Assembly (NCBI GenBank): GCA_002717625.1
Contig: PBEF01000002.1
Location: 127,338-191,337, forward strand
Reading direction: 5' to 3'
Length of the DNA stretch: 64,000 nt
Origin: Fidelibacterota bacterium
GTDB lineage: Bacteria > Fidelibacterota > Marinisomatia > SCGC-AAA003-L08 > D37C17
In this document: positions 1 through 64,000 of the stretch, one piece after another
How positions within the stretch are numbered: the stretch's first letter is position 1
Layout: every line of letters starts with the position of its first letter
Position numbers and translations under genes: made by a program
The notes under the pieces: model-generated
What the model was told of the DNA's origin: nothing
Seen by the model: the letters and a program-made list of their open reading frames with translations, nothing else
Database searches by the model: none

Positions 1-1
1 A

Positions 2-811
2 AAACATTTGTTGCCTAAATCTATAGATAGCCATGGTTTAAGAAAAAGTGAAATTGAAGTTAAGGATGAATCTTTATCTAAATTGATTGAATCTTATACT
101 AGAGAAGCTGGTGTTAGAAATCTTGAGAGACAGGTTTCTAATGTATGTCGAAAAACTGCTAAAGATATCGCGACAAAAGTTAAGAAAAAAGTTACTGTCA
201 CACCTGAGGTTGTGCATCAATATCTTGGTCCTGAAATATTTTTTTCAGATATTGCAGAAAGAGCTAGTAAACCTGGTGTTGTAGTAGGATTAGCTTGGAC
301 TGGGTTTGGTGGAGATATTTTATTTATAGAAGCATGTAAAATGCCTGGAAAAGGCATGCTTAAATTAACAGGTAAGCTAGGAGATGTAATGAAAGAGTCT
401 GCTCAAGCAGCATTTTCCTATGTGCGAACTAATGCAAAAAAGATAGGTCTGAATGAAAATTTTTACAAAAATAATGACATTCATATTCATGTTCCAGCAG
501 GTGCAATTCCAAAGGATGGACCTTCTGCTGGAGTATCTATGATTACAGCAATTGTTTCTTTGTTAACTAATAAACCTGTTAAAAGTTTCTTGGGGATGAC
601 AGGCGAAATATCTTTAAGAGGTAATGTTTTACCTATAGGAGGTTTAAAAGAAAAATCGACAGCTGCTCATCGTGCAGGATTGAAACAAATTATAGCTCCT
701 TATTTAAATGAAAAAGATTTAGAAGAGATTCCTCCTCAGGTAAAAAAAGATCTTAAAATAACATTTGTGAAAGATGTGCAAGATGTTATTAAATTAGCAC
801 TTGATAAATAG
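2..811 (+). CDS. lon: Lon protease, C-terminal part (5' end outside window)
   Basis: Frame is open to the left edge (KHLLPK... resembles Lon 'KHLIPKQ'); PKDGPSAG Ser motif and GGLKEKSTAAHRAG Lys motif of the S16 domain. Confidence 0.95.
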   Translation, partial: KHLLPKSIDSHGLRKSEIEVKDESLSKLIESYTREAGVRNLERQVSNVCRKTAKDIATKVKKKVTVTPEVVHQYLGPEIFFSDIAERASKPGVVVGLAWTGFGGDILFIEACKMPGKGMLKLTGKLGDVMKESAQAAFSYVRTNAKKIGLNENFYKNNDIHIHVPAGAIPKDGPSAGVSMITAIVSLLTNKPVKSFLGMTGEISLRGNVLPIGGLKEKSTAAHRAGLKQIIAPYLNEKDLEEIPPQVKKDLKITFVKDVQDVIKLALDK

Positions 812-819
812 CTTATTTA

Positions 820-894
820 GGTCGAGTAACTCAGTTGGTTCAGAGTGCCGCCCTTACAAGGCGGAAGTCCGGGGTTCGAGTCCCTGCTCGACCA
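820..894 (+). tRNA. tRNA-Val (anticodon TAC)
   Basis: Acceptor GGTCGAG/CTCGACC, anticodon stem-loop CCGCC-CTTACAA-GGCGG, T-arm GGGGTTCGAGTCCC; CCA not encoded. Confidence 0.95.
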
Positions 895-901
895 CACCTT
901 T

Positions 902-930
902 AAAGCCCTTCTTATTTAGAAGGGCTTTTT
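902..930 (+). terminator. Rho-independent terminator after tRNA-Val
   Basis: AAAGCCCTTCT-TATTT-AGAAGGGCTTTTT hairpin with T run. Confidence 0.85.
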
Positions 931-2296
931 AGTTTAAAATTATATTGATAATCATTATAATATCTTGGATATTAATAATACTATCTTCATTAAGGTCGGC
1001 TGCAAATATTTGTATGCTGGAGAGTTCTATATCCCCTAATATAAAATTAATTACTATAACTAAATCTAATATATCAATAATACTATCTTGATTTAAATCT
1101 CCTGGAGTATAAATAAAAGAATCGAGTTGATTTATAAGAACTCTAATGCTTTCTTCTGTTGCAATTTTTGCAGTATCCCAATCAATATACCCTCCAACAT
1201 GAATGTGCCCAGCTGATATGCAATTCTGTATATTATTAAATTGGTTTAAATCTCTATACCATGTACCGTGGTAGGCCATGAATTCAGAAACGTATCTTCC
1301 TGGATCTCCATTGATATCAATGTATGGATTTAATCCAATATCTAATTCAGATATAGCGCCAACAATTTGATCCATTGGCAAATTTGAATTTCTTAGATGA
1401 AATGCGTCTTCATTAGAATCTGGAGGATTAGGTGTTGGTTGAAATGGAGATGTGAAATCATTGTACCAATTAGTTCGATTGTATGCATTATATTCTAATT
1501 CCCAACTTTGATCCATATATCCTCTGCTAAATGTAATGATTGCAATGGGATTGTGTTGATTTGCAATAGGCCAAAAATCTTCAGATGTATCTTGATAATC
1601 TACTTCTATATCTCCAAAGCCTTGCCCGCAACTTGAACAATCAGGATTGGAAAATTCAGGAAAATATGAAATAATATCATAACCTCTATTTTCCCAATTA
1701 TCTCCTTGCCATCCATTTGGGTTTAGACTCTCATTTTGACTAAAGTGTCTAATCATTTCATTTGTAGGGGGCCAATATCCTGTAACTAGTATAGTTGGTT
1801 CTTCTCTTTGATTGTTTCGTTTGTATAATATACTTTTTTCTTTAATATTGTATTTCCTTTTAAGGAGTTTATAGCTAGATATTTGTATAGGTAAATATTT
1901 TATAGAATCTGAAATATTTACTTCTATGATTATTGAATTCATATTTAGAGGCTTTGATTGAATTATTTGATTGTGCTCATAATATGGACCACTAAATATT
2001 TCTTTATTATTACTATTTAATATGAAAATTTTTTTATTTTGCTTATTAAGTAATGAAAATTCAATGTGAAATAATTCATCTATATCTAGATTTATTCCTA
2101 TTTGACAAATACTTTTATTACTGTTTATAGTAGAACACTCCATAGGTATTTCTACATTTAGAATATCATTAATGTTATAAAAAGAAGTTTTATTTGTACT
2201 GTTTAAATGCGATAGAGGAATTTCATGATTTATTAATTGCATCCATCCTATATTAACAATAATTAGAGTTATAATATATTTATATATAAAAGTCAT
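929..2296 (-). CDS. Secreted protein with pyroglutamyl-peptidase (C15)-like region and C-terminal dockerin-like repeats
   Basis: N-terminal signal-like segment; VTGYWPP...NPNGW, ITFSRG...WELEYNAYN, PGRYVSEFMAYH, AGHIHV follow the C15 motif order; tail GDLNQDSIIDILDLVIVINFILG...ADLNEDSIINIQDIIMIINIILN. Confidence 0.6.
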   Translation of the reverse strand: MTFIYKYIITLIIVNIGWMQLINHEIPLSHLNSTNKTSFYNINDILNVEIPMECSTINSNKSICQIGINLDIDELFHIEFSLLNKQNKKIFILNSNNKEIFSGPYYEHNQIIQSKPLNMNSIIIEVNISDSIKYLPIQISSYKLLKRKYNIKEKSILYKRNNQREEPTILVTGYWPPTNEMIRHFSQNESLNPNGWQGDNWENRGYDIISYFPEFSNPDCSSCGQGFGDIEVDYQDTSEDFWPIANQHNPIAIITFSRGYMDQSWELEYNAYNRTNWYNDFTSPFQPTPNPPDSNEDAFHLRNSNLPMDQIVGAISELDIGLNPYIDINGDPGRYVSEFMAYHGTWYRDLNQFNNIQNCISAGHIHVGGYIDWDTAKIATEESIRVLINQLDSFIYTPGDLNQDSIIDILDLVIVINFILGDIELSSIQIFAADLNEDSIINIQDIIMIINIILN

Positions 2297-2381
2297 AATT
2301 GTTTTATCCTGATAAGTAAAATAATATTAAATTAATAATATAGAATTAATTTATGTTAAATTAATTAAAAAGAGAAAAGAA

Positions 2382-3077
2382 ATGAACCTATTTGATAAAG
2401 ATTTAATTATAACACTTATATTGCTATTTTCTACTAATGCATTAGGTTATATGTATTCTTATTTAATTGCATCTAAAAAAATAGGCGTTAATATGCAAAT
2501 TCAGCCAAATTCAAATAGAGAATTAAAATATTTAAGGAAACATACTCCATTATTTATTATTAATGTATTTACTTTGATGTTTTTTGTTTTTATAGGCTTT
2601 TTATTTTTTAAAGATTTTATTATAAAGCCGCAAGCTGATTTCTATTTTACACAAATTTCATTTCAATTATTTATTATTTTAATTTTTGATGATACATTTT
2701 TTTATTTTTTACATAGGTTGATGCATGAAAATAAATATATTTATTCTAAAGTTCATAAAATACATCATAGGGCCAACTCTCCCATACCAATTGATTATAT
2801 CTATGTACACCCTTTAGAGTGGATGTCTGGCTTTATAGGCCCCTTTATAGGAATATTATGTATGGGTGGAGTATCTTTGTATACTTTTTGGATGTATCTT
2901 TTTATACGAAATTTTCATGAAATTGCGATTCATTCAGGTTTAAAAACATCAAATTTATTTTCTTTAATTCCTTTTTATGGTACAAATGAACATCATGATG
3001 TTCATCATGCAAAAAGAGAAGGAAATTATTCTTCTACATTTACAGTATGGGATTATATTTTGAAAACAAAAATATAA
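2382..3077 (+). CDS. Sterol desaturase / fatty acid hydroxylase family membrane protein
   Basis: Histidine clusters HRLMH, HKIHH, HHDVHH in a membrane protein. Confidence 0.85.
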   Translation: MNLFDKDLIITLILLFSTNALGYMYSYLIASKKIGVNMQIQPNSNRELKYLRKHTPLFIINVFTLMFFVFIGFLFFKDFIIKPQADFYFTQISFQLFIILIFDDTFFYFLHRLMHENKYIYSKVHKIHHRANSPIPIDYIYVHPLEWMSGFIGPFIGILCMGGVSLYTFWMYLFIRNFHEIAIHSGLKTSNLFSLIPFYGTNEHHDVHHAKREGNYSSTFTVWDYILKTKI

Positions 3078-3149
3078 TTTTGTGATATTAATTTCATTTT
3101 TTATTATTAAATATTATTAATTTTTAGATATTTTAATAAAAAGGCTAGT

Positions 3150-4667
3150 ATGTTTATTGTTAATATTCAAATTTTTGTTTTGTTTTTATTGTCATTTATA
3201 ATTGCAGATTCTAAAATCATTCCATCTGATGGAAATTTTGATGATAGATTTGGAAAAGCTGTTTCTATAACTGAAAATTGGCTTGCAATAGGGGCAAATA
3301 GAGATGATGATAATGGTTCTAACTCTGGTTCAGTCTATGTTTACAGTTATGAAAATTCTCAAGTTTTAGAAGAGTATAAAATTACGGCTTATGATGGTGA
3401 TTATAATGACTATTTTGGAAAATCTGTTGCTATTGATGAAAATTGGTTAGTTATAGGTTCTCTTTATGATAATGTCAATGGCGAGAAATCAGGTTCTGTT
3501 TACATTTATTATTACGATGGTTTGAATTGGCAATTTCATACTAAGTTAGTTCCTCATGATGGTAGTCCATATGATAGATTTGGTTATTCTGTTGATATTA
3601 ATGAGAATAATATAGTTGTTGGAGCAGTATATGATGATGATATGGGTGAAGATTCAGGCTCTGTATATCTTTATTCTAATAGCTCTAATTCTTGGGTATT
3701 AGAGGGTAAACTTTTTTCGAGTAATCAAGAGGCGGATGATTTTTTTGGTGCTAGCTTATCAATTGAATCAGATAAAATTGCTGTTGGTTCTGTATATAAT
3801 GATCAAAATGGTTTTAATTCTGGTTCCGTTACAATATTTTCTTATGATGCTTTAAATGGTTGGCAAGAGCAACAAATTGTTTTAGCTCCTGATGCTAGTG
3901 AATATGATTTATTTGGTAATGATGTTGATATTCATAATGGAAGGTTAATTGTTGGAGCTTTTCATAAAGATACCGATTATATTAATTCGGGATCAGTTTA
4001 TATATATGATTATTTTAATGGTATGTTTAATTTTAATCTTAGTATATATCCTGATGACCGTTCGATTAATGATAATTTTGGATTATCTGTATCAATTTTT
4101 AATGATTATATTTCCGTTGGCTCTATTGATGATGATAATGGTATAAATTCAGGAGCAGTTTATATTTACGAAGTGGGGGAATCATCTATTTTAAATCAAG
4201 TCAAATATATCCCTGAAGATGTATCTGAATATGATGAATTTAGTGGTTCTATATCTTTATATCATAATCAATTACTTGTTGGTTCTCAGTTTGATGATGA
4301 TTTAGGAGATTCTTCTGGTTCAGCATATATAGTTACCTATAAAGGTTGCTCTGATGAATTGGCATGTAATTATAATCCTGGTTTATTAGAAGATAACAGT
4401 GAATGTGTATTTGAAGTAAATGGATTTGATTGTGATGGGAATTGTAGTCAGGAAATTGATGAATGTGGTGTGTGTGGAGGTGGGGGTGTTAATGGAGATG
4501 TTAATTATGATTTTAGTACAGATATTCTTGATGTTGTTTTAGTCCTAGATTATATTTTAGAACAAAATATTTATGCTATCAATATATGCTCAGTTGATAT
4601 GAATATGAATTCTATTTTAAATATAACAGATATTATTATTATGCTAGATTTTATCTTAGATAGGTAG
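3150..4667 (+). CDS. Secreted FG-GAP repeat (7 repeats, beta-propeller-like) protein with Cys-rich module and dockerin-like tail
   Basis: Seven 'YDxFGxSVxI..VGxxxDDxxGxxSGSVYIY' repeats; CSDELACNYNPG...DECGVCGGGG; GDVNYDFSTDILDVVLVLDYILE tail. Confidence 0.85.
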   Translation: MFIVNIQIFVLFLLSFIIADSKIIPSDGNFDDRFGKAVSITENWLAIGANRDDDNGSNSGSVYVYSYENSQVLEEYKITAYDGDYNDYFGKSVAIDENWLVIGSLYDNVNGEKSGSVYIYYYDGLNWQFHTKLVPHDGSPYDRFGYSVDINENNIVVGAVYDDDMGEDSGSVYLYSNSSNSWVLEGKLFSSNQEADDFFGASLSIESDKIAVGSVYNDQNGFNSGSVTIFSYDALNGWQEQQIVLAPDASEYDLFGNDVDIHNGRLIVGAFHKDTDYINSGSVYIYDYFNGMFNFNLSIYPDDRSINDNFGLSVSIFNDYISVGSIDDDNGINSGAVYIYEVGESSILNQVKYIPEDVSEYDEFSGSISLYHNQLLVGSQFDDDLGDSSGSAYIVTYKGCSDELACNYNPGLLEDNSECVFEVNGFDCDGNCSQEIDECGVCGGGGVNGDVNYDFSTDILDVVLVLDYILEQNIYAINICSVDMNMNSILNITDIIIMLDFILDR

Positions 4668-4668
4668 T

Positions 4669-6810
4669 TTAATAAATAATTCGGATTGAGTGAGCTTGTT
4701 TAATAATCTGATTTATATCTAAAGAAGTTTGTTTTAAAGCCTCTTTTGAGAATAAGTAAGTTTGGTCAGAATAATGTGAAGATTTTTTATTATTCGTTGC
4801 AGAGCCAAATTGATGTATAGTCTCAGATTTTATATTTCCATCTTTATCCCATTGTATTAGAGCCATATATGCATCTCCTGCAACTGCTTTTAATAATCCT
4901 TTTTTTGTTTTTGTTCCATAGATTGCTCTTAATATATCAGGTCCTCCAGATAAAGGAAGGATAATATCTCCTCTGATTAGTTTATTAATGTCGCCCCATG
5001 GAGTATTTATACTTTTATGATGTTTTTTAAGAAATTTTACTCCTTTGTTTAAATTTTTTATTATCATTTGATCTGTTATGTTTTCAATGGGGTAATCTAT
5101 AAATCTTCCAAAACTAATAATTGGAAGAGCTGCATTTGTATTATTTATATTGGTTGCAAGGTTCCAGTTTGATAAAGTTAAAAATATGTTTTTATTTTGG
5201 ATACCTTTTTTATTTTTTACTAAATCAATAGCTTTATTAGTTATTTGTGCAATATTTGATGTTTTTGAATATTTTAAATCAAATTTAATTGCTTTAAAAT
5301 TTTCATATGTGATTAAATCTTTATTAGAAAAAAGATATTCGGCTCTTATCGAACGATTTGTGTTATTTGACTCTATACCAATATATTCTTTTGAATTGTT
5401 GTTAATACTCTGATTGAGCGTATAAATAGGTGAATTATTACAATTTTGTATGTATCCTGAGGGAGGGTTTAATACTTGGGGTAATTGTTCGTATTTTACA
5501 AATTCTTTCCAAAGAGTTTTAGATGTATTGCCAGGGACAACACCTGCCCAGTTATATGAACTGCTTCTTATTGGTAGTTTTGCATTATATAGATAGAAGA
5601 TATTTCCTTCTTTATCAGCGTATCCTGTATTAAACATTGGTAAAGCAGTCATTGACATTGCATTATTAAAATCTTCTAAGTTTTTTGCTTTATTCATTTT
5701 ATACCATTGTTCAATAATTTTGATATTATCTTCCCAGCTATAACGTATTGCATATGTAGCATGTTTTCCTTTTATTACAGGCCCGTATATAGACCAGTAT
5801 GCAGGTTCTGAATGCATTACACCTATTTTCCCGATACCCTTTATACCAATATCAACATTATATTTTTCTAAATTGATCCATTCACCATCAAATAAATATT
5901 GATTTTCATTTTTTGGATTAATTGTGAGTTCATATATATCTAATATATCAGGATTATTTACTGTATGTCCCCAACCTAAATGGTTATTGTATCCAACTAA
6001 AATCACAGGGCTTCCAGGGAATAATCCTCCGCTAATGTTTAAGCCTTCTTCACTGTAAATATGAGCTTCATACCATGCAAGATCTCCGCTCCATGGTTGG
6101 TGAGAGTTTATAGCTAGAAAAGTTGATTGATCTGATGTTATTTTGGGTGATACTGCAAATACATTTGATCCCTTTGTTATGATATTTATTTTATCATCAA
6201 TTGTAAATGTTCGTGGAATTTCATTTGGTTTTTTCGTGTAAAGAGCAGATAAGAAAATAGGTAAATCAAAGAAAAAAGGACTTTTATAAATAAAGCCTGC
6301 AATAATATCTTCAGGTTCTACTGGATATATATATTGCTCTATATTGGGATTTTTTTCAATATAATAATTTATTCCATTAGCATATCCTTCGCACAATAAA
6401 TGAGTTTCTTTGCTTAATTTATTTTCATATTCTTTTTCAACAGTATCCCATATTTTAAGTAATCCTACCAAGTAATCAAGAGATGCATTGATTTTATTTT
6501 GCCCTGAACCATATATTGAAGCATATTCCCCTCTTGTTCGAAGCAAAAGATCATGTATGGTTTTAAAGTCATCTTCTGAATGAGCATATGCTAATCCAAA
6601 AGCAGCATCTGCATCTTTTTTCCCGAAAATATGAGGAACGCCCCAATTATCTCTAATTATTATTAAATTTCCATTATCAAACAAACTCTCTTCTGATATG
6701 GTGTTTATCTTTATTTCATTATTAAGTTCGTTTTTTGTAGGAATAAAATCTTTTCTAATAGTACATGAGCTGAGTATTAATAGTAGGAATATAAACAGTA
6801 TTCTTTTCAT
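4669..6810 (-). CDS. Penicillin acylase family (S45 Ntn-hydrolase) lipoprotein
   Basis: IIRDNWGVPHIFGKKDADAAFGLAYAHSEDDF; GSNVFAVSP nucleophile-Ser motif; lipobox LSSC; HTVNNPDILDIYELTINP. Confidence 0.9.
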   Translation of the reverse strand: MKRILFIFLLLILSSCTIRKDFIPTKNELNNEIKINTISEESLFDNGNLIIIRDNWGVPHIFGKKDADAAFGLAYAHSEDDFKTIHDLLLRTRGEYASIYGSGQNKINASLDYLVGLLKIWDTVEKEYENKLSKETHLLCEGYANGINYYIEKNPNIEQYIYPVEPEDIIAGFIYKSPFFFDLPIFLSALYTKKPNEIPRTFTIDDKINIITKGSNVFAVSPKITSDQSTFLAINSHQPWSGDLAWYEAHIYSEEGLNISGGLFPGSPVILVGYNNHLGWGHTVNNPDILDIYELTINPKNENQYLFDGEWINLEKYNVDIGIKGIGKIGVMHSEPAYWSIYGPVIKGKHATYAIRYSWEDNIKIIEQWYKMNKAKNLEDFNNAMSMTALPMFNTGYADKEGNIFYLYNAKLPIRSSSYNWAGVVPGNTSKTLWKEFVKYEQLPQVLNPPSGYIQNCNNSPIYTLNQSINNNSKEYIGIESNNTNRSIRAEYLFSNKDLITYENFKAIKFDLKYSKTSNIAQITNKAIDLVKNKKGIQNKNIFLTLSNWNLATNINNTNAALPIISFGRFIDYPIENITDQMIIKNLNKGVKFLKKHHKSINTPWGDINKLIRGDIILPLSGGPDILRAIYGTKTKKGLLKAVAGDAYMALIQWDKDGNIKSETIHQFGSATNNKKSSHYSDQTYLFSKEALKQTSLDINQIIKQAHSIRIIY

Positions 6811-7283
6811 TATATTTTTATATTTAGCTTGTTATATATAAACGACAATAGCCATAAAGGTCCAATTAATAAAAACTGCAAATCTTTTAAAAAAGCTGGT
6901 TTTTTACCTTCTATTTTATGTCCTATAAATTGTCCGATCCATGCTACTGTAAAAATTAATATATATATTAAGAGTAATTTCTTTGTTTCCATTGTGCTGA
7001 TAATATCTATTATAGTTATAAAAGTTACTGAGATTAATAACATTCCTATCGCTAGATTCTTTGAAAGTTTTAGATAGTAGAATATTACTCCCATAATAAA
7101 AAAACTTAATATGCTAATTTTATATATTGATTCATTAAATGTAAATGTGAAAGGCTTTATTAAAGATAAAAGTCCAAACAAGCTAAACATAATAAGAGGA
7201 ATGCATATCCAATGAATTAGTTTATTAGTTTTATTCTTATGATATAGAGCATATTCATTATTCCATTCATATATATTTTTCAT
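6810..7283 (-). CDS. Mpo1-like (DUF962) family membrane protein
   Basis: WNNEYALYHKNKTNKLIHWICIPLI ... WIGQFIGHKIEGKKPAFLKDLQFLLIGPLW. Confidence 0.85.
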   Translation of the reverse strand: MKNIYEWNNEYALYHKNKTNKLIHWICIPLIMFSLFGLLSLIKPFTFTFNESIYKISILSFFIMGVIFYYLKLSKNLAIGMLLISVTFITIIDIISTMETKKLLLIYILIFTVAWIGQFIGHKIEGKKPAFLKDLQFLLIGPLWLLSFIYNKLNIKI

Positions 7284-7296
7284 AAAACCCCTCAGT

Positions 7297-7869
7297 TTAT
7301 TTTAATAGTGCATATTGTTGCCAAAACCTAACACCTTCAGCCCATTGTTTAGATGAATATTTCCCTTTGGTTCCACCAGGAAGCTCTAATTGATTTCTCA
7401 TCATAGTAACAGGACCCATAGGCAATTCTTTAATTTCCTTGGGAATTGCATGAAATGCAATAAGCTCCCAGTATTTATTAGTTTCTCTTTCATTTGTTTC
7501 TTCTAATACATCATAGCGATATAAGATAAGATCCACTCCTCCAATTTCTAAAGGAGTACCATTTAAAGCTTTTGTGCTAATATATAATTCCTCATTATGT
7601 CTTCTTTTCTTTGGAATTGATTCAAATCTAGTATTTTCATTTATTTTAATAATAGGGCATATGAAGCGTTTAAGTAATTTCCTGTCTACTGATATTAATA
7701 TTACGCCTTCCCTATATCCTCTTCTAAACTCTTTATTTAAGAGTTTTTTTTCAGCATGTTCAGCAATTTTTTTAAAGGTGAGTGTAGAATAAGTTTTTCC
7801 AGAGCCTTCAATTTGACGTTTTATAAAATTTCCAACCCCTACATTGTATTTGTTTTTAGGTGTACTCAT
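7297..7869 (-). CDS. DUF3228-like protein
   Basis: Conserved tail LPMGPVTMMRNQLELPGGTKGKYSSKQWAEGVRFWQQYA; family assignment from memory. Confidence 0.55.
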   Translation of the reverse strand: MSTPKNKYNVGVGNFIKRQIEGSGKTYSTLTFKKIAEHAEKKLLNKEFRRGYREGVILISVDRKLLKRFICPIIKINENTRFESIPKKRRHNEELYISTKALNGTPLEIGGVDLILYRYDVLEETNERETNKYWELIAFHAIPKEIKELPMGPVTMMRNQLELPGGTKGKYSSKQWAEGVRFWQQYALLK

Positions 7870-7944
7870 TAATGTAATTATTTATTAGTTTATGTATATC
7901 AATAATATATATAAAAACTATACTTAATAGAAGGAATAAATACA

Positions 7945-8475
7945 TTGGAAGAAAATAAAAAAACATTAAATCAGATTCTTGATGATTATCATAATATAGA
8001 AGCTAAAATAATAGAAAATGAAGGTGAAATTGATACTTCTATTGAAGATTTATTGAATATTAATAAAGCTGAATTAGAAAATAAATTAGATGGTTATGAA
8101 GGATTTGTTAAGTATCTAGATGGGCAAATCAATTATTTGAAAAATATGGAAGCTCATTATTTAAAAAGAAGAAAAATTTTAGAAAAAACAGTAAATAATT
8201 GTAAGCAATCGATGGTTAGAGCCCTATCGCTTATAGAATCGACAAAGGTTAAAACACCTAATTATAATTTTAGTTTATGTGAATCTGAAAGTTGGAGCGC
8301 CAGCTTAGATGGCATTGATAGGGATGAAAGAGCACGATTGATAAAGGATGGATTTGCTGAAAATATTTTCAAATTATCCATGAGTAGCCTTAAAACTCAT
8401 TACAAATCATCTCCTGAGAAAGATGTCCCTGAATGGATTGAGGTCACAAAAAAGCCCTATATAAGAGTATCTTAA
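7945..8475 (+). CDS. Siphovirus Gp157-like protein (TTG start)
   Basis: ENEGEIDTSIEDLL...KLDGYEGFVKYLDGQINYLKNMEAHYLKRRKILEKTVNNCKQSMVRAL coiled-coil, then a 'KVKTPNYNFSLCES' segment typical of the Gp157 architecture. Confidence 0.6.
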   Translation: MEENKKTLNQILDDYHNIEAKIIENEGEIDTSIEDLLNINKAELENKLDGYEGFVKYLDGQINYLKNMEAHYLKRRKILEKTVNNCKQSMVRALSLIESTKVKTPNYNFSLCESESWSASLDGIDRDERARLIKDGFAENIFKLSMSSLKTHYKSSPEKDVPEWIEVTKKPYIRVS

Positions 8476-8527
8476 ACCATATATTTTAAAAATAGTTACA
8501 AGTTTTATATAAAGTATTATTTAATAT

Positions 8528-11500
8528 TTATAATATTAGATTTACTAAAGATACTACATCTATAATATCAATAGAGCCATTGTTATCTAAATCGCTAACT
8601 TCGCTTAATATACCTGAGTAATCACTTATATTATTTAAGATCAGGTTAATCATTACTATAACATCAAGAATATCAATTTCTTGATCAAAATTCAAATCTC
8701 CATCTATCATGTTATTGTTAAATGAAATTAGATTTTCTATAGTTTTACTAATGGGATTTCCATTATAGTCCAGTATTGTTAAAGTAACTGTATGGGGGCC
8801 ATTTGTTGTATATTCATGTGTTGGATTTTCTTCTATACTAGTATTTCCATCTCCAAAGTTCCATAAGAACCAACCAATATTACCTGTTGATTCATTCTCA
8901 AAAATAACAGAAGAAGGATTAATGTAATCTGATTGAATAATTGAAAAATCAGGGTTTACCATTGGCAGGTTATTGCTGTAGCTAATTTCTGTATGTATTA
9001 AATTGTTGATGTTGGGAGAATTTGGAGTTTTTATTTGAACAAAATAATAATCATTAGGTACTAGCAAGTTTTCATAATCATTAATATTTGTCCATTCACT
9101 CCATTCTATAACGCTAACATCATCAAAGCATGCCTTTGAAGAATCACTTTCGGGTACTTCAAGGTTTAGTCTGGTATCAAAAAAATAAGAGCCATCTCTA
9201 GGGTTTATATCACTATATATAGTGCTCCAATTAGAATCTCCATTGATATCTTCATCAAAAGAGTCTGTTCCTAAGCTAATAGATGAGCTTCTTGAACTAT
9301 AATACTTAATTTGGATGTTAGCTCCAGTTGCATTTTCTGATTTTATATTAGCTAATAAACCATGATTTAAATCATTTTTTATTCTTAGGCGGTGCTGAAA
9401 ATTTGTAATAATGTTATCACTGGAATTTATATTTCTATTTAGACATATAGATTGTTCTCCTTCATATGGATCGGATGAATCATAATATTCATCATCATTA
9501 TTCAAATTCCATAGTGTGCATCCTTCATTCTCCATGTTTCCAAACCATATCAGCTCTTTTCCTACTCTATATTCATAATCATTAGATAATGAGTCTACTG
9601 ATGAAAAACTTCCAAAATTATGTATCTTTATTGGATTGCTATAATAGTATGAATTTTCAGAATAGAATGATATAGAATTTTTAGATATTATATGCTTTTC
9701 ACTAATATTTGTTGAATCTAAAATCACATAACCTTTATGATCTAATCTATTTACATCAATATAGGTCCCTAACTCTTTAGACTTAAAAGCTAAATAATCT
9801 AAAATGTGCAGGCCTAATTTCCCCTCAGCTATATATGGAATATTTTCATCTATATAAACAGGGTCTATATTAAAGTCATAAATATTGAGAGTATCTATTG
9901 ATGAATTTAGTATAACAGAAGGAAAAGTTTCAGGATAAGATAAATCAAATACAAAATTGCCTAATGAATGTGCTATTAGTTTTCCATTATAAACTTCAAA
10001 TCCTTGAATTATATGAGGATGGTGTACTATTACTAAATCTGCACCATTATCAATAGCAAAATGGCGTATTTCTCTATCCCACATATGAGGGACATCTAAG
10101 AATAATGAATAATTTTCATCTTCGTTTGAAAAATCAGGGATATCCATTAATTCAACAATTTCATCAGGAGCAATGTAATTGTTTGTTTCAATGTTATCAA
10201 GAATAATATTATCATAATCTTGTCCTGGAGATGTTGAATATTCACTTCCTGCATGCATCTCAACAATGATAAAATCAGCTATATCATCAACGGCTTCTAT
10301 TTGTTGTAATAAATAGTAAGGAGTCATATAAGCAAAACCAGGCTTATTATAACCTGCATTTAAGTATGGTTGAGCATTATTATATTGTCCTGTCCTATCG
10401 CACGATGCAAGAAAAGCTATATTTAAACCATGACTATTGAATATTAATGGTTTATATGCTTCATATGAATTAGAGCCTGCTCCAGAATATAAAATATTAT
10501 GTTCATCTAAAATATTTTGAGTATTAATTAGTCCTTCAAGTCCATAGTCTATAGTATGATTATTGGCTAGAGAAACAATATCAATTCCAGCATATATAAG
10601 TCCTTGAATACTGCTTGGGTCTGCTTTAAATACAACAGATTTTGTAGGATGAGGTGTTCCATCAACTGTTAAAGGGCATTCTAAATTAGCTACGGTAATA
10701 TCTGCTTGTTCTCCTAAATATTCACGAGTATGTTCGAATATATACTCAACACCGTATTGGTCTATGATTCCTCCATTATTTTCATATTTACGCCCTAACA
10801 TTATATCTCCTACGAAGTTCATAGTTATAGGAAGAGATGAAAGTCCATATTCGAGTGTAATTGGTTCAGTGTCAAAACCAATATATCCATTATTGTCTGT
10901 AACTTGTAGAATAACATTGTAAATATGATTATCTTCAATGGTATATGTGTGTGAAGGGTTAGGGTCAGTACTGCTTTGACCATCTCCAAAATACCATAAA
11001 TATGAAAAACTATTGCTATCGTTGTCCTCAATAATACTACTAAAATCAATTGTTATTGAACGATTATTTATGAATCGTCTTGTATCTGCAATTTGATATT
11101 CTATTGTTACAATCGGTGAATAAGGAATAGAGTTAGTAATATCTACTAAATCATCAAAATATGATATGCTAGATACATCATTGTTATCTTTATCATTTAT
11201 ATAAACAACTTTTTCTATAAGAGGATAATAATCAAAGTATGCAAACCAATCATCAGCTATGGGCAATTGGAATATATTCCATTCATTCTCTGGAAATGCT
11301 CCTTGATATACAGTAATCCATTCTTCAATATCTAACTCTTGGGTTCCATAGAAAGAGTAATAAAGTGTGTTGACAGAATCTTGTAATGCTAAGCCAATAA
11401 TTTCACCAGTATCTTCAGAAAATGATGATATCTGCCATATCGTACCTTCATCTATTTGCTGATTATTAATCTCTTCAACTTTCCATGTGTTTCCAAATAA

Positions 11501-13252
11501 TTTCAGGCTCCCATATGAATCATAAAAAGTATTTACCGTATCAATACTCCATGATTCTGGATTTTGATCATGGTTTGGGAAAGATGATAAGTCAAGATTA
11601 TCGGTATCAAAATTTTGTATAATAATATTTTCAGAATGCCCTGTTACATTATTTGTTGTAGTATTGCTAAATTCACTTATGTTACCAAAGTGATCTATTG
11701 ATTTAATTGAGAATAAATAATCATTATCTGTATTAAGATTATAAACTGTACTTTCATTTGTTCTTATATCAATTAGGTCATCTAGGTTATTTTCATCCCA
11801 AAAATATGATTGATCTGTTATAGAGTCTTGATCAATATATATTCTATATGATTTAAAATTAGTATCGTCTGTGGGTGTCCAGTCTAGTTTTACATAATGT
11901 GCTCCATCAAAGCTTGTGGTAAGATCTTGAATTGTTTCAGGAGGAGTAGAATCAATATAGGTTCTCCAATTATTTAAATATCTTTTTGTTGCTTGTATGA
12001 AAGGTCTGTAATAATCTCTTATTATCATATAATTATTATCATATAATTGATAGATATTAATATTTGCTTGATTGAAAATTTCAGGTATTTCATCTAATTC
12101 TATTTGAATCCAAGGTTCATAAACTTCTCTGTTATCAAAGTAATTTCTTAAATAGAGCATTTGTACAGCATTATGAGGACCTAATAATTCATAAGCATGG
12201 GGAATTTCATAAGAGTCATCTTGTCCATGAAAATGAAATATGCTATCATAGTGAGCTTGATAATATTGGTCTACTCTTACAGTTTCATTAATTCCTAAGT
12301 ATGAAAAATAATTGCTAGTAATAGGTTCTTCATCAGTAAAATTAACAATATCTAGATGCTCATTTGAAACATCTCTAATAGGCTTATTTGCATAAGCAGC
12401 ATCATGTCCCCCAGATAATATTATTGAATTAAAGCCCTCATGACTTTGATTTTCGTCAAAACTATGCATATGAAGAACAATGGGGGAGTGAGGTCCTATG
12501 TTTATAAGTGAATCACATAAAACTTTATGAAATTCATGGAATACAGTATTGGTGTTTCTTGAAGGATCTGATAGAGATTTATCATTAGTATAATTACCTT
12601 GATTTGTCCATTTCACTTCTCTTCCTGCTCCAGATAGTAAATATGCAAAAGCATCTATTTCAAAAAATAAATCAAGGCTTACATATGGAGAAATGAAATC
12701 ATCATTAGGATGAGGAACTTGGACTACAACTTGCTTATTTATTGCTGTTGGATTAATAATATAAAGCCCCCAGCCATTATTAAAGCTGCCATATACATCA
12801 TCTAAATCAGTACCTTCTAAATTAGAATCATAATAAGTCGAATCTAAATTTTCTCTTAGTAGATAATATGTTTTATTATAAACCGTATCTGAAAATTCAA
12901 CAATATCATAATTAAATGAATTTGTAGAATCTAAAAGCATTTCATTTACTTGATTAAAGTCATTATTTATAAAGTGTGTAAATATACTATTCCAGTAATT
13001 TAATGTTTCAGATTCAGGAGGGATGATTTGGTAATTCCCAAATCCATTTGTTTGAATATCAATAGAGTCAGGAGGATAAATATTATAACCTTCAGATGCG
13101 ATTCCCTCAGATATATGGCTGATATAATTATCATATAAACAGTTCGAGCATTCTCCAGATATAAATCCTCTCAAACTACCTTCTTCATATATTATTTGTG
13201 AAAATAAATAAGAAAATGATAATAAAACAGATAGACATATTGTATATAGCAT
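8528..13252 (-). CDS. Large secreted multidomain protein: unassigned N-terminal region, FN3-like, PKD, CapA-like metallophosphatase, second PKD, dockerin-like tail
   Basis: PKD: YLWYFGDGQSSTDPNPSHTYT and WFLWNFGDGNTSIEENPTHEYT; CapA-like: GDIMLGR, VANLECPLT, SLANNHTIDYG, HPHIIQGFEVYNGKLIAHSLGNFVFD; tail GDLNFDQEIDILDVIVMINLIL... Confidence 0.8.
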   Translation of the reverse strand: MLYTICLSVLLSFSYLFSQIIYEEGSLRGFISGECSNCLYDNYISHISEGIASEGYNIYPPDSIDIQTNGFGNYQIIPPESETLNYWNSIFTHFINNDFNQVNEMLLDSTNSFNYDIVEFSDTVYNKTYYLLRENLDSTYYDSNLEGTDLDDVYGSFNNGWGLYIINPTAINKQVVVQVPHPNDDFISPYVSLDLFFEIDAFAYLLSGAGREVKWTNQGNYTNDKSLSDPSRNTNTVFHEFHKVLCDSLINIGPHSPIVLHMHSFDENQSHEGFNSIILSGGHDAAYANKPIRDVSNEHLDIVNFTDEEPITSNYFSYLGINETVRVDQYYQAHYDSIFHFHGQDDSYEIPHAYELLGPHNAVQMLYLRNYFDNREVYEPWIQIELDEIPEIFNQANINIYQLYDNNYMIIRDYYRPFIQATKRYLNNWRTYIDSTPPETIQDLTTSFDGAHYVKLDWTPTDDTNFKSYRIYIDQDSITDQSYFWDENNLDDLIDIRTNESTVYNLNTDNDYLFSIKSIDHFGNISEFSNTTTNNVTGHSENIIIQNFDTDNLDLSSFPNHDQNPESWSIDTVNTFYDSYGSLKLFGNTWKVEEINNQQIDEGTIWQISSFSEDTGEIIGLALQDSVNTLYYSFYGTQELDIEEWITVYQGAFPENEWNIFQLPIADDWFAYFDYYPLIEKVVYINDKDNNDVSSISYFDDLVDITNSIPYSPIVTIEYQIADTRRFINNRSITIDFSSIIEDNDSNSFSYLWYFGDGQSSTDPNPSHTYTIEDNHIYNVILQVTDNNGYIGFDTEPITLEYGLSSLPITMNFVGDIMLGRKYENNGGIIDQYGVEYIFEHTREYLGEQADITVANLECPLTVDGTPHPTKSVVFKADPSSIQGLIYAGIDIVSLANNHTIDYGLEGLINTQNILDEHNILYSGAGSNSYEAYKPLIFNSHGLNIAFLASCDRTGQYNNAQPYLNAGYNKPGFAYMTPYYLLQQIEAVDDIADFIIVEMHAGSEYSTSPGQDYDNIILDNIETNNYIAPDEIVELMDIPDFSNEDENYSLFLDVPHMWDREIRHFAIDNGADLVIVHHPHIIQGFEVYNGKLIAHSLGNFVFDLSYPETFPSVILNSSIDTLNIYDFNIDPVYIDENIPYIAEGKLGLHILDYLAFKSKELGTYIDVNRLDHKGYVILDSTNISEKHIISKNSISFYSENSYYYSNPIKIHNFGSFSSVDSLSNDYEYRVGKELIWFGNMENEGCTLWNLNNDDEYYDSSDPYEGEQSICLNRNINSSDNIITNFQHRLRIKNDLNHGLLANIKSENATGANIQIKYYSSRSSSISLGTDSFDEDINGDSNWSTIYSDINPRDGSYFFDTRLNLEVPESDSSKACFDDVSVIEWSEWTNINDYENLLVPNDYYFVQIKTPNSPNINNLIHTEISYSNNLPMVNPDFSIIQSDYINPSSVIFENESTGNIGWFLWNFGDGNTSIEENPTHEYTTNGPHTVTLTILDYNGNPISKTIENLISFNNNMIDGDLNFDQEIDILDVIVMINLILNNISDYSGILSEVSDLDNNGSIDIIDVVSLVNLIL

Positions 13253-13352
13253 AAAAATAATTTATTTAAATTTATTTAAATAAAAAACTATCGTTACAGT
13301 TAGTTACTACATGTGTTTTTTATAATTATAAATGAATTATTAGCTATTTTTA

Positions 13353-13616
13353 TTAATTAATAGTTCTTGTTTTCGATTCTTCGTTAGGCGCATGCCATGC
13401 TTTGCAATTTTCACACCATATTTCATTTTCAACTTCTTCTGTAATATCATGATATGTATTACAATTTTGACACCATCTTTTTGTAGAGTCAATTGTTTCA
13501 GTTGTTATAAAACGATAAACAAAGCTAGCAAAGAAACCAATGAAACAAACTAAAAAAAGTGTTCCAATAATATTAGAAAAGCTAATTCCATTACTTTTTA
13601 TTACTTTTTTACCCAT
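13353..13616 (-). CDS. Small membrane protein with C-terminal CxxC...CxxC zinc-ribbon-like motif
   Basis: One TM segment, then WCQNCNTYHDITEEVENEIWCENCKAWH. Confidence 0.6.
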   Translation of the reverse strand: MGKKVIKSNGISFSNIIGTLFLVCFIGFFASFVYRFITTETIDSTKRWCQNCNTYHDITEEVENEIWCENCKAWHAPNEESKTRTIN

Positions 13617-13653
13617 TTATAAATTTAGTTAAATATGCTCAATAAAAAAAGTT

Positions 13654-13941
13654 TTAAGCATTAGCGCAATAGCTGTAGCAACACAGGTACTGTTCTATAC
13701 TTAAAAAACAAGATCCCCCAATATGCTCATATATATTTTTTGTATCATTATATTTAGAATCTTTAAGTAGCTTAAATTCTAACATTACATTACCTTGTAA
13801 CTCTTTGAATTCAACGAATTTATACCTACCTGTACCAAATTCTGTTTTTAGCACGATATCGGATTTTTCATTGCATAATATTTTAATATATTTCTTTTCA
13901 TCTATTTGGTTGTTTTTATTATTTCTTGTTATGTTTTTCAT
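13654..13941 (-). CDS. Hypothetical small protein with Cys-rich C-terminal tail after a GG pair
   Basis: Good SD (AAGGGAG) upstream of ATG; C-terminus ...EHIGGSCFLSIEQYLCCYSYCANA. Confidence 0.55.
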   Translation of the reverse strand: MKNITRNNKNNQIDEKKYIKILCNEKSDIVLKTEFGTGRYKFVEFKELQGNVMLEFKLLKDSKYNDTKNIYEHIGGSCFLSIEQYLCCYSYCANA

Positions 13942-14051
13942 GATAACTCCCTTTTAACTTTTGCATATTATATGTAGATAATAATATCTAAATTGTGATA
14001 AGAGACACATAGTTATAAATAGTGTGATATATATCAAAAAAAAGGATTTTT

Positions 14052-15956
14052 ATGTATAAAGATAGTAATAAAGCTCATATTAAAAACAATGCAGATTATC
14101 TGAAATCTTATGAATATTCTATTGCTAATAAAGATTCGTTTTGGTCTCAAGTTGGTAATAGAATTAGTTGGTTTGAAAAATGGAATACAGTATCAAATGT
14201 TGATTATAAAAAAGCACATATTAAATGGTTCGAAGGGGGAAAATTAAATGTGTCATATAATTGTCTTGATAGGCATGTTGAAAATGGATGTGGTGATAAT
14301 ATAGCATTGATTTGGGAAGGTAATGATCCCTCTGAAGATAAAACATTTACTTATTCTGAATTGTTAGAGAAAGTGTCTAAATTTTCTAATGCTTTAAAAA
14401 AAATGAATGTAAAAAAAGGCGATAGGGTTTGCATTTATATGCAAATGGTTCCAGAATTAACAATAGCAATGCTGGCATGTGCTAGAATAGGAGCCATTCA
14501 TTCAATAGTATTTGGAGCATTCTCATCGGATTCTTTATCTGATAGAATCAATGATTCAGAATGTAAAATTGTTATTACTCAAGATACTGGTGTTAGAGGA
14601 ATTAAAACTGATATCCCTATGAAGTCTAATGTAGATAAAGCTCTTTCATCTTGTCCGTCTGTAGATAACGTTGTTGTTGTTAATAGAACAGGTACAACAA
14701 TAAGTATGAATCAAAAAAGAGATGTTTGGTGGCATGATATTATAAAAGAGACATCTTCTTATTGTAAACCTGAAATTATGGATGCTGAAGATCCTCTATT
14801 TATTTTATATACATCAGGATCAACAGGTAAGCCTAAAGGAGTATTACATACGACAGGAGGTTATCTTGTTTATGCATCCTATACACATGAAATAATATTT
14901 GATTACCATAGAGGTGATATTTATTGGTGTACTGCTGATATAGGTTGGATAACAGGTCATTCTTATATTGTGTATGGCCCTCTTTCTAATTGTGCAACAA
15001 CAATGATGTTTGAAGGAGTCCCTAATTATCCTGATTTTGGTAGATTTTGGCAGGTAGTAGATAAGCATAAAGTTAATATTTTTTATACTGCTCCAACGGC
15101 ACTTCGAGCATTAATGAAAGAAGGAAATGAATTTGTAGAAAAACATGATAGGTCATCACTTAAGTTATTGGGTACTGTAGGTGAAACTATAAAAGAGCCC
15201 GAGTGGAAATGGTATTTTAATATAGTAGGTGAGAAACAATGTCCTATAGTAGATACTTGGTGGCAAACAGAAACAGGAGGTATTATGATATCTCCTATTC
15301 CTGCTGTAACTAAGCTGAAGCCAGGTTCTGCAACATTCCCATTCTTTGGCATTAAGCCTGTAGTCTTAGATGAAAAAGGCATTGAATTAAAAGGCAACTC
15401 AATTAAAGGTTTACTTGCTATAAAAACATCTTGGCCAGGGCAGATGAGAACGATATATGGTGACCATGATAGGTTTTATAATACATATTTTTCTCAGTTC
15501 CCAGGATATTATTTTACTGGAGATGGTGTTACGGTAGATGATGAAGGATATTATTGGATTACTGGTAGAGTAGATGATGTTTTGAATGTTTCAGGACATA
15601 GATTAGGAACAGCAGAAATAGAGGGAGCAATAGGTTCTCATATGAATGTTGCTGAAGCTGCAGTTGTTGGTTACCCCCATGATATAAAGGGACAAGGAAT
15701 TTATGCTTATGTAACATTAATGACAGGTGTTGAAGAAGATGATGAAATAAATGGTGAAATAAAGAAGAAAGTACGTAAAATTATAGGGCCTCATGCAACA
15801 CCAGATAAAATAAAGTTTACACCAGCATTACCTAAAACACGTTCTGGTAAAATCATGAGAAGAATTTTAAGAAAAATAGCTGAAGGTGATACTGAAAATT
15901 TAGGGGATATATCAACTTTAGCAGATCCCTCAGTAGTTGAAAAATTATTACAGTAA
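14052..15956 (+). CDS. acs: Acetyl-CoA synthetase
   Basis: [44 protein letters not shown]-like '[14 protein letters not shown]' motifs. Confidence 0.97.
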
Positions 15957-15962
15957 AGAATT

Positions 15963-16646
15963 ATGATGGATAAAAGATTTTGGATTAATGACATGCCTAA
16001 ATATTCAATGATGATATTCATTGTCTTAAATCTTGCCGCTATGTTTTTCTACCCAGGAGGAAATATTAATAATCCAAATCAAATAGGTTATTCTTTTATA
16101 CATAATTTTTTTAGCGACCTTGGTATGACAGTTAGCCATTCTAATGAAAATAATATGCTCTCATGTGTACTATTTAATTCTAGTTTGTGTTTATCAGGTT
16201 TATGTTTTGGTATGTTATTTTATACAGTGCGAAATTCTTTTGGAGATTATAAATTTTTATCTTTATTTGCAACATTCTTAGGTTTATATGGCTCTATATC
16301 CTATATAGGTGTTGCTTTTACTCCTTCTAATTTATATTTGTCTGCACATATCTTTTTTGCGCATTGGATTTTTAGATCTTTATTTGCCGCATCTATGATA
16401 TATTCTATTTTAATTTTTAAAACAAAAAAGTTTGAGAATAAGTATGCATATGGATTTATAACTTTTGGATTTATGGTTTTAGGTTATATTTTATATTCAG
16501 AATTATATTTAGGTGACCCAAGATTATTTCCTGAGCAATTAATGAATCATGTTGTTGCGCAAAAAGTTATAGCGTTTTGGATTTTTATATCTATATATAT
16601 GTATTCTAGAGGATTAAGTCAGTATTTACTTGAAATTAATGAATAG
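15963..16646 (+). CDS. DUF998-like multi-TM membrane protein
   Basis: About 6 TM segments, NFFSDLGMT motif. Confidence 0.5.
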   Translation: MMDKRFWINDMPKYSMMIFIVLNLAAMFFYPGGNINNPNQIGYSFIHNFFSDLGMTVSHSNENNMLSCVLFNSSLCLSGLCFGMLFYTVRNSFGDYKFLSLFATFLGLYGSISYIGVAFTPSNLYLSAHIFFAHWIFRSLFAASMIYSILIFKTKKFENKYAYGFITFGFMVLGYILYSELYLGDPRLFPEQLMNHVVAQKVIAFWIFISIYMYSRGLSQYLLEINE

Positions 16647-16657
16647 GATTATTTTAA

Positions 16658-17269
16658 TTGAAAGAAAATATTATTGATAATGCTATAGAGCATCTTAGAA
16701 AAGACCCTTATCTTTATAAATTGATTTTAAATCAAGAAAGACCACATTTCAAGAAACCTGAAACTCCATTTTATGCATTATCTAAAACTATTATTTTTCA
16801 ACAATTAAGCGGAAAATCTGCGGATAGCATTCATAAACGTTTTTTGTCTTTATGTAATGATAACCCATCAGAGAAATTTATTATCAAGATAGATGATTCG
16901 GATCTGAAATCAATAGGGCTTTCACACCAAAAAATAAAATATTTAAAAGCATTATCTTCTTTTTTTTTAGAAAATGATTCAATTGATTTTAATGATTTAT
17001 CAGATAAGGAAATATCAGAAAAATTAATTCAAATTAAAGGTATAGGACAGTGGACTATAGATATGTTTCTAATGTTTACATTATTAAGGACAAATATACT
17101 TCCTATTGGAGATTTGGCTATTAAAAAAGGTTTTAAGATACTTTATGAGCTTGATGAATTGCCAACGCCTGAATTTATGTTAAATAGATCAAAAAAATGG
17201 AACCCTTATAAAACAATAGCATCAATTTATATATGGGGTCTAATTGATAATGAAGATGATAATTGGTAG
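16658..17269 (+). CDS. DNA-3-methyladenine glycosylase II-like (HhH-GPD) protein, TTG start
   Basis: FQQLSGKSADSIHKRF; helix-hairpin-helix IKGIGQWTIDMFLMFTLLRTNILPIGDLAIKKGF. Confidence 0.88.
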   Translation: MKENIIDNAIEHLRKDPYLYKLILNQERPHFKKPETPFYALSKTIIFQQLSGKSADSIHKRFLSLCNDNPSEKFIIKIDDSDLKSIGLSHQKIKYLKALSSFFLENDSIDFNDLSDKEISEKLIQIKGIGQWTIDMFLMFTLLRTNILPIGDLAIKKGFKILYELDELPTPEFMLNRSKKWNPYKTIASIYIWGLIDNEDDNW

Positions 17270-17273
17270 CTTT

Positions 17274-18266
17274 TTATTCTAGGATTATATTAACAATTTG
17301 TACGATATCTAGTATATTAACAATTCCATCACTATTTATATCAGCAGCTTCAATAGCTTGATCTATTCCTAGTATCATATTGATTGTTAGTATTATATCT
17401 AATATGTTTACAATGCTATCATTATTAACATCCCCTGATATAGTAGCATTTGGACAATAATTTCCATCTGGAGCTAATTGAGGAATTTTTAGATTTGGAT
17501 TTGTAATTAATCCATGCATAATCACATCTGTAGTTTCAAAAAGTTCAGGTGTGCATAATTCCCATTCATTATCTATACCGTTACAGGTTTGAATATCATC
17601 TAGGATACCCATATGCGATACAATACACCAATATAAATATTCAATGGCCATACATTCGTAATCGCATGTCCAGTCATCGTAGTGATACCAAGCTTCTTCT
17701 GGATAATTATTAGGAACATTTAAAAATTGACCACCTCTAGCAATATCCATTGCATCAGACATAATTGATGAATTTGGAGAAATATTAAATTCATCAGGAT
17801 ACAGGGAAACATGACCTACATGATTTATTGTATGAAGAATTTCTTCAACAGAAGCATCATCTCCCCAGTGTCCTGGTTGTGATGGATCTATTTCATTTCT
17901 AAATAGAACAGCGGAAACACCATTTCCATTGTAATTATTTTCAAAAGAATTCATACAAGAATTTCCATCTGAAGTAAAAATCGGCATTAATGCTTCTCTA
18001 GAAGATAACCTGTTTTTTAATGCTTGATCATCTACTATGCCATCTTCATTATTATCTAATAGTTCAGCAGCAACTGCAGCGGCATGTAATACTTTATCAT
18101 CAGATATTCCTGATTGTGCATAAATATCAAAACAATCAAGAACTCGGATATATTTACTAAAACAGCTTAAAGCAGAGTTGTTCGGATTTGGATTAGTTTC
18201 AATATCAAAACAAACCTCATTTTGAGATAGTAGAATAACCGGTAGTATAAAAAATAAAATACGCAT
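17274..18266 (-). CDS. Secreted protein of unknown function with dockerin-like tail
   Basis: Signal peptide-like N-terminus; GDVNNDSIVNILDIILTINMILG...ADINSDGIVNILDIVQIVNIILE. Confidence 0.7.
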   Translation of the reverse strand: MRILFFILPVILLSQNEVCFDIETNPNPNNSALSCFSKYIRVLDCFDIYAQSGISDDKVLHAAAVAAELLDNNEDGIVDDQALKNRLSSREALMPIFTSDGNSCMNSFENNYNGNGVSAVLFRNEIDPSQPGHWGDDASVEEILHTINHVGHVSLYPDEFNISPNSSIMSDAMDIARGGQFLNVPNNYPEEAWYHYDDWTCDYECMAIEYLYWCIVSHMGILDDIQTCNGIDNEWELCTPELFETTDVIMHGLITNPNLKIPQLAPDGNYCPNATISGDVNNDSIVNILDIILTINMILGIDQAIEAADINSDGIVNILDIVQIVNIILE

Positions 18267-18324
18267 AGAATCACTTTAAAATAAGTATATATTATTAGTA
18301 AGAAATATACTATAAAAATATAAT

Positions 18325-19641
18325 ATGTTAATGATTAATAAAATTATCTCTTCTATCATTATGTTGAGTGTAGTATTCTCTCAATATTGGCAACCTTTTC
18401 ATCCTCAAGACTTAATTAATCATCGTAATGAAATTATTGATTTTAAGGCTATAGATAACGCCGCAAGGTTAAGAGAAGTTGAATTTATTGATAGAAGTGT
18501 TTTAACGCACGAAATTATTGGATACCTTCCGTATTGGGAATATGATCATTATCCAGATCTTGATTACAGTCTTTTAACTCAATTAAATTTCTTTTCTGCT
18601 GAACTTGATTCATATGGAAACATTATAAATGATCATAATTGGAACAATTTATATATTGTGGATTATGTTCATGAAAGAGGTGTTAAGATCAAACTATGTG
18701 CGACTTTATTTGGTGAATCTGAGTTAACTGTTTTATTGAGTAATCCTGATAATAGACAGAATGCAATTGCTAACTTACTAGAACGTGTTATTAGTAAAAA
18801 TGCTGATGGTGTAGATATTGATTTTGAATTATTGCCTAATAATCAAAGAGATAACTTAGTTTTATTTATGGAAGAATTATCTGAAGTTTTTCATGAGAAT
18901 ATGGAAGATCCTATCATTACTATGGCTACACCTGCAATTGATTGGTCTGATGCGTGGGATTATAATCGTTTGGCTCAAATAACAGATGGGTTATTTATTA
19001 TGGGTTATAATTATTTTTATGGTGGTAGTAATATAGCTGGACCAGTTAGTCCTTTAGGAGCATATTATTATGATTTAGAGTATACTATGTATGACTATAT
19101 AAGTAAAACAAATAATCAGTTAGATAAATTAATCCTAGGTTTACCTTATTATGGATATGATTGGCCTGTTCAGAATAATTCACAAAACTCAGAGACGATT
19201 GGATATGGTGTTGCAAAAATATATTCTCAGGCAGAATTGATGTCTGATATATATGGATATAATTACAATCAAGATTCACATGCTCCATGGTTTTCTTATA
19301 ATTATGATAATAACTGGTATCAATGTTGGTATGATGATAGTTTAAGCTTAGCAAATAAATATGATTATATTAAGAATTTAAATATACAAGGGGCAGGTAT
19401 ATGGGCTCTTGGATATGATGATGGACATGACGAATTATGGGGTGCTATATATGAAAAGTTTACAGGATCACTTATCGGTGATTTGAATTTTGATAATCAA
19501 GTTAATATTTTTGATATCATATTGCTAGTATCTAATATCCTTGAAGATGATGATTTTTATAATGCTTCTGTTGATTTTAATAGTGATGATATTATAAATA
19601 TTGTAGATGTTATTGCTTTGGTTGCAATCGTTCTAGATTAA
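18325..19641 (+). CDS. Secreted GH18-family (chitinase/YaaH-like) protein with dockerin-like tail
   Basis: ADGVDIDFE catalytic motif; IIGYLPYWE, MGYNYFYGGS, QGAGIWALGYD; GDLNFDNQVNIFDIILLVSNILE tail. Confidence 0.85.
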   Translation: MLMINKIISSIIMLSVVFSQYWQPFHPQDLINHRNEIIDFKAIDNAARLREVEFIDRSVLTHEIIGYLPYWEYDHYPDLDYSLLTQLNFFSAELDSYGNIINDHNWNNLYIVDYVHERGVKIKLCATLFGESELTVLLSNPDNRQNAIANLLERVISKNADGVDIDFELLPNNQRDNLVLFMEELSEVFHENMEDPIITMATPAIDWSDAWDYNRLAQITDGLFIMGYNYFYGGSNIAGPVSPLGAYYYDLEYTMYDYISKTNNQLDKLILGLPYYGYDWPVQNNSQNSETIGYGVAKIYSQAELMSDIYGYNYNQDSHAPWFSYNYDNNWYQCWYDDSLSLANKYDYIKNLNIQGAGIWALGYDDGHDELWGAIYEKFTGSLIGDLNFDNQVNIFDIILLVSNILEDDDFYNASVDFNSDDIINIVDVIALVAIVLD

Positions 19642-19813
19642 AAAAATAATTTCAAGATTATCTGTAATCTTTATAAATTATAATATCATGAAATATTTAC
19701 ACAATACATGATTCGGCACTTTTTCCTCCAGTTTGGAAGGATAGGCCTACTTCGTTTAATAGCTGATTCTTTAGCTAATAAATTCATTCAAAATTATAAG
19801 GAGTTCTAATGAT

Positions 19814-20884
19814 ATGAAAAGGTATTTTCTATTATTTTTGACTTTATTTGTACTTGTATCTTGTTATAAAGCAAGTTCCTCAGGTCAAAGAGAGTTTCAA
19901 TTTACATACACTGTAGCTTTAGAGCCTACGGGGAATAAGAGCTTAGAGTTATGGCTACCAGTTCCTAAAACTAGTACAGTTCAAACTATATCTAATTTAG
20001 AATTAGATACTCAAGGTCTTGAATATGAGATTAAAGATGAAGAAAAGCATGGTAATAAGTATGTATATATTTATAGCAAGAAAGGAATAGATGAGGCTAA
20101 GGAAATAACTATGAAGTTTGACGTTGTGAGATCAGAACATCAAAATGTAGCTTATGATAACGTCGAATACTCTAGATATCTAAAAGCATCGAGTATGGTC
20201 CCTGTAGGAAATATTTTTTCTGAAATTATTAAAGAGAATAATTTGAATGGTGATGATATGCGAGGCTTATATGACTTTGTTTTAAATGGTATGCATTACG
20301 GTAAGCCAACCGATGATAAGGACTCTAAAAACTACAAGTATATACATGGTGGAAAAAACCCTAAGACTGGTCAAGAATGGTTACCTAACGATATAACTTA
20401 TGGTCTTAAAAAGAAGACAAAAGATGAATTAGTCAAATCTCAAAATAAGAATAAAGAATATGCGTATGGTAATGGTAATTCTTTATATGCTTGTGATATA
20501 GGGGTAGGGAATTGTACTGACTATCACTCCTATTTTATATCACTTGCCAGAACTATGGATGTCCCTTCAAGATTCCATATGGGTTTTTCAATTCCAGAGG
20601 GAAAAAGTGGGAAAGTAGGCGGATATCATTGCTGGGCTGATTATTATGTTGAAAATGAAGGATGGTTACCTGTAGACATATCAGAAGCAGATAAAGATCC
20701 ATCTAAAGTTGATTACTTTTTTGGAACAGCCACTGATAACAGAGTAGAGATGATGGTTGGACGTGACTTTGAATTATTTGGTTACAATGGAGGAATAATG
20801 AATTTTTTCATTTATCCTGTACTTGAGATCAATAATCGTGAATCTAAAAAGTTTACTAAAAAGTTTAGTTATAAAGAATTATAA
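19814..20884 (+). CDS. Transglutaminase-like domain lipoprotein
   Basis: Lipobox LVSC; GNCTDYHSYFISLARTMDVPSRFHMGF ... YHCWADYYVENEGWLPVDIS (Cys-His-Asp). Confidence 0.85.
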   Translation: MKRYFLLFLTLFVLVSCYKASSSGQREFQFTYTVALEPTGNKSLELWLPVPKTSTVQTISNLELDTQGLEYEIKDEEKHGNKYVYIYSKKGIDEAKEITMKFDVVRSEHQNVAYDNVEYSRYLKASSMVPVGNIFSEIIKENNLNGDDMRGLYDFVLNGMHYGKPTDDKDSKNYKYIHGGKNPKTGQEWLPNDITYGLKKKTKDELVKSQNKNKEYAYGNGNSLYACDIGVGNCTDYHSYFISLARTMDVPSRFHMGFSIPEGKSGKVGGYHCWADYYVENEGWLPVDISEADKDPSKVDYFFGTATDNRVEMMVGRDFELFGYNGGIMNFFIYPVLEINNRESKKFTKKFSYKEL

Positions 20885-20944
20885 ATATAGAAAAATATTA
20901 ATAATAAATTCGTAATTTTGAATAACGTATAATAAGGGAGAACC

Positions 20945-21859
20945 ATGAAAAAACTAATATTATTAAGCCTGTCTTCAATGATTATTGCAGGTGATTTTGG
21001 AGGCTATTCAATTTTTGAATATAATGATAAAGCCTTTGATATGAAAAGAGTGTATCTTAAATACTCTAATACTATTTCTGATGATTTAAGCTTTAAGTTA
21101 ACATATGATATCGGAAGAGATGATTTTGATGCTGGTGACTTTGAATGTGACGACCCTACAATATGTGACGATATAAAACCAGATACTAAGTTATCTTCAT
21201 ATCTAAAACATGCATATATTAACTATAGTCAAAGCTTTGGTTTGATTTCAATTGGAGTAATAGGAACAAACTCTTATGGAACTCAAGAGAAAACATGGGG
21301 TTATAGATTTATTGAAAAATCTCCTCTTGATAAAGCCAAATGGACAAATACAGCAGATTTTGGTATAGGATATGCTAAGAGCTTTGGTGATATAAATATT
21401 AGTGCCCAAATTTTGAATGGAGAGGGTTATAAGAACACACAAGGCACTGAAGGAGATTTTGCTCTTTATTTAAGTTTATTATATGGTGAAGGTAAGCTTA
21501 ATAAAAATGATGGCTTTAATGTTGGACTTGTAATTACTAATCATGCTGATGATCAACTTGTTGGCTTGTTTGGTGGTTGGGCTAAAGATAAGATTAGAAC
21601 AGGCTTAGAGTATAATAGATTGGATGCTGGAAGTGATTCTTATGTTATGCTAAGTAATTATTTAAATTATTCTTTATCTGATAAATGGGATGTATTTGTT
21701 AGAAATGATAGAGTGGAAGAAATTGAAATAAGCAATACTGAATCTAATGCATATGTAGGTGCTGTTTGGAAATTAAATAATAATTTTCATATTGCTCCAC
21801 ACTTTACTATGTCTGATGGTGATAATGATTTTCGATTATCGTGTATGTTTAAATATTAA
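20945..21859 (+). CDS. Porin-like outer membrane beta-barrel protein
   Basis: Signal peptide; DMKRVYLKYSNTISDDLSFKLTYDIGR and amphipathic beta-strand pattern ending in ...CMFKY. Confidence 0.65.
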   Translation: MKKLILLSLSSMIIAGDFGGYSIFEYNDKAFDMKRVYLKYSNTISDDLSFKLTYDIGRDDFDAGDFECDDPTICDDIKPDTKLSSYLKHAYINYSQSFGLISIGVIGTNSYGTQEKTWGYRFIEKSPLDKAKWTNTADFGIGYAKSFGDINISAQILNGEGYKNTQGTEGDFALYLSLLYGEGKLNKNDGFNVGLVITNHADDQLVGLFGGWAKDKIRTGLEYNRLDAGSDSYVMLSNYLNYSLSDKWDVFVRNDRVEEIEISNTESNAYVGAVWKLNNNFHIAPHFTMSDGDNDFRLSCMFKY

Positions 21860-21883
21860 TTAGAAAGTTGTATGATTTAAATA

Positions 21884-21927
21884 AAAACAAGCTGTTTCAA
21901 TTAGTATTGAGATAGCTTGTTTTTTTT
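21884..21927 (+). terminator. Rho-independent terminator after porin gene
   Basis: AAACAAGCTgTtTCAAt-tagt-aTTGAgAtAGCTTGTTTTTTTT. Confidence 0.8.
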
Positions 21928-21966
21928 ATACAAGAAATTTATGTTTTTGATACCTAAATTAATTAA

Positions 21967-22638
21967 ATGAAAAAAACAATTTTAATAGTAGATGATGAAC
22001 AGGATATAATTGATCTTTTATCTTATAATTTATCTAAGAATAATTATAATGTTTTAACTGCATCTGATGGTTCAGAAGCATTATTAAAAATTAATTCAAA
22101 TATAGATTTGATAATATTAGATGTTATGATGCCTAAATTGGATGGATTTGAAATTTGTCAATTAATTAAAAAAAATCCTACAACATCTAGTATCCCAATT
22201 ATATTTTTAACAGCTAAAAATTCTACTGAAGATGAATATAAAGGATTATTAGTTGGAGGAGATGATTATGTTGTAAAGCCTGTGGCAGTAAAGAACTTAC
22301 TCCTCAGAATACAGAATACTTTAAATAAAAAGTCTAAAGAGAATACATCTGATTATTCAAAGAATTCATTAACCGTAAATTTTGATAATTTAACAGTACA
22401 TATTCAGGATAAAAAAATTAAATTAACTAAAACAGAGTTTAATCTATTGAGAACTTTTATTAAATCTCCTGGTAAAGTCTTTAAAAGATCTGAATTATTA
22501 GATAGAGTATGGGGCAGAGATACAATCGTTTCAGATAGAACAGTTGATGTGCATATTACAAAACTAAGAAAAAAAATCGAAATAAATAATAGACTTATCT
22601 TTACATCACATGGTTCTGGATATTATTTTGAGGACTAA
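21967..22638 (+). CDS. phoB: PhoB/OmpR-family response regulator
   Basis: DDEQD, LDVMMPKLDGFE, KPVAVKNL receiver; winged-helix WGRDTIVSDRTVDVHITKLRKKI. Confidence 0.88.
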   Translation: MKKTILIVDDEQDIIDLLSYNLSKNNYNVLTASDGSEALLKINSNIDLIILDVMMPKLDGFEICQLIKKNPTTSSIPIIFLTAKNSTEDEYKGLLVGGDDYVVKPVAVKNLLLRIQNTLNKKSKENTSDYSKNSLTVNFDNLTVHIQDKKIKLTKTEFNLLRTFIKSPGKVFKRSELLDRVWGRDTIVSDRTVDVHITKLRKKIEINNRLIFTSHGSGYYFED

Positions 22639-22646
22639 TAATATTC

Positions 22647-23642
22647 ATGATTAAGTCTTTAGATATTAAAGTTAAAGCTCTATTTTTATTTATACTATAT
22701 TTGGCAACTTTATATTTGTTCAATTATAGAGTTTTAGAGGTAGCTTTTTTTTTAATATCGATAGTCTTTATTCTGCTTCTTTTTTATTTATTAAAACAAA
22801 ATCAAGATACTCATCATAAAATATATAATTATACTAATGATTTGTACTATGCTGTTTTTAAAAAAAGAATAAAACATGATAACTTATCGTCTGTTTGTAA
22901 TTCCTTAAGCTTAATTAATTCTGATATTACTAATAAGATTGATAATATTGAAAATTTAGAAAAATCTAGGAGTAAATTTTTAGGAAATGTTTCTCATGAG
23001 ATTAAAACTCCTTTATTCATATTGCAAGGGTATGTAGATACTTTAATTGATGGAGCTGTTCATGATTCTGATGTTAATCTTGAATTTTTAGATAAGATAA
23101 AGCATCAGAGTTTAAGGTTGAATAATCTTATGGAAGATTTAATTAAAATATCAATGATTGAATCTGATGAGTTGCAATTAAATATTGAGAAGAATAGCTT
23201 TAAGGATGTCATCGAACATATATCTCTAAACTTTCAAGATGCTCTATCTAAAAGAGGCGATTCTTTAATATTACCTGATATTAAAGATGATATATTTGTA
23301 CAAATAGATAAAGATAATATGTTATCTGTTTTTAATAATATAATTAATAATGCTATTAATTATTCAAATGATGGCGATATAATAGTTTCTGCAAAAAAAC
23401 AAAATGATGTTTTAAATATCAGGATAACAGATCATGGTATAGGTATGGAAGAAAAGTATTTGAATAGAATTTTTGAACGTTTTTATTGCGTGAGTTCTGA
23501 TAGATCAAGGGCATCTGGAGGAACGGGGCTAGGACTAGCTATAGTTAAGCATATTTTACGCGCACATGGTATCAGTATAGGTGTAGAAAGCAGGATTAAT
23601 ATAGGTACTACGTTTTACTTCAATATCCCAATATCAAAATAA
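22647..23642 (+). CDS. phoR: PhoR-like sensor histidine kinase
   Basis: NVSHEIKTPL H-box, NNAINYS N-box, GTGLGLAIVKHI; position after phoB. Confidence 0.88.
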   Translation: MIKSLDIKVKALFLFILYLATLYLFNYRVLEVAFFLISIVFILLLFYLLKQNQDTHHKIYNYTNDLYYAVFKKRIKHDNLSSVCNSLSLINSDITNKIDNIENLEKSRSKFLGNVSHEIKTPLFILQGYVDTLIDGAVHDSDVNLEFLDKIKHQSLRLNNLMEDLIKISMIESDELQLNIEKNSFKDVIEHISLNFQDALSKRGDSLILPDIKDDIFVQIDKDNMLSVFNNIINNAINYSNDGDIIVSAKKQNDVLNIRITDHGIGMEEKYLNRIFERFYCVSSDRSRASGGTGLGLAIVKHILRAHGISIGVESRINIGTTFYFNIPISK

Positions 23643-23682
23643 TTAATAATTTCTTAACATCTATTTAATTATTGCTTAATAA
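23643..23682 (+). promoter_or_regulatory. Putative PHO-box-like array: four TTAA cores at exact 11-bp spacing
   Basis: TTAATAA (23643), TTAACAT (23654), TTAATTA (23665), TTAATAA (23676), upstream of the Na/Pi cotransporter. Confidence 0.45.
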
Positions 23683-23731
23683 ATAAAGTTTAAATTATCA
23701 TATTAATTAAACAATCTCAGGGATACTTTAT

Positions 23732-24826
23732 ATGGATAATCGTCTTAGAACAGTATTGAAAATAGCAGGAGTTTTTTTAGCCTTATATTTATTTTTAGTT
23801 GGTATTAAAGGTTTGTCAAGTGGAATTAAAATGCTTGGAGGAGATTTTGCAAATCAAATTATGACAACTACAAGTAATCCTTTTATTTCCCTGTTAGTAG
23901 GTATATTAGCAACAACATTATTTCAAAGCTCATCAACAACAACTTCTATTATTGTAGGGATGGTTAGTACTGGAGCAGTTACTTTATCTGGTGCTATCCC
24001 AATGATTATGGGAGCAAATATTGGTACAACCGTAACAAATACGATTGTATCAATGGGCCATATCAGACGAGGAAATGAATTCAAACGTGCATTTTCAGCA
24101 GCAACCCATCATGATATATTTAATGTATTATCAGTTATTATTTTGTTGCCACTTGAGATAGCATTTGGATTCATAGAAAAAACTGCTACAGGTTTAGGTA
24201 CACTTTTGTTTGGTACAATTAGTACAGAAGAGGTATTTCAAAGTCCAATTAAAACCGCTATAAAATGGGGTTCTAAGCATGTACAGAGTTTAAGTTTCGA
24301 TAGTACTACCCTATATATCATATTAAGTGTTCTTTTAACATTTTTAATGTTATATTTTATTGTAAAATTATTGAGAAGTTTAGTTCTAGAAAATATACAA
24401 CAATATTTTGAGGAATATATCTTTAAATCAGCAGCTAGAGCAATGCTATTTGGAATAATATTAACTATTATGGTTCAAAGTTCTTCTATAACAACATCAA
24501 CGATAGTTCCACTAGCTGGAGCAGGAGTAGTAAGGCTGCATCAGCTGTACCCATTTACAATTGGTGCGAATGTAGGAACTACAGTAACTGCATTGTTAGC
24601 ATCTTTAACTTTAAATGTTACTGCAATGGTTGCAGGTTTTGCCCATCTGTTTTTTAATATATTTGGAATTATTGTAATATTTCTTAATCCATTATTGAAA
24701 AATATTCCACTTGATTTAGCAGATTGGCTATCAGAAAAAGCAGTTAAAAATAGATTTATTCCACTCTTTTATTTAATTATATTTTTCTTTTTATTACCAT
24801 TTTTATTAATATACTTTGGAGGGTAA
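23732..24826 (+). CDS. Na+/phosphate cotransporter family protein (NptA-like)
   Basis: Two inverted QSSS repeats: LFQSSSTTTSIIVGMVSTG...GANIGTTVTNT and MVQSSSITTSTIVPLAGAG...GANVGTTVTAL. Confidence 0.93.
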   Translation: MDNRLRTVLKIAGVFLALYLFLVGIKGLSSGIKMLGGDFANQIMTTTSNPFISLLVGILATTLFQSSSTTTSIIVGMVSTGAVTLSGAIPMIMGANIGTTVTNTIVSMGHIRRGNEFKRAFSAATHHDIFNVLSVIILLPLEIAFGFIEKTATGLGTLLFGTISTEEVFQSPIKTAIKWGSKHVQSLSFDSTTLYIILSVLLTFLMLYFIVKLLRSLVLENIQQYFEEYIFKSAARAMLFGIILTIMVQSSSITTSTIVPLAGAGVVRLHQLYPFTIGANVGTTVTALLASLTLNVTAMVAGFAHLFFNIFGIIVIFLNPLLKNIPLDLADWLSEKAVKNRFIPLFYLIIFFFLLPFLLIYFGG

Positions 24827-24829
24827 CAC

Positions 24830-25495
24830 ATGTTTAAACAAATATTTGAAATATTTAAATCTGATAGTTTATATGAGCAAGCACTGCAAGAATGCCATGA
24901 AATGTTAGATATTGATCGTGAAATGTTCAATGAATCTGTAAAATCTTTAAGAAACTCAGATACAGCTGATATTCCGATAGATATTTATGCTATGGATAGA
25001 AAAATAAATGAATTTGAAAGAGATGTTAGAAGAAAAGTAATGACTCATCTGGCTATTGGGGGTAAAGAGGATATTGGTTCTGGATTAATATTAGTGAGCG
25101 TAGTAATAGATATTGAAAGAATTGGAGATTATACTAAAAATATTTATGATTTAGCTGTGCAACATCCTAAAAAATTAAATGCAGGGAGTTTTGAAGATAT
25201 ACTTACAAAAATGGAAAATTCGACCAGTGAGTTTCTTAATAAAGCAATTGATGCGTTTAAATCTCAAGATATTGATGCGGCAAGAGAGCTAATGATAGAG
25301 TACAAAACTGATATTTCAGCAAAAAGTAATGAAGTAGTCAATTCAATAGTTTCTGGATCTAGTGATGAATTTTCTTCAAGTAATTCAGGAGCACTTTGTT
25401 TATATGCTAGATACTTAAAACGAATTGCAGCGCATTCAAGAAATTTAGTTTCAAGTATAGTAAATCCATTTGAACGAATTGGATATCCAGAATAA
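24830..25495 (+). CDS. PhoU-like phosphate regulatory protein
   Basis: Two helical-bundle repeats; VVIDIERIGDYTKNIYDLA and ARYLKRIAAHSRNLVSSIV. Confidence 0.85.
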   Translation: MFKQIFEIFKSDSLYEQALQECHEMLDIDREMFNESVKSLRNSDTADIPIDIYAMDRKINEFERDVRRKVMTHLAIGGKEDIGSGLILVSVVIDIERIGDYTKNIYDLAVQHPKKLNAGSFEDILTKMENSTSEFLNKAIDAFKSQDIDAARELMIEYKTDISAKSNEVVNSIVSGSSDEFSSSNSGALCLYARYLKRIAAHSRNLVSSIVNPFERIGYPE

Positions 25496-25913
25496 TAAAT
25501 CTATTTTATTCCTTTGTACTGGTAATTCATGTCGTTCTCAAATGGCAGAAGGAATTGCAAATAAAATACTACCAAATAATATTCTTGTAAAAAGTGCAGG
25601 AACAGAAGTGCATGGTGTTAATCCAATAGCTGTAGAGGTAATGAATGATATCTCAATTTCTATTTCACACCATCAATCTGAAAAAATAAATTATCAAGAT
25701 ATTAAAAAGTTTGATTTGATTATCACTTTATGTGGTGATGCAAGGGATAAATGCCCTATTATTGAACCTAAGGATAGACATATGCATTGGGCAATAGATG
25801 ATCCTGCTAATTTTAAGGGCGCTCATCAGAATGTGAAAAAGAAGTATGCAGAGGTTAGAGATTTAATATATAATAAAATTGCTGAATTAAAAGATAAATT
25901 AGGAACTATATGA
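25470..25913 (+). CDS. arsC: Thioredoxin-type arsenate reductase (LMW-PTP fold)
   Basis: FLCTGNSCRSQMAEG (CX5R P-loop), TLCGDARDKCP redox pair, WAIDDPA; start overlaps phoU 3' end (TTG start). Confidence 0.88.
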   Translation: MNELDIQNNKSILFLCTGNSCRSQMAEGIANKILPNNILVKSAGTEVHGVNPIAVEVMNDISISISHHQSEKINYQDIKKFDLIITLCGDARDKCPIIEPKDRHMHWAIDDPANFKGAHQNVKKKYAEVRDLIYNKIAELKDKLGTI

Positions 25914-26557
25914 AATACTTATCAGAGTTTATTGGAACATTCTTTTTAGTCGCTGTTGTTGTTGGATCTGGAATTATGGCTGAGAATTTATCAAATGGAA
26001 ATAATGCTGTAGCTCTTTTAGGTAATACTATAGCAACAGGAGCAATATTATTTGTCCTTATTAAGATGTTTGCAAATATTTCAGGTGCTCATTTTAATCC
26101 TATTGTAAGCTTTGTTTTCCTTTTACGTAAAGAAATAGATAAGCGAGATTTTATTTTATATTTATTTATACAGTTTTTTGCAGGGATTACAGCTGTATTT
26201 TTAATACACTACATTTTTGAATTAGAACATATATTCCAAATATCAAGCAATGCAAGGGGAGAGGTTCCATTGCTTGTGAGTGAAATAGTTGCAACTTTTG
26301 GATTAGTCTCAACAATCCTTTTTATAAGAAAATATGATGAAAAATCAGTAGCAATTGGAGTTGCATTATTTATAACAGCAGGATATTGGTTTACATCATC
26401 TACATCATTCGCTAATCCAGCTGTTACTATTGCTAGAATATTTACTGATACTTTTACTGGAATTGCACCAATATCAGTTAAATTCTTTTTAGCAGGTCAA
26501 TTGGTTGGAAGTCTTATTGCGCACTATGTATATCAATTATCAGAAAAAACTAAATAA
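25910..26557 (+). CDS. Aquaporin/MIP-family channel, possible arsenite channel
   Basis: SGAHFNPIVSF and SFANPAVTIAR NPA-type motifs; ATGA overlap with arsC. Confidence 0.88.
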   Translation: MKYLSEFIGTFFLVAVVVGSGIMAENLSNGNNAVALLGNTIATGAILFVLIKMFANISGAHFNPIVSFVFLLRKEIDKRDFILYLFIQFFAGITAVFLIHYIFELEHIFQISSNARGEVPLLVSEIVATFGLVSTILFIRKYDEKSVAIGVALFITAGYWFTSSTSFANPAVTIARIFTDTFTGIAPISVKFFLAGQLVGSLIAHYVYQLSEKTK

Positions 26558-27305
26558 TTTGATAGCTTAGTATTAGTCTGACAGCAATAATAAAAAGTGC
26601 AATTTTAAATAATTTTTTAAATAATTTTTCGGGAATAAAGCTAAGTACTTTTTTCCCAAAATTAGTTCCAATAAAAACAGCGAGTATTAAAGGCAGGAGA
26701 ATGCTGTATTCCTTTAAATAATTCACATTAAAGAAGTAAATAAATAATGGGATTTTTGTAAGATGCGTAATCATTTGACAAGCAGCTTTATTGGCTATAA
26801 TATTTTCTTTTAGCAGCTCTCTACTTAGAAAAAAAGGCGCAATTAATGGACCTGTTGCCCCTACAAAAATAGAACTTAAACCGCTAATTGCACCTACGGG
26901 AATAAATGAAGATGCTTCTTTCTTTTTTTTAGGACCTTTTAAAAATAAATACCAAATAATAAATAGACCAATTAAAGGCTTTAAAAACTCAACTTTTATT
27001 TGATTTGCTGATGATACTTCAAATAGTTGAATTAGTGTGATAATAATAATAATTGAAAGTGTTACTCCCCAAAAAACACCAATTGAGAATTCTTTAATAA
27101 GGTTTTTTTTAAGGTGCTTTCGAAATACATAAGTTCTTGTTGTATTGCTAAATAATTGAATCATCCCATGCAATGCAATAACCATATAGCCTTCTGGTAT
27201 TATTATTGCCATTATTCCAAGTAGAATGATTCCTCCTCCCATACCAAGTACAGCTGATATTGAAGATGTAATAAATGCAGCAATTATAAGTGTAATAAAT
27301 TCCAT
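26550..27305 (-). CDS. TauE/SafE (sulfite exporter) family permease
   Basis: MEFITLIIAAFITSSISAVLGMGGGIILLGIM; GLSSIFVGATGPLIAPFFL; start corrected from the ORF track, which runs through the tRNA. Confidence 0.85.
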   Translation of the reverse strand: MEFITLIIAAFITSSISAVLGMGGGIILLGIMAIIIPEGYMVIALHGMIQLFSNTTRTYVFRKHLKKNLIKEFSIGVFWGVTLSIIIIITLIQLFEVSSANQIKVEFLKPLIGLFIIWYLFLKGPKKKKEASSFIPVGAISGLSSIFVGATGPLIAPFFLSRELLKENIIANKAACQMITHLTKIPLFIYFFNVNYLKEYSILLPLILAVFIGTNFGKKVLSFIPEKLFKKLFKIALFIIAVRLILSYQII

Positions 27306-27314
27306 AGAGTAGAT

Positions 27315-27347
27315 TAAAAAAAAGCCCCTGCTATTGCAGGGGCTTTT
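27315..27347 (-). terminator. Rho-independent terminator of tRNA-Asp
   Basis: AAAAGCCCCTGC-AATA-GCAGGGGCTTTTTTTT on the - strand. Confidence 0.85.
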
Positions 27348-27350
27348 ATG

Positions 27351-27424
27351 CGGGATGGACGAGGATCGAACTCGCAACTTCCGGCGTGACAGGCCGGTGC
27401 TCTAACCAGTTGAACTACCACCCC
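27351..27424 (-). tRNA. tRNA-Asp (anticodon GTC)
   Basis: GGGGTGG/CCATCCC acceptor with G73; CCGGC-CTGTCAC-GCCGG anticodon arm; T-arm GCGAGTTCGATCCTCGT. Confidence 0.95.
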
Positions 27425-27426
27425 AA

Positions 27427-27642
27427 TTATTTTTTATATAAAATAGAAACAGGAATCAATATGCAGTACCCAATAACCAGTAAAAAAGGTGCAATGGTTA
27501 TAGATTGGTAGCTATTAACATCTCCTGTATACATTAATATATATCCAAAAAGCACAAATATAATTCCAGATAAGAAAAGTAGATAATTGTTTCTTTTAAA
27601 AGTCCAATCATATGCATTTTGCTTATTATACTTTTCTTTCAC
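27427..27642 (-). CDS. DUF3098-like small membrane protein
   Basis: WTFKRNNYLLFLSGIIFVLFGYILM, two TM segments. Confidence 0.7.
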   Translation of the reverse strand: MKEKYNKQNAYDWTFKRNNYLLFLSGIIFVLFGYILMYTGDVNSYQSITIAPFLLVIGYCILIPVSILYKK

Positions 27643-27715
27643 AGTGAAAAAATTAAACGTGATTGTTCTATTTTTGCAAGTAATAAATTTTTATTATCTA
27701 TTATAATTATAAATT

Positions 27716-28765
27716 ATGTACATGCAAAAACATGTAAAAAGATATATTTTAGGACTATTATCTATCGTTTTCCTATGCATTTTATCATATAGTAGCTTAC
27801 TAACATTACCTGTATCCTGTAAAGATGAAAACCGTATTTTAAATATTCCTAGACATTCTACTGCTGATTCTGTAGCAAAAGTATTAGATGAAAAGGGATG
27901 TATAAACACTTTTATGTTTAAGTTAGCTATTTATACAACATTTAATCAATCGCGCATTAAACCAGGCTTATATAACATAGATGACTCAAGTACTCTGGGT
28001 GAATTAATTAAATTAATTACCTCTTCATCTATGAATACTAAAAAAATAACTATTATTGAAGGCTGGAATATTTATGATATTGCAGATAACTTGAGTAGAC
28101 AACTAAATATTAATAAGGATAAATTTATCAATCTTTGTTTAGATCAAGAATATATCCAATCTTTAAATATTCCATTTAATATTCAAAGTTTAGAAGGTTT
28201 TTTATTTCCTGATACCTATACATTTTTAAGTAATTATACTGAAAATGATATTATAGAAACATTTATACAACATTTTATGAATATATATGATTCTCATATT
28301 AAGACAAAGCTTTCTAGTAGTCATTTAGAATTTATTGATGTATTAATATTGTCTTCTATTATACAGGGTGAAGCAATGTTAACTGAAGAAATGTCTACAA
28401 TTTCATCTGTTTATCATAACAGATTAAATAGGAGAATGAAATTAGAAGCAGATCCTACTATTCTATATTACATGACTCCTGAAGATTTATTGTTGTTTAA
28501 AGATAAACCTGGAAGTTCAGAATCTTCTAAAGTATTTAATAAATATAAAAGAATAGATAGTAGGCATAATACGTATTATCACCAGGGTTTGCCTGCTACT
28601 CCAATTAACAATCCTGGGTTAAAAGCTATTTATGCAGCTTTATTCCCTGAGAATACAGATAAAAAATATTTGTATTTTGTTGCAGATGGTACTGGAGGTC
28701 ATATTTTTTCTAAAACTTTACGTGAACATAATAGAGCAATAAGGAAAATAAGACGTGGATATTAA
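27716..28765 (+). CDS. mltG: Endolytic murein transglycosylase MltG (YceG-like)
   Basis: LEGFLFPDTYTF, SSIIQGEAMLTEEMSTISSVYHNRLNRRMKLEADPTI, GLPATPINNPGLKAI. Confidence 0.95.
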   Translation: MYMQKHVKRYILGLLSIVFLCILSYSSLLTLPVSCKDENRILNIPRHSTADSVAKVLDEKGCINTFMFKLAIYTTFNQSRIKPGLYNIDDSSTLGELIKLITSSSMNTKKITIIEGWNIYDIADNLSRQLNINKDKFINLCLDQEYIQSLNIPFNIQSLEGFLFPDTYTFLSNYTENDIIETFIQHFMNIYDSHIKTKLSSSHLEFIDVLILSSIIQGEAMLTEEMSTISSVYHNRLNRRMKLEADPTILYYMTPEDLLLFKDKPGSSESSKVFNKYKRIDSRHNTYYHQGLPATPINNPGLKAIYAALFPENTDKKYLYFVADGTGGHIFSKTLREHNRAIRKIRRGY

Positions 28766-30890
28766 ATCATTAAATAGCAAGCAACAAGAAGCTGTTTTAG
28801 ATGTTGGTGGCCCTATGCTTGTTTTTGCAGGAGCAGGAAGTGGTAAAACAAGGGTTTTAACTTATAAGATAGCACATTTAATAGAATCATCAGGTTTACC
28901 TCCAGAACATATCCTTGCTGTTACGTTTACCAATAAAGCAGCTCAAGAGATGAAGATGCGTATACATGAGTTAGTAGATAGCAATCTTAAAGGTATAACA
29001 ATAGGTACATTTCATTCTATAGGAGCTATGATATTAAGGAGACAGATAAGCAAGATTGGCTGGACTAGTGATTTTACAATATATGATCAAACCGATGCTA
29101 AAGCTTTGGTTAAGTCAATTATAAAAGATTTAAACTTAGATTTGAAAATGTATGATCCAAAATCTACTTTAATTAAAATTAGTTCTAGTAAAAATAGTAT
29201 GCAGTCCCCTAAAGAATTTTTATCTCTTGCTTCAAATGTTCATGAAGAAAAAATTGGCCAAATATATGCTCAATATGAAAAACAATTAAAGCAAAACAAC
29301 TCTGTTGATTTTGATGATTTACTAGTTAAACCTCTTGTAATATTTGATAAATATCCTGAAATATTAGAGTTTTATAGAGAAAAGTTTCAATATGTTCTAG
29401 TTGATGAATATCAGGATACAAATAAACCCCAGTTTACATTTATTTATCAATTGACAAAAATCAAGCAGGATATATTTGTTGTAGGTGATGATGACCAATC
29501 TATTTATGGATGGAGAGGAGCAGATATAACAAATATATTAAATTTTAAAAATTCTTATATGAATGCAAAAATTGTAAAACTCGAGCAAAATTATCGTTCA
29601 ACAAAAAATATATTAGAGGCTGCATGGTCTGTAGTGTCAAAGAATACAAATAGAGCTGATAAGAAGTTATGGACAGATAATGATTTTGGTGATAAGATTG
29701 ATTTAATTCAAGCGTATAATGAAAAAGATGAGGCGCATAGAATTATTGAACATATTTCAAATATTAAACGAAAGAATGATGTTGAATATAGTAAGTTTTT
29801 AATCCTTTATCGTACTAATGCTCAAAGTAGAATAATCGAAGATACATTAATTAAAAACGGTATTCTTTATACCATAATAGGTGGGGTGAAGTTTTACGAT
29901 AGGAAAGAGGTGAAAGATTTACTGGCTTATATGAGATTTATTGTTAACCCTAATGATCAAATTAGCTTTGATAGAATCATTAATTTCCCAGCAAGAGGAA
30001 TTGGCAAAACTACAGTTAATAAGATATATGATAATACAGATTCAAATAACATTCTTTTATCATTAGATAATTTAAAAAATATAAAGATTGGTAAAAAGCA
30101 GCTGTTAGCAATTGAAAATTTTTCTATATTGATTAAATCTTATAGCGAACGTTCTAAGAAAGACTCTCCATTAATTCTAATTAAAGATTTACTATCTGAG
30201 CTAAAGCTTAAAGAGTATTATTTAAATCAAGGCACTCAAGAATCTTTAGATAGATGGGCCAATATAGAAGAATGTATATCTGGAATATCTGACTATGAAA
30301 ATAATACAAGTAATCCTACATTGGGTGGTTATTTAGAAGAAGTCTCATTGTTTACTGATATAGACTCATGGAATGATGATAGTGATAAGGTTACAATGAT
30401 GACCATACATTCCTCAAAAGGCTTAGAATTTGATTATGTATATATTGCAGGCTTAGAAGATGGACTTTTCCCTATTGTTAGGCTTTTTGAAGATGAAGAT
30501 GTAGAGGAAGAGAGACGTCTTTTTTATGTTGCTTTAACAAGAGCTCAGATTGCAGCGGTTTTAAGTTATGCAAATTCAAGAAGAAAATTTGGAGGAGAAC
30601 CTATTCCTACAAGTCAATCAAGGTTTATAAGAGAAATACCTGAAAATTTAATTAATAGTAGTACCTCTATCAAAAAATCGTTATCTTTTAACAAACAAAG
30701 ATTGGACTCAAATATCATTTCAGATTGTCCTATTAAGGTTGGTCAGATTGTTATGCATAAAATATTTGGGAAAGGAAAAGTTGTAGAAACTGAAGGTTCA
30801 GCTGGAAATACCAAAATAACAATAATGTTTTTTAATAATACAAGAAAGAAATTAATTTATAAATATGCAAATCTTAAAATAATGGAATAA
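28755..30890 (+). CDS. pcrA: UvrD/PcrA-type ATP-dependent DNA helicase (GTG start)
   Basis: FAGAGSGKTRVLTYKIAHL, VDEYQDTN, DDDQSIYGWRGAD, TIHSSKGLEFDYV, ERRLFYVALTRA. Confidence 0.96.
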   Translation: MDIKSLNSKQQEAVLDVGGPMLVFAGAGSGKTRVLTYKIAHLIESSGLPPEHILAVTFTNKAAQEMKMRIHELVDSNLKGITIGTFHSIGAMILRRQISKIGWTSDFTIYDQTDAKALVKSIIKDLNLDLKMYDPKSTLIKISSSKNSMQSPKEFLSLASNVHEEKIGQIYAQYEKQLKQNNSVDFDDLLVKPLVIFDKYPEILEFYREKFQYVLVDEYQDTNKPQFTFIYQLTKIKQDIFVVGDDDQSIYGWRGADITNILNFKNSYMNAKIVKLEQNYRSTKNILEAAWSVVSKNTNRADKKLWTDNDFGDKIDLIQAYNEKDEAHRIIEHISNIKRKNDVEYSKFLILYRTNAQSRIIEDTLIKNGILYTIIGGVKFYDRKEVKDLLAYMRFIVNPNDQISFDRIINFPARGIGKTTVNKIYDNTDSNNILLSLDNLKNIKIGKKQLLAIENFSILIKSYSERSKKDSPLILIKDLLSELKLKEYYLNQGTQESLDRWANIEECISGISDYENNTSNPTLGGYLEEVSLFTDIDSWNDDSDKVTMMTIHSSKGLEFDYVYIAGLEDGLFPIVRLFEDEDVEEERRLFYVALTRAQIAAVLSYANSRRKFGGEPIPTSQSRFIREIPENLINSSTSIKKSLSFNKQRLDSNIISDCPIKVGQIVMHKIFGKGKVVETEGSAGNTKITIMFFNNTRKKLIYKYANLKIME

Positions 30891-30892
30891 TT

Positions 30893-31321
30893 ATGGGTAT
30901 TAAAAAAGAAATAGTTGATCGATTCAAAAATGTCTTAAAAAAGGAAAATTTAAAGTTTACAAATCAAAGATTCCTTGTTTTTTCTGCACTTCTTACAAAT
31001 GAAGGTCATTTTGATTGTGATGATCTTATTCGTATAATTAATAAAAAAGATGGTAATGTATCACGTGCAACTGCATATAGAACTTTAGATTTATTAGTTA
31101 AATATGATTTTGCACGTAAAATGGTTTTAGATGATGGTATTGCAAAATATGAAAATAAAATATTATCAAAACATCATGATCATATGATAGATATAGAGAC
31201 TGATGAAATTATTGAATTCGTTAATGATGAAATTGAAAGAATCCAAGAAGAAATTGCAAAGTCACATGGATATAAAATAGTTAAACATGTACATCAACTT
31301 TTTGTAAAAAAAATTAAATAG
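30893..31321 (+). CDS. Fur-family transcriptional regulator
   Basis: FTNQRFLVFSALL...SRATAYRTLDLLVK..., SKHHDHMIDIETDEIIEF. Confidence 0.88.
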   Translation: MGIKKEIVDRFKNVLKKENLKFTNQRFLVFSALLTNEGHFDCDDLIRIINKKDGNVSRATAYRTLDLLVKYDFARKMVLDDGIAKYENKILSKHHDHMIDIETDEIIEFVNDEIERIQEEIAKSHGYKIVKHVHQLFVKKIK

Positions 31322-31327
31322 TTAATT

Positions 31328-32152
31328 GTGGAATTAGCTAATATTAAATCCTTTAAGCTTGGCTCTAGCATAAAAGGCTTTTTTTTATGCTACCAAAAAC
31401 ATTTAAAAACAACAAGGCTGGGAGATCCTTTTATAGATGTTATTCTAAAGGATAATACGGGCTCAATAAGAGGTAAAGTTTGGAGGCATGTAGAATACTT
31501 TTCTTCTAAATTTGAAAAAGGTGATGTTGTAGCAGTTAAAGGTAGTATTATAAAATTTAATAATACTAATGAAGTTAGTTTATCATTTGTTAATAATGTA
31601 TCAGATGATTTTTATTCTGAATATGGTTATAGCTCTGATATTATTATTGGTTCAATAGATAAGTCTGTTAAAGTTCTATATACTTATATTTTAAAAACTA
31701 TTAACTCATTACCTTCTAATCATAAAAAAAATTTAATTTATTTATATGATGTTTATGAGAATAAAATAAAAGTTTCTCCACTTGAAAAAAAAGAATACTA
31801 TTTAAAGGGAGGCTATTTACTTTTCATTTACAATCTACTTGTTCATTTTAGCAATATTATAAAAAATTATAATAAGCTGGATGCTGATAGAGTTAGATTA
31901 TGTATTTTGCTTACATATATTGGGTATATTGATTTTTTTGATGAAAATTTAGTATTTTCTATTTCTGATAAAGGCAAAATATTAGATTATAAAATTTTAG
32001 GAATTAATTTATTAAATAAAATTAGTTCAAATAAAATTAGTGAAGAAGATAAGCTCTTTTATCAGCAATGCATTATGATGGATAGGGATACGCAGGACAT
32101 AAATATAAAATTTGTAAGATATCTGATTGAATTAGATAGTATAGCTAGATAG
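31328..32152 (+). CDS. OB-fold protein resembling YhaM 3'-5' exoribonuclease, with degenerate HD-like region
   Basis: OB-like FIDVILKDNTGSIRGKVWRHVEYFSSKFEKGDVVAVKGSI; C-terminal region aligns by position to the YhaM HD domain but lacks HD residues. Confidence 0.55.
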   Translation: MELANIKSFKLGSSIKGFFLCYQKHLKTTRLGDPFIDVILKDNTGSIRGKVWRHVEYFSSKFEKGDVVAVKGSIIKFNNTNEVSLSFVNNVSDDFYSEYGYSSDIIIGSIDKSVKVLYTYILKTINSLPSNHKKNLIYLYDVYENKIKVSPLEKKEYYLKGGYLLFIYNLLVHFSNIIKNYNKLDADRVRLCILLTYIGYIDFFDENLVFSISDKGKILDYKILGINLLNKISSNKISEEDKLFYQQCIMMDRDTQDINIKFVRYLIELDSIAR

Positions 32153-32219
32153 TTTTAATTAAGTATTTCAACTAATATTCTTTAATAATTAAATTATATT
32201 TTAAATAGAAGGGATAAAA

Positions 32220-32717
32220 ATGACATATTTATTTTGTATTGTTTTAATTTTAGTCGGTGTTTTATTTAGGATGGTTCCTCATGCCCCAAATTTCACTCCT
32301 ATGTTAGCCATTGCATTGATGTCTGGGCTATATTTTAGAAATAAGTTTAGTATTTTATTACCAATTGGAATTATGCTTATATCAGATTTATTTATTGGGT
32401 CACATGCAATTCTTCCTTGGATATATTTTTCTTTTTTAATTATTTATTTTTTGGGACGTATGATTAAAAATAACTCGCTTAGTATATTTTTGAGTTCTAT
32501 TTGTAGTTCTATTTTATTTTTTATCATTTCTAACTTTGGAGTTTGGATGAATGGAGGTTATTCATATTCTATCCAAGGTATTGTTACTTGTTATATGATG
32601 GCTATACCTTTTTTAAAGAACACTCTGATCTCGACAGTTTTATTTAGCGGATTATTTTACGCTATTCATCAATTTTCTCATTCTTTATCCTTTAAATATA
32701 AAGAAAGTCAAACATAG
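32220..32717 (+). CDS. DUF6580-like membrane protein
   Basis: FRMVPHAPNFTPMLAIALMSGLYF, NFGVWMNGGYS, multiple TM segments. Confidence 0.7.
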   Translation: MTYLFCIVLILVGVLFRMVPHAPNFTPMLAIALMSGLYFRNKFSILLPIGIMLISDLFIGSHAILPWIYFSFLIIYFLGRMIKNNSLSIFLSSICSSILFFIISNFGVWMNGGYSYSIQGIVTCYMMAIPFLKNTLISTVLFSGLFYAIHQFSHSLSFKYKESQT

Positions 32718-32720
32718 TAT

Positions 32721-34316
32721 TTGGTTATTTTTATATATATAGTTGCTTTATTATTTTCATTTTCTTATCCACAATCTGAAATTGATATCAACCATTTACA
32801 GCTATTGGATTATGATTCTATCCACCTCAATTTAGAATCTAGAAGAGCAACTGTTTTTTTAATAGATAAATTTTATCCTAATATTACTAATGATATTAAT
32901 TATTTAAATTTTAAGATAGATGGTTCTATGATGTATCCTTTGTATAATTCAATTCCCAGAGAAGTATTTTTATCTTCATCTGACACAACTACTATGAGCC
33001 AAATATCATTTTTACAAGATCATAGTGAATATTTTTATGATACTAGCATTGCTTTAAAGTCTTATTTAAGAAATAATGTTAATTTACTTACACAAATTGA
33101 ATCTAAATCACGTAAAAGGTATGGCTATGATGAGGTTAATAGTGGCAGTGCTAGCAAAGGAGTTAATTATGATCAAAAAGCGTTATTCTCAATTTATAAA
33201 AATAATGCAAACTCTTCTATAGATGCTGGGTACATGTATCATTATGAGACGATTCCTACTTATGTTAGTGCCTTAGATTATCCAAATTCACCTTTTTTTA
33301 GAGCAGTTGAATCTTATAGCTTTAAGCTATATTATAGATATTTATTAGATAAATTGAATTTCTCAAATAATTTCAATAGTCAGACTTCAGATTATTTACG
33401 ACCATTAAATTTTGAAAATATTGAAAGCGTTGAATATTTAAGTCAAATATATTGGAATCAAATGAGCATTGACTACTTTATAAAAAATAATTATACTCTT
33501 AATTTCCAATCAGATTATAAATTTATAAAATCTGATGTTCCAGATGATTTATTTAATCTTAATAATCAATATTGCAAAAACTCTTTAGGTGTTACTTTTA
33601 TTCATAATAAACATCAATTTAGTTTTGGAATTGATTCTTTTAAGAATTCAATAGAATACTATTATAACTATTTGCTTGAATTTAATAAAGTTAATTTTTT
33701 TATATCATTTGATAATAATGCTTATATGAATATGCAATACGTTGATTCTGATAAGTATTTAATGGATAAAAGTATAACAATAAATAAATCTACAGGTGTT
33801 GTTTTTGATAATCAAATTATATCGAGTAGTTTTGTATTGGGTTCTTATCATGTTAGAGATTATGAATACTTCTATTATAAATTAAATGCTAATATAGATT
33901 ATAAATGGATTTCATTTGATATGTCCTATAATGCTTATGAATCTGATAAGCTATTCATAAATCATTATTTAGATATTGTATTTAAAATTAGCCCTGAAAT
34001 TAATCAAAAAAGGTATAGACCGTATGCATTGATTAAGCTTAGCGATATATCTATTAATGATAATTATAATATTAATCATAGTCATTTGAATATTTATAGT
34101 CAGGCTACTGTATTAGATGAGCAAGATTTTTCATCTATTAACATTGTAGATTTTGAAATAGGTGTGCTTTTTAAGTACTTTAAGATAGGCTTTATTTATG
34201 AAAATTATTACAACAAGCCCTTTGTTTATGGTTATGATAACGATAATGCACAATATTTTTTGATTCGTAATCAAAGTGATTATTTGATAGAGATAACATG
34301 GATATTTAAGGATTAA
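32721..34316 (+). CDS. Hypothetical secreted/outer membrane beta-rich protein
   Basis: Signal-like N-terminus; alternating aromatic beta-strand pattern to C-terminus (YLIEITWIFKD); TTG start. Confidence 0.5.
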   Translation: MVIFIYIVALLFSFSYPQSEIDINHLQLLDYDSIHLNLESRRATVFLIDKFYPNITNDINYLNFKIDGSMMYPLYNSIPREVFLSSSDTTTMSQISFLQDHSEYFYDTSIALKSYLRNNVNLLTQIESKSRKRYGYDEVNSGSASKGVNYDQKALFSIYKNNANSSIDAGYMYHYETIPTYVSALDYPNSPFFRAVESYSFKLYYRYLLDKLNFSNNFNSQTSDYLRPLNFENIESVEYLSQIYWNQMSIDYFIKNNYTLNFQSDYKFIKSDVPDDLFNLNNQYCKNSLGVTFIHNKHQFSFGIDSFKNSIEYYYNYLLEFNKVNFFISFDNNAYMNMQYVDSDKYLMDKSITINKSTGVVFDNQIISSSFVLGSYHVRDYEYFYYKLNANIDYKWISFDMSYNAYESDKLFINHYLDIVFKISPEINQKRYRPYALIKLSDISINDNYNINHSHLNIYSQATVLDEQDFSSINIVDFEIGVLFKYFKIGFIYENYYNKPFVYGYDNDNAQYFLIRNQSDYLIEITWIFKD

Positions 34317-34321
34317 ACATT

Positions 34322-34831
34322 ATGAAAAAGATTACTATTATTTCAGGTACGCTGAATAATAATTATAAATTATCAGAAGAGATTAGAGATATTTTAATTG
34401 ATTTAGGAACTCATCCTTCTTTGTTATCGCTGGAGAATTATATGTTCCCATTGTATACTGATAAAGTTTTTAAAGAAAAAAAAGATGAATACAGGGAAAC
34501 TGTTTTATCTTTAATTAATGAAATGCAAGAATCAAAAGGACTTATTTTTTGCGCTCCTGAATACAATGGATCTATTCCTCCAATTGTTTCTAATGCAATA
34601 TCATGGATATCTGTTTCTGGAGAAGATTGGAGAGGTTCATTTATTGATAAGATTGCTTTAATTGGAACGCATAGTGGGGGTGGTGGAGATAAATTTTTCA
34701 GATCAATGAAAATACAATTAGAGCATCTTGGTTCTGTTGTTATGCCAAGACCTATTACTGTTAATAATTCTTCTCCTCTAAAAAAAGATTCAGCTGAAAA
34801 AATATTAAAACAATTCATAAACCTAATATAA
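34322..34831 (+). CDS. NADPH-dependent FMN reductase family protein
   Basis: IISGTLNNNYKLSEEI; GLIFCAPEYNGSIPPIVSNAISWIS; ALIGTHSGGGG. Confidence 0.88.
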   Translation: MKKITIISGTLNNNYKLSEEIRDILIDLGTHPSLLSLENYMFPLYTDKVFKEKKDEYRETVLSLINEMQESKGLIFCAPEYNGSIPPIVSNAISWISVSGEDWRGSFIDKIALIGTHSGGGGDKFFRSMKIQLEHLGSVVMPRPITVNNSSPLKKDSAEKILKQFINLI

Positions 34832-34890
34832 AATTTTAATAAATTAACTAAGTATTTTTACGGTTAATTTTAATAAAAGGAGTAAGATAT

Positions 34891-35220
34891 ATGTCTAGTA
34901 ATACGAAAGAATTTAGCGAAGACTCTTTTAAAGCGGATGTACTTGATTCAGGCAAGCCTGTTCTTGTAGATTTTTGGGCAGAATGGTGTGGTCCATGTAA
35001 GATGTTAACCCCAACTATAAATGAAATAGCTGATGACTTTCAAGGGAAGGCTGTGATAGGGAAGTTAAATGTTGATAATCATCCTGCTATTGCATCGAAT
35101 TATGGCATACGTAGTATTCCAAGTTTATTGTTTTTTAAAGATGGAAAAGTACAAAATCAAATCATGGGTGCTGTTTCAAAATCTGATATTGAACAAGCGC
35201 TTAATGATATAATCGATTAA
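34891..35220 (+). CDS. trxA: Thioredoxin
   Basis: VDFWAEWCGPCKMLTP; IRSIPSLLFFKDG. Confidence 0.97.
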   Translation: MSSNTKEFSEDSFKADVLDSGKPVLVDFWAEWCGPCKMLTPTINEIADDFQGKAVIGKLNVDNHPAIASNYGIRSIPSLLFFKDGKVQNQIMGAVSKSDIEQALNDIID

Positions 35221-35221
35221 A

Positions 35222-36148
35222 ATGGTACATAAAGTAATTATTATTGGTACAGGTCCTGCAGGTTTAACGGCTGCATTATATGCTGGTAGAGCAAATATGT
35301 CTCCTGTTATTTTTGAAGGTCCTCAACCAGGAGGACAGTTAACAATAACTACCGATGTAGAGAATTATCCAGGTTTTCCTGAAGGAATTATGGGACCTGA
35401 ATTAATGGATTTGTTTAGAAAACAAGCTCAAAGATTTGGAGCTGATACTATTAGTTTAATGGTTGATAAAGTTGATTTTTCATCTCGTCCTTTTAAGATT
35501 TGGGCGGGTGATAATGAATATAAAACTGATACAGTTATTATTTCTACAGGAGCATCAGCTAAATTATTAGGTTTAGAGTCAGAAAAAAGATTGATGGGCT
35601 ATGGTGTTTCTGCATGCGCAACATGTGATGCTTTTTTCTTTAAAGATAAAAAAGTGTTTGTTGTTGGAGGAGGTGACTCTGCAATGGAAGAAGCTGTTTT
35701 TTTAACTAAGTTTGCATCTTCAGTTACAATAGTGCATAGAAGAAATGAATTTAGAGCATCTAAGATTATGCAAGATAGAGCATTGTCTAATGATAAAATA
35801 GATGTTTTATGGAATTCTGAAGTTATAGATTTAATAGGAGATGAATCTAAGGGTGGGCTTGAGTCCGTTATTATAAGAGATGTAAAAACAAAACAGGATA
35901 AAGAACATCAGGTAGATGGTTTGTTTTTAGGTATTGGTCATTCTCCAAATTCAAAGTTATTTAAAGATTATTTAGATTTGGATGAAAAAGGTTATATCAT
36001 CACTGAACCAGGTACATCTAAAACTTCATTAGAGGGTGTTTTTGCTTCAGGAGATATACAGGATCAAAAATATATGCAGGCTATAACAGCAGCCGGTAGT
36101 GGTTGTATGGCTGCAATTGATGCTGAACATTATCTTGAATCAATATAA
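35222..36148 (+). CDS. trxB: Thioredoxin reductase
   Basis: GTGPAGLTAALYAGRA, ACATCDAFFF redox motif, GGGDSAMEEA, FASGDIQD. Confidence 0.97.
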   Translation: MVHKVIIIGTGPAGLTAALYAGRANMSPVIFEGPQPGGQLTITTDVENYPGFPEGIMGPELMDLFRKQAQRFGADTISLMVDKVDFSSRPFKIWAGDNEYKTDTVIISTGASAKLLGLESEKRLMGYGVSACATCDAFFFKDKKVFVVGGGDSAMEEAVFLTKFASSVTIVHRRNEFRASKIMQDRALSNDKIDVLWNSEVIDLIGDESKGGLESVIIRDVKTKQDKEHQVDGLFLGIGHSPNSKLFKDYLDLDEKGYIITEPGTSKTSLEGVFASGDIQDQKYMQAITAAGSGCMAAIDAEHYLESI

Positions 36149-36185
36149 TAATAAGTTACTTTATTATTAATAAAAAGGTAACAAA

Positions 36186-36878
36186 ATGAATATCGTTATA
36201 GTAAGTAATGGCCCAGGCCTTAAGGATGTTGTTGATAAATTTGGACATTCATCTGAATGGATTCCTTCTGCAATTAATGATTCCACAATTAATTATAAAA
36301 TTTTAAAAGCTTATGAAGGTGAAACATGTAATGTTAAAGATTATGATGCTTTTATTATAACAGGTAGCAAATATTCTGTTTATGATAATTTTGAGTGGAT
36401 TTCTAATCTTAAAATATTCATAGACTCTATTATATCTAAAAATAAGCCAATATTAGGTATTTGTTTTGGACATCAAATTTTAGCAGAATGTTTAGGTGGA
36501 AAAGTTGAAAAGAATAAGCTAGGCTGGGAATTGGGTTCTTATAAAATCAATTTAACTGATAATGGATTAATACATCCTTTGTTTAAAGGTGTTAAAGATG
36601 GTGATATTGTTTATGAAAGTCATCAAGATGTTGTTTCTTTAATTCCTGATAATGCTATTGAATTGGCTTATACAGAAAAAGCTAATCAATCGTTTGCTTT
36701 TAATGATAATGTATTTGGAGTTCAATTTCATCCTGAATTTAGCTATGATGTTACTAGAGAGCTGATGGATATAAGAGTTTTAAAAGGTATATCTATAGAT
36801 TCAGATAAGCTGGAAGAGTCATTAAATAGTAAAAATATTTTAGTTAATTTCATAAATATTGTTAGGAGTAAAATGTAA
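36186..36878 (+). CDS. Class I glutamine amidotransferase (GMP synthase-like)
   Basis: ILGICFGHQILAECLGGKV nucleophile elbow; GVQFHPEFS. Confidence 0.9.
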   Translation: MNIVIVSNGPGLKDVVDKFGHSSEWIPSAINDSTINYKILKAYEGETCNVKDYDAFIITGSKYSVYDNFEWISNLKIFIDSIISKNKPILGICFGHQILAECLGGKVEKNKLGWELGSYKINLTDNGLIHPLFKGVKDGDIVYESHQDVVSLIPDNAIELAYTEKANQSFAFNDNVFGVQFHPEFSYDVTRELMDIRVLKGISIDSDKLEESLNSKNILVNFINIVRSKM

Positions 36879-37552
36879 TGAAAAAACCCATTTTTGAAAT
36901 AAGAAATTTAACTTATACAAATAAAGAATTTAATGTTTTAAATATTAAGAAATTTGAAGTACATAGGTCTGCTTGTTATTTATTTAATGGCAATATGGCT
37001 TCTGGGAAAACACTGCTGTTGGATATATTGTCCAAAACAAATTCTTCTTATAAAGGGGAAGTGTTATATGAAGGGGATATGCTTAAGAAAACAAGCTCTT
37101 TTAAATATAATAAAGAAATAAAGTATGTCAGGCAAAACTTTAAAGCTCCTTATTTTCAGACGGTAGAAAAATATTTAAAATCGATTGTTTCATCTAATAG
37201 TAGTTTGAATTCTGAAAAGGCTATTTCTGAAATAGTTAAGGTAATGGATTTTAAATATATATTTAATTCTAAAATGAGAAATTTGACTCCAGGTCAGTTA
37301 AGATGGGTAAATTTAGCTGCAAATATTGCTGCTTTTCCTAAAGTTTTATTTATTGATGAGTTAGAGTTGCATCTTAATATGGTTAAAATAAAAAATTTAT
37401 GTAAGGTTCTATATAGAAAAGTAAATTTTGAAGGTGTTACTATTATAGCTACAACCCAAAATAAAGAGTTCTTTAATAATCTTACCTCTGTAGCCATTAA
37501 TATTAATCATGGAAGAATTACGAGTGTGCGTTCTAAGTCTCATAGAAAATAG
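36878..37552 (+). CDS. Atypical ABC-type ATP-binding protein
   Basis: Walker A GNMASGKT, signature LTPGQLRWVNLA, Walker B VLFIDELELHL. Confidence 0.8.
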   Translation: MKKPIFEIRNLTYTNKEFNVLNIKKFEVHRSACYLFNGNMASGKTLLLDILSKTNSSYKGEVLYEGDMLKKTSSFKYNKEIKYVRQNFKAPYFQTVEKYLKSIVSSNSSLNSEKAISEIVKVMDFKYIFNSKMRNLTPGQLRWVNLAANIAAFPKVLFIDELELHLNMVKIKNLCKVLYRKVNFEGVTIIATTQNKEFFNNLTSVAININHGRITSVRSKSHRK

Positions 37553-37553
37553 A

Positions 37554-38168
37554 TTATTTTTGAGCATATAAAATAAGAGTTCCTTCCCAGTTTTCTTTTC
37601 TACCATATTGGTATTTTTTTATACTAGAAAATGGATATTTTGATAATTTTTCATACCATTCTTTGATTGATAATGTATTGGTTTTTAGATTGTATTCTTT
37701 ATCCCAATTTAATGTTGAGGTATTTTCTTTATAATGATCTACTCCAATGATAAGGCTACCTTTTTTATTTATAGCAGTATTATATAACTTATCTATAAAA
37801 TTATCTATATTTTTTAGATAGTATAATGTTTCCATGCTAAATACGATATCAAATTTTTTCTCAAAATTGAAACTTTCTATATCTGATTGAATAAAATCTC
37901 CAGTTTTATATCTAGTAGCTTTATTTATCATATGTTTAGCTCCATCAATGCCTAATGCATAATAGCAATTTTTGTTTTCTAATATTTTTCTTATTACCCA
38001 TCCATTACCACATCCTATATCTATAAAGGAAAAAGAAGATTCTAAAGCAGGAGTTTCATCTTTAAGTATCTTAAACATTTGATCTACTGATGAAGCATGT
38101 CCTCTTTCCATAGATTTATCTTTATTTTCTTTTGCCCAATTATTAAATGTCTCTATATTTATATTCAT
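37554..38168 (-). CDS. Class I SAM-dependent methyltransferase
   Basis: FIDIGCGNGWVIRKIL; FDIVFSMETLYYLKN. Confidence 0.88.
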   Translation of the reverse strand: MNINIETFNNWAKENKDKSMERGHASSVDQMFKILKDETPALESSFSFIDIGCGNGWVIRKILENKNCYYALGIDGAKHMINKATRYKTGDFIQSDIESFNFEKKFDIVFSMETLYYLKNIDNFIDKLYNTAINKKGSLIIGVDHYKENTSTLNWDKEYNLKTNTLSIKEWYEKLSKYPFSSIKKYQYGRKENWEGTLILYAQK

Positions 38169-39628
38169 TGATTTATATCCTTTATGGCTTTATTCCAACC
38201 ATTTATAAGTTCCATCCTTTTTTCTTTATTTATTTGAGGTGTATATATTTCATGTTTTTTTTGATTTTTAAAAGGTTCTTTAATGCTTCTCCAGAATCTG
38301 CTGTTTAATCCAGCTAGTATAGCTGCTCCTAGTGCTGTGCTTTCAATATTAGCTGGTTTTGCAATCTTGATGTTGCTAATGTCTGATTGGAACTGTAGCA
38401 AAAAACTATTATTGGTTGCACCGCCATCAACATTTAATTGTTTCAAGGGTTTATTTATATCTTTTTTGATACATTCTATTAAATCGTTGACTTGATAGGC
38501 TATTGATTCTAGCGCAGCACGGATTAAATGTTTTTTATTTGTTCCTCGTGTTATTCCTGTGATGATTCCTTTGCATTCTGAATTCCAGTAAGGTGCCCCA
38601 AGCCCAACAAATGCGGGGACTATATAGACTCCATCTGTACCTTTGATATCTAAAGCTATTCTTTCTGTATCTGATGCATTATCTATTAGTTTAAGCTCAT
38701 CACGTAACCACTGTATTACTGCACCGCCTATAAAAACAGAACCTTCTATTGCATATACAGGTTCCCCATTTTCATCTGATGCCAAAGTAGTTAAGAGTCT
38801 ATTTTTTGAATCCTGTCTATGCTTACCTATATTTGAAAGATAAAATAAGCCTGTTCCATATGTGCATTTACTAGTTCCCTCATTTACACACCCTTGTCCA
38901 AATAATGCTGATTGTTGATCACCTGCCACGCCTTGGATAGGGATTAGCGTATCATTTATTTTAGTAACTCCAAAATTATCCATAGAGTTTTTAACTTTAG
39001 GTAATGCGTTCTCTTTGATATTAAATATATCTAATAGCTCTTTATCCCATTTTTTATCATTAATATTAAATAACATAGTTCTAGATGCATTGGTATAGTC
39101 TGTAACATGTTTTTCTCCATTTGTTAAGTTCCATATAATCCAAGAATCGATAGTTCCTATACATATTTGATTGTTTTTAAATTGTTTTTGAGGAATTTGA
39201 ATGTTATCAAAAATCCATTTGATTTTTGTTGCTGAAAAATAACTATCTATATATAAGCCTGTTTTTTTAAATATCTTTCTATCATATTTTTTAATAGTGT
39301 TGCAATACTCTTTTGTTCTTCTGCATTGCCAGACTATAGCGTTATATATAGGCTGTTTATTTTTCTTATTCCATACAACTATAGTTTCTCTTTGATTTGT
39401 AATACCTATTGATTGAATATTTTTTGCACTATAATTTTTTGTTATTTTATGTATGATTTTTGTAATTTTTTCTATGAGCTCTTTAGGGTCGTGTTCTACC
39501 CACCCAGGTTTAGGGTAATATTGTTTTATTTCTAAGTATTCCTTTTGAACAATATTTAAATTCCTATCAACTAAAATTGCAGTTATCCCAGTGGTCCCCG
39601 AATCAATGCTAAGAATATACTTTTTCAT
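38165..39628 (-). CDS. glpK: Glycerol kinase
   Basis: SIDSGTTGITAILVD; GVAGDQQSALFGQGC; LNVDGGATNNSFLLQFQSDI. Confidence 0.95.
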   Translation of the reverse strand: MKKYILSIDSGTTGITAILVDRNLNIVQKEYLEIKQYYPKPGWVEHDPKELIEKITKIIHKITKNYSAKNIQSIGITNQRETIVVWNKKNKQPIYNAIVWQCRRTKEYCNTIKKYDRKIFKKTGLYIDSYFSATKIKWIFDNIQIPQKQFKNNQICIGTIDSWIIWNLTNGEKHVTDYTNASRTMLFNINDKKWDKELLDIFNIKENALPKVKNSMDNFGVTKINDTLIPIQGVAGDQQSALFGQGCVNEGTSKCTYGTGLFYLSNIGKHRQDSKNRLLTTLASDENGEPVYAIEGSVFIGGAVIQWLRDELKLIDNASDTERIALDIKGTDGVYIVPAFVGLGAPYWNSECKGIITGITRGTNKKHLIRAALESIAYQVNDLIECIKKDINKPLKQLNVDGGATNNSFLLQFQSDISNIKIAKPANIESTALGAAILAGLNSRFWRSIKEPFKNQKKHEIYTPQINKEKRMELINGWNKAIKDINQ

Positions 39629-39698
39629 AAATAAAAAACTTGTTTAAGAATTGTTTAGTAATATATAATTATATACAAATAATTGAATAAAATATATT

Positions 39699-40346
39699 AT
39701 GAATTATCTTAAATCTATATCTATTATTGTATTATTATCTAGCCTTTTTCCTTTAGAGCTTTTATTTTTTGAAAGCAGTGGTGTTCTTATTCAATCTAAA
39801 GTGATAGGTGATATGGAATCTATTTATAATGAAAATACTTCAGAATATGAAAGGGAGGGCTTAAATCTTAACAGTATAAATCTTTCTTTTTATATTAAAG
39901 GTAATCATAGAATTGATTTTAAGTATTTGAAAAATTATGATAAATATAGTGGCTTTAATCTGCCTTTCCCATCTGAGTATTTAGGTTTTGGAACACAGCA
40001 TTTTTTAAAAAATAAAACGTCATTAAAATTAAATTTTTCTTTTTTTATTGACTATCTATTAGACAAGAAAGATTTATTTAATAAAGCTAGTTTAGGATTT
40101 GGGGTATCTAAAAAAAATGATTCTAAAGACTTTGAGTCATTCACTGACGTTTTGTTTTTTTTAGAAAAAAGAAGTGATATGGATGACTTTGATTTTTTGA
40201 TTCAAGTAAGTTATCCTATATCCATGCAAGTTTTACCTCAAAACAACAATCCTTCAAAGGTGTTTTATGTAGTGAATCCTTCATTAATAATAAATCAAAA
40301 AGATATTTATTATAGCTTAGCTTTTAGTATATGTCGGAACTTCTAA
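39699..40346 (+). CDS. Hypothetical outer membrane beta-rich protein
   Basis: Signal-like N-terminus and amphipathic beta strands; C-terminus SLAFSICRNF. Confidence 0.5.
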   Translation: MNYLKSISIIVLLSSLFPLELLFFESSGVLIQSKVIGDMESIYNENTSEYEREGLNLNSINLSFYIKGNHRIDFKYLKNYDKYSGFNLPFPSEYLGFGTQHFLKNKTSLKLNFSFFIDYLLDKKDLFNKASLGFGVSKKNDSKDFESFTDVLFFLEKRSDMDDFDFLIQVSYPISMQVLPQNNNPSKVFYVVNPSLIINQKDIYYSLAFSICRNF

Positions 40347-40379
40347 AAATAATTCTTTTAATTTAATATGTTTTAGGTT

Positions 40380-40407
40380 AAATTAAACCGACCAGTCGGT
40401 TTAATTT
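40380..40407. promoter_or_regulatory. Perfect inverted repeat (13 bp arms, 2-nt spacer), putative TetR operator
   Basis: AAATTAAACCGAC-CA-GTCGGTTTAATTT, 1 nt before the GTG start of the TetR gene. Confidence 0.85.
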
Positions 40408-40408
40408 A

Positions 40409-40999
40409 GTGGATAATAAATTGCAAATTAGTAAAAAAAATCAAATTCTTGATGCGGCGCTTCAGATATTTGTGAAAAAAGGGTATTCTGAGACACGCAT
40501 GGATGATATCGTTAATGCCTCTGGTATGAGTAAGGGAGCTATCTATCATCATTATAGCAGCAAAAGAGATCTTTTTTTAGAGTTGATTGATTTTTGGGAA
40601 GCTTATTGCTTTCCTGATATTTTAGATAAAAAATATAAAAATAGAACGGCTTCAGGAACCCTTCGTGAAATTGTAAAGGATATTATTGCGACATTTAAAA
40701 AGAAAAAATATGTTTTTCTTGCTGAATTAGAAATTTGGTCATTAGCAAATCACGATGAAGAAGTGCGTAATAAAACAAGAAGGCTTTATATGAATCTTCT
40801 CAAGCTTTTTTCTAATATTATAGCAGATGGTATAGATAAAGGAGAATTTAAAAATATTAATATTCACATAGCTTCTTTATCTATAATGACATCATTGCAA
40901 GGAGTTATATGGTTTAGTATTTTTGAGAAATCTGATTTATCTGCTGAAGAATATTTAACAGAAGTTATGGAATTTATTATTATAGGCTTTAAAAAATAG
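40409..40999 (+). CDS. TetR-family transcriptional regulator (GTG start)
   Basis: ILDAALQIFVKKGYSETRMDDIVNASGMSKGAIYHHYSSKRDLFLELI. Confidence 0.93.
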   Translation: MDNKLQISKKNQILDAALQIFVKKGYSETRMDDIVNASGMSKGAIYHHYSSKRDLFLELIDFWEAYCFPDILDKKYKNRTASGTLREIVKDIIATFKKKKYVFLAELEIWSLANHDEEVRNKTRRLYMNLLKLFSNIIADGIDKGEFKNINIHIASLSIMTSLQGVIWFSIFEKSDLSAEEYLTEVMEFIIIGFKK

Positions 41000-41015
41000 T
41001 TAATTAGGAGTAAAA

Positions 41016-42854
41016 ATGAGTCAAGATGTAGAGATTAAAGAAAATAAAACTTTAGATGAATTTACAAAGCTACAAGATTTAAGTAGCTTAGAGGGACTTG
41101 GTGGATCTTTTTTAGTTTGCCCATTAGATCAGTATAATGTTTTTTCAAAGGAGAATTTTTCAGAAGAGCAAAAAATGTTTGCTAGTACAGCACAGGACTT
41201 TGCTGTAAATAGAATTAAACCTGTGAATGACCAGCTTAAAAAGTTAAATAAAGATTTATCTTTAGAACTTTTTAAAGAAGCTGGAGATTTAGGATTTTTA
41301 GGAATAGATATTCCTGAACAATATGGTGGAATGGAATTAGATAAAACTACTGCAGCTATTGTGGTTGATTATCTTTCTGCATGCGAATGCCCATCTTTTA
41401 TGGTAACTCTTTCTGCTCACACAGGAATCGGTATTTTGCCAATTGTTTGGTATGGAAACGAAGATCAGAAGAAAAAATATTTAACTAAGTTTGCAACGGG
41501 AGAATGGATGGGTTGTTATGCCTTAACTGAACCAAATGCTGGTTCTGATGCGCTTGCAGGAGAAACTACTGCGTACTTAAATGATGAAGGTACGCATTAT
41601 ATATTAAATGGGCAAAAAATATATATAACAAATGGTTCTTGGGCAGAAGTATGTATAACATTTGCAAAGGTAGGAGATAAATATACTTCTTTTATTGTAG
41701 ATAAAACTTGTGAAGGATTTGTGATTGGAGCTGAAGAGAAAAAAATGGGAATCAAGGGTTCGTCCACAGTGACTTTGTATTTCGAGAATTGTAAAGTTCC
41801 AGTTGAAAATATGTTAGGAAAGCTTGGGCAGGGTGGAGCAATAGCTTTTAATTCTTTATATGCAGGAAGATATAAGCTTGGTATAACAACTGCTGCTGGA
41901 GCAAAATATACTATTAAATGTGCATATGACTTTGCATTAGAAAGAAAACAATTTTCAAGATCTATAACGGAATTTGACATGTTGAAGAATAAATTTGCTC
42001 AAATGGTGGTTCGCACATTTGAAGCTTATACTGTTTCTTATGCCACGACAGGTTCGATTGATTTTTCAATTTCGAAACTCGATAAAAATAGTGATGATTA
42101 TTATGAGAAAATGCAAAAGATTATTGAGGATCATGCTATTGAAGCTTCTATAGCAAAAATTGTTGGTTCTGTTTCACTCGCAGAAAATGCTGATGATGGA
42201 GTTCAGATTTTTGGAGGAGCAGGCTTTATAGAAGAATATCCAGCAGCTCAAATATATCGAGATGAAAGGATTAATAGGATTTTTGAGGGTACGAATGAAA
42301 TTAATAAGCTTATTATTGGCGGAACATTTCTTAAAAAAGCAATACTAGAAGAATTGCCAATAAGAGATCAAATTTATCATAGAATGGAAGATTATTTACC
42401 CGCATTAACATTTTCAGGCGACCATGAATTATCCTCTGAAATATCCGTTATAGAATTATCAAGAAGCTTAATGCTTGATATGTTGCATAGGCTAATTCTG
42501 AAATATGGACAGGATTTAAAAAATGAGCAGTGGGCTTTAGAGCCTTTAGCTGATATTGTTGTCTGTTTTTCTGTTATGCAGATGGGGTTTGCTAGATATA
42601 ACCAACTCCCTGATGGAGAACACAAAAAAAGAATGAATTGTGTTGTGAAATATTCTATTTATAGAAATTTTAATATATTAAAAGAGCGTATCAATATGCT
42701 GGTTCCATATATTTGTGCTAATTCTGAAGTTGGTGATGTTATGGATTCAATAAATCAAAGAATCAATGATTTAAAATATATTCCTGATGCTATAGCTTTA
42801 AAAAAGAGTATTTGTGAAGAATTGTATAAACATGGAAAATATTATTTAGGTTAA
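41016..42854 (+). CDS. Acyl-CoA dehydrogenase
   Basis: CYALTEPNAGSDA, GTHYILNGQKIYITNGSWA, FGGAGFIEEYPAAQIYRDERINRIFEGTNEI. Confidence 0.95.
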   Translation: MSQDVEIKENKTLDEFTKLQDLSSLEGLGGSFLVCPLDQYNVFSKENFSEEQKMFASTAQDFAVNRIKPVNDQLKKLNKDLSLELFKEAGDLGFLGIDIPEQYGGMELDKTTAAIVVDYLSACECPSFMVTLSAHTGIGILPIVWYGNEDQKKKYLTKFATGEWMGCYALTEPNAGSDALAGETTAYLNDEGTHYILNGQKIYITNGSWAEVCITFAKVGDKYTSFIVDKTCEGFVIGAEEKKMGIKGSSTVTLYFENCKVPVENMLGKLGQGGAIAFNSLYAGRYKLGITTAAGAKYTIKCAYDFALERKQFSRSITEFDMLKNKFAQMVVRTFEAYTVSYATTGSIDFSISKLDKNSDDYYEKMQKIIEDHAIEASIAKIVGSVSLAENADDGVQIFGGAGFIEEYPAAQIYRDERINRIFEGTNEINKLIIGGTFLKKAILEELPIRDQIYHRMEDYLPALTFSGDHELSSEISVIELSRSLMLDMLHRLILKYGQDLKNEQWALEPLADIVVCFSVMQMGFARYNQLPDGEHKKRMNCVVKYSIYRNFNILKERINMLVPYICANSEVGDVMDSINQRINDLKYIPDAIALKKSICEELYKHGKYYLG

Positions 42855-42870
42855 AGGAGAAAAGTTAATA

Positions 42871-44013
42871 ATGGCTAATTCAGTTATAATAGATGGGCTA
42901 CGTAGTCCTATAGGTTTAAAAAATGGAAAAATTTTCAATGAGGATCTTGGCATAGTGACTAGAGCAGATGATTTATCTGCAGATGTTTTAAAATCTCTTA
43001 TTGATAAAGTAGGTGTAGATAAAAATATTTATGAAGATTTTGTGCTTGGATGTGCTTTTCCTGAAGGTCCGCAAGGAATGTTGATGGCTAGAGGGGTAAC
43101 TGTATTATCAGATTTACCAAACACAGTTGCAGCGAGCGTTGTAAATAGATTTTGCGGTTCTTCAATGGATGCTGTTCATCAGGTGAGTACCAGTATAGAA
43201 TCAAATGATATAGAGTTTGGTTTAGCAGGAGGTGTTGAGGATATGTTTGGAGTCCCGATGGGAGGTGGATGGCCAAGCTTCAATGACAGTCTGAGTGAGA
43301 AGGAATTCTATATTGGTATGGGAGAGACAGCTGAAAATTTAGCTCAAGAGCTTTCCATATCAAGAGAAGATCAAGAAGATTTTGCTGTGGATTCACATAA
43401 AAAAGCATTAAAAGCTCAGTCTGAAGGAAGGTTTGATAATGAAATAGCCCCTATCAATATTAATGGAACAATGGTTTCTAAGGATGAAGGTCCTAGGGAG
43501 CCCAATCTTGATAAAATAAGGTCTTTAAATCCTGCATTTGATGCTAATGGAACGATTACTCCAGCAACATCAAGTCCTATATCTATAGGAGCTTCAATGA
43601 TTGCTATATCGAGTGAAGGTAAAGCTAAGAGCTTAGGAATTAAGCCTAAATTTAGAATACGGGGAAGAGCTGTAGCTGGTGTTGATTGGAGAGTTATGGG
43701 TTCAGGTCCTCTCCCTGCAACTGAAAAAGTACTTAAAAAATGCAATATGACAATGAATGATATTGATGCAATAGAGCTTAATGAAGCATTCGCAGCCCAA
43801 TCTTTATATGTTATTCGTAAAGGTGGATGGGATCAAAGTAAAATTAACTTAAATGGTGGTGCTATTGCCCTGGGCCATCCTCTTGGATGTTCAGGCTCTA
43901 GAATCATAATAACATTAATGAATGTTATGGAGCAGAATAATTTAAACACAGGTTTAGCTACGATGTGCATTGGTACAGGCCAGGGTATAGCAACTGTTAT
44001 AGAAAGGATTTAA
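42871..44013 (+). CDS. Acetyl-CoA acyltransferase (thiolase)
   Basis: NRFCGSSMDAV, ELNEAFAAQ, NLNGGAIALGHPLGCSGSRI. Confidence 0.95.
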   Translation: MANSVIIDGLRSPIGLKNGKIFNEDLGIVTRADDLSADVLKSLIDKVGVDKNIYEDFVLGCAFPEGPQGMLMARGVTVLSDLPNTVAASVVNRFCGSSMDAVHQVSTSIESNDIEFGLAGGVEDMFGVPMGGGWPSFNDSLSEKEFYIGMGETAENLAQELSISREDQEDFAVDSHKKALKAQSEGRFDNEIAPININGTMVSKDEGPREPNLDKIRSLNPAFDANGTITPATSSPISIGASMIAISSEGKAKSLGIKPKFRIRGRAVAGVDWRVMGSGPLPATEKVLKKCNMTMNDIDAIELNEAFAAQSLYVIRKGGWDQSKINLNGGAIALGHPLGCSGSRIIITLMNVMEQNNLNTGLATMCIGTGQGIATVIERI

Positions 44014-44014
44014 T

Positions 44015-46360
44015 ATGATTGAAGGAATAAATAAAGTTGCTGTATTAGGTACAGGAGTTATGGGTGCTCAAATAGCAGCCCATTTAACTAATGTGAAAAT
44101 TCCAGTGTATTCTTTTGATGTAAATCAAGAAGTTTCAGAAAAAGGCATTGAATCATCTAGGAAATTAAAGCCCAGTCCTTTTTATAATCCAAAGACAGCA
44201 GATTTGATTACATGTTGTAATTATAACGACCATTTAGATAAGCTTTTAGAGTGCGATTGGATTATTGAGGTTATATCTGAGAGGCTTGATTGGAAACAAG
44301 AATTATATAGTAAAATTGCCCCTTATGTTAATTCGAAAGCGGTGGTTACATCTAATACTTCTGGTTTAGCTCTATCTGATTTAACTGATGGGATGGATGA
44401 AAGTTTTCGTGATAGATTCTTTATCACACATTTTTTTAATCCTCCTAGATATATGAAATTGGTAGAAATTGTATGTTTAGATGAAACCAATAAAGATTAT
44501 GTAGCTTTTATTGATAAATTTCTTCAAGAAGTTCTTGGTAAGGGTGTTGTCCATGCTAAGGACACTCCTAATTTTATTGCAAATAGAATTGGTGTATATG
44601 GAATGATGGTAACCCTAGATGAAGCTTATAAGAGAAAATTATCCATTGAAGATATTGATGCATTAACGGGAACTATTATAGGTAGACCTAAGAGCGCAAC
44701 CTTTAGAACAGCTGATGTTGTTGGCCTTGATACAATGGCTTTTGTTGCTAGAACAGCTTATGATAATTGTCCTGATGATCCAGAGAGAGATATTTTTAAA
44801 TTGCCTGATTATTTATCAAAAATGATAGAAAATAATTGGCTTGGGCAGAAAACCAAACAAGGCTTTTATAAAAAAGTTGATAAGGGTGTAATTCATTCAA
44901 TTAATCTTGAAACATTAGATTATAAACCTATGCATAAGAAAAAATATGCAGCTTTCGCTTTAGCTAAAGAAAAAACATATTTAAGGGATAGGTTGCATAC
45001 TATTGTGCGTTGTGATGATACAGCTGGAAATTTTTTATGGAGTGTTATGTCTAAAAGTCTTTTATATGCTGCAAATAATATTGGTTGCATAGCAGATGAT
45101 ATAGTATCCGTGGATAATGCCTTAAAATGGGGTTTTGGCTGGGATTTAGGTCCGTTTGAAGTGTTAGATGCTATTGGTCTAGAATATCTTGTAAAAAGGG
45201 TTAAAGCGGAAGGAGGAAAAGTATCTCCTTGGATAGATGATATGATGAGCGCTGGCTTTACTTCCATGTATGTATTAATCGATGGAAAGAAGGAATATTA
45301 TTGTGTTGATAAAAAAGGTTATGCTCCATTCAACTATCATGAAAAAGAAATTTATTTTGATATAGTTAAATCTAAAAATAATATTATTAAAAAGCATTGG
45401 TCTGCATCGCTTGTAGACTTAGATGATGGAGTGGCTGCTATTGAGCTCCATTCTGTTTTAAAGCCTGAATTAAACCCGATAGATGGATCTATGACAGAAA
45501 TGTTGAAATATGGTCTTGATTGGGTTGCTGATAATAAGTATAAAGGATTAGTTGTATCAGGGAATGGTGCAAATTTTTGTGCAGGAGCAAATCTTAATAT
45601 GATTTTACAGGCAGCTGAGCAGAAAAATTTCGATTCTATAGAAAGGCTGACTAATGGTTTGCAGCAAGTATTTCAAGCTATGAGATATTCTGATTTTCCT
45701 GTTGTAGGAGCGCCTTATGGGCTTGTTCTTGGGGGCGGCATGGAAATGATAGGGGGATGCAATATTAGAGTTGCGGCAGCAGAGTCTTATATTGGTCTTG
45801 TTGAAGTTGGCGTAGGTCTTATCCCTGGTGCTGGAGGGAATTTAAGGTTGCTTTCTAACTTAAGCAAAAAAATTAAAACGAATATGCCTGGTTCTATGCC
45901 CGTTGTCCAGAAAGCATTTGAAACTATAGGTTTTGCAAAAGTTGCAACTTCTGCTAAGCAGGCGCAATCCTTAGGGTATATGACATCAAGTGATATGGTT
46001 GTTGTTAATCGCTCACACTTACTGTATGAAGCAAAGTCTTATATACTTCAAAATGCAGACTCTTTCATTCCACCTGAACCTGAAACTTTTAAGCTAGCAG
46101 GATCTGCCGGAAGATTAGCTATTAAAACTGCTGCTAAGGGTATGGTTAAATCAGGCAAGATAAGCGAACATGATGCGCTTATAGGTGAAAAATTGGCGCT
46201 TGTTCTAACAGGTGGGGATAAAGGGGGGCCTTTTACAGCTGTTACTGAGCAATACTTACTTGATATTGAAAGAGAGGCTTTTATAAGTCTATGCGGTGAA
46301 CAGAAGTCTGTAGATAGGATAAAATATATGCTTACCAGGGGAAAGCCTCTTAGAAACTAA
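44015..46360 (+). CDS. 3-hydroxyacyl-CoA dehydrogenase / enoyl-CoA hydratase fusion (dehydrogenase domain first, FadN-like)
   Basis: VLGTGVMGAQIAAHL; FFITHFFNPPRYMKLVE; ECH domain GLVVSGNGANFCAGANL...GGGMEMIGG. Confidence 0.93.
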   Translation: MIEGINKVAVLGTGVMGAQIAAHLTNVKIPVYSFDVNQEVSEKGIESSRKLKPSPFYNPKTADLITCCNYNDHLDKLLECDWIIEVISERLDWKQELYSKIAPYVNSKAVVTSNTSGLALSDLTDGMDESFRDRFFITHFFNPPRYMKLVEIVCLDETNKDYVAFIDKFLQEVLGKGVVHAKDTPNFIANRIGVYGMMVTLDEAYKRKLSIEDIDALTGTIIGRPKSATFRTADVVGLDTMAFVARTAYDNCPDDPERDIFKLPDYLSKMIENNWLGQKTKQGFYKKVDKGVIHSINLETLDYKPMHKKKYAAFALAKEKTYLRDRLHTIVRCDDTAGNFLWSVMSKSLLYAANNIGCIADDIVSVDNALKWGFGWDLGPFEVLDAIGLEYLVKRVKAEGGKVSPWIDDMMSAGFTSMYVLIDGKKEYYCVDKKGYAPFNYHEKEIYFDIVKSKNNIIKKHWSASLVDLDDGVAAIELHSVLKPELNPIDGSMTEMLKYGLDWVADNKYKGLVVSGNGANFCAGANLNMILQAAEQKNFDSIERLTNGLQQVFQAMRYSDFPVVGAPYGLVLGGGMEMIGGCNIRVAAAESYIGLVEVGVGLIPGAGGNLRLLSNLSKKIKTNMPGSMPVVQKAFETIGFAKVATSAKQAQSLGYMTSSDMVVVNRSHLLYEAKSYILQNADSFIPPEPETFKLAGSAGRLAIKTAAKGMVKSGKISEHDALIGEKLALVLTGGDKGGPFTAVTEQYLLDIEREAFISLCGEQKSVDRIKYMLTRGKPLRN

Positions 46361-46427
46361 TTATATATAAGTTATACATTTATATATATATTACAGCGTT
46401 TATATAAAGCTTTAAATTATATTTATT

Positions 46428-47366
46428 TCAAGAGAATATATTTTTAAGTACGTATGAAGCTATTTTAGGATTTTCTTTAATTCTCCTTATTGAATAATCG
46501 TACCAATCTTTGCCAAAGGGTACGTAGGCCCTAATCTTAAAATTTTTATTTTTATACATTTCTATATGTTCATTCATAGGAACTCCATATAGATACTGAA
46601 ATTCAAATTTATTTTTTTCTATCCTTTCTTTCTCAACAAGTTTTACACATTCTTTTATTAAAGCCTTATCATGGGTTGCGATTGCAACATAAAGTTCCTT
46701 TTCAAGTGCTATCTTTAGAAGCTTTAAATAATTTTTATTTATTTCGTTATAATTTTGATATGCTATGCTGCTATCTTCCTTGTATATGCCTTTGCACAGT
46801 CTTATGTTAGATCCTTTTTCTAGCTTGTTTATATCTTTTTCTGTCCTATGTAGATAAGCTTGAAAAACAATTCCTATGTTGCTTGATGTCAATTTTAAAT
46901 CATTATATAGTTTTATGGTCGTATCAGTTAATTTTGAACTTTCCATATCAATTCTGATAAAATTATTATGCATGCTTGCTTCCTTTAAGATTTTTGTATA
47001 ATTAATTAAAAGAGATTTATAATTTAAGTCTGATCCGATATGACTAGGTTTAATAGATAGATTGCAATCAAGTTTCTCTATATTTATTTTATTTAATAGC
47101 TCAACATAAGCATTGGTTATATCGTTACACTCTTTAATTGATGAAGTATGTTCACCTAGAATGTCTATGGTTGCGGATTCTTTACGATAATTTAATATTT
47201 TCACAGCATTTAAAGCGTCACTGTTATCTATCCCTGCGACATATTTTTTAGAAAAAAATCGAACAACTCCCTTAGGCAAAAAAGGAATAATAGAAATAAT
47301 AATTTTATTTAAAAAAATCATATAAGAATTTAATTTTAAAATAATTCTTAAAAAACAGTAAAACAT
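46428..47366 (-). CDS. Proline dehydrogenase (stand-alone)
   Basis: NIRLCKGIYKE; VAIATHDKALI; FEFQYLYGVP; IRAYVPFGKDWYDYSIRRIKENP. Confidence 0.9.
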   Translation of the reverse strand: MFYCFLRIILKLNSYMIFLNKIIISIIPFLPKGVVRFFSKKYVAGIDNSDALNAVKILNYRKESATIDILGEHTSSIKECNDITNAYVELLNKINIEKLDCNLSIKPSHIGSDLNYKSLLINYTKILKEASMHNNFIRIDMESSKLTDTTIKLYNDLKLTSSNIGIVFQAYLHRTEKDINKLEKGSNIRLCKGIYKEDSSIAYQNYNEINKNYLKLLKIALEKELYVAIATHDKALIKECVKLVEKERIEKNKFEFQYLYGVPMNEHIEMYKNKNFKIRAYVPFGKDWYDYSIRRIKENPKIASYVLKNIFS

Positions 47367-47436
47367 TCTTGCTGATAAAATTTATATATGCTTAAATTAG
47401 TATTCTAATTATTGATTGGTAAAAGTAAATTATATA

Positions 47437-47868
47437 ATGTATAACGATTATATTCCAGTTGTAGTTTTTACGGCTCTTGCGATAGGTCTGCTTGCAGCAC
47501 CTCTTGTTATCCAGCATTTAGTCTCTCCAAGGCATAATAAAAGAAATGATAAGCTCATGTCATATGAATGCGGTGAGGTGCCAGAAGGTTCAGCATGGGT
47601 TAAATTCAATGTGCGATTTTATATAATAGCTCTTGTTTTTATTATTTTTGATGTTGAGGTTGTATTTTTATTTCCTTGGGCAGCTGTTTATCAATCTTTT
47701 ATAGCTCAAGGACAAGGTCTGTTAGTTTTATTTGAAATGTTGATGTTTGTTATTATTCTTACAGTAGGATTTGCATATGTTTGGGTTAAAGGAGATTTAG
47801 ATTGGGTTAAGATGCAATTGAAATATGCGCATGGAAGATATTCAAAATTAGGAGTAGATAAAAAGTAA
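47437..47868 (+). CDS. nuoA: NADH-quinone oxidoreductase subunit A (alternative TTG start at 47416)
   Basis: [41 protein letters not shown]. Confidence 0.95.
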
Positions 47869-48383
47869 TGGAACATGTAAAAGATGATTTCACATTGCTG
47901 GAAAAATTTAAAGAAGACAATGTTGTTGTTGCAAAATTAGACGATTTGATTAATTGGAGCAGGGCTGGATCCCCTTGGTTTTTTCAGTTTGGTCTTGCAT
48001 GCTGTGCTATTGAAATGATGGCCGCTGCTGGCCCAAGGCATGATCTTGAAAGATTTGGTTCTATGCCAAGAGCTACTCCCAGGCAAGCAGATGTTATGAT
48101 TGTGGCCGGAACTGTGACCCTTAAAATGGCTGATAGAGTAAAGCGTTTATTTGAGCAAATGGCGGAACCTCGATATGTAATATCTATGGGAAGCTGTGCA
48201 AATAGTGGCGGTCCATATTGGCAGCATGGTTACCATGTATTAAAAGGTGTTGATTTAGTTGTGCCTGTTGATGTATATGTCCCAGGTTGCCCTCCTAGGC
48301 CAGAGGCATTAATTCAAGGTATTCTGGAGCTGCAGAAAAAGATAAAAACAGAAACTCCATTAAGGAAGACTGCTGATGAGTAA
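47868..48383 (+). CDS. nuoB: NADH-quinone oxidoreductase subunit B
   Basis: [38 protein letters not shown]. Confidence 0.97.
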
Positions 48384-48837
48384 AGAATTATTTGTAAAAA
48401 AATACAGCGATAAAGTAGAAGCTTTGGATAATGGGTCTTTTCTAGTTTCATATGAAGACTGGAAAGATATGAGTAAACATATTAATAAGATTGGTTTTGA
48501 TTATCTTATGTGTATCACTTCATATGATTTAGCTGTAGATGAGAAATTAGGCTTAGCATATAATTTTTACTCTACAGATAAGAAAGAGTATTTAGAAATT
48601 AGAATAGAATTCCATAATTCAGATAAAATTTTTAGTGTAGCAAATATATGGCGTACTGCAAATTGGCATGAAAGAGAAGCCTATGACATGATGGGAATTT
48701 TATTTGATGGTCACCCTGATATGAAGAGAATTTTGTTACCAGAGGATTGGGAAGGACATCCTTTAAGAAAAGATTGGAAAGAGCCTGATTTTTACAATGG
48801 TATGCCTGTTCCAAAAGATAAAAGTTATTGGGAATAA
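48376..48837 (+). CDS. nuoC: NADH-quinone oxidoreductase subunit C
   Basis: [39 protein letters not shown]. Confidence 0.96.
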
Positions 48838-49977
48838 ATGTATAAAATTTTAGATAAAAGTATAATCGGTGCAGATGAAATGGTTCTTAATATGGGACCT
48901 CAGCATCCTAGCACCCATGGAGTTTTACGATTAAAAATTGTTACAGATGGAGAGGTTGTAAGCCATATAGAACCTATTATAGGCTATCTACATAGATGCT
49001 TTGAAAAGCACTGTGAAAACTTAAGCTATGAACAGATAGCTCCATTTGCTGATCGCTGTGATTATCTCGCTGCAATGCATATGGGGCATGCATATGCTAT
49101 TTCAGTAGAAAAATTGCTGGGTATTGAAGAATTGCCCTCAAGGGTTGAATATATAAGGGTGATTCTAGCTGAATTTCAAAGAATTTCAAGTCATTTAATT
49201 GCTATTGGAGTCTTTGGTCTAGATGTGGGAGCAATAACTCCATTTACATGGACTTTGAGAGACAGAGAGAGAATAATAGATTTATTTGAGCAAGTTACCG
49301 GAGCAAGATTATTGTATAATTATATTTGGCCAGGAGGCTTAGCTCATGATTTGCCTCCCACTTTTGTCAATAAGGCATTGGAATTTCTTGATTATTTTGA
49401 ACCTCAAATTGAAGAATATAATAATCTTTTAACAACAAATAAAATTTTTATAGAGAGGTCTGCAGATGTAGGTGTTATGCCTAAAGATGTGGCTATCAAC
49501 TATGGTGTCACAGGACCTAGTCTTAGGGGGAGTGGAATGCCCTTTGATTTAAGAAAAGATGAACCTTATTCAATATATAGTAAGTTTGATTTTGATGTTC
49601 CAATTGGTGAAGGTTTAATGGGTACCGTAGGTGACTCATGGGACAGATATTATGTTAAAGTATTAGAAATGAAAGAAAGTATTAAAATTTTAAGACAAGC
49701 ATTACCTCAAATTCCAGATGGAGATGTTCAGTCTGCGTTGCCAAAGAAAATTCGCCCTAAAAAAGGTGAAATCTATTCTAGATATGAAACTGCACGAGGA
49801 GATGTTGGGTTTTATATTAGAAGTGGTGGTAAAAATACGCCAACTAGATTAAAGATGCGTTCTCCTGCTTATTGCAATCTATCTGTTTTAAATGAAATAT
49901 CTGCAGGATGGATGATTTCCGATGTTATAACTGTATTAGGAAGTCTTGATATTGTATTAGGAGAGATAGATAGATGA
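48838..49977 (+). CDS. nuoD: NADH-quinone oxidoreductase subunit D
   Basis: MVLNMGPQHPSTHGVLRL; DRCDYLAAMHM; GDVGFYIRSGG. Confidence 0.97.
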   Translation: MYKILDKSIIGADEMVLNMGPQHPSTHGVLRLKIVTDGEVVSHIEPIIGYLHRCFEKHCENLSYEQIAPFADRCDYLAAMHMGHAYAISVEKLLGIEELPSRVEYIRVILAEFQRISSHLIAIGVFGLDVGAITPFTWTLRDRERIIDLFEQVTGARLLYNYIWPGGLAHDLPPTFVNKALEFLDYFEPQIEEYNNLLTTNKIFIERSADVGVMPKDVAINYGVTGPSLRGSGMPFDLRKDEPYSIYSKFDFDVPIGEGLMGTVGDSWDRYYVKVLEMKESIKILRQALPQIPDGDVQSALPKKIRPKKGEIYSRYETARGDVGFYIRSGGKNTPTRLKMRSPAYCNLSVLNEISAGWMISDVITVLGSLDIVLGEIDR

Positions 49978-51092
49978 CCTCTGCGCTTGATTATCTTATT
50001 GAATTATTAGCTTTTACTGGTTTAGATCATTCTATATTAGTTGTTTTAGCCATTCATATTCCAGCTTTAGCTATATTTCTTGTTATGGTTGTTAACGCGA
50101 CTATTGCAGTTTATGTTGAAAGAAAAGTTGCAGCTTTTATGCAAGACCGTTTAGGTCCAATGGAAGTTGGCCTATTTGGCTTTAAAGGAGGCAGAAGGTT
50201 TTGGGGTGGCATTGGCCAAACAATTGCCGATGCTATTAAATTGTTAACTAAAGAAGATATAGTCCCAGATAATGCTGATAAAAAGCTGATGCTTTTAGCT
50301 CCATTTATTATTTTTATTGGCGCTTTCCTTACTTTTATTGCAGTTCCATTTTCTGAAAATTTAGTTGTTTCAGATTTTAATGTAGGAATTTTTTACATAA
50401 TAGCAATGAGCTCTGTCGGTGTTATTGGTATAATATTAGCAGGGTGGTCATCAAATAATAAATGGTCTTTGTATGGAGCGATGCGAGCTGCAGCTCAAAT
50501 AGTCAGCTATGAAATACCTATAGGTTTAACTTTATTGTTAGTTGTTATAGTTGCGGGAAGTCTTAATCTTGGTGATATTGTTCAATGGCAAGCAGATAAT
50601 AGATGGTTTATTATTCATAGTCCATTTACATTTGTTGCATTTTTTATTTATTTTATATCTGTAGTGGCAGAAACAAATAGAACTCCCTTTGATATTCCTG
50701 AAGCTGAGTCAGAATTAGTCGCAGGTTGGATGACAGAATATTCTGGATTTAAATGGGCTATATTTTTTCTTAGTGAATACGCTAATATGCTTATTGTGAG
50801 CATTGTTGCATCTGTAGTATTTCTTGGAGGATGGCTTTCTCCATTAGCAATACTTAATATTGGAATTCCAGAAAGCTGGATGATTTTAGACGGTCCAATT
50901 TTAGGCTTTTTCTGGGTTATGTTAAAGGCATTGTTCTTAGTTTTTGTAATGATGTGGTTTAGGTGGACTTTTCCAAGGCTTAGAGTTGATCAACTGATGT
51001 ATCTGTGCTGGAAAGTATTTATTCCATTTTGTTTAGCAAATTTATTTTTTGTATCAATATGGGAATTAATATCAGGAACAATTTTTAGATAA
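49974..51092 (+). CDS. nuoH: NADH-quinone oxidoreductase subunit H
   Basis: YVERKVAAFMQDRLGPMEVG; ETNRTPFDIPEAESELVAGW. Confidence 0.97.
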   Translation: MTSALDYLIELLAFTGLDHSILVVLAIHIPALAIFLVMVVNATIAVYVERKVAAFMQDRLGPMEVGLFGFKGGRRFWGGIGQTIADAIKLLTKEDIVPDNADKKLMLLAPFIIFIGAFLTFIAVPFSENLVVSDFNVGIFYIIAMSSVGVIGIILAGWSSNNKWSLYGAMRAAAQIVSYEIPIGLTLLLVVIVAGSLNLGDIVQWQADNRWFIIHSPFTFVAFFIYFISVVAETNRTPFDIPEAESELVAGWMTEYSGFKWAIFFLSEYANMLIVSIVASVVFLGGWLSPLAILNIGIPESWMILDGPILGFFWVMLKALFLVFVMMWFRWTFPRLRVDQLMYLCWKVFIPFCLANLFFVSIWELISGTIFR

Positions 51093-52018
51093 TGAGTGAA
51101 TATATAAATAATATTATTTATGGCGTTAAATCTTTTATTACTGGAATGAATTTGACTTTAAAACATTTTAGAAATAAAAAGGATTTAGTAGCAACATTGC
51201 AATATCCAAATGAGAAATGGCCCCTGCCTGAAAGGAATATAGGTTTTGACCCATCTGAATACAATGTTATCAGGTCAAGATTACATGTTGATATAGATGA
51301 TTGCATTGGTTGCCTTCAATGCGAGAGAGCATGTCCTGTAGATTGTATTAAAATTGATACAATTAAGCCTCCAAAAGGAAGTGATTTTGACTGCGGAAAA
51401 ACATCGCATGATACTCAGAAAAAAATGATTGTTCCACGTTTTACTATAGATATGTCTGAATGTATGTATTGTGATCTTTGCGTGCATCCTTGTCCTGAAG
51501 AATGTATTTATATGGTAGGTGGTCCTAATGAGCCTAAACATGAAATAGATTATGAGTTTAGTCAATACGAAAGGCATGGTTTAGTCTTTGAATTTGCTAC
51601 TGCTACTGATCAGGATATTATTGATATTGGAGCAGAGGATTATTTAAAAGAAAGAAAAGCAAAAGAAGAAAAAAGGATTAAGGGTGAAAATTTAAAAGGG
51701 GTAGTACATCAAGAAGATTCTGTATCATCTGCATTATCAGATCCTATCACTCCAGTTGCAGCAGCTCCAGTTGCAGCAGCTCCAGTTGCAGCAGCTCCAG
51801 TTGCAGCAGTTCCAATTGATTTTAATATTAAATCTATAGATTTTATAGAAGATAAGACTGTAAGAGGTACAGCTAAAAAAGCATTTATGGGTGCTAAGCG
51901 TGCAAAATTAGAAGGTGCAGCAATGATTGATTTTATTATAGCCGAATTGGATAAAGCTTCAAAACTTGATGATGATATTAAGAATACCTTGGAAGGATTT
52001 AAAGGAGGCAAGAATTAA
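51092..52018 (+). CDS. nuoI: NADH-quinone oxidoreductase subunit I with unusual C-terminal Ala/Pro linker plus helical extension
   Basis: CIGCLQCERACPVDCI and CMYCDLCVHPCPEECI 2x[4Fe-4S]; PVAAAPVAAAPVAAAPVAAVP linker. Confidence 0.93.
   Translation: MSEYINNIIYGVKSFITGMNLTLKHFRNKKDLVATLQYPNEKWPLPERNIGFDPSEYNVIRSRLHVDIDDCIGCLQCERACPVDCIKIDTIKPPKGSDFDCGKTSHDTQKKMIVPRFTIDMSECMYCDLCVHPCPEECIYMVGGPNEPKHEIDYEFSQYERHGLVFEFATATDQDIIDIGAEDYLKERKAKEEKRIKGENLKGVVHQEDSVSSALSDPITPVAAAPVAAAPVAAAPVAAVPIDFNIKSIDFIEDKTVRGTAKKAFMGAKRAKLEGAAMIDFIIAELDKASKLDDDIKNTLEGFKGGKN
51751..51810 (+). repeat. 15-bp tandem repeat x4 (tccagttgcagcagc) encoding the (PVAAA)n-type linker in NuoI
   Basis: Three identical copies and one with a terminal c->t change, read directly. 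Confidence 0.97.
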
Positions 52019-52524
52019 TGCCGATTCCAGATTTAGGAATATTATTGTTTTTAGGTTTATGTGGGCTAATTGTAGGATCTGCTTTTATGGTGGTTACTTC
52101 TCCTAATTTAGTTCATTCTGCAGTATCTTTACTTTTTACATTTTTTGGTATTGCTGCAATTTATATATATTTATATGCAGATTTTATTGCTGCTACACAA
52201 GTTGTTGTATACGTTGGAGGTATTCTTGTATTGATTATTTTTGGTGTTATGCTTACTAATAAAATTGAAAATGCGACAATAACATCTAAAACTCATAATC
52301 AGATTCCAGGGGCTTTGTTTTCAGGAATTTTATTGTTATTACAGTTTTACGCTATATTTAATACTAAATGGTTGGTTAATGATAATCCTGAGAAATCCAG
52401 TACTGTTATGGATATTGGAGAACTCCTATTAGGTAAATATCTGTTACCGTTTGAAGTTGTATCTATTTTATTGTTATCTGCATTAATTGGAGCTGCTATG
52501 TTATCAAGAAAGAAGGTAGACTAA
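52018..52524 (+). CDS. nuoJ: NADH-quinone oxidoreductase subunit J
   Basis: NLVHSAVSLLFTFFGIAAIYIYLYADFIAATQVVVYVGGILVLIIFGVML. Confidence 0.95.
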   Translation: MPIPDLGILLFLGLCGLIVGSAFMVVTSPNLVHSAVSLLFTFFGIAAIYIYLYADFIAATQVVVYVGGILVLIIFGVMLTNKIENATITSKTHNQIPGALFSGILLLLQFYAIFNTKWLVNDNPEKSSTVMDIGELLLGKYLLPFEVVSILLLSALIGAAMLSRKKVD

Positions 52525-52833
52525 ATGGACTATATACAGCCTTACTTAATGTTATCCTCTATTCTTTTTTCGATGGGTATTTATGCTGTTATTACAAGAA
52601 AAAATGCAGTAGCTATACTCATGGGGATAGAACTGATTTTGAATGCATGTAATATTAATTTTGTTACTTTTAATAGATTCGGAAATTTTGCAACACTAGA
52701 TGGACATGTTTTTACAATGTTCGTGATTGTCCTTGCAGCAGCAGAAGCTGCAGTTGCTCTTGCTATTATAATAAATTTGTTTAAAAATATTGGAACAGTT
52801 GATGTGGATCAAGCTAAGGAGATGAAAGGCTAA
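52525..52833 (+). CDS. nuoK: NADH-quinone oxidoreductase subunit K
   Basis: NAVAILMGIELILNACNINFVTFN...MFVIVLAAAEAAVALAII. Confidence 0.96.
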   Translation: MDYIQPYLMLSSILFSMGIYAVITRKNAVAILMGIELILNACNINFVTFNRFGNFATLDGHVFTMFVIVLAAAEAAVALAIIINLFKNIGTVDVDQAKEMKG

Positions 52834-54890
52834 TGAATGAGACTTTGCAGATAGCAGCCTTCCTTTTATTACCTATATTATCATTTATTGTTTTAATATT
52901 TTTTGGTAAAAAATTAAATGGGCATTCATCTACTTTAGGTCTATCCCTAATGGGGCTTATGTTGTTGAATGCTTTAATATTAATAGTTAATGCAGAGCCA
53001 TACAACCTTACAGCGAAAACTTATGAAAAATGGTCAATTTATAATTCTTTTGAATGGTTCTCTACTGGTAATTTATCTGTTTATTTAGGTTATTATGTAG
53101 ACAACATAACAGCTATAATGTTATTAGTGGTAGCTCTTATAGGATTTCTTGTGCATCTATATTCTACGGAGTATATGAAAGGTGATCCCCGGTATTCTCG
53201 ATATTTTGCATTTTTAGGAATTTTTATATTTTCTATGAATGGTATAGTCCTTGCAGATTCTCTGATTATGATGTATATATTCTGGGAATTGGTAGGCTTA
53301 AGCTCTTTTCTTTTAATTGGATTTTGGTTTGAAAAAGATAGACCTCCTATGGCTGCTAATAAAGCATTCTTAACAAATAGAGTAGGAGATATAGGAATGT
53401 TTATTGGTATTATGATTCTTTATTTCCATGTAGGTTCATTTAATATTAAAGAAATTGTAGGCGGTGTTTCTGAAATGGATCCTGGTTTACTTACATTGGC
53501 AGGTTTATTAGTGTTTATGGGTGCAATTGGTAAGTCTGCACAGTTTCCATTGCATATTTGGCTTCCAGATGCTATGGAAGGGCCTACACCTGTTAGTGCC
53601 TTGATTCATGCTGCTACAATGGTTGCTGCTGGTGTCTATATGACATTTAGAATTTTTCCATTTTTAACTCCAGATGCTTTGGCTGTTGTTGCTGTAATTG
53701 GTGCTATAACAGCACTTATGGCAGCTATAACTGCTATTACAAGAAATGACATAAAAGCTGTTCTTGCATATTCTACAATTAGTCAGTTAGGATATATGAT
53801 TATGGCATTAGGTGTAGGTGCTCCAGTTTATGCATTTTTTCATTTAGTGACTCATGCAATGTTTAAAGCATGTTTATTCTTATGTAGTGGTTCAGTAATA
53901 CATGCTATGCATCATTCCTTACATCATCTAGATGATCATCATACAGATCCTCAAGATATGAGTAATATGGGTGGCTTAAAGGATAAAATGCCTATCACTC
54001 ATGCGGCTATGCTTATATCTACTTTAGCAATAGCTGGAGTTCCATTCTTTTCAGGTTTTTTATCTAAAGATGGGATTTTAGCAGCTGTTTTATCATATTA
54101 TTATAAATATGATGGATGGACAATTATTCTTCCAATTGCAGGTTTTGGGGCTGCGATGATTACAGCTTTTTATATGTTTAGGTTGATATTTAAAACTTTT
54201 TATGGGATACCAAAAAAGAAAGATATTTATAAGCATATACATGAATCTCCTTTAGCTATGACTATCCCTTTGATGTTATTGTCAGTCTTAAGTTTTGCCT
54301 TTGCTTTTACTGCCAATTTAAATCCATTGAAAAGCTGGGGATGGTTTAAGGCTTTAATTTATAAGTATGGAAAAAATCATAATTTTTTAAATATGAAATA
54401 CGTTAATAGCGGAATAGAATCAGCACATTATGATGCAATGTATTTATCGCTATTTGTTGCTTCTATAGGTATTGCATTATCTGTTTTAATCTATTATTTA
54501 AAGAAGGTAGATGTTGATAAAATAGCCAATTTATTTAATTTAGTAGGCCTTTATAGTTTATCTAAAAATAAATTTTATATTGATAAGATATATAATATGA
54601 TTTTCTATAAGCCGTTTTTATTTCAAACAAGGACAGCATCTTTTATTGATTGGGATATCTACGATCAAAAGATTGTTGATGCATGGGGTTGGATTACTTT
54701 GAAAATATCTAAATATACAGGAATTTCAGACTATAGTATACTTGATCAAAAGATTATTGATGGGACATCTCATTTAACGCAATATGTTTCAACAAAATTA
54801 AGAAAAACACAGTCAGGTGTAATACAAAATTATTTGCTTGGTGTATTGGCAATACTCGTTGTTTTTATAATAGTTATTAACCAAATATAA
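52833..54890 (+). CDS. nuoL: NADH-quinone oxidoreductase subunit L
   Basis: STEYMKGDPRYSRYFAFLGIFIFSM; LPDAMEGPTPVSALIHAATMVAAGVYM. Confidence 0.97.
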   Translation: MNETLQIAAFLLLPILSFIVLIFFGKKLNGHSSTLGLSLMGLMLLNALILIVNAEPYNLTAKTYEKWSIYNSFEWFSTGNLSVYLGYYVDNITAIMLLVVALIGFLVHLYSTEYMKGDPRYSRYFAFLGIFIFSMNGIVLADSLIMMYIFWELVGLSSFLLIGFWFEKDRPPMAANKAFLTNRVGDIGMFIGIMILYFHVGSFNIKEIVGGVSEMDPGLLTLAGLLVFMGAIGKSAQFPLHIWLPDAMEGPTPVSALIHAATMVAAGVYMTFRIFPFLTPDALAVVAVIGAITALMAAITAITRNDIKAVLAYSTISQLGYMIMALGVGAPVYAFFHLVTHAMFKACLFLCSGSVIHAMHHSLHHLDDHHTDPQDMSNMGGLKDKMPITHAAMLISTLAIAGVPFFSGFLSKDGILAAVLSYYYKYDGWTIILPIAGFGAAMITAFYMFRLIFKTFYGIPKKKDIYKHIHESPLAMTIPLMLLSVLSFAFAFTANLNPLKSWGWFKALIYKYGKNHNFLNMKYVNSGIESAHYDAMYLSLFVASIGIALSVLIYYLKKVDVDKIANLFNLVGLYSLSKNKFYIDKIYNMIFYKPFLFQTRTASFIDWDIYDQKIVDAWGWITLKISKYTGISDYSILDQKIIDGTSHLTQYVSTKLRKTQSGVIQNYLLGVLAILVVFIIVINQI

Positions 54891-54902
54891 GAATAGGACA
54901 TT

Positions 54903-56483
54903 ATGGAAAATTATATATTAACATTATTAATATTTTTACCAGTTTTAGGTGCGATTTTGATGCTTCCTGCATCAAAATATATTAAAGTTCCTAATATTGT
55001 TAAATATATAGCTTTAGCTACAACTGGAATACAGATTCTTCTTGCAGCTTGGCTGTATATGAATTTTGACCCTTCATTATCTGTAATGGAATCACCGTTC
55101 ACTGTTCAATTAAAATGGATAGAACATTTTAATATTGAGTATTTTGTAGGGGTTGATGGCTTAAGTATACCTATGGTTCTTTTAACTGCATTATTATCTT
55201 TTATATGCATCTTGGCAAGTTGGAACATTGAAAAAAAGACTCTTGGATATTTTTCATTGTTTTTATTACTTGATGCTGGCATGATGGGGGTATTTTTAGC
55301 ATTAGATTTTTTCTTATTCTATATTTTTTGGGAAGTGATGTTGTTACCTATGTATTTTCTTATTGGTATATGGGGTGGCCCTCAGCGTCACTATGCTGCA
55401 ATTAAGTTCTTTTTATATACTTTATTTGGCTCACTGTTTATGTTGCTTGCGATGATTGGGTTATGGTATTTTACAGCTCCGTTTAATGGTGGCGATGGAA
55501 CTTTTAATTTAATTAGGTTGATTGAATTAGCCCCTCAGATAGATGCACAATTATGGGGTTGGAATGTGCAGTGGTTATTATGGATAGCATTATTTATTGG
55601 TTTTGCAATTAAAGTTCCTGTATTCCCTTTCCATACATGGCTACCTTTAGCTCACGTAGAAGCACCAACTGCAATATCAGTTATACTTGCAGGTGTACTT
55701 TTAAAAATGGGCACATATGGCTTACTTAGGATAAGTTACCCGCTTTTACCTGGTGAAGTTGTCGCCTTTTCTTATACTCTGGCAATACTGGGAGTAATAA
55801 ATATATTATGGGGAGCAATGTGTGCTATCGCTCAAATTGATTTGAAAAAAATGGTTGCGTATTCATCTGTCAGCCATATGGGTTACGTTTTATTGGGGAT
55901 GTCAGCTGCTGTTAGTCCAAGTTTAGCCGGTGCTGAAGCTGGCTTAAATGGTGCTGTGATGCAAATGTTTAATCATGGTACGATTACAGCAATGCTATTC
56001 TTGTTGGTTGGAGTATTATATGATCAAGCGCATCATAGATGGATTGTTTATCCAGAAAATCATGAGAACCAAGAATTAGCAGGAAAACTAGCTTTTGGTG
56101 GCTTAGCATCACAAATGCCAATATTTTCAGCTTTTGTTGCACTTGCATTTTTTGCAGGACTTGGTTTGCCTGCATTATCAGGTTTCATAAGTGAAGCTTT
56201 ATGTTTTATAGGTGGTTTTAGTGCATTTAGATTAGTAACAGCTATTGGTACTTTAGGTATTTTACTTGGTGCTGTTTATTTATTAAGAGCGTATCAAAGA
56301 GTATTTTTAGGTCCTTTAAATTCATCATATGCTGATTTAAAAGATATAAATTTACGAGAGTTAGGAACAGTTGTTCCTATAGCATTTTTGGTTTTATTAT
56401 TTGGAGTATTTCCAAAACCATTGGTTGATATGGTAAGTAGCTCAATTAGTTCACTTGTTTCCATTATTCAGGGAGCAATGTAG
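54903..56483 (+). CDS. nuoM: NADH-quinone oxidoreductase subunit M
   Basis: FYIFWEVMLLPMYFLIGIWGG; FPFHTWLPLAHVEAPTAISVILAGVLLKMGTYGLLR. Confidence 0.97.
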   Translation: MENYILTLLIFLPVLGAILMLPASKYIKVPNIVKYIALATTGIQILLAAWLYMNFDPSLSVMESPFTVQLKWIEHFNIEYFVGVDGLSIPMVLLTALLSFICILASWNIEKKTLGYFSLFLLLDAGMMGVFLALDFFLFYIFWEVMLLPMYFLIGIWGGPQRHYAAIKFFLYTLFGSLFMLLAMIGLWYFTAPFNGGDGTFNLIRLIELAPQIDAQLWGWNVQWLLWIALFIGFAIKVPVFPFHTWLPLAHVEAPTAISVILAGVLLKMGTYGLLRISYPLLPGEVVAFSYTLAILGVINILWGAMCAIAQIDLKKMVAYSSVSHMGYVLLGMSAAVSPSLAGAEAGLNGAVMQMFNHGTITAMLFLLVGVLYDQAHHRWIVYPENHENQELAGKLAFGGLASQMPIFSAFVALAFFAGLGLPALSGFISEALCFIGGFSAFRLVTAIGTLGILLGAVYLLRAYQRVFLGPLNSSYADLKDINLRELGTVVPIAFLVLLFGVFPKPLVDMVSSSISSLVSIIQGAM

Positions 56484-56486
56484 TAG

Positions 56487-57941
56487 ATGAATAATCTTCA
56501 AAGCATACAATATTTTTTACCAGAATTACTAATTGTACAATTAGCTTTATCAATTATTATATTAGATCTATTGTCACTTAAAAGATGGGTTAATATATGT
56601 GTTTATATAGGTTTAGGGTGCTCTGCTTTGCTTCTATGTCAACTATCATCTCCCATTGATGGCTTTCATATTTTTAATGGTATGTTAATTAATGATTCAT
56701 TTTCTTATTATTTTAAGTGGATTATTTTAATTTCTACAGCTTCTATTATTGTTATATCTAATTACTCAAAAGAGCTCGATAGAGAGTATTCAGTAGAGTT
56801 TAATGCTATGATATTATTTGTTTTACTTGGAATGTTTTTGATGACAAATTCTATAGATTTACTGATGATTTATCTATCTATAGAACTTGTTAGTATTCCA
56901 TCTTATGTGCTTGCGGGTATATTAAAAAATGATAAGAAATCTAATGAGGCATCATTAAAGTATGTTATATTTGGCTCTTTTGCTTCTGGCTTAATGCTGT
57001 TTGGTTTAAGTTGGCTTTATGGGATTTCTGGATCAACAAATATTTACGATATATATAATTCATTAGCTCTCGTTGAAAGCCCTTACATGATATATATATC
57101 ATTAATGCTTATACTTGTTGGCTTTGGGTATAAAATATCAATGGCTCCTTTACACTATTGGACTCCAGATGTTTATGAGGGTTCTCCAACAGTTGTAACA
57201 GCATTCTTTTCTGTAGCACCAAAAGCTGCAGGTTTTGCAATACTTATTAGAACATTCTCAATATTATTTACAGATGCAAATTCTTTATCTGTTAATACAT
57301 TTCCTATACATAATGTGAATTGGTCTCTTGTAGTTGCTGTTTTATCTGCAATCACTATGTCTATAGGTAATTTGTTAGCGCTAAAACAGGATAATGTGAA
57401 AAGGATGCTAGCTTATTCAACAATATCACACGTTGGTTTTATGTTGATGGCCTTTTCAACAACGTCAGTAGAAGGCAACATAGGAATTATGTTCTATTTG
57501 GCTATGTATATGTTTATGAATTTATCAGCATTTTTTATGGTTATTCATGTAGAAAATAATTTTAATGTAAAAAATATAGAAGATTGGTCAGGAATAGGAT
57601 ATAAATCACCTGTTTTATCAATATTTATGGTTTTATCATTAGTATCTTTAGCAGGTCTTCCTCCAACTTCTGGTTTTGTTGGAAAGGTGTATTTGTTTAG
57701 AACATTATTTGCAACTGAGCAATTTTATTGGCTTGGTATAGTTGCAATATTAAATAGTGTTATATCTTTATACTATTATTTTAAAATTGTAAAAAGCATG
57801 TATTTTAGCGAAAAGGTAATTGAAGAAAAAGAAAACATACAAGCCCCTGTTTATACTCTGATCGTACTGTTTTCTGCACAAAATATATTGTTCTATATGT
57901 ATTGGTCAGATTTATATAATTATATAAAAGGCTTATTTTAA
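56487..57941 (+). CDS. nuoN: NADH-quinone oxidoreductase subunit N
   Basis: SIELVSIPSYVLAGI; APLHYWTPDVYEGSPTVVTAFFSVAPKAAGFA. Confidence 0.96.
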   Translation: MNNLQSIQYFLPELLIVQLALSIIILDLLSLKRWVNICVYIGLGCSALLLCQLSSPIDGFHIFNGMLINDSFSYYFKWIILISTASIIVISNYSKELDREYSVEFNAMILFVLLGMFLMTNSIDLLMIYLSIELVSIPSYVLAGILKNDKKSNEASLKYVIFGSFASGLMLFGLSWLYGISGSTNIYDIYNSLALVESPYMIYISLMLILVGFGYKISMAPLHYWTPDVYEGSPTVVTAFFSVAPKAAGFAILIRTFSILFTDANSLSVNTFPIHNVNWSLVVAVLSAITMSIGNLLALKQDNVKRMLAYSTISHVGFMLMAFSTTSVEGNIGIMFYLAMYMFMNLSAFFMVIHVENNFNVKNIEDWSGIGYKSPVLSIFMVLSLVSLAGLPPTSGFVGKVYLFRTLFATEQFYWLGIVAILNSVISLYYYFKIVKSMYFSEKVIEEKENIQAPVYTLIVLFSAQNILFYMYWSDLYNYIKGLF

Positions 57942-57943
57942 GA

Positions 57944-58429
57944 TTGGAAAAAGTAAAATTCGTAAAAGATTCTCAAGTGATTATGCATGAGCTTGTATTA
58001 CCAAATGATACAAATTTACTAGGTAATGTTTTAGGTGGCCGTGTTATGCATTTAATGGATATTTGCGCTGCAATGTCAGCGTATAAGCATGCAAGACGCC
58101 CAGTGGTGACAGCTTCTGTAGATCATCTTGATTTTTTAGCTCCTGCTAAAAAAGGAGATATACTTATTTTAAAATCTTCTGTTAACTTTACTCATCAAAC
58201 TTCTATGGAGGTTGGGGTTAGAATAGAAGCTGAAACTCCATTAACAGGGAAGGTGTATCATACAGCAACTGCATATTTAACTTTTGTTGCATTAAATGAT
58301 AACAATAAACCTACTAGAATTCCACTTGTGAATCCTGAAACTGATAAAGAAAAGTATAGATTTAAAGAAGCTCAAAGAAGACATAAAGAAAGAATTAATA
58401 GACTTAAAGAATTGAAAAATAAAAAATGA
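57944..58429 (+). CDS. Hotdog-fold acyl-CoA thioesterase (TTG start)
   Basis: LPNDTNLLGNVLGGRVMHLMDICAAMSAYKHARRPVVTASVDHLDFLAPAKKGD. Confidence 0.9.
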   Translation: MEKVKFVKDSQVIMHELVLPNDTNLLGNVLGGRVMHLMDICAAMSAYKHARRPVVTASVDHLDFLAPAKKGDILILKSSVNFTHQTSMEVGVRIEAETPLTGKVYHTATAYLTFVALNDNNKPTRIPLVNPETDKEKYRFKEAQRRHKERINRLKELKNKK

Positions 58430-59739
58430 ATTCATTTAAAATAACCAAAGGTCATAATCTAAAGTTATCAGGAATTCCATCAAAAAAAATAATTGATGTG
58501 AAGTCCCCATCCTCTATATTTTTTCATCCATCTTCTATAAAAAATATAAAAACAAAGTTACTTGTAAAAGAGGGAGATAGTGTTAAAGTTGGTTCTCCAT
58601 TGTTTTATGATAAAAAAAATGAAAAAGTTTTATTTGTAAGTAGTTGTTCTGGAACTGTAAAAAAGATACAGTTTGGACAAAGACGAATAGTAGAAATTAT
58701 TGAAATCGAGAATGATAAAAAAAATATAGTTTTTGATAATCTTGATAGAGACGTGAGTAAGGAAAATTTCTTAAAATCTGGCTTATGGCCTTATTTAAGG
58801 CAAAAGCCATATTCAAAGATCCCTCATTATTCTATAAATCCAAAGTCGATTTATATATCAGCGATGCCTACAGAGCCATTTGCTCTTAATTATGAATCTT
58901 TAATGAAGAATAGCATCAAGTCTATTCAGTTAGGAATAGATGTGTTAAAGAAAATCTTTGATTGTGAAATTAATTTTACAAGCTTAAACGAAAGTATCTT
59001 TTCTAATTTATCTAATGTTAATCACTACAGTTTTAATAATCTCCACCCAGCTGGGAATATAGGTGTGCAAATTCATCATATTGACCCAATAAAAAACGGT
59101 GATGATATTCGTTTTTATTTAACTTTACAGGATTTAGTTCGTATTGGAGAATTCTTTAATATGAAAGATTATCCCAATTTAAGATATATCAGTATTGGTG
59201 GTAATGGTATAGATAATCAAGCTATCTATAAAGTTTTAATAGGTACTTCAATTCAAGATATTATAGATTCTGATTTATCGAAGGATATACAGATTATTTC
59301 AGGTGATGTTTTAAATGGAAAAATAACAGTAAAAGATAATTCATTAAATTTTCATGATGAAGTTTTATCTATGATTAAAAATGATAATAAACGTCAATTT
59401 TTAGGTTGGTTGATGCCTGGATTTAAAAAATATAGTTTAACAAAAGCATTCTTTTCTAAATTGTTAAATAATAAAGGTTCTGAATTATCTACAAATAAAA
59501 ATGGTAGTATTCGTACAATTGTTCCTATGGGAAATTGGGATAGGGTTATGGCTATGAATATTATGTCTGAATATTTAGTGAAAAGTATATTGGCTAATGA
59601 TATTGATATGATGGAAAAGTTGGGAATTTATGAGTGTTCTCCTGAAGATTTTTCTTTATGCGCATTTATATGCCAGTCAAAAGTTGAAGTCTCTAAAATT
59701 ATAGAAGATGGTTTAGATATTATGGAGAGTGAGGCATAA
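58426..59739 (+). CDS. nqrA: Na+-translocating NADH-quinone reductase subunit A
   Basis: ITKGHNLKLSGIPSKKI; LHPAGNIGVQIHHIDPI; overall length and position. Confidence 0.93.
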   Translation: MNSFKITKGHNLKLSGIPSKKIIDVKSPSSIFFHPSSIKNIKTKLLVKEGDSVKVGSPLFYDKKNEKVLFVSSCSGTVKKIQFGQRRIVEIIEIENDKKNIVFDNLDRDVSKENFLKSGLWPYLRQKPYSKIPHYSINPKSIYISAMPTEPFALNYESLMKNSIKSIQLGIDVLKKIFDCEINFTSLNESIFSNLSNVNHYSFNNLHPAGNIGVQIHHIDPIKNGDDIRFYLTLQDLVRIGEFFNMKDYPNLRYISIGGNGIDNQAIYKVLIGTSIQDIIDSDLSKDIQIISGDVLNGKITVKDNSLNFHDEVLSMIKNDNKRQFLGWLMPGFKKYSLTKAFFSKLLNNKGSELSTNKNGSIRTIVPMGNWDRVMAMNIMSEYLVKSILANDIDMMEKLGIYECSPEDFSLCAFICQSKVEVSKIIEDGLDIMESEA

Positions 59740-60866
59740 TGCTTAGAAAATTATTAGATAATGTAGAACAAAAAATTCTTAGTAATGAGAAGTTAAAAAA
59801 ATTCCATCCATTGCATGATGCCCTTGATACTTTTTTATATAGCACTAACACCAAAACAGAGCATGCCCCATATGTAAGAGACGCAATTGATTTAAAACGT
59901 ACTATGATTTTAGTTGTTTTAGCTCTTCTTCCAGCATTCTTCTTTGGTACTTATAATGTAGGATTACAATCTCCTGAAGTTGTAGATAAAGATTTTTTGA
60001 CATGTTTTTTATATGGATTGAAAATAGTTCTTCCTATGTATTTGATTGTTTTTGCAGTAGGAGGCTTATTTGAGGCTATTTTTGCAGTAATTAGAGGACA
60101 TGAAATTAATGAAGGGTTTTTAGTGACGGGTTTTTTGATTCCTCTTACAATGCCGCCAACAGTACCTTTGTGGATGTTGGCTGTAGCAACAATTTTTGGA
60201 GTAGTAATTGGTAAGGAAATTTTTGGAGGAACAGGATATAATATTTTTAATCCAGCATTAACTGCTAGAGCATTTTTGTTTTTTGCGTATCCATCCTATA
60301 TGTCTGGAAATAAACCTTGGATAGCTCCTTTAGATGGACTTTCTCAAGCAACACCATTATTACAAAAATCATCAAACTTAGATATTACGTATAGTTGGTG
60401 GGACATGTTTTATGGCTACATTCCAGGGTCCGTTGGAGAAACTTCAACGTTAGCTATATTAATAGGGGCCTTTGTATTACTGATAACTGGAATTGGTAGC
60501 TGGAGAGTGATGTTATCTACATGCCTGGGCCTTATCTTTACTTCAACATTATTAAATCAATTAACTGGAGTTTCAGATAACCCTATGCTTGGATTAACAG
60601 CTTTAGAGCATTTTGTTATGGGTGGCTTTGCTTTCGGTATGGTTTTTATGGCAACAGATCCTGTATCAAGTGCTCAGACAAATAAAGGGAGATGGTTTTA
60701 TGGTTTATTAATTGGCTTTATGGCAATAGTTATACGTTGTATTAATCCTGCCTATCCAGAGGGTATGATGTTGGCTATTTTATTTGCAAATGCATTTGCT
60801 CCTTTATTTGATTATTTTGTTATACAGTCTCATGTTAAAGGTAGACAATTATCTTATGAAGAATAA
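59739..60866 (+). CDS. nqrB: Na+-translocating NADH-quinone reductase subunit B
   Basis: APYVRDAIDLKRTMILVVLALLPA; GGTGYNIFNPALTARAFLFFAYP; DGLSQATPL flavinylation-type motif. Confidence 0.95.
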   Translation: MLRKLLDNVEQKILSNEKLKKFHPLHDALDTFLYSTNTKTEHAPYVRDAIDLKRTMILVVLALLPAFFFGTYNVGLQSPEVVDKDFLTCFLYGLKIVLPMYLIVFAVGGLFEAIFAVIRGHEINEGFLVTGFLIPLTMPPTVPLWMLAVATIFGVVIGKEIFGGTGYNIFNPALTARAFLFFAYPSYMSGNKPWIAPLDGLSQATPLLQKSSNLDITYSWWDMFYGYIPGSVGETSTLAILIGAFVLLITGIGSWRVMLSTCLGLIFTSTLLNQLTGVSDNPMLGLTALEHFVMGGFAFGMVFMATDPVSSAQTNKGRWFYGLLIGFMAIVIRCINPAYPEGMMLAILFANAFAPLFDYFVIQSHVKGRQLSYEE

Positions 60867-61566
60867 GTACGCATTTATATTAACCATTACAGTGATTTGT
60901 AGTTTATTGCTTTCATTAGTATCTGAAGTATTAAAGGAACGTCAAAGTAAAAATATTGCAATTGATAGAAAAAAAAATATATTAAGCGCTGTAGGTGTTG
61001 ATATAAGTAAGTTTTCTATTCTAGATATAGATCAATATTTTATTGATAATATTGATACGTTGATTATAACAACAGAAGGTTCTGTTGTTAATAATATATC
61101 TATAGAATCTCTTTTTGAAAAAGAGAATAGTCAGACAGGCGAAATTAAATATTTCGATCAAAAAGAAGAAGAATTTTTACCTATTTATACTGAAAAGGCT
61201 TCTAAGGCAATTATTTTACCTGTATCAGGTAAAGGTTTATGGGGCTCATTGTATGGATATTTTGCATTAGATGCAGATAATTTTTCTACTGTTAAAGGGA
61301 TAACTTTTTATAAGCATAAAGAAACACCTGGTCTTGGAGCAGAAATTTCAGAAAAATGGTTTCAATCAAATTTTATTGGGAAGGAAATTTATGGCAATGA
61401 TGTTTTAACATCTATTAATGTTACAAAGGCAGGCTTAGCTGATAAATCTGCTTTACATGAAGTAGATGGAATTAGCGGTGCAACAATAACAAGTAACGGT
61501 GTTACTGATTTGTTAAAGAGAGATTTAAAACGATATGAACCATACTTTATTAAAAATAAGAAATGA
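60856..61566 (+). CDS. nqrC: Na+-translocating NADH-quinone reductase subunit C
   Basis: [26 protein letters not shown] flavinylation motif; start moved from 60784 to the internal ATG at 60856. Confidence 0.93.
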
Positions 61567-62156
61567 AAAATAAAAAAACATTCATAGATCCACTTGTAGA
61601 TAATAATCCTATAACAAGACAAGTGTTAGGGATTTGTTCTGCTCTTGCTGTAACTGTAAAAGTAGAACAGGCGTTGGTAATGACATTTGCTCTAACTTTT
61701 GTTCTTGTGATGTCTAATGTCAGTGTCTCTTTGCTTCGGAAGTATATTCCCTCTAGTATACGAATTATAGTTCAATTAACAATTATTTCAACTTTGGTAA
61801 CTTTAATAGACCAGTTTTTAAAGGCATATATGTATGATATTAGCAAACCTATGAGTGTCTTTATAGCGCTTATTATAACAAATTGCATTGTAATGGGACG
61901 AGCAGATGCTTATGCGATGCAGAATAACGTTAAAGATTCGTTTTTAGATGGATTTGGAAATGCTCTTGGATATGGAATAATTCTTGTTCTTGTTGCATTT
62001 TTTAGAGAACTTCTAGGTTTTGGAACAATATTCGACATTAAAATATTACCAGATTTTTTAAATAATGGATTAATGTTATTGGCTCCTGGAGCTTTTATAA
62101 TTTTAGGATTGATTATCTGGGCACAAAGGTCTATTACAAATTTTGTAGAGGAATAA
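61563..62156 (+). CDS. nqrD: Na+-translocating NADH-quinone reductase subunit D
   Basis: [52 protein letters not shown]. Confidence 0.95.
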
Positions 62157-62157
62157 A

Positions 62158-62784
62158 ATGGATTTATTGGTACACTATTTAAGTTTAGCAACAAAAGCAA
62201 TTTTTATAGAGAATATACTTTTAGCATATTTTCTTGGAATGTGTTCATTTTTAGCTATATCTAAAAATGTTGAAGCCTCAATGGGTATAGGTAAAGCTGT
62301 TATATTCGTTAATGGTATAACAGTACCTTTAAACTGGGTAATAAAAACTTATTTGTTAGATGATGGCGCATTATCTTGGACTGGGATTGAATCTCTTGCT
62401 AGTGTTGATTTATCATTTTTAACATTTATTTGCTTTATTGCAACAATTGCTGCACTTGTTCAATTTGTTGAAATGTTTATAGATAAATTTAGTCCTTCAT
62501 TATATAACTCTTTAGGTATATTCTTGCCACTTATTACAGTGAATTGTTCTATTCTAGGAGCATCTGTATTTATGGATGAAAGAGGTTATACACTTGGAGA
62601 ATCTGCGGTTTTTGGTGTTAGTGCTGGTGTTGGTTTTTACTTAGCAATTGTATGTATGGCCGCAATTCGATTTAAACTAAGATATTCAAATATTCCTGAT
62701 GGTTTAAAAGGACTTGGTATAACGATGATTTTAACAGGGCTTTTATCAATGGCTTATTTATCATTTTCAGGAATTCAATTATAG
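62158..62784 (+). CDS. nqrE: Na+-translocating NADH-quinone reductase subunit E
   Basis: [55 protein letters not shown]. Confidence 0.95.
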
Positions 62785-62799
62785 GAGAAATATAATATT

Positions 62800-63144
62800 A
62801 TGAAAAAGAATAAATTGTTTGCTCTAGGTGCTTTAGGTGTTTTAGGTGTTGTAGTGGCTGCTATTAACTTAGCAATAGGTATTTTCCTTATTAAGATACT
62901 TTGGACTACTATTGCTGAGGCTTTATTTTCTAAGCTTGTTGAATCTGGCCAAATAAGTACATCAATGTCTTGGAAAGATGCATTCTGGATAGGACTTTTT
63001 CTATATTTTGTAATAAGAGCATTTGCTGGAAACTTATTAAATGTAACAAAAGAAGGAAATAAAACAACTGTTAGCATGGGAGATTCAGATGCAACTATTC
63101 ATGGTAAAGATTCAGAAAATAAGAAAGAAAATAATAAAGATTAA
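62800..63144 (+). CDS. Small two-TM membrane protein inserted between nqrE and nqrF, function unknown
   Basis: ATG ORF with GGAG SD upstream; two hydrophobic segments and a charged C-terminal tail; sits in an otherwise compact nqr operon. Confidence 0.75.
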   Translation: MKKNKLFALGALGVLGVVVAAINLAIGIFLIKILWTTIAEALFSKLVESGQISTSMSWKDAFWIGLFLYFVIRAFAGNLLNVTKEGNKTTVSMGDSDATIHGKDSENKKENNKD

Positions 63145-63150
63145 TAAATT

Positions 63151-64000
63151 ATGCTAGCTACAACTATATCATCTGTATTTGTTTTTTCTTTAGTTATTTT
63201 AATCTTAGTTATTTTGCTTGGTGTTGCTGAGAAAAGATTGTTACCTCAGGGAGATGCTAAAATTTTGATTAATGGAGATGATGAAAAATCTCCAACAGTA
63301 AAGCCTGGAGGTTCCTTATTATCATCTTTAGCAGGGCATAATGTTTTTATTCCATCTGCATGTGGAGGAGGAGGAACTTGTTCGCAGTGCAAATGCCGGG
63401 TTCTCAGTGGAGGAGGAGATATATTGCCTACTGAGGTTTCTCATTTTTCAAGATCTGAAATTCAAGATAATTATAGGCTTGCTTGTCAGGTAAAGGTTAA
63501 AGGTGATATGGAAATTAAAATTCCTGATGAAATATTTAGTATAAAAAAGTGGGAGTGTACTGTTAGGAGCAATGATAATGTTGCAACTTTTATAAAAGAA
63601 TTAGTCCTAGAGCTTCCTGATGGTGAGATTCTTGATTTTGAATCTGGAGGGTATATTCAAATTGATATCCCCGAATATGAGCTTAAGTATTCAGAGTTTG
63701 ATATTGAGGAACAATATAGAGAAGATTGGGATAAGTTTAAAATGTGGGATTTGGTTGCTAAAAATAATAATTCTGAAGAGTTTAGAGCATATTCTATGGC
63801 TAATCACCCTGCAGAAGGTAATATTGTAATGCTAAATGTAAGAATTGCACATCCTCCTCCGCAACAGTGGGATGCTCCTCCAGGGATAGCTTCTTCATAT
63901 ATTTTTAATTTAAAGCCAGGTGATAAGGTAACTATTTCAGGTCCTTATGGAGAATTTTTCATCAAAGATACTGAGCGGGAGATGGTGTATGTGGGTGGTG
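63151..64000 (+). CDS. nqrF: Na+-translocating NADH-quinone reductase subunit F (3' truncated by window end)
   Basis: [16 protein letters not shown]...RLACQVKV 2Fe-2S motif; [13 protein letters not shown] flavin motif; absent from the ORF track because no stop lies in the window. Confidence 0.94.

Follow-up and report, generated by a model that had tools for sequence, protein, structure and literature searches.

An 11-subunit complex I lacking the NADH module and an exchangeable NADH dehydrogenase share one locus in Fidelibacterota (Marinimicrobia, SAR406)

Gene organization of the locus

The 64,000-nt stretch of DNA analyzed here (hereafter designated the window) carries, up to its downstream edge, the genes of an 11-subunit respiratory complex I (nuoABCDHIJKLMN, hereafter nuo11), an acyl-CoA thioesterase, and the genes of a Na+-pumping NADH dehydrogenase (nqrA–F, Na+-NQR), as listed in Table 1. 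The co-directional, near-contiguous order nuo–thioesterase–nqr, already described in an initial annotation, was borne out; the distances between adjacent genes range from −11 to +15 nt (negative values denote overlaps). Within nuo these are A–B −1, B–C −8, C–D 0, D–H −4, H–I −1, I–J −1, J–K 0, K–L −1, L–M +12, and M–N +3; at the border between the two complexes, nuoN–thioesterase +2 and thioesterase–nqrA −4; and within nqr, A–B −1, B–C −11, C–D −4, D–E +1, nqrE–orf114 +15, and orf114–nqrF +6. A terminator or strong promoter separating nuoN from nqrA had been named as an observation that would speak against a single transcript; no terminator-like site was found between these genes, and promoter-like sites from nuoN to nqrA occurred only at the frequency of shuffled sequence. 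This tight spacing on one strand, uninterrupted by an internal terminator, suggests that nuo and nqr are transcribed as an operon. The earlier wording "fused head-to-tail" is appropriate for the gene order but not for the proteins, none of which is fused, and the earlier gene list was right in order, strand, and gene identity but overlooked the 114-aa open reading frame between nqrE and nqrF. This orphan, probably a membrane protein, is missing in G231 of the same genus and in other family members.

Table 1 Features of the nuo–nqr locus in window coordinates
Feature	Position	Strand	Remarks	Family evidence
Proline dehydrogenase	46428..47366	−	Divergent; upstream anchor of the island	NCBIfam ProDh_Thermus, E 3e-62
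nuoA	47437..47868	+		
nuoB	47868..48383	+	N2 cluster Cys intact	TIGR01957, E 4e-69
nuoC	48376..48837	+		TIGR01961, E 6e-35
nuoD	48838..49977	+	Quinone-site motif GPQHPSTHG intact	TIGR01962, E 1e-131
nuoH	49974..51092	+		
nuoI	51092..52018	+	308 aa; two 4Fe-4S motifs, Ala/Pro linker, C-terminal helical domain	
NuoI C-terminal helical domain	51785..52015	+	~60 aa; one copy	Profile match, 3e-23
nuoJ	52018..52524	+		
nuoK	52525..52833	+		
nuoL	52833..54890	+		
nuoM	54903..56483	+		
nuoN	56487..57941	+		TIGR01770, E 9e-117
4HBT acyl-CoA thioesterase	57944..58429	+	nuo/nqr junction	PF03061, E 6e-16
nqrA	58426..59739	+		TIGR01936, over cut-off
nqrB	59739..60866	+	FMN motif DGLSQAT	TIGR01937, over cut-off
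nqrC	60856..61566	+	SGAT; start set at MKNKYAF	TIGR01938, over cut-off
nqrD	61563..62156	+		TIGR01939, over cut-off
nqrE	62158..62784	+		TIGR01940, over cut-off
orf114 (orphan)	62800..63144	+	114 aa; between nqrE and nqrF	Matches no family
nqrF	63151..64000	+	Cut by window edge; 2Fe-2S motif	TIGR01941, over cut-off

In the genome, nqrF is complete (409 aa) and ends 380 nt past the window. It is directly followed, with a 23-nt overlap, by apbE (PF02424, E 9e-83) and, 196 nt past apbE, by a gene for an nhaD/CitMHS-type antiporter. Beyond lie genes read as DHH phosphoesterase, dcd, ispH, pdxS, pdxT, and dxs-like, names that come from sequence reading without a family search. Cofactor and catalytic motifs are intact in both complexes. 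The sequence features expected of a Na+-NQR are present, namely NqrA–F scoring over the curated cut-offs, the motifs by which NqrB and NqrC bind FMN covalently, the 2Fe-2S motif of NqrF, and ApbE; by homology, Na+ transport would be coupled to NADH oxidation by this enzyme.

The host genome (G000; 1.49 Mb in 23 contigs) encodes all of NuoA–D and NuoH–N but lacks the NADH-binding NuoF that marks a 14-subunit complex I: domain searches of the genome gave no match for NuoE or NuoF, and there was no NuoG homologue at E ≤ 0.001. The proposal of an 11-subunit complex without an NADH module, drawn originally from the window, thus holds genome-wide, and no nuoEFG genes that would restore a 14-subunit complex were found elsewhere in the assembly, which is 89.7% complete. 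Moreover, NuoF was not found in five further genomes of this family, the most complete at 96%, so that the gap is not explained by incompleteness.

Conservation of the linkage within the class

Among 149 genomes of the phylum Fidelibacterota, NqrA and NuoN both scored over cut-off in 63. Forty-three of these belong to the same class as the window, and in 42 of the 43 the two gene sets lie on one contig in the same direction, about 0.1–4 kb apart and mostly ≤0.6 kb. An arrangement that recurs in this way is far beyond chance; the linkage is ancestral in the class as a whole, and the comparison of synteny among relatives, which had been recommended at the outset, came out in favor of the adjacency. 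The sole exception in the class is G044, where nuo and nqr lie apart. The remaining 20 genomes with both complexes (families f20 and f25) represent another class and have nuo and nqr on different contigs. In Bacteroidota and SAR86, 34 NqrA loci were compared, and none had nuo genes in its flanks (up to 10 kb, many shorter).

The island is framed by conserved anchors. Upstream, the divergent proline dehydrogenase gene occupies the same place in families f1, f4, f6, f10, f11, f14, and f18 and in a nuo-less metagenome-assembled genome (PBGO01, locus L061, see below); downstream, the anchor is apbE–nhaD–DHH–ispH–pdxS. In f1, f3, and f18, the thioesterase gene marks the junction whether NQR or a 14-subunit complex I follows; in the PBGO01 genome, it precedes nqrA.

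In family f5 (loci L050, L109, and L111 of G012, G068, and G101), nuoB is absent from the 11-subunit nuo cluster; G012 and G068 carry it as a lone gene on a separate contig. Its position near an OFOR in G068 was taken as chance, the arrangement not being kept in G012.

Exchange of the NADH dehydrogenase behind nuoN

In genomes without nqr, a second nuo operon, this one including NuoE, F, and G, follows immediately behind nuo11. NqrA scored over cut-off in 88 of the 149 genomes, and none of these is among the 23 with bona fide NuoF, an exclusion for which a Fisher value is not a probability because the genomes are related. The place after nuoN is thus an exchangeable slot, occupied by NQR or by a 14-subunit complex I but in none of the 149 genomes by both. 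At least five changes between the two enzymes are needed to explain the slot on a tree built from the NuoD/H/L/M/N proteins of nuo11 (quick method, single run), and one switch falls inside a single genus (g19). Here, G048, G104, and G106 have the order nuo11–nqrA–F–apbE–nhaD, and G072 has nuo11–apbE–14-subunit nuo–nhaD, with the same downstream genes as its nqr-bearing congeners. The apbE of G072 (L101–L103), kept between the two nuo clusters, is probably a remnant of an earlier nqr locus. Since the tandem consists of two H+ pumps in many relatives, the initial suggestion that H+ and Na+ circuits are controlled together is less general than it appeared from the window.

The nuo position in relatives without complex I

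The closest named NqrA (44%) comes from the PBGO01 genome, assigned to Candidatus Neomarinimicrobiota, which groups inside the window's family on the NqrA/B/D/E/F tree and has no NuoB. Its order is proline dehydrogenase–flavin reductase (235 aa, FAD/NAD)–thioesterase–nqr–apbE–nhaD. Family f4, with genomes of 0.8–1.0 Mb, is likewise without nuo; at the six loci examined, the nuo position is taken by a 402-aa GltD/NfnB-like flavoprotein. Different reductases at the nuo position in two lineages would be expected if the electrons handled by nuo11 must otherwise reach NAD(P)H. The 235-aa and 402-aa proteins are accordingly named here only as candidate ferredoxin:NAD(P) reductases, an identification that is uncertain. 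The 402-aa flavoprotein as a strict replacement of nuo11 is weakened by its orthologues elsewhere in some genomes that bear nuo11 together with a 14-subunit complex I.

Electron donor and proposed model

The host genome encodes KorAB, 2-oxoglutarate:ferredoxin oxidoreductase (G000:C21), an acidic ferredoxin of 100 aa (26 acidic against 7 basic residues), and a further ferredoxin-like protein of 113 aa, and no match over cut-off to the E1 component of 2-oxoglutarate dehydrogenase was found in 21 genomes including this one. From this combination, reduced ferredoxin probably arises in central metabolism. Given that the neighboring slot always holds an NADH dehydrogenase, acceptance of ferredoxin electrons by nuo11 is the economical reading. 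Collectively, the gene content and the occupants of the slot favor a donor other than NADH, presumably ferredoxin. The co-occurrence of KorAB and nuo11 was discarded as evidence, OFOR being uninformative with its presence in 148 of 149 genomes, including f4; the latter must have another outlet for ferredoxin, and the donor argument is therefore circumstantial.

We consider it fairly probable (about 0.65) that the island places an H+-pumping complex I fed by ferredoxin next to an NADH dehydrogenase that can be exchanged, giving two complementary quinone reductases. KorAB in the TCA cycle would generate reduced ferredoxin, which (perhaps together with flavodoxin) would pass its electrons through the 11-subunit Nuo to quinone with pumping of H+. 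NADH would be oxidized by the enzyme of the slot, here Na+-NQR with pumping of Na+ and in other lineages the 14-subunit complex I. ApbE would flavinylate NqrB and NqrC, and the nhaD-like antiporter would exchange Na+ for H+, both functions being assigned from sequence. The position of the antiporter gene, two genes past nqrF, fits a linked H+/Na+ economy.

A possible, though rather unlikely, alternative is that the adjacency is an inherited neighborhood of small genomes, in which the two complexes are transcribed and regulated separately and the slot was exchanged by recombination through conserved flanks without functional pairing. The trees of nuo11 and nqr agree in broad outline; DHH, ispH, and pdxS are also conserved neighbors without a functional link; and G044 and families f20 and f25 manage without the linkage. 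Against this stand the overlaps and 2-nt gaps that run across nuoN–thioesterase–nqrA–nqrB with no terminator, and the fact that the replacement in the slot is always another NADH:quinone oxidoreductase. Complex I is a reversible enzyme, and the 11-subunit complex might accordingly work mainly in reverse, the proton gradient driving the reduction of ferredoxin by quinol to supply reductive synthesis; we regard this as improbable, since KorAB already makes reduced ferredoxin in a genome without 2-oxoglutarate dehydrogenase and an outlet is needed rather than a source. That NADH is the donor after all, through a divergent, undetected NADH module or one in the missing ~10% of the assembly, is very improbable, because the search that found neither NuoE nor NuoF in the host, nor NuoF in its five relatives, recovered the 23 bona fide NuoF of the phylum.

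Comparison with known systems

Cyanobacterial and chloroplast NDH-1 likewise has 11 core subunits and ferredoxin as donor, together with dedicated ferredoxin-docking subunits. Such docking subunits were not found here, and the C-terminal domain of NuoI is unrelated to them. Bacteroides fragilis resembles the window in having an 11-subunit Nuo without EFG and NQR as its main NADH enzyme: its Nuo has no NADH activity, its NQR has, and deletion of nqr, but not of nuo, alters NADH oxidation (PMC7002350). Unlike in the window, nuo (BF638R_0850-0841) and nqr (2136-2141) lie at distant loci in that organism (PMC7002350). For the 11-subunit complex I of D. hafniense, with the same subunits as the Nuo of the window, ferredoxin has been proposed as electron shuttle; this organism is a strict anaerobe, and an adjacent NADH dehydrogenase is not reported in the available part of that paper (PMC11238625). 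The ferredoxin reading of nuo11 agrees with both the D. hafniense proposal and the B. fragilis deletions.

The same complexes have been described in the same phylum. The main text of Getz et al. (2018, mBio; PMC6143742) reports NQR, canonical complex I (cNDH), and a noncanonical form lacking the NADH subunits (nNDH) across Marinimicrobia, suggests flavodoxin-like alternative donors for the noncanonical form, and notes that canonical complex I largely replaces NQR in mesopelagic lineages. In SAR406, whether the NADH enzyme pumps Na+ or H+ was shown to track depth. That main text presents presence or absence per genome; the terms "operon," "locus," and "gene order" do not occur in it, and it does not describe the linkage, the single slot, the apbE relic, the reductases that stand in place of nuo, or the repeat domain of NuoI. 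The initial annotation treated the enzyme set without this publication and also missed the class-wide linkage and the slot exchange. We found no later paper on nuo–nqr linkage in the open-access collection searched. The enzyme set was thus already known; apparently new are the linkage across the class, the exchange of the slot, the flavin reductases in place of nuo, and the domain on NuoI.

SAR406 bacteria are numerous in the ocean and have for the most part not been cultured, and one slot next to an unchanging, presumably ferredoxin-fed complex I offers a concrete genetic basis for the choice between Na+ and H+ in its NADH enzymes. The five or more independent switches, with the neighboring complex unchanged, amount to a natural experiment, and the flavin reductases of the nuo-less relatives, together with a NuoI domain at a possible docking place, open a testable route to what feeds the 11-subunit complex.

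A repeat domain on NuoI

The helical domain at the C-terminus of NuoI is present in one copy here and in up to five copies (3 to 5 in many) in relatives of the same taxonomic order. A profile search found it in 96 of 245 genomes. Its sites are the NuoI C-terminus in the window's taxonomic order and, in G102, the NuoC N-terminus, apparently also in other f6 and f11 genomes; in other families it occurs in membrane-anchored SRPBCC-like proteins. AlphaFold, run on the single sequence, predicted a four-helix unit with confidence (pLDDT 83), and no significant match was found in Pfam, PDB sequences, or PDB folds.

The location of the domain on the peripheral arm invites the guess of a donor-docking or scaffold role. 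The further idea that the tandem of nuo11 and NADH dehydrogenase is a physical as well as functional unit, and that the NuoI/NuoC repeat domain shared with membrane-anchored SRPBCC/START-like proteins of the phylum, is a new module that holds the donor or adjacent respiratory proteins at the uncapped end of the complex I arm, is improbable. A charge-based argument for ferredoxin docking by the domain was rejected, the net charge per copy being only −2 to +4, and so was a lipoyl/E2-type origin of the Ala/Pro linker, the other carriers being SRPBCC-like proteins.

G044 (L128, L127), the one class member in which nuo and nqr are unlinked, also lacks the NuoI repeat domain. Membrane-anchored SRPBCC/START-like carriers contain three to four copies (L184:2913-4343, L193:2511-3821, and L182:3662-4864), and in L193 and L195 such a carrier gene adjoins cytochrome oxidase assembly genes. 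In G121, a 233-aa Cys-rich protein (L188:3534-4235) bears one copy at its C-terminus.
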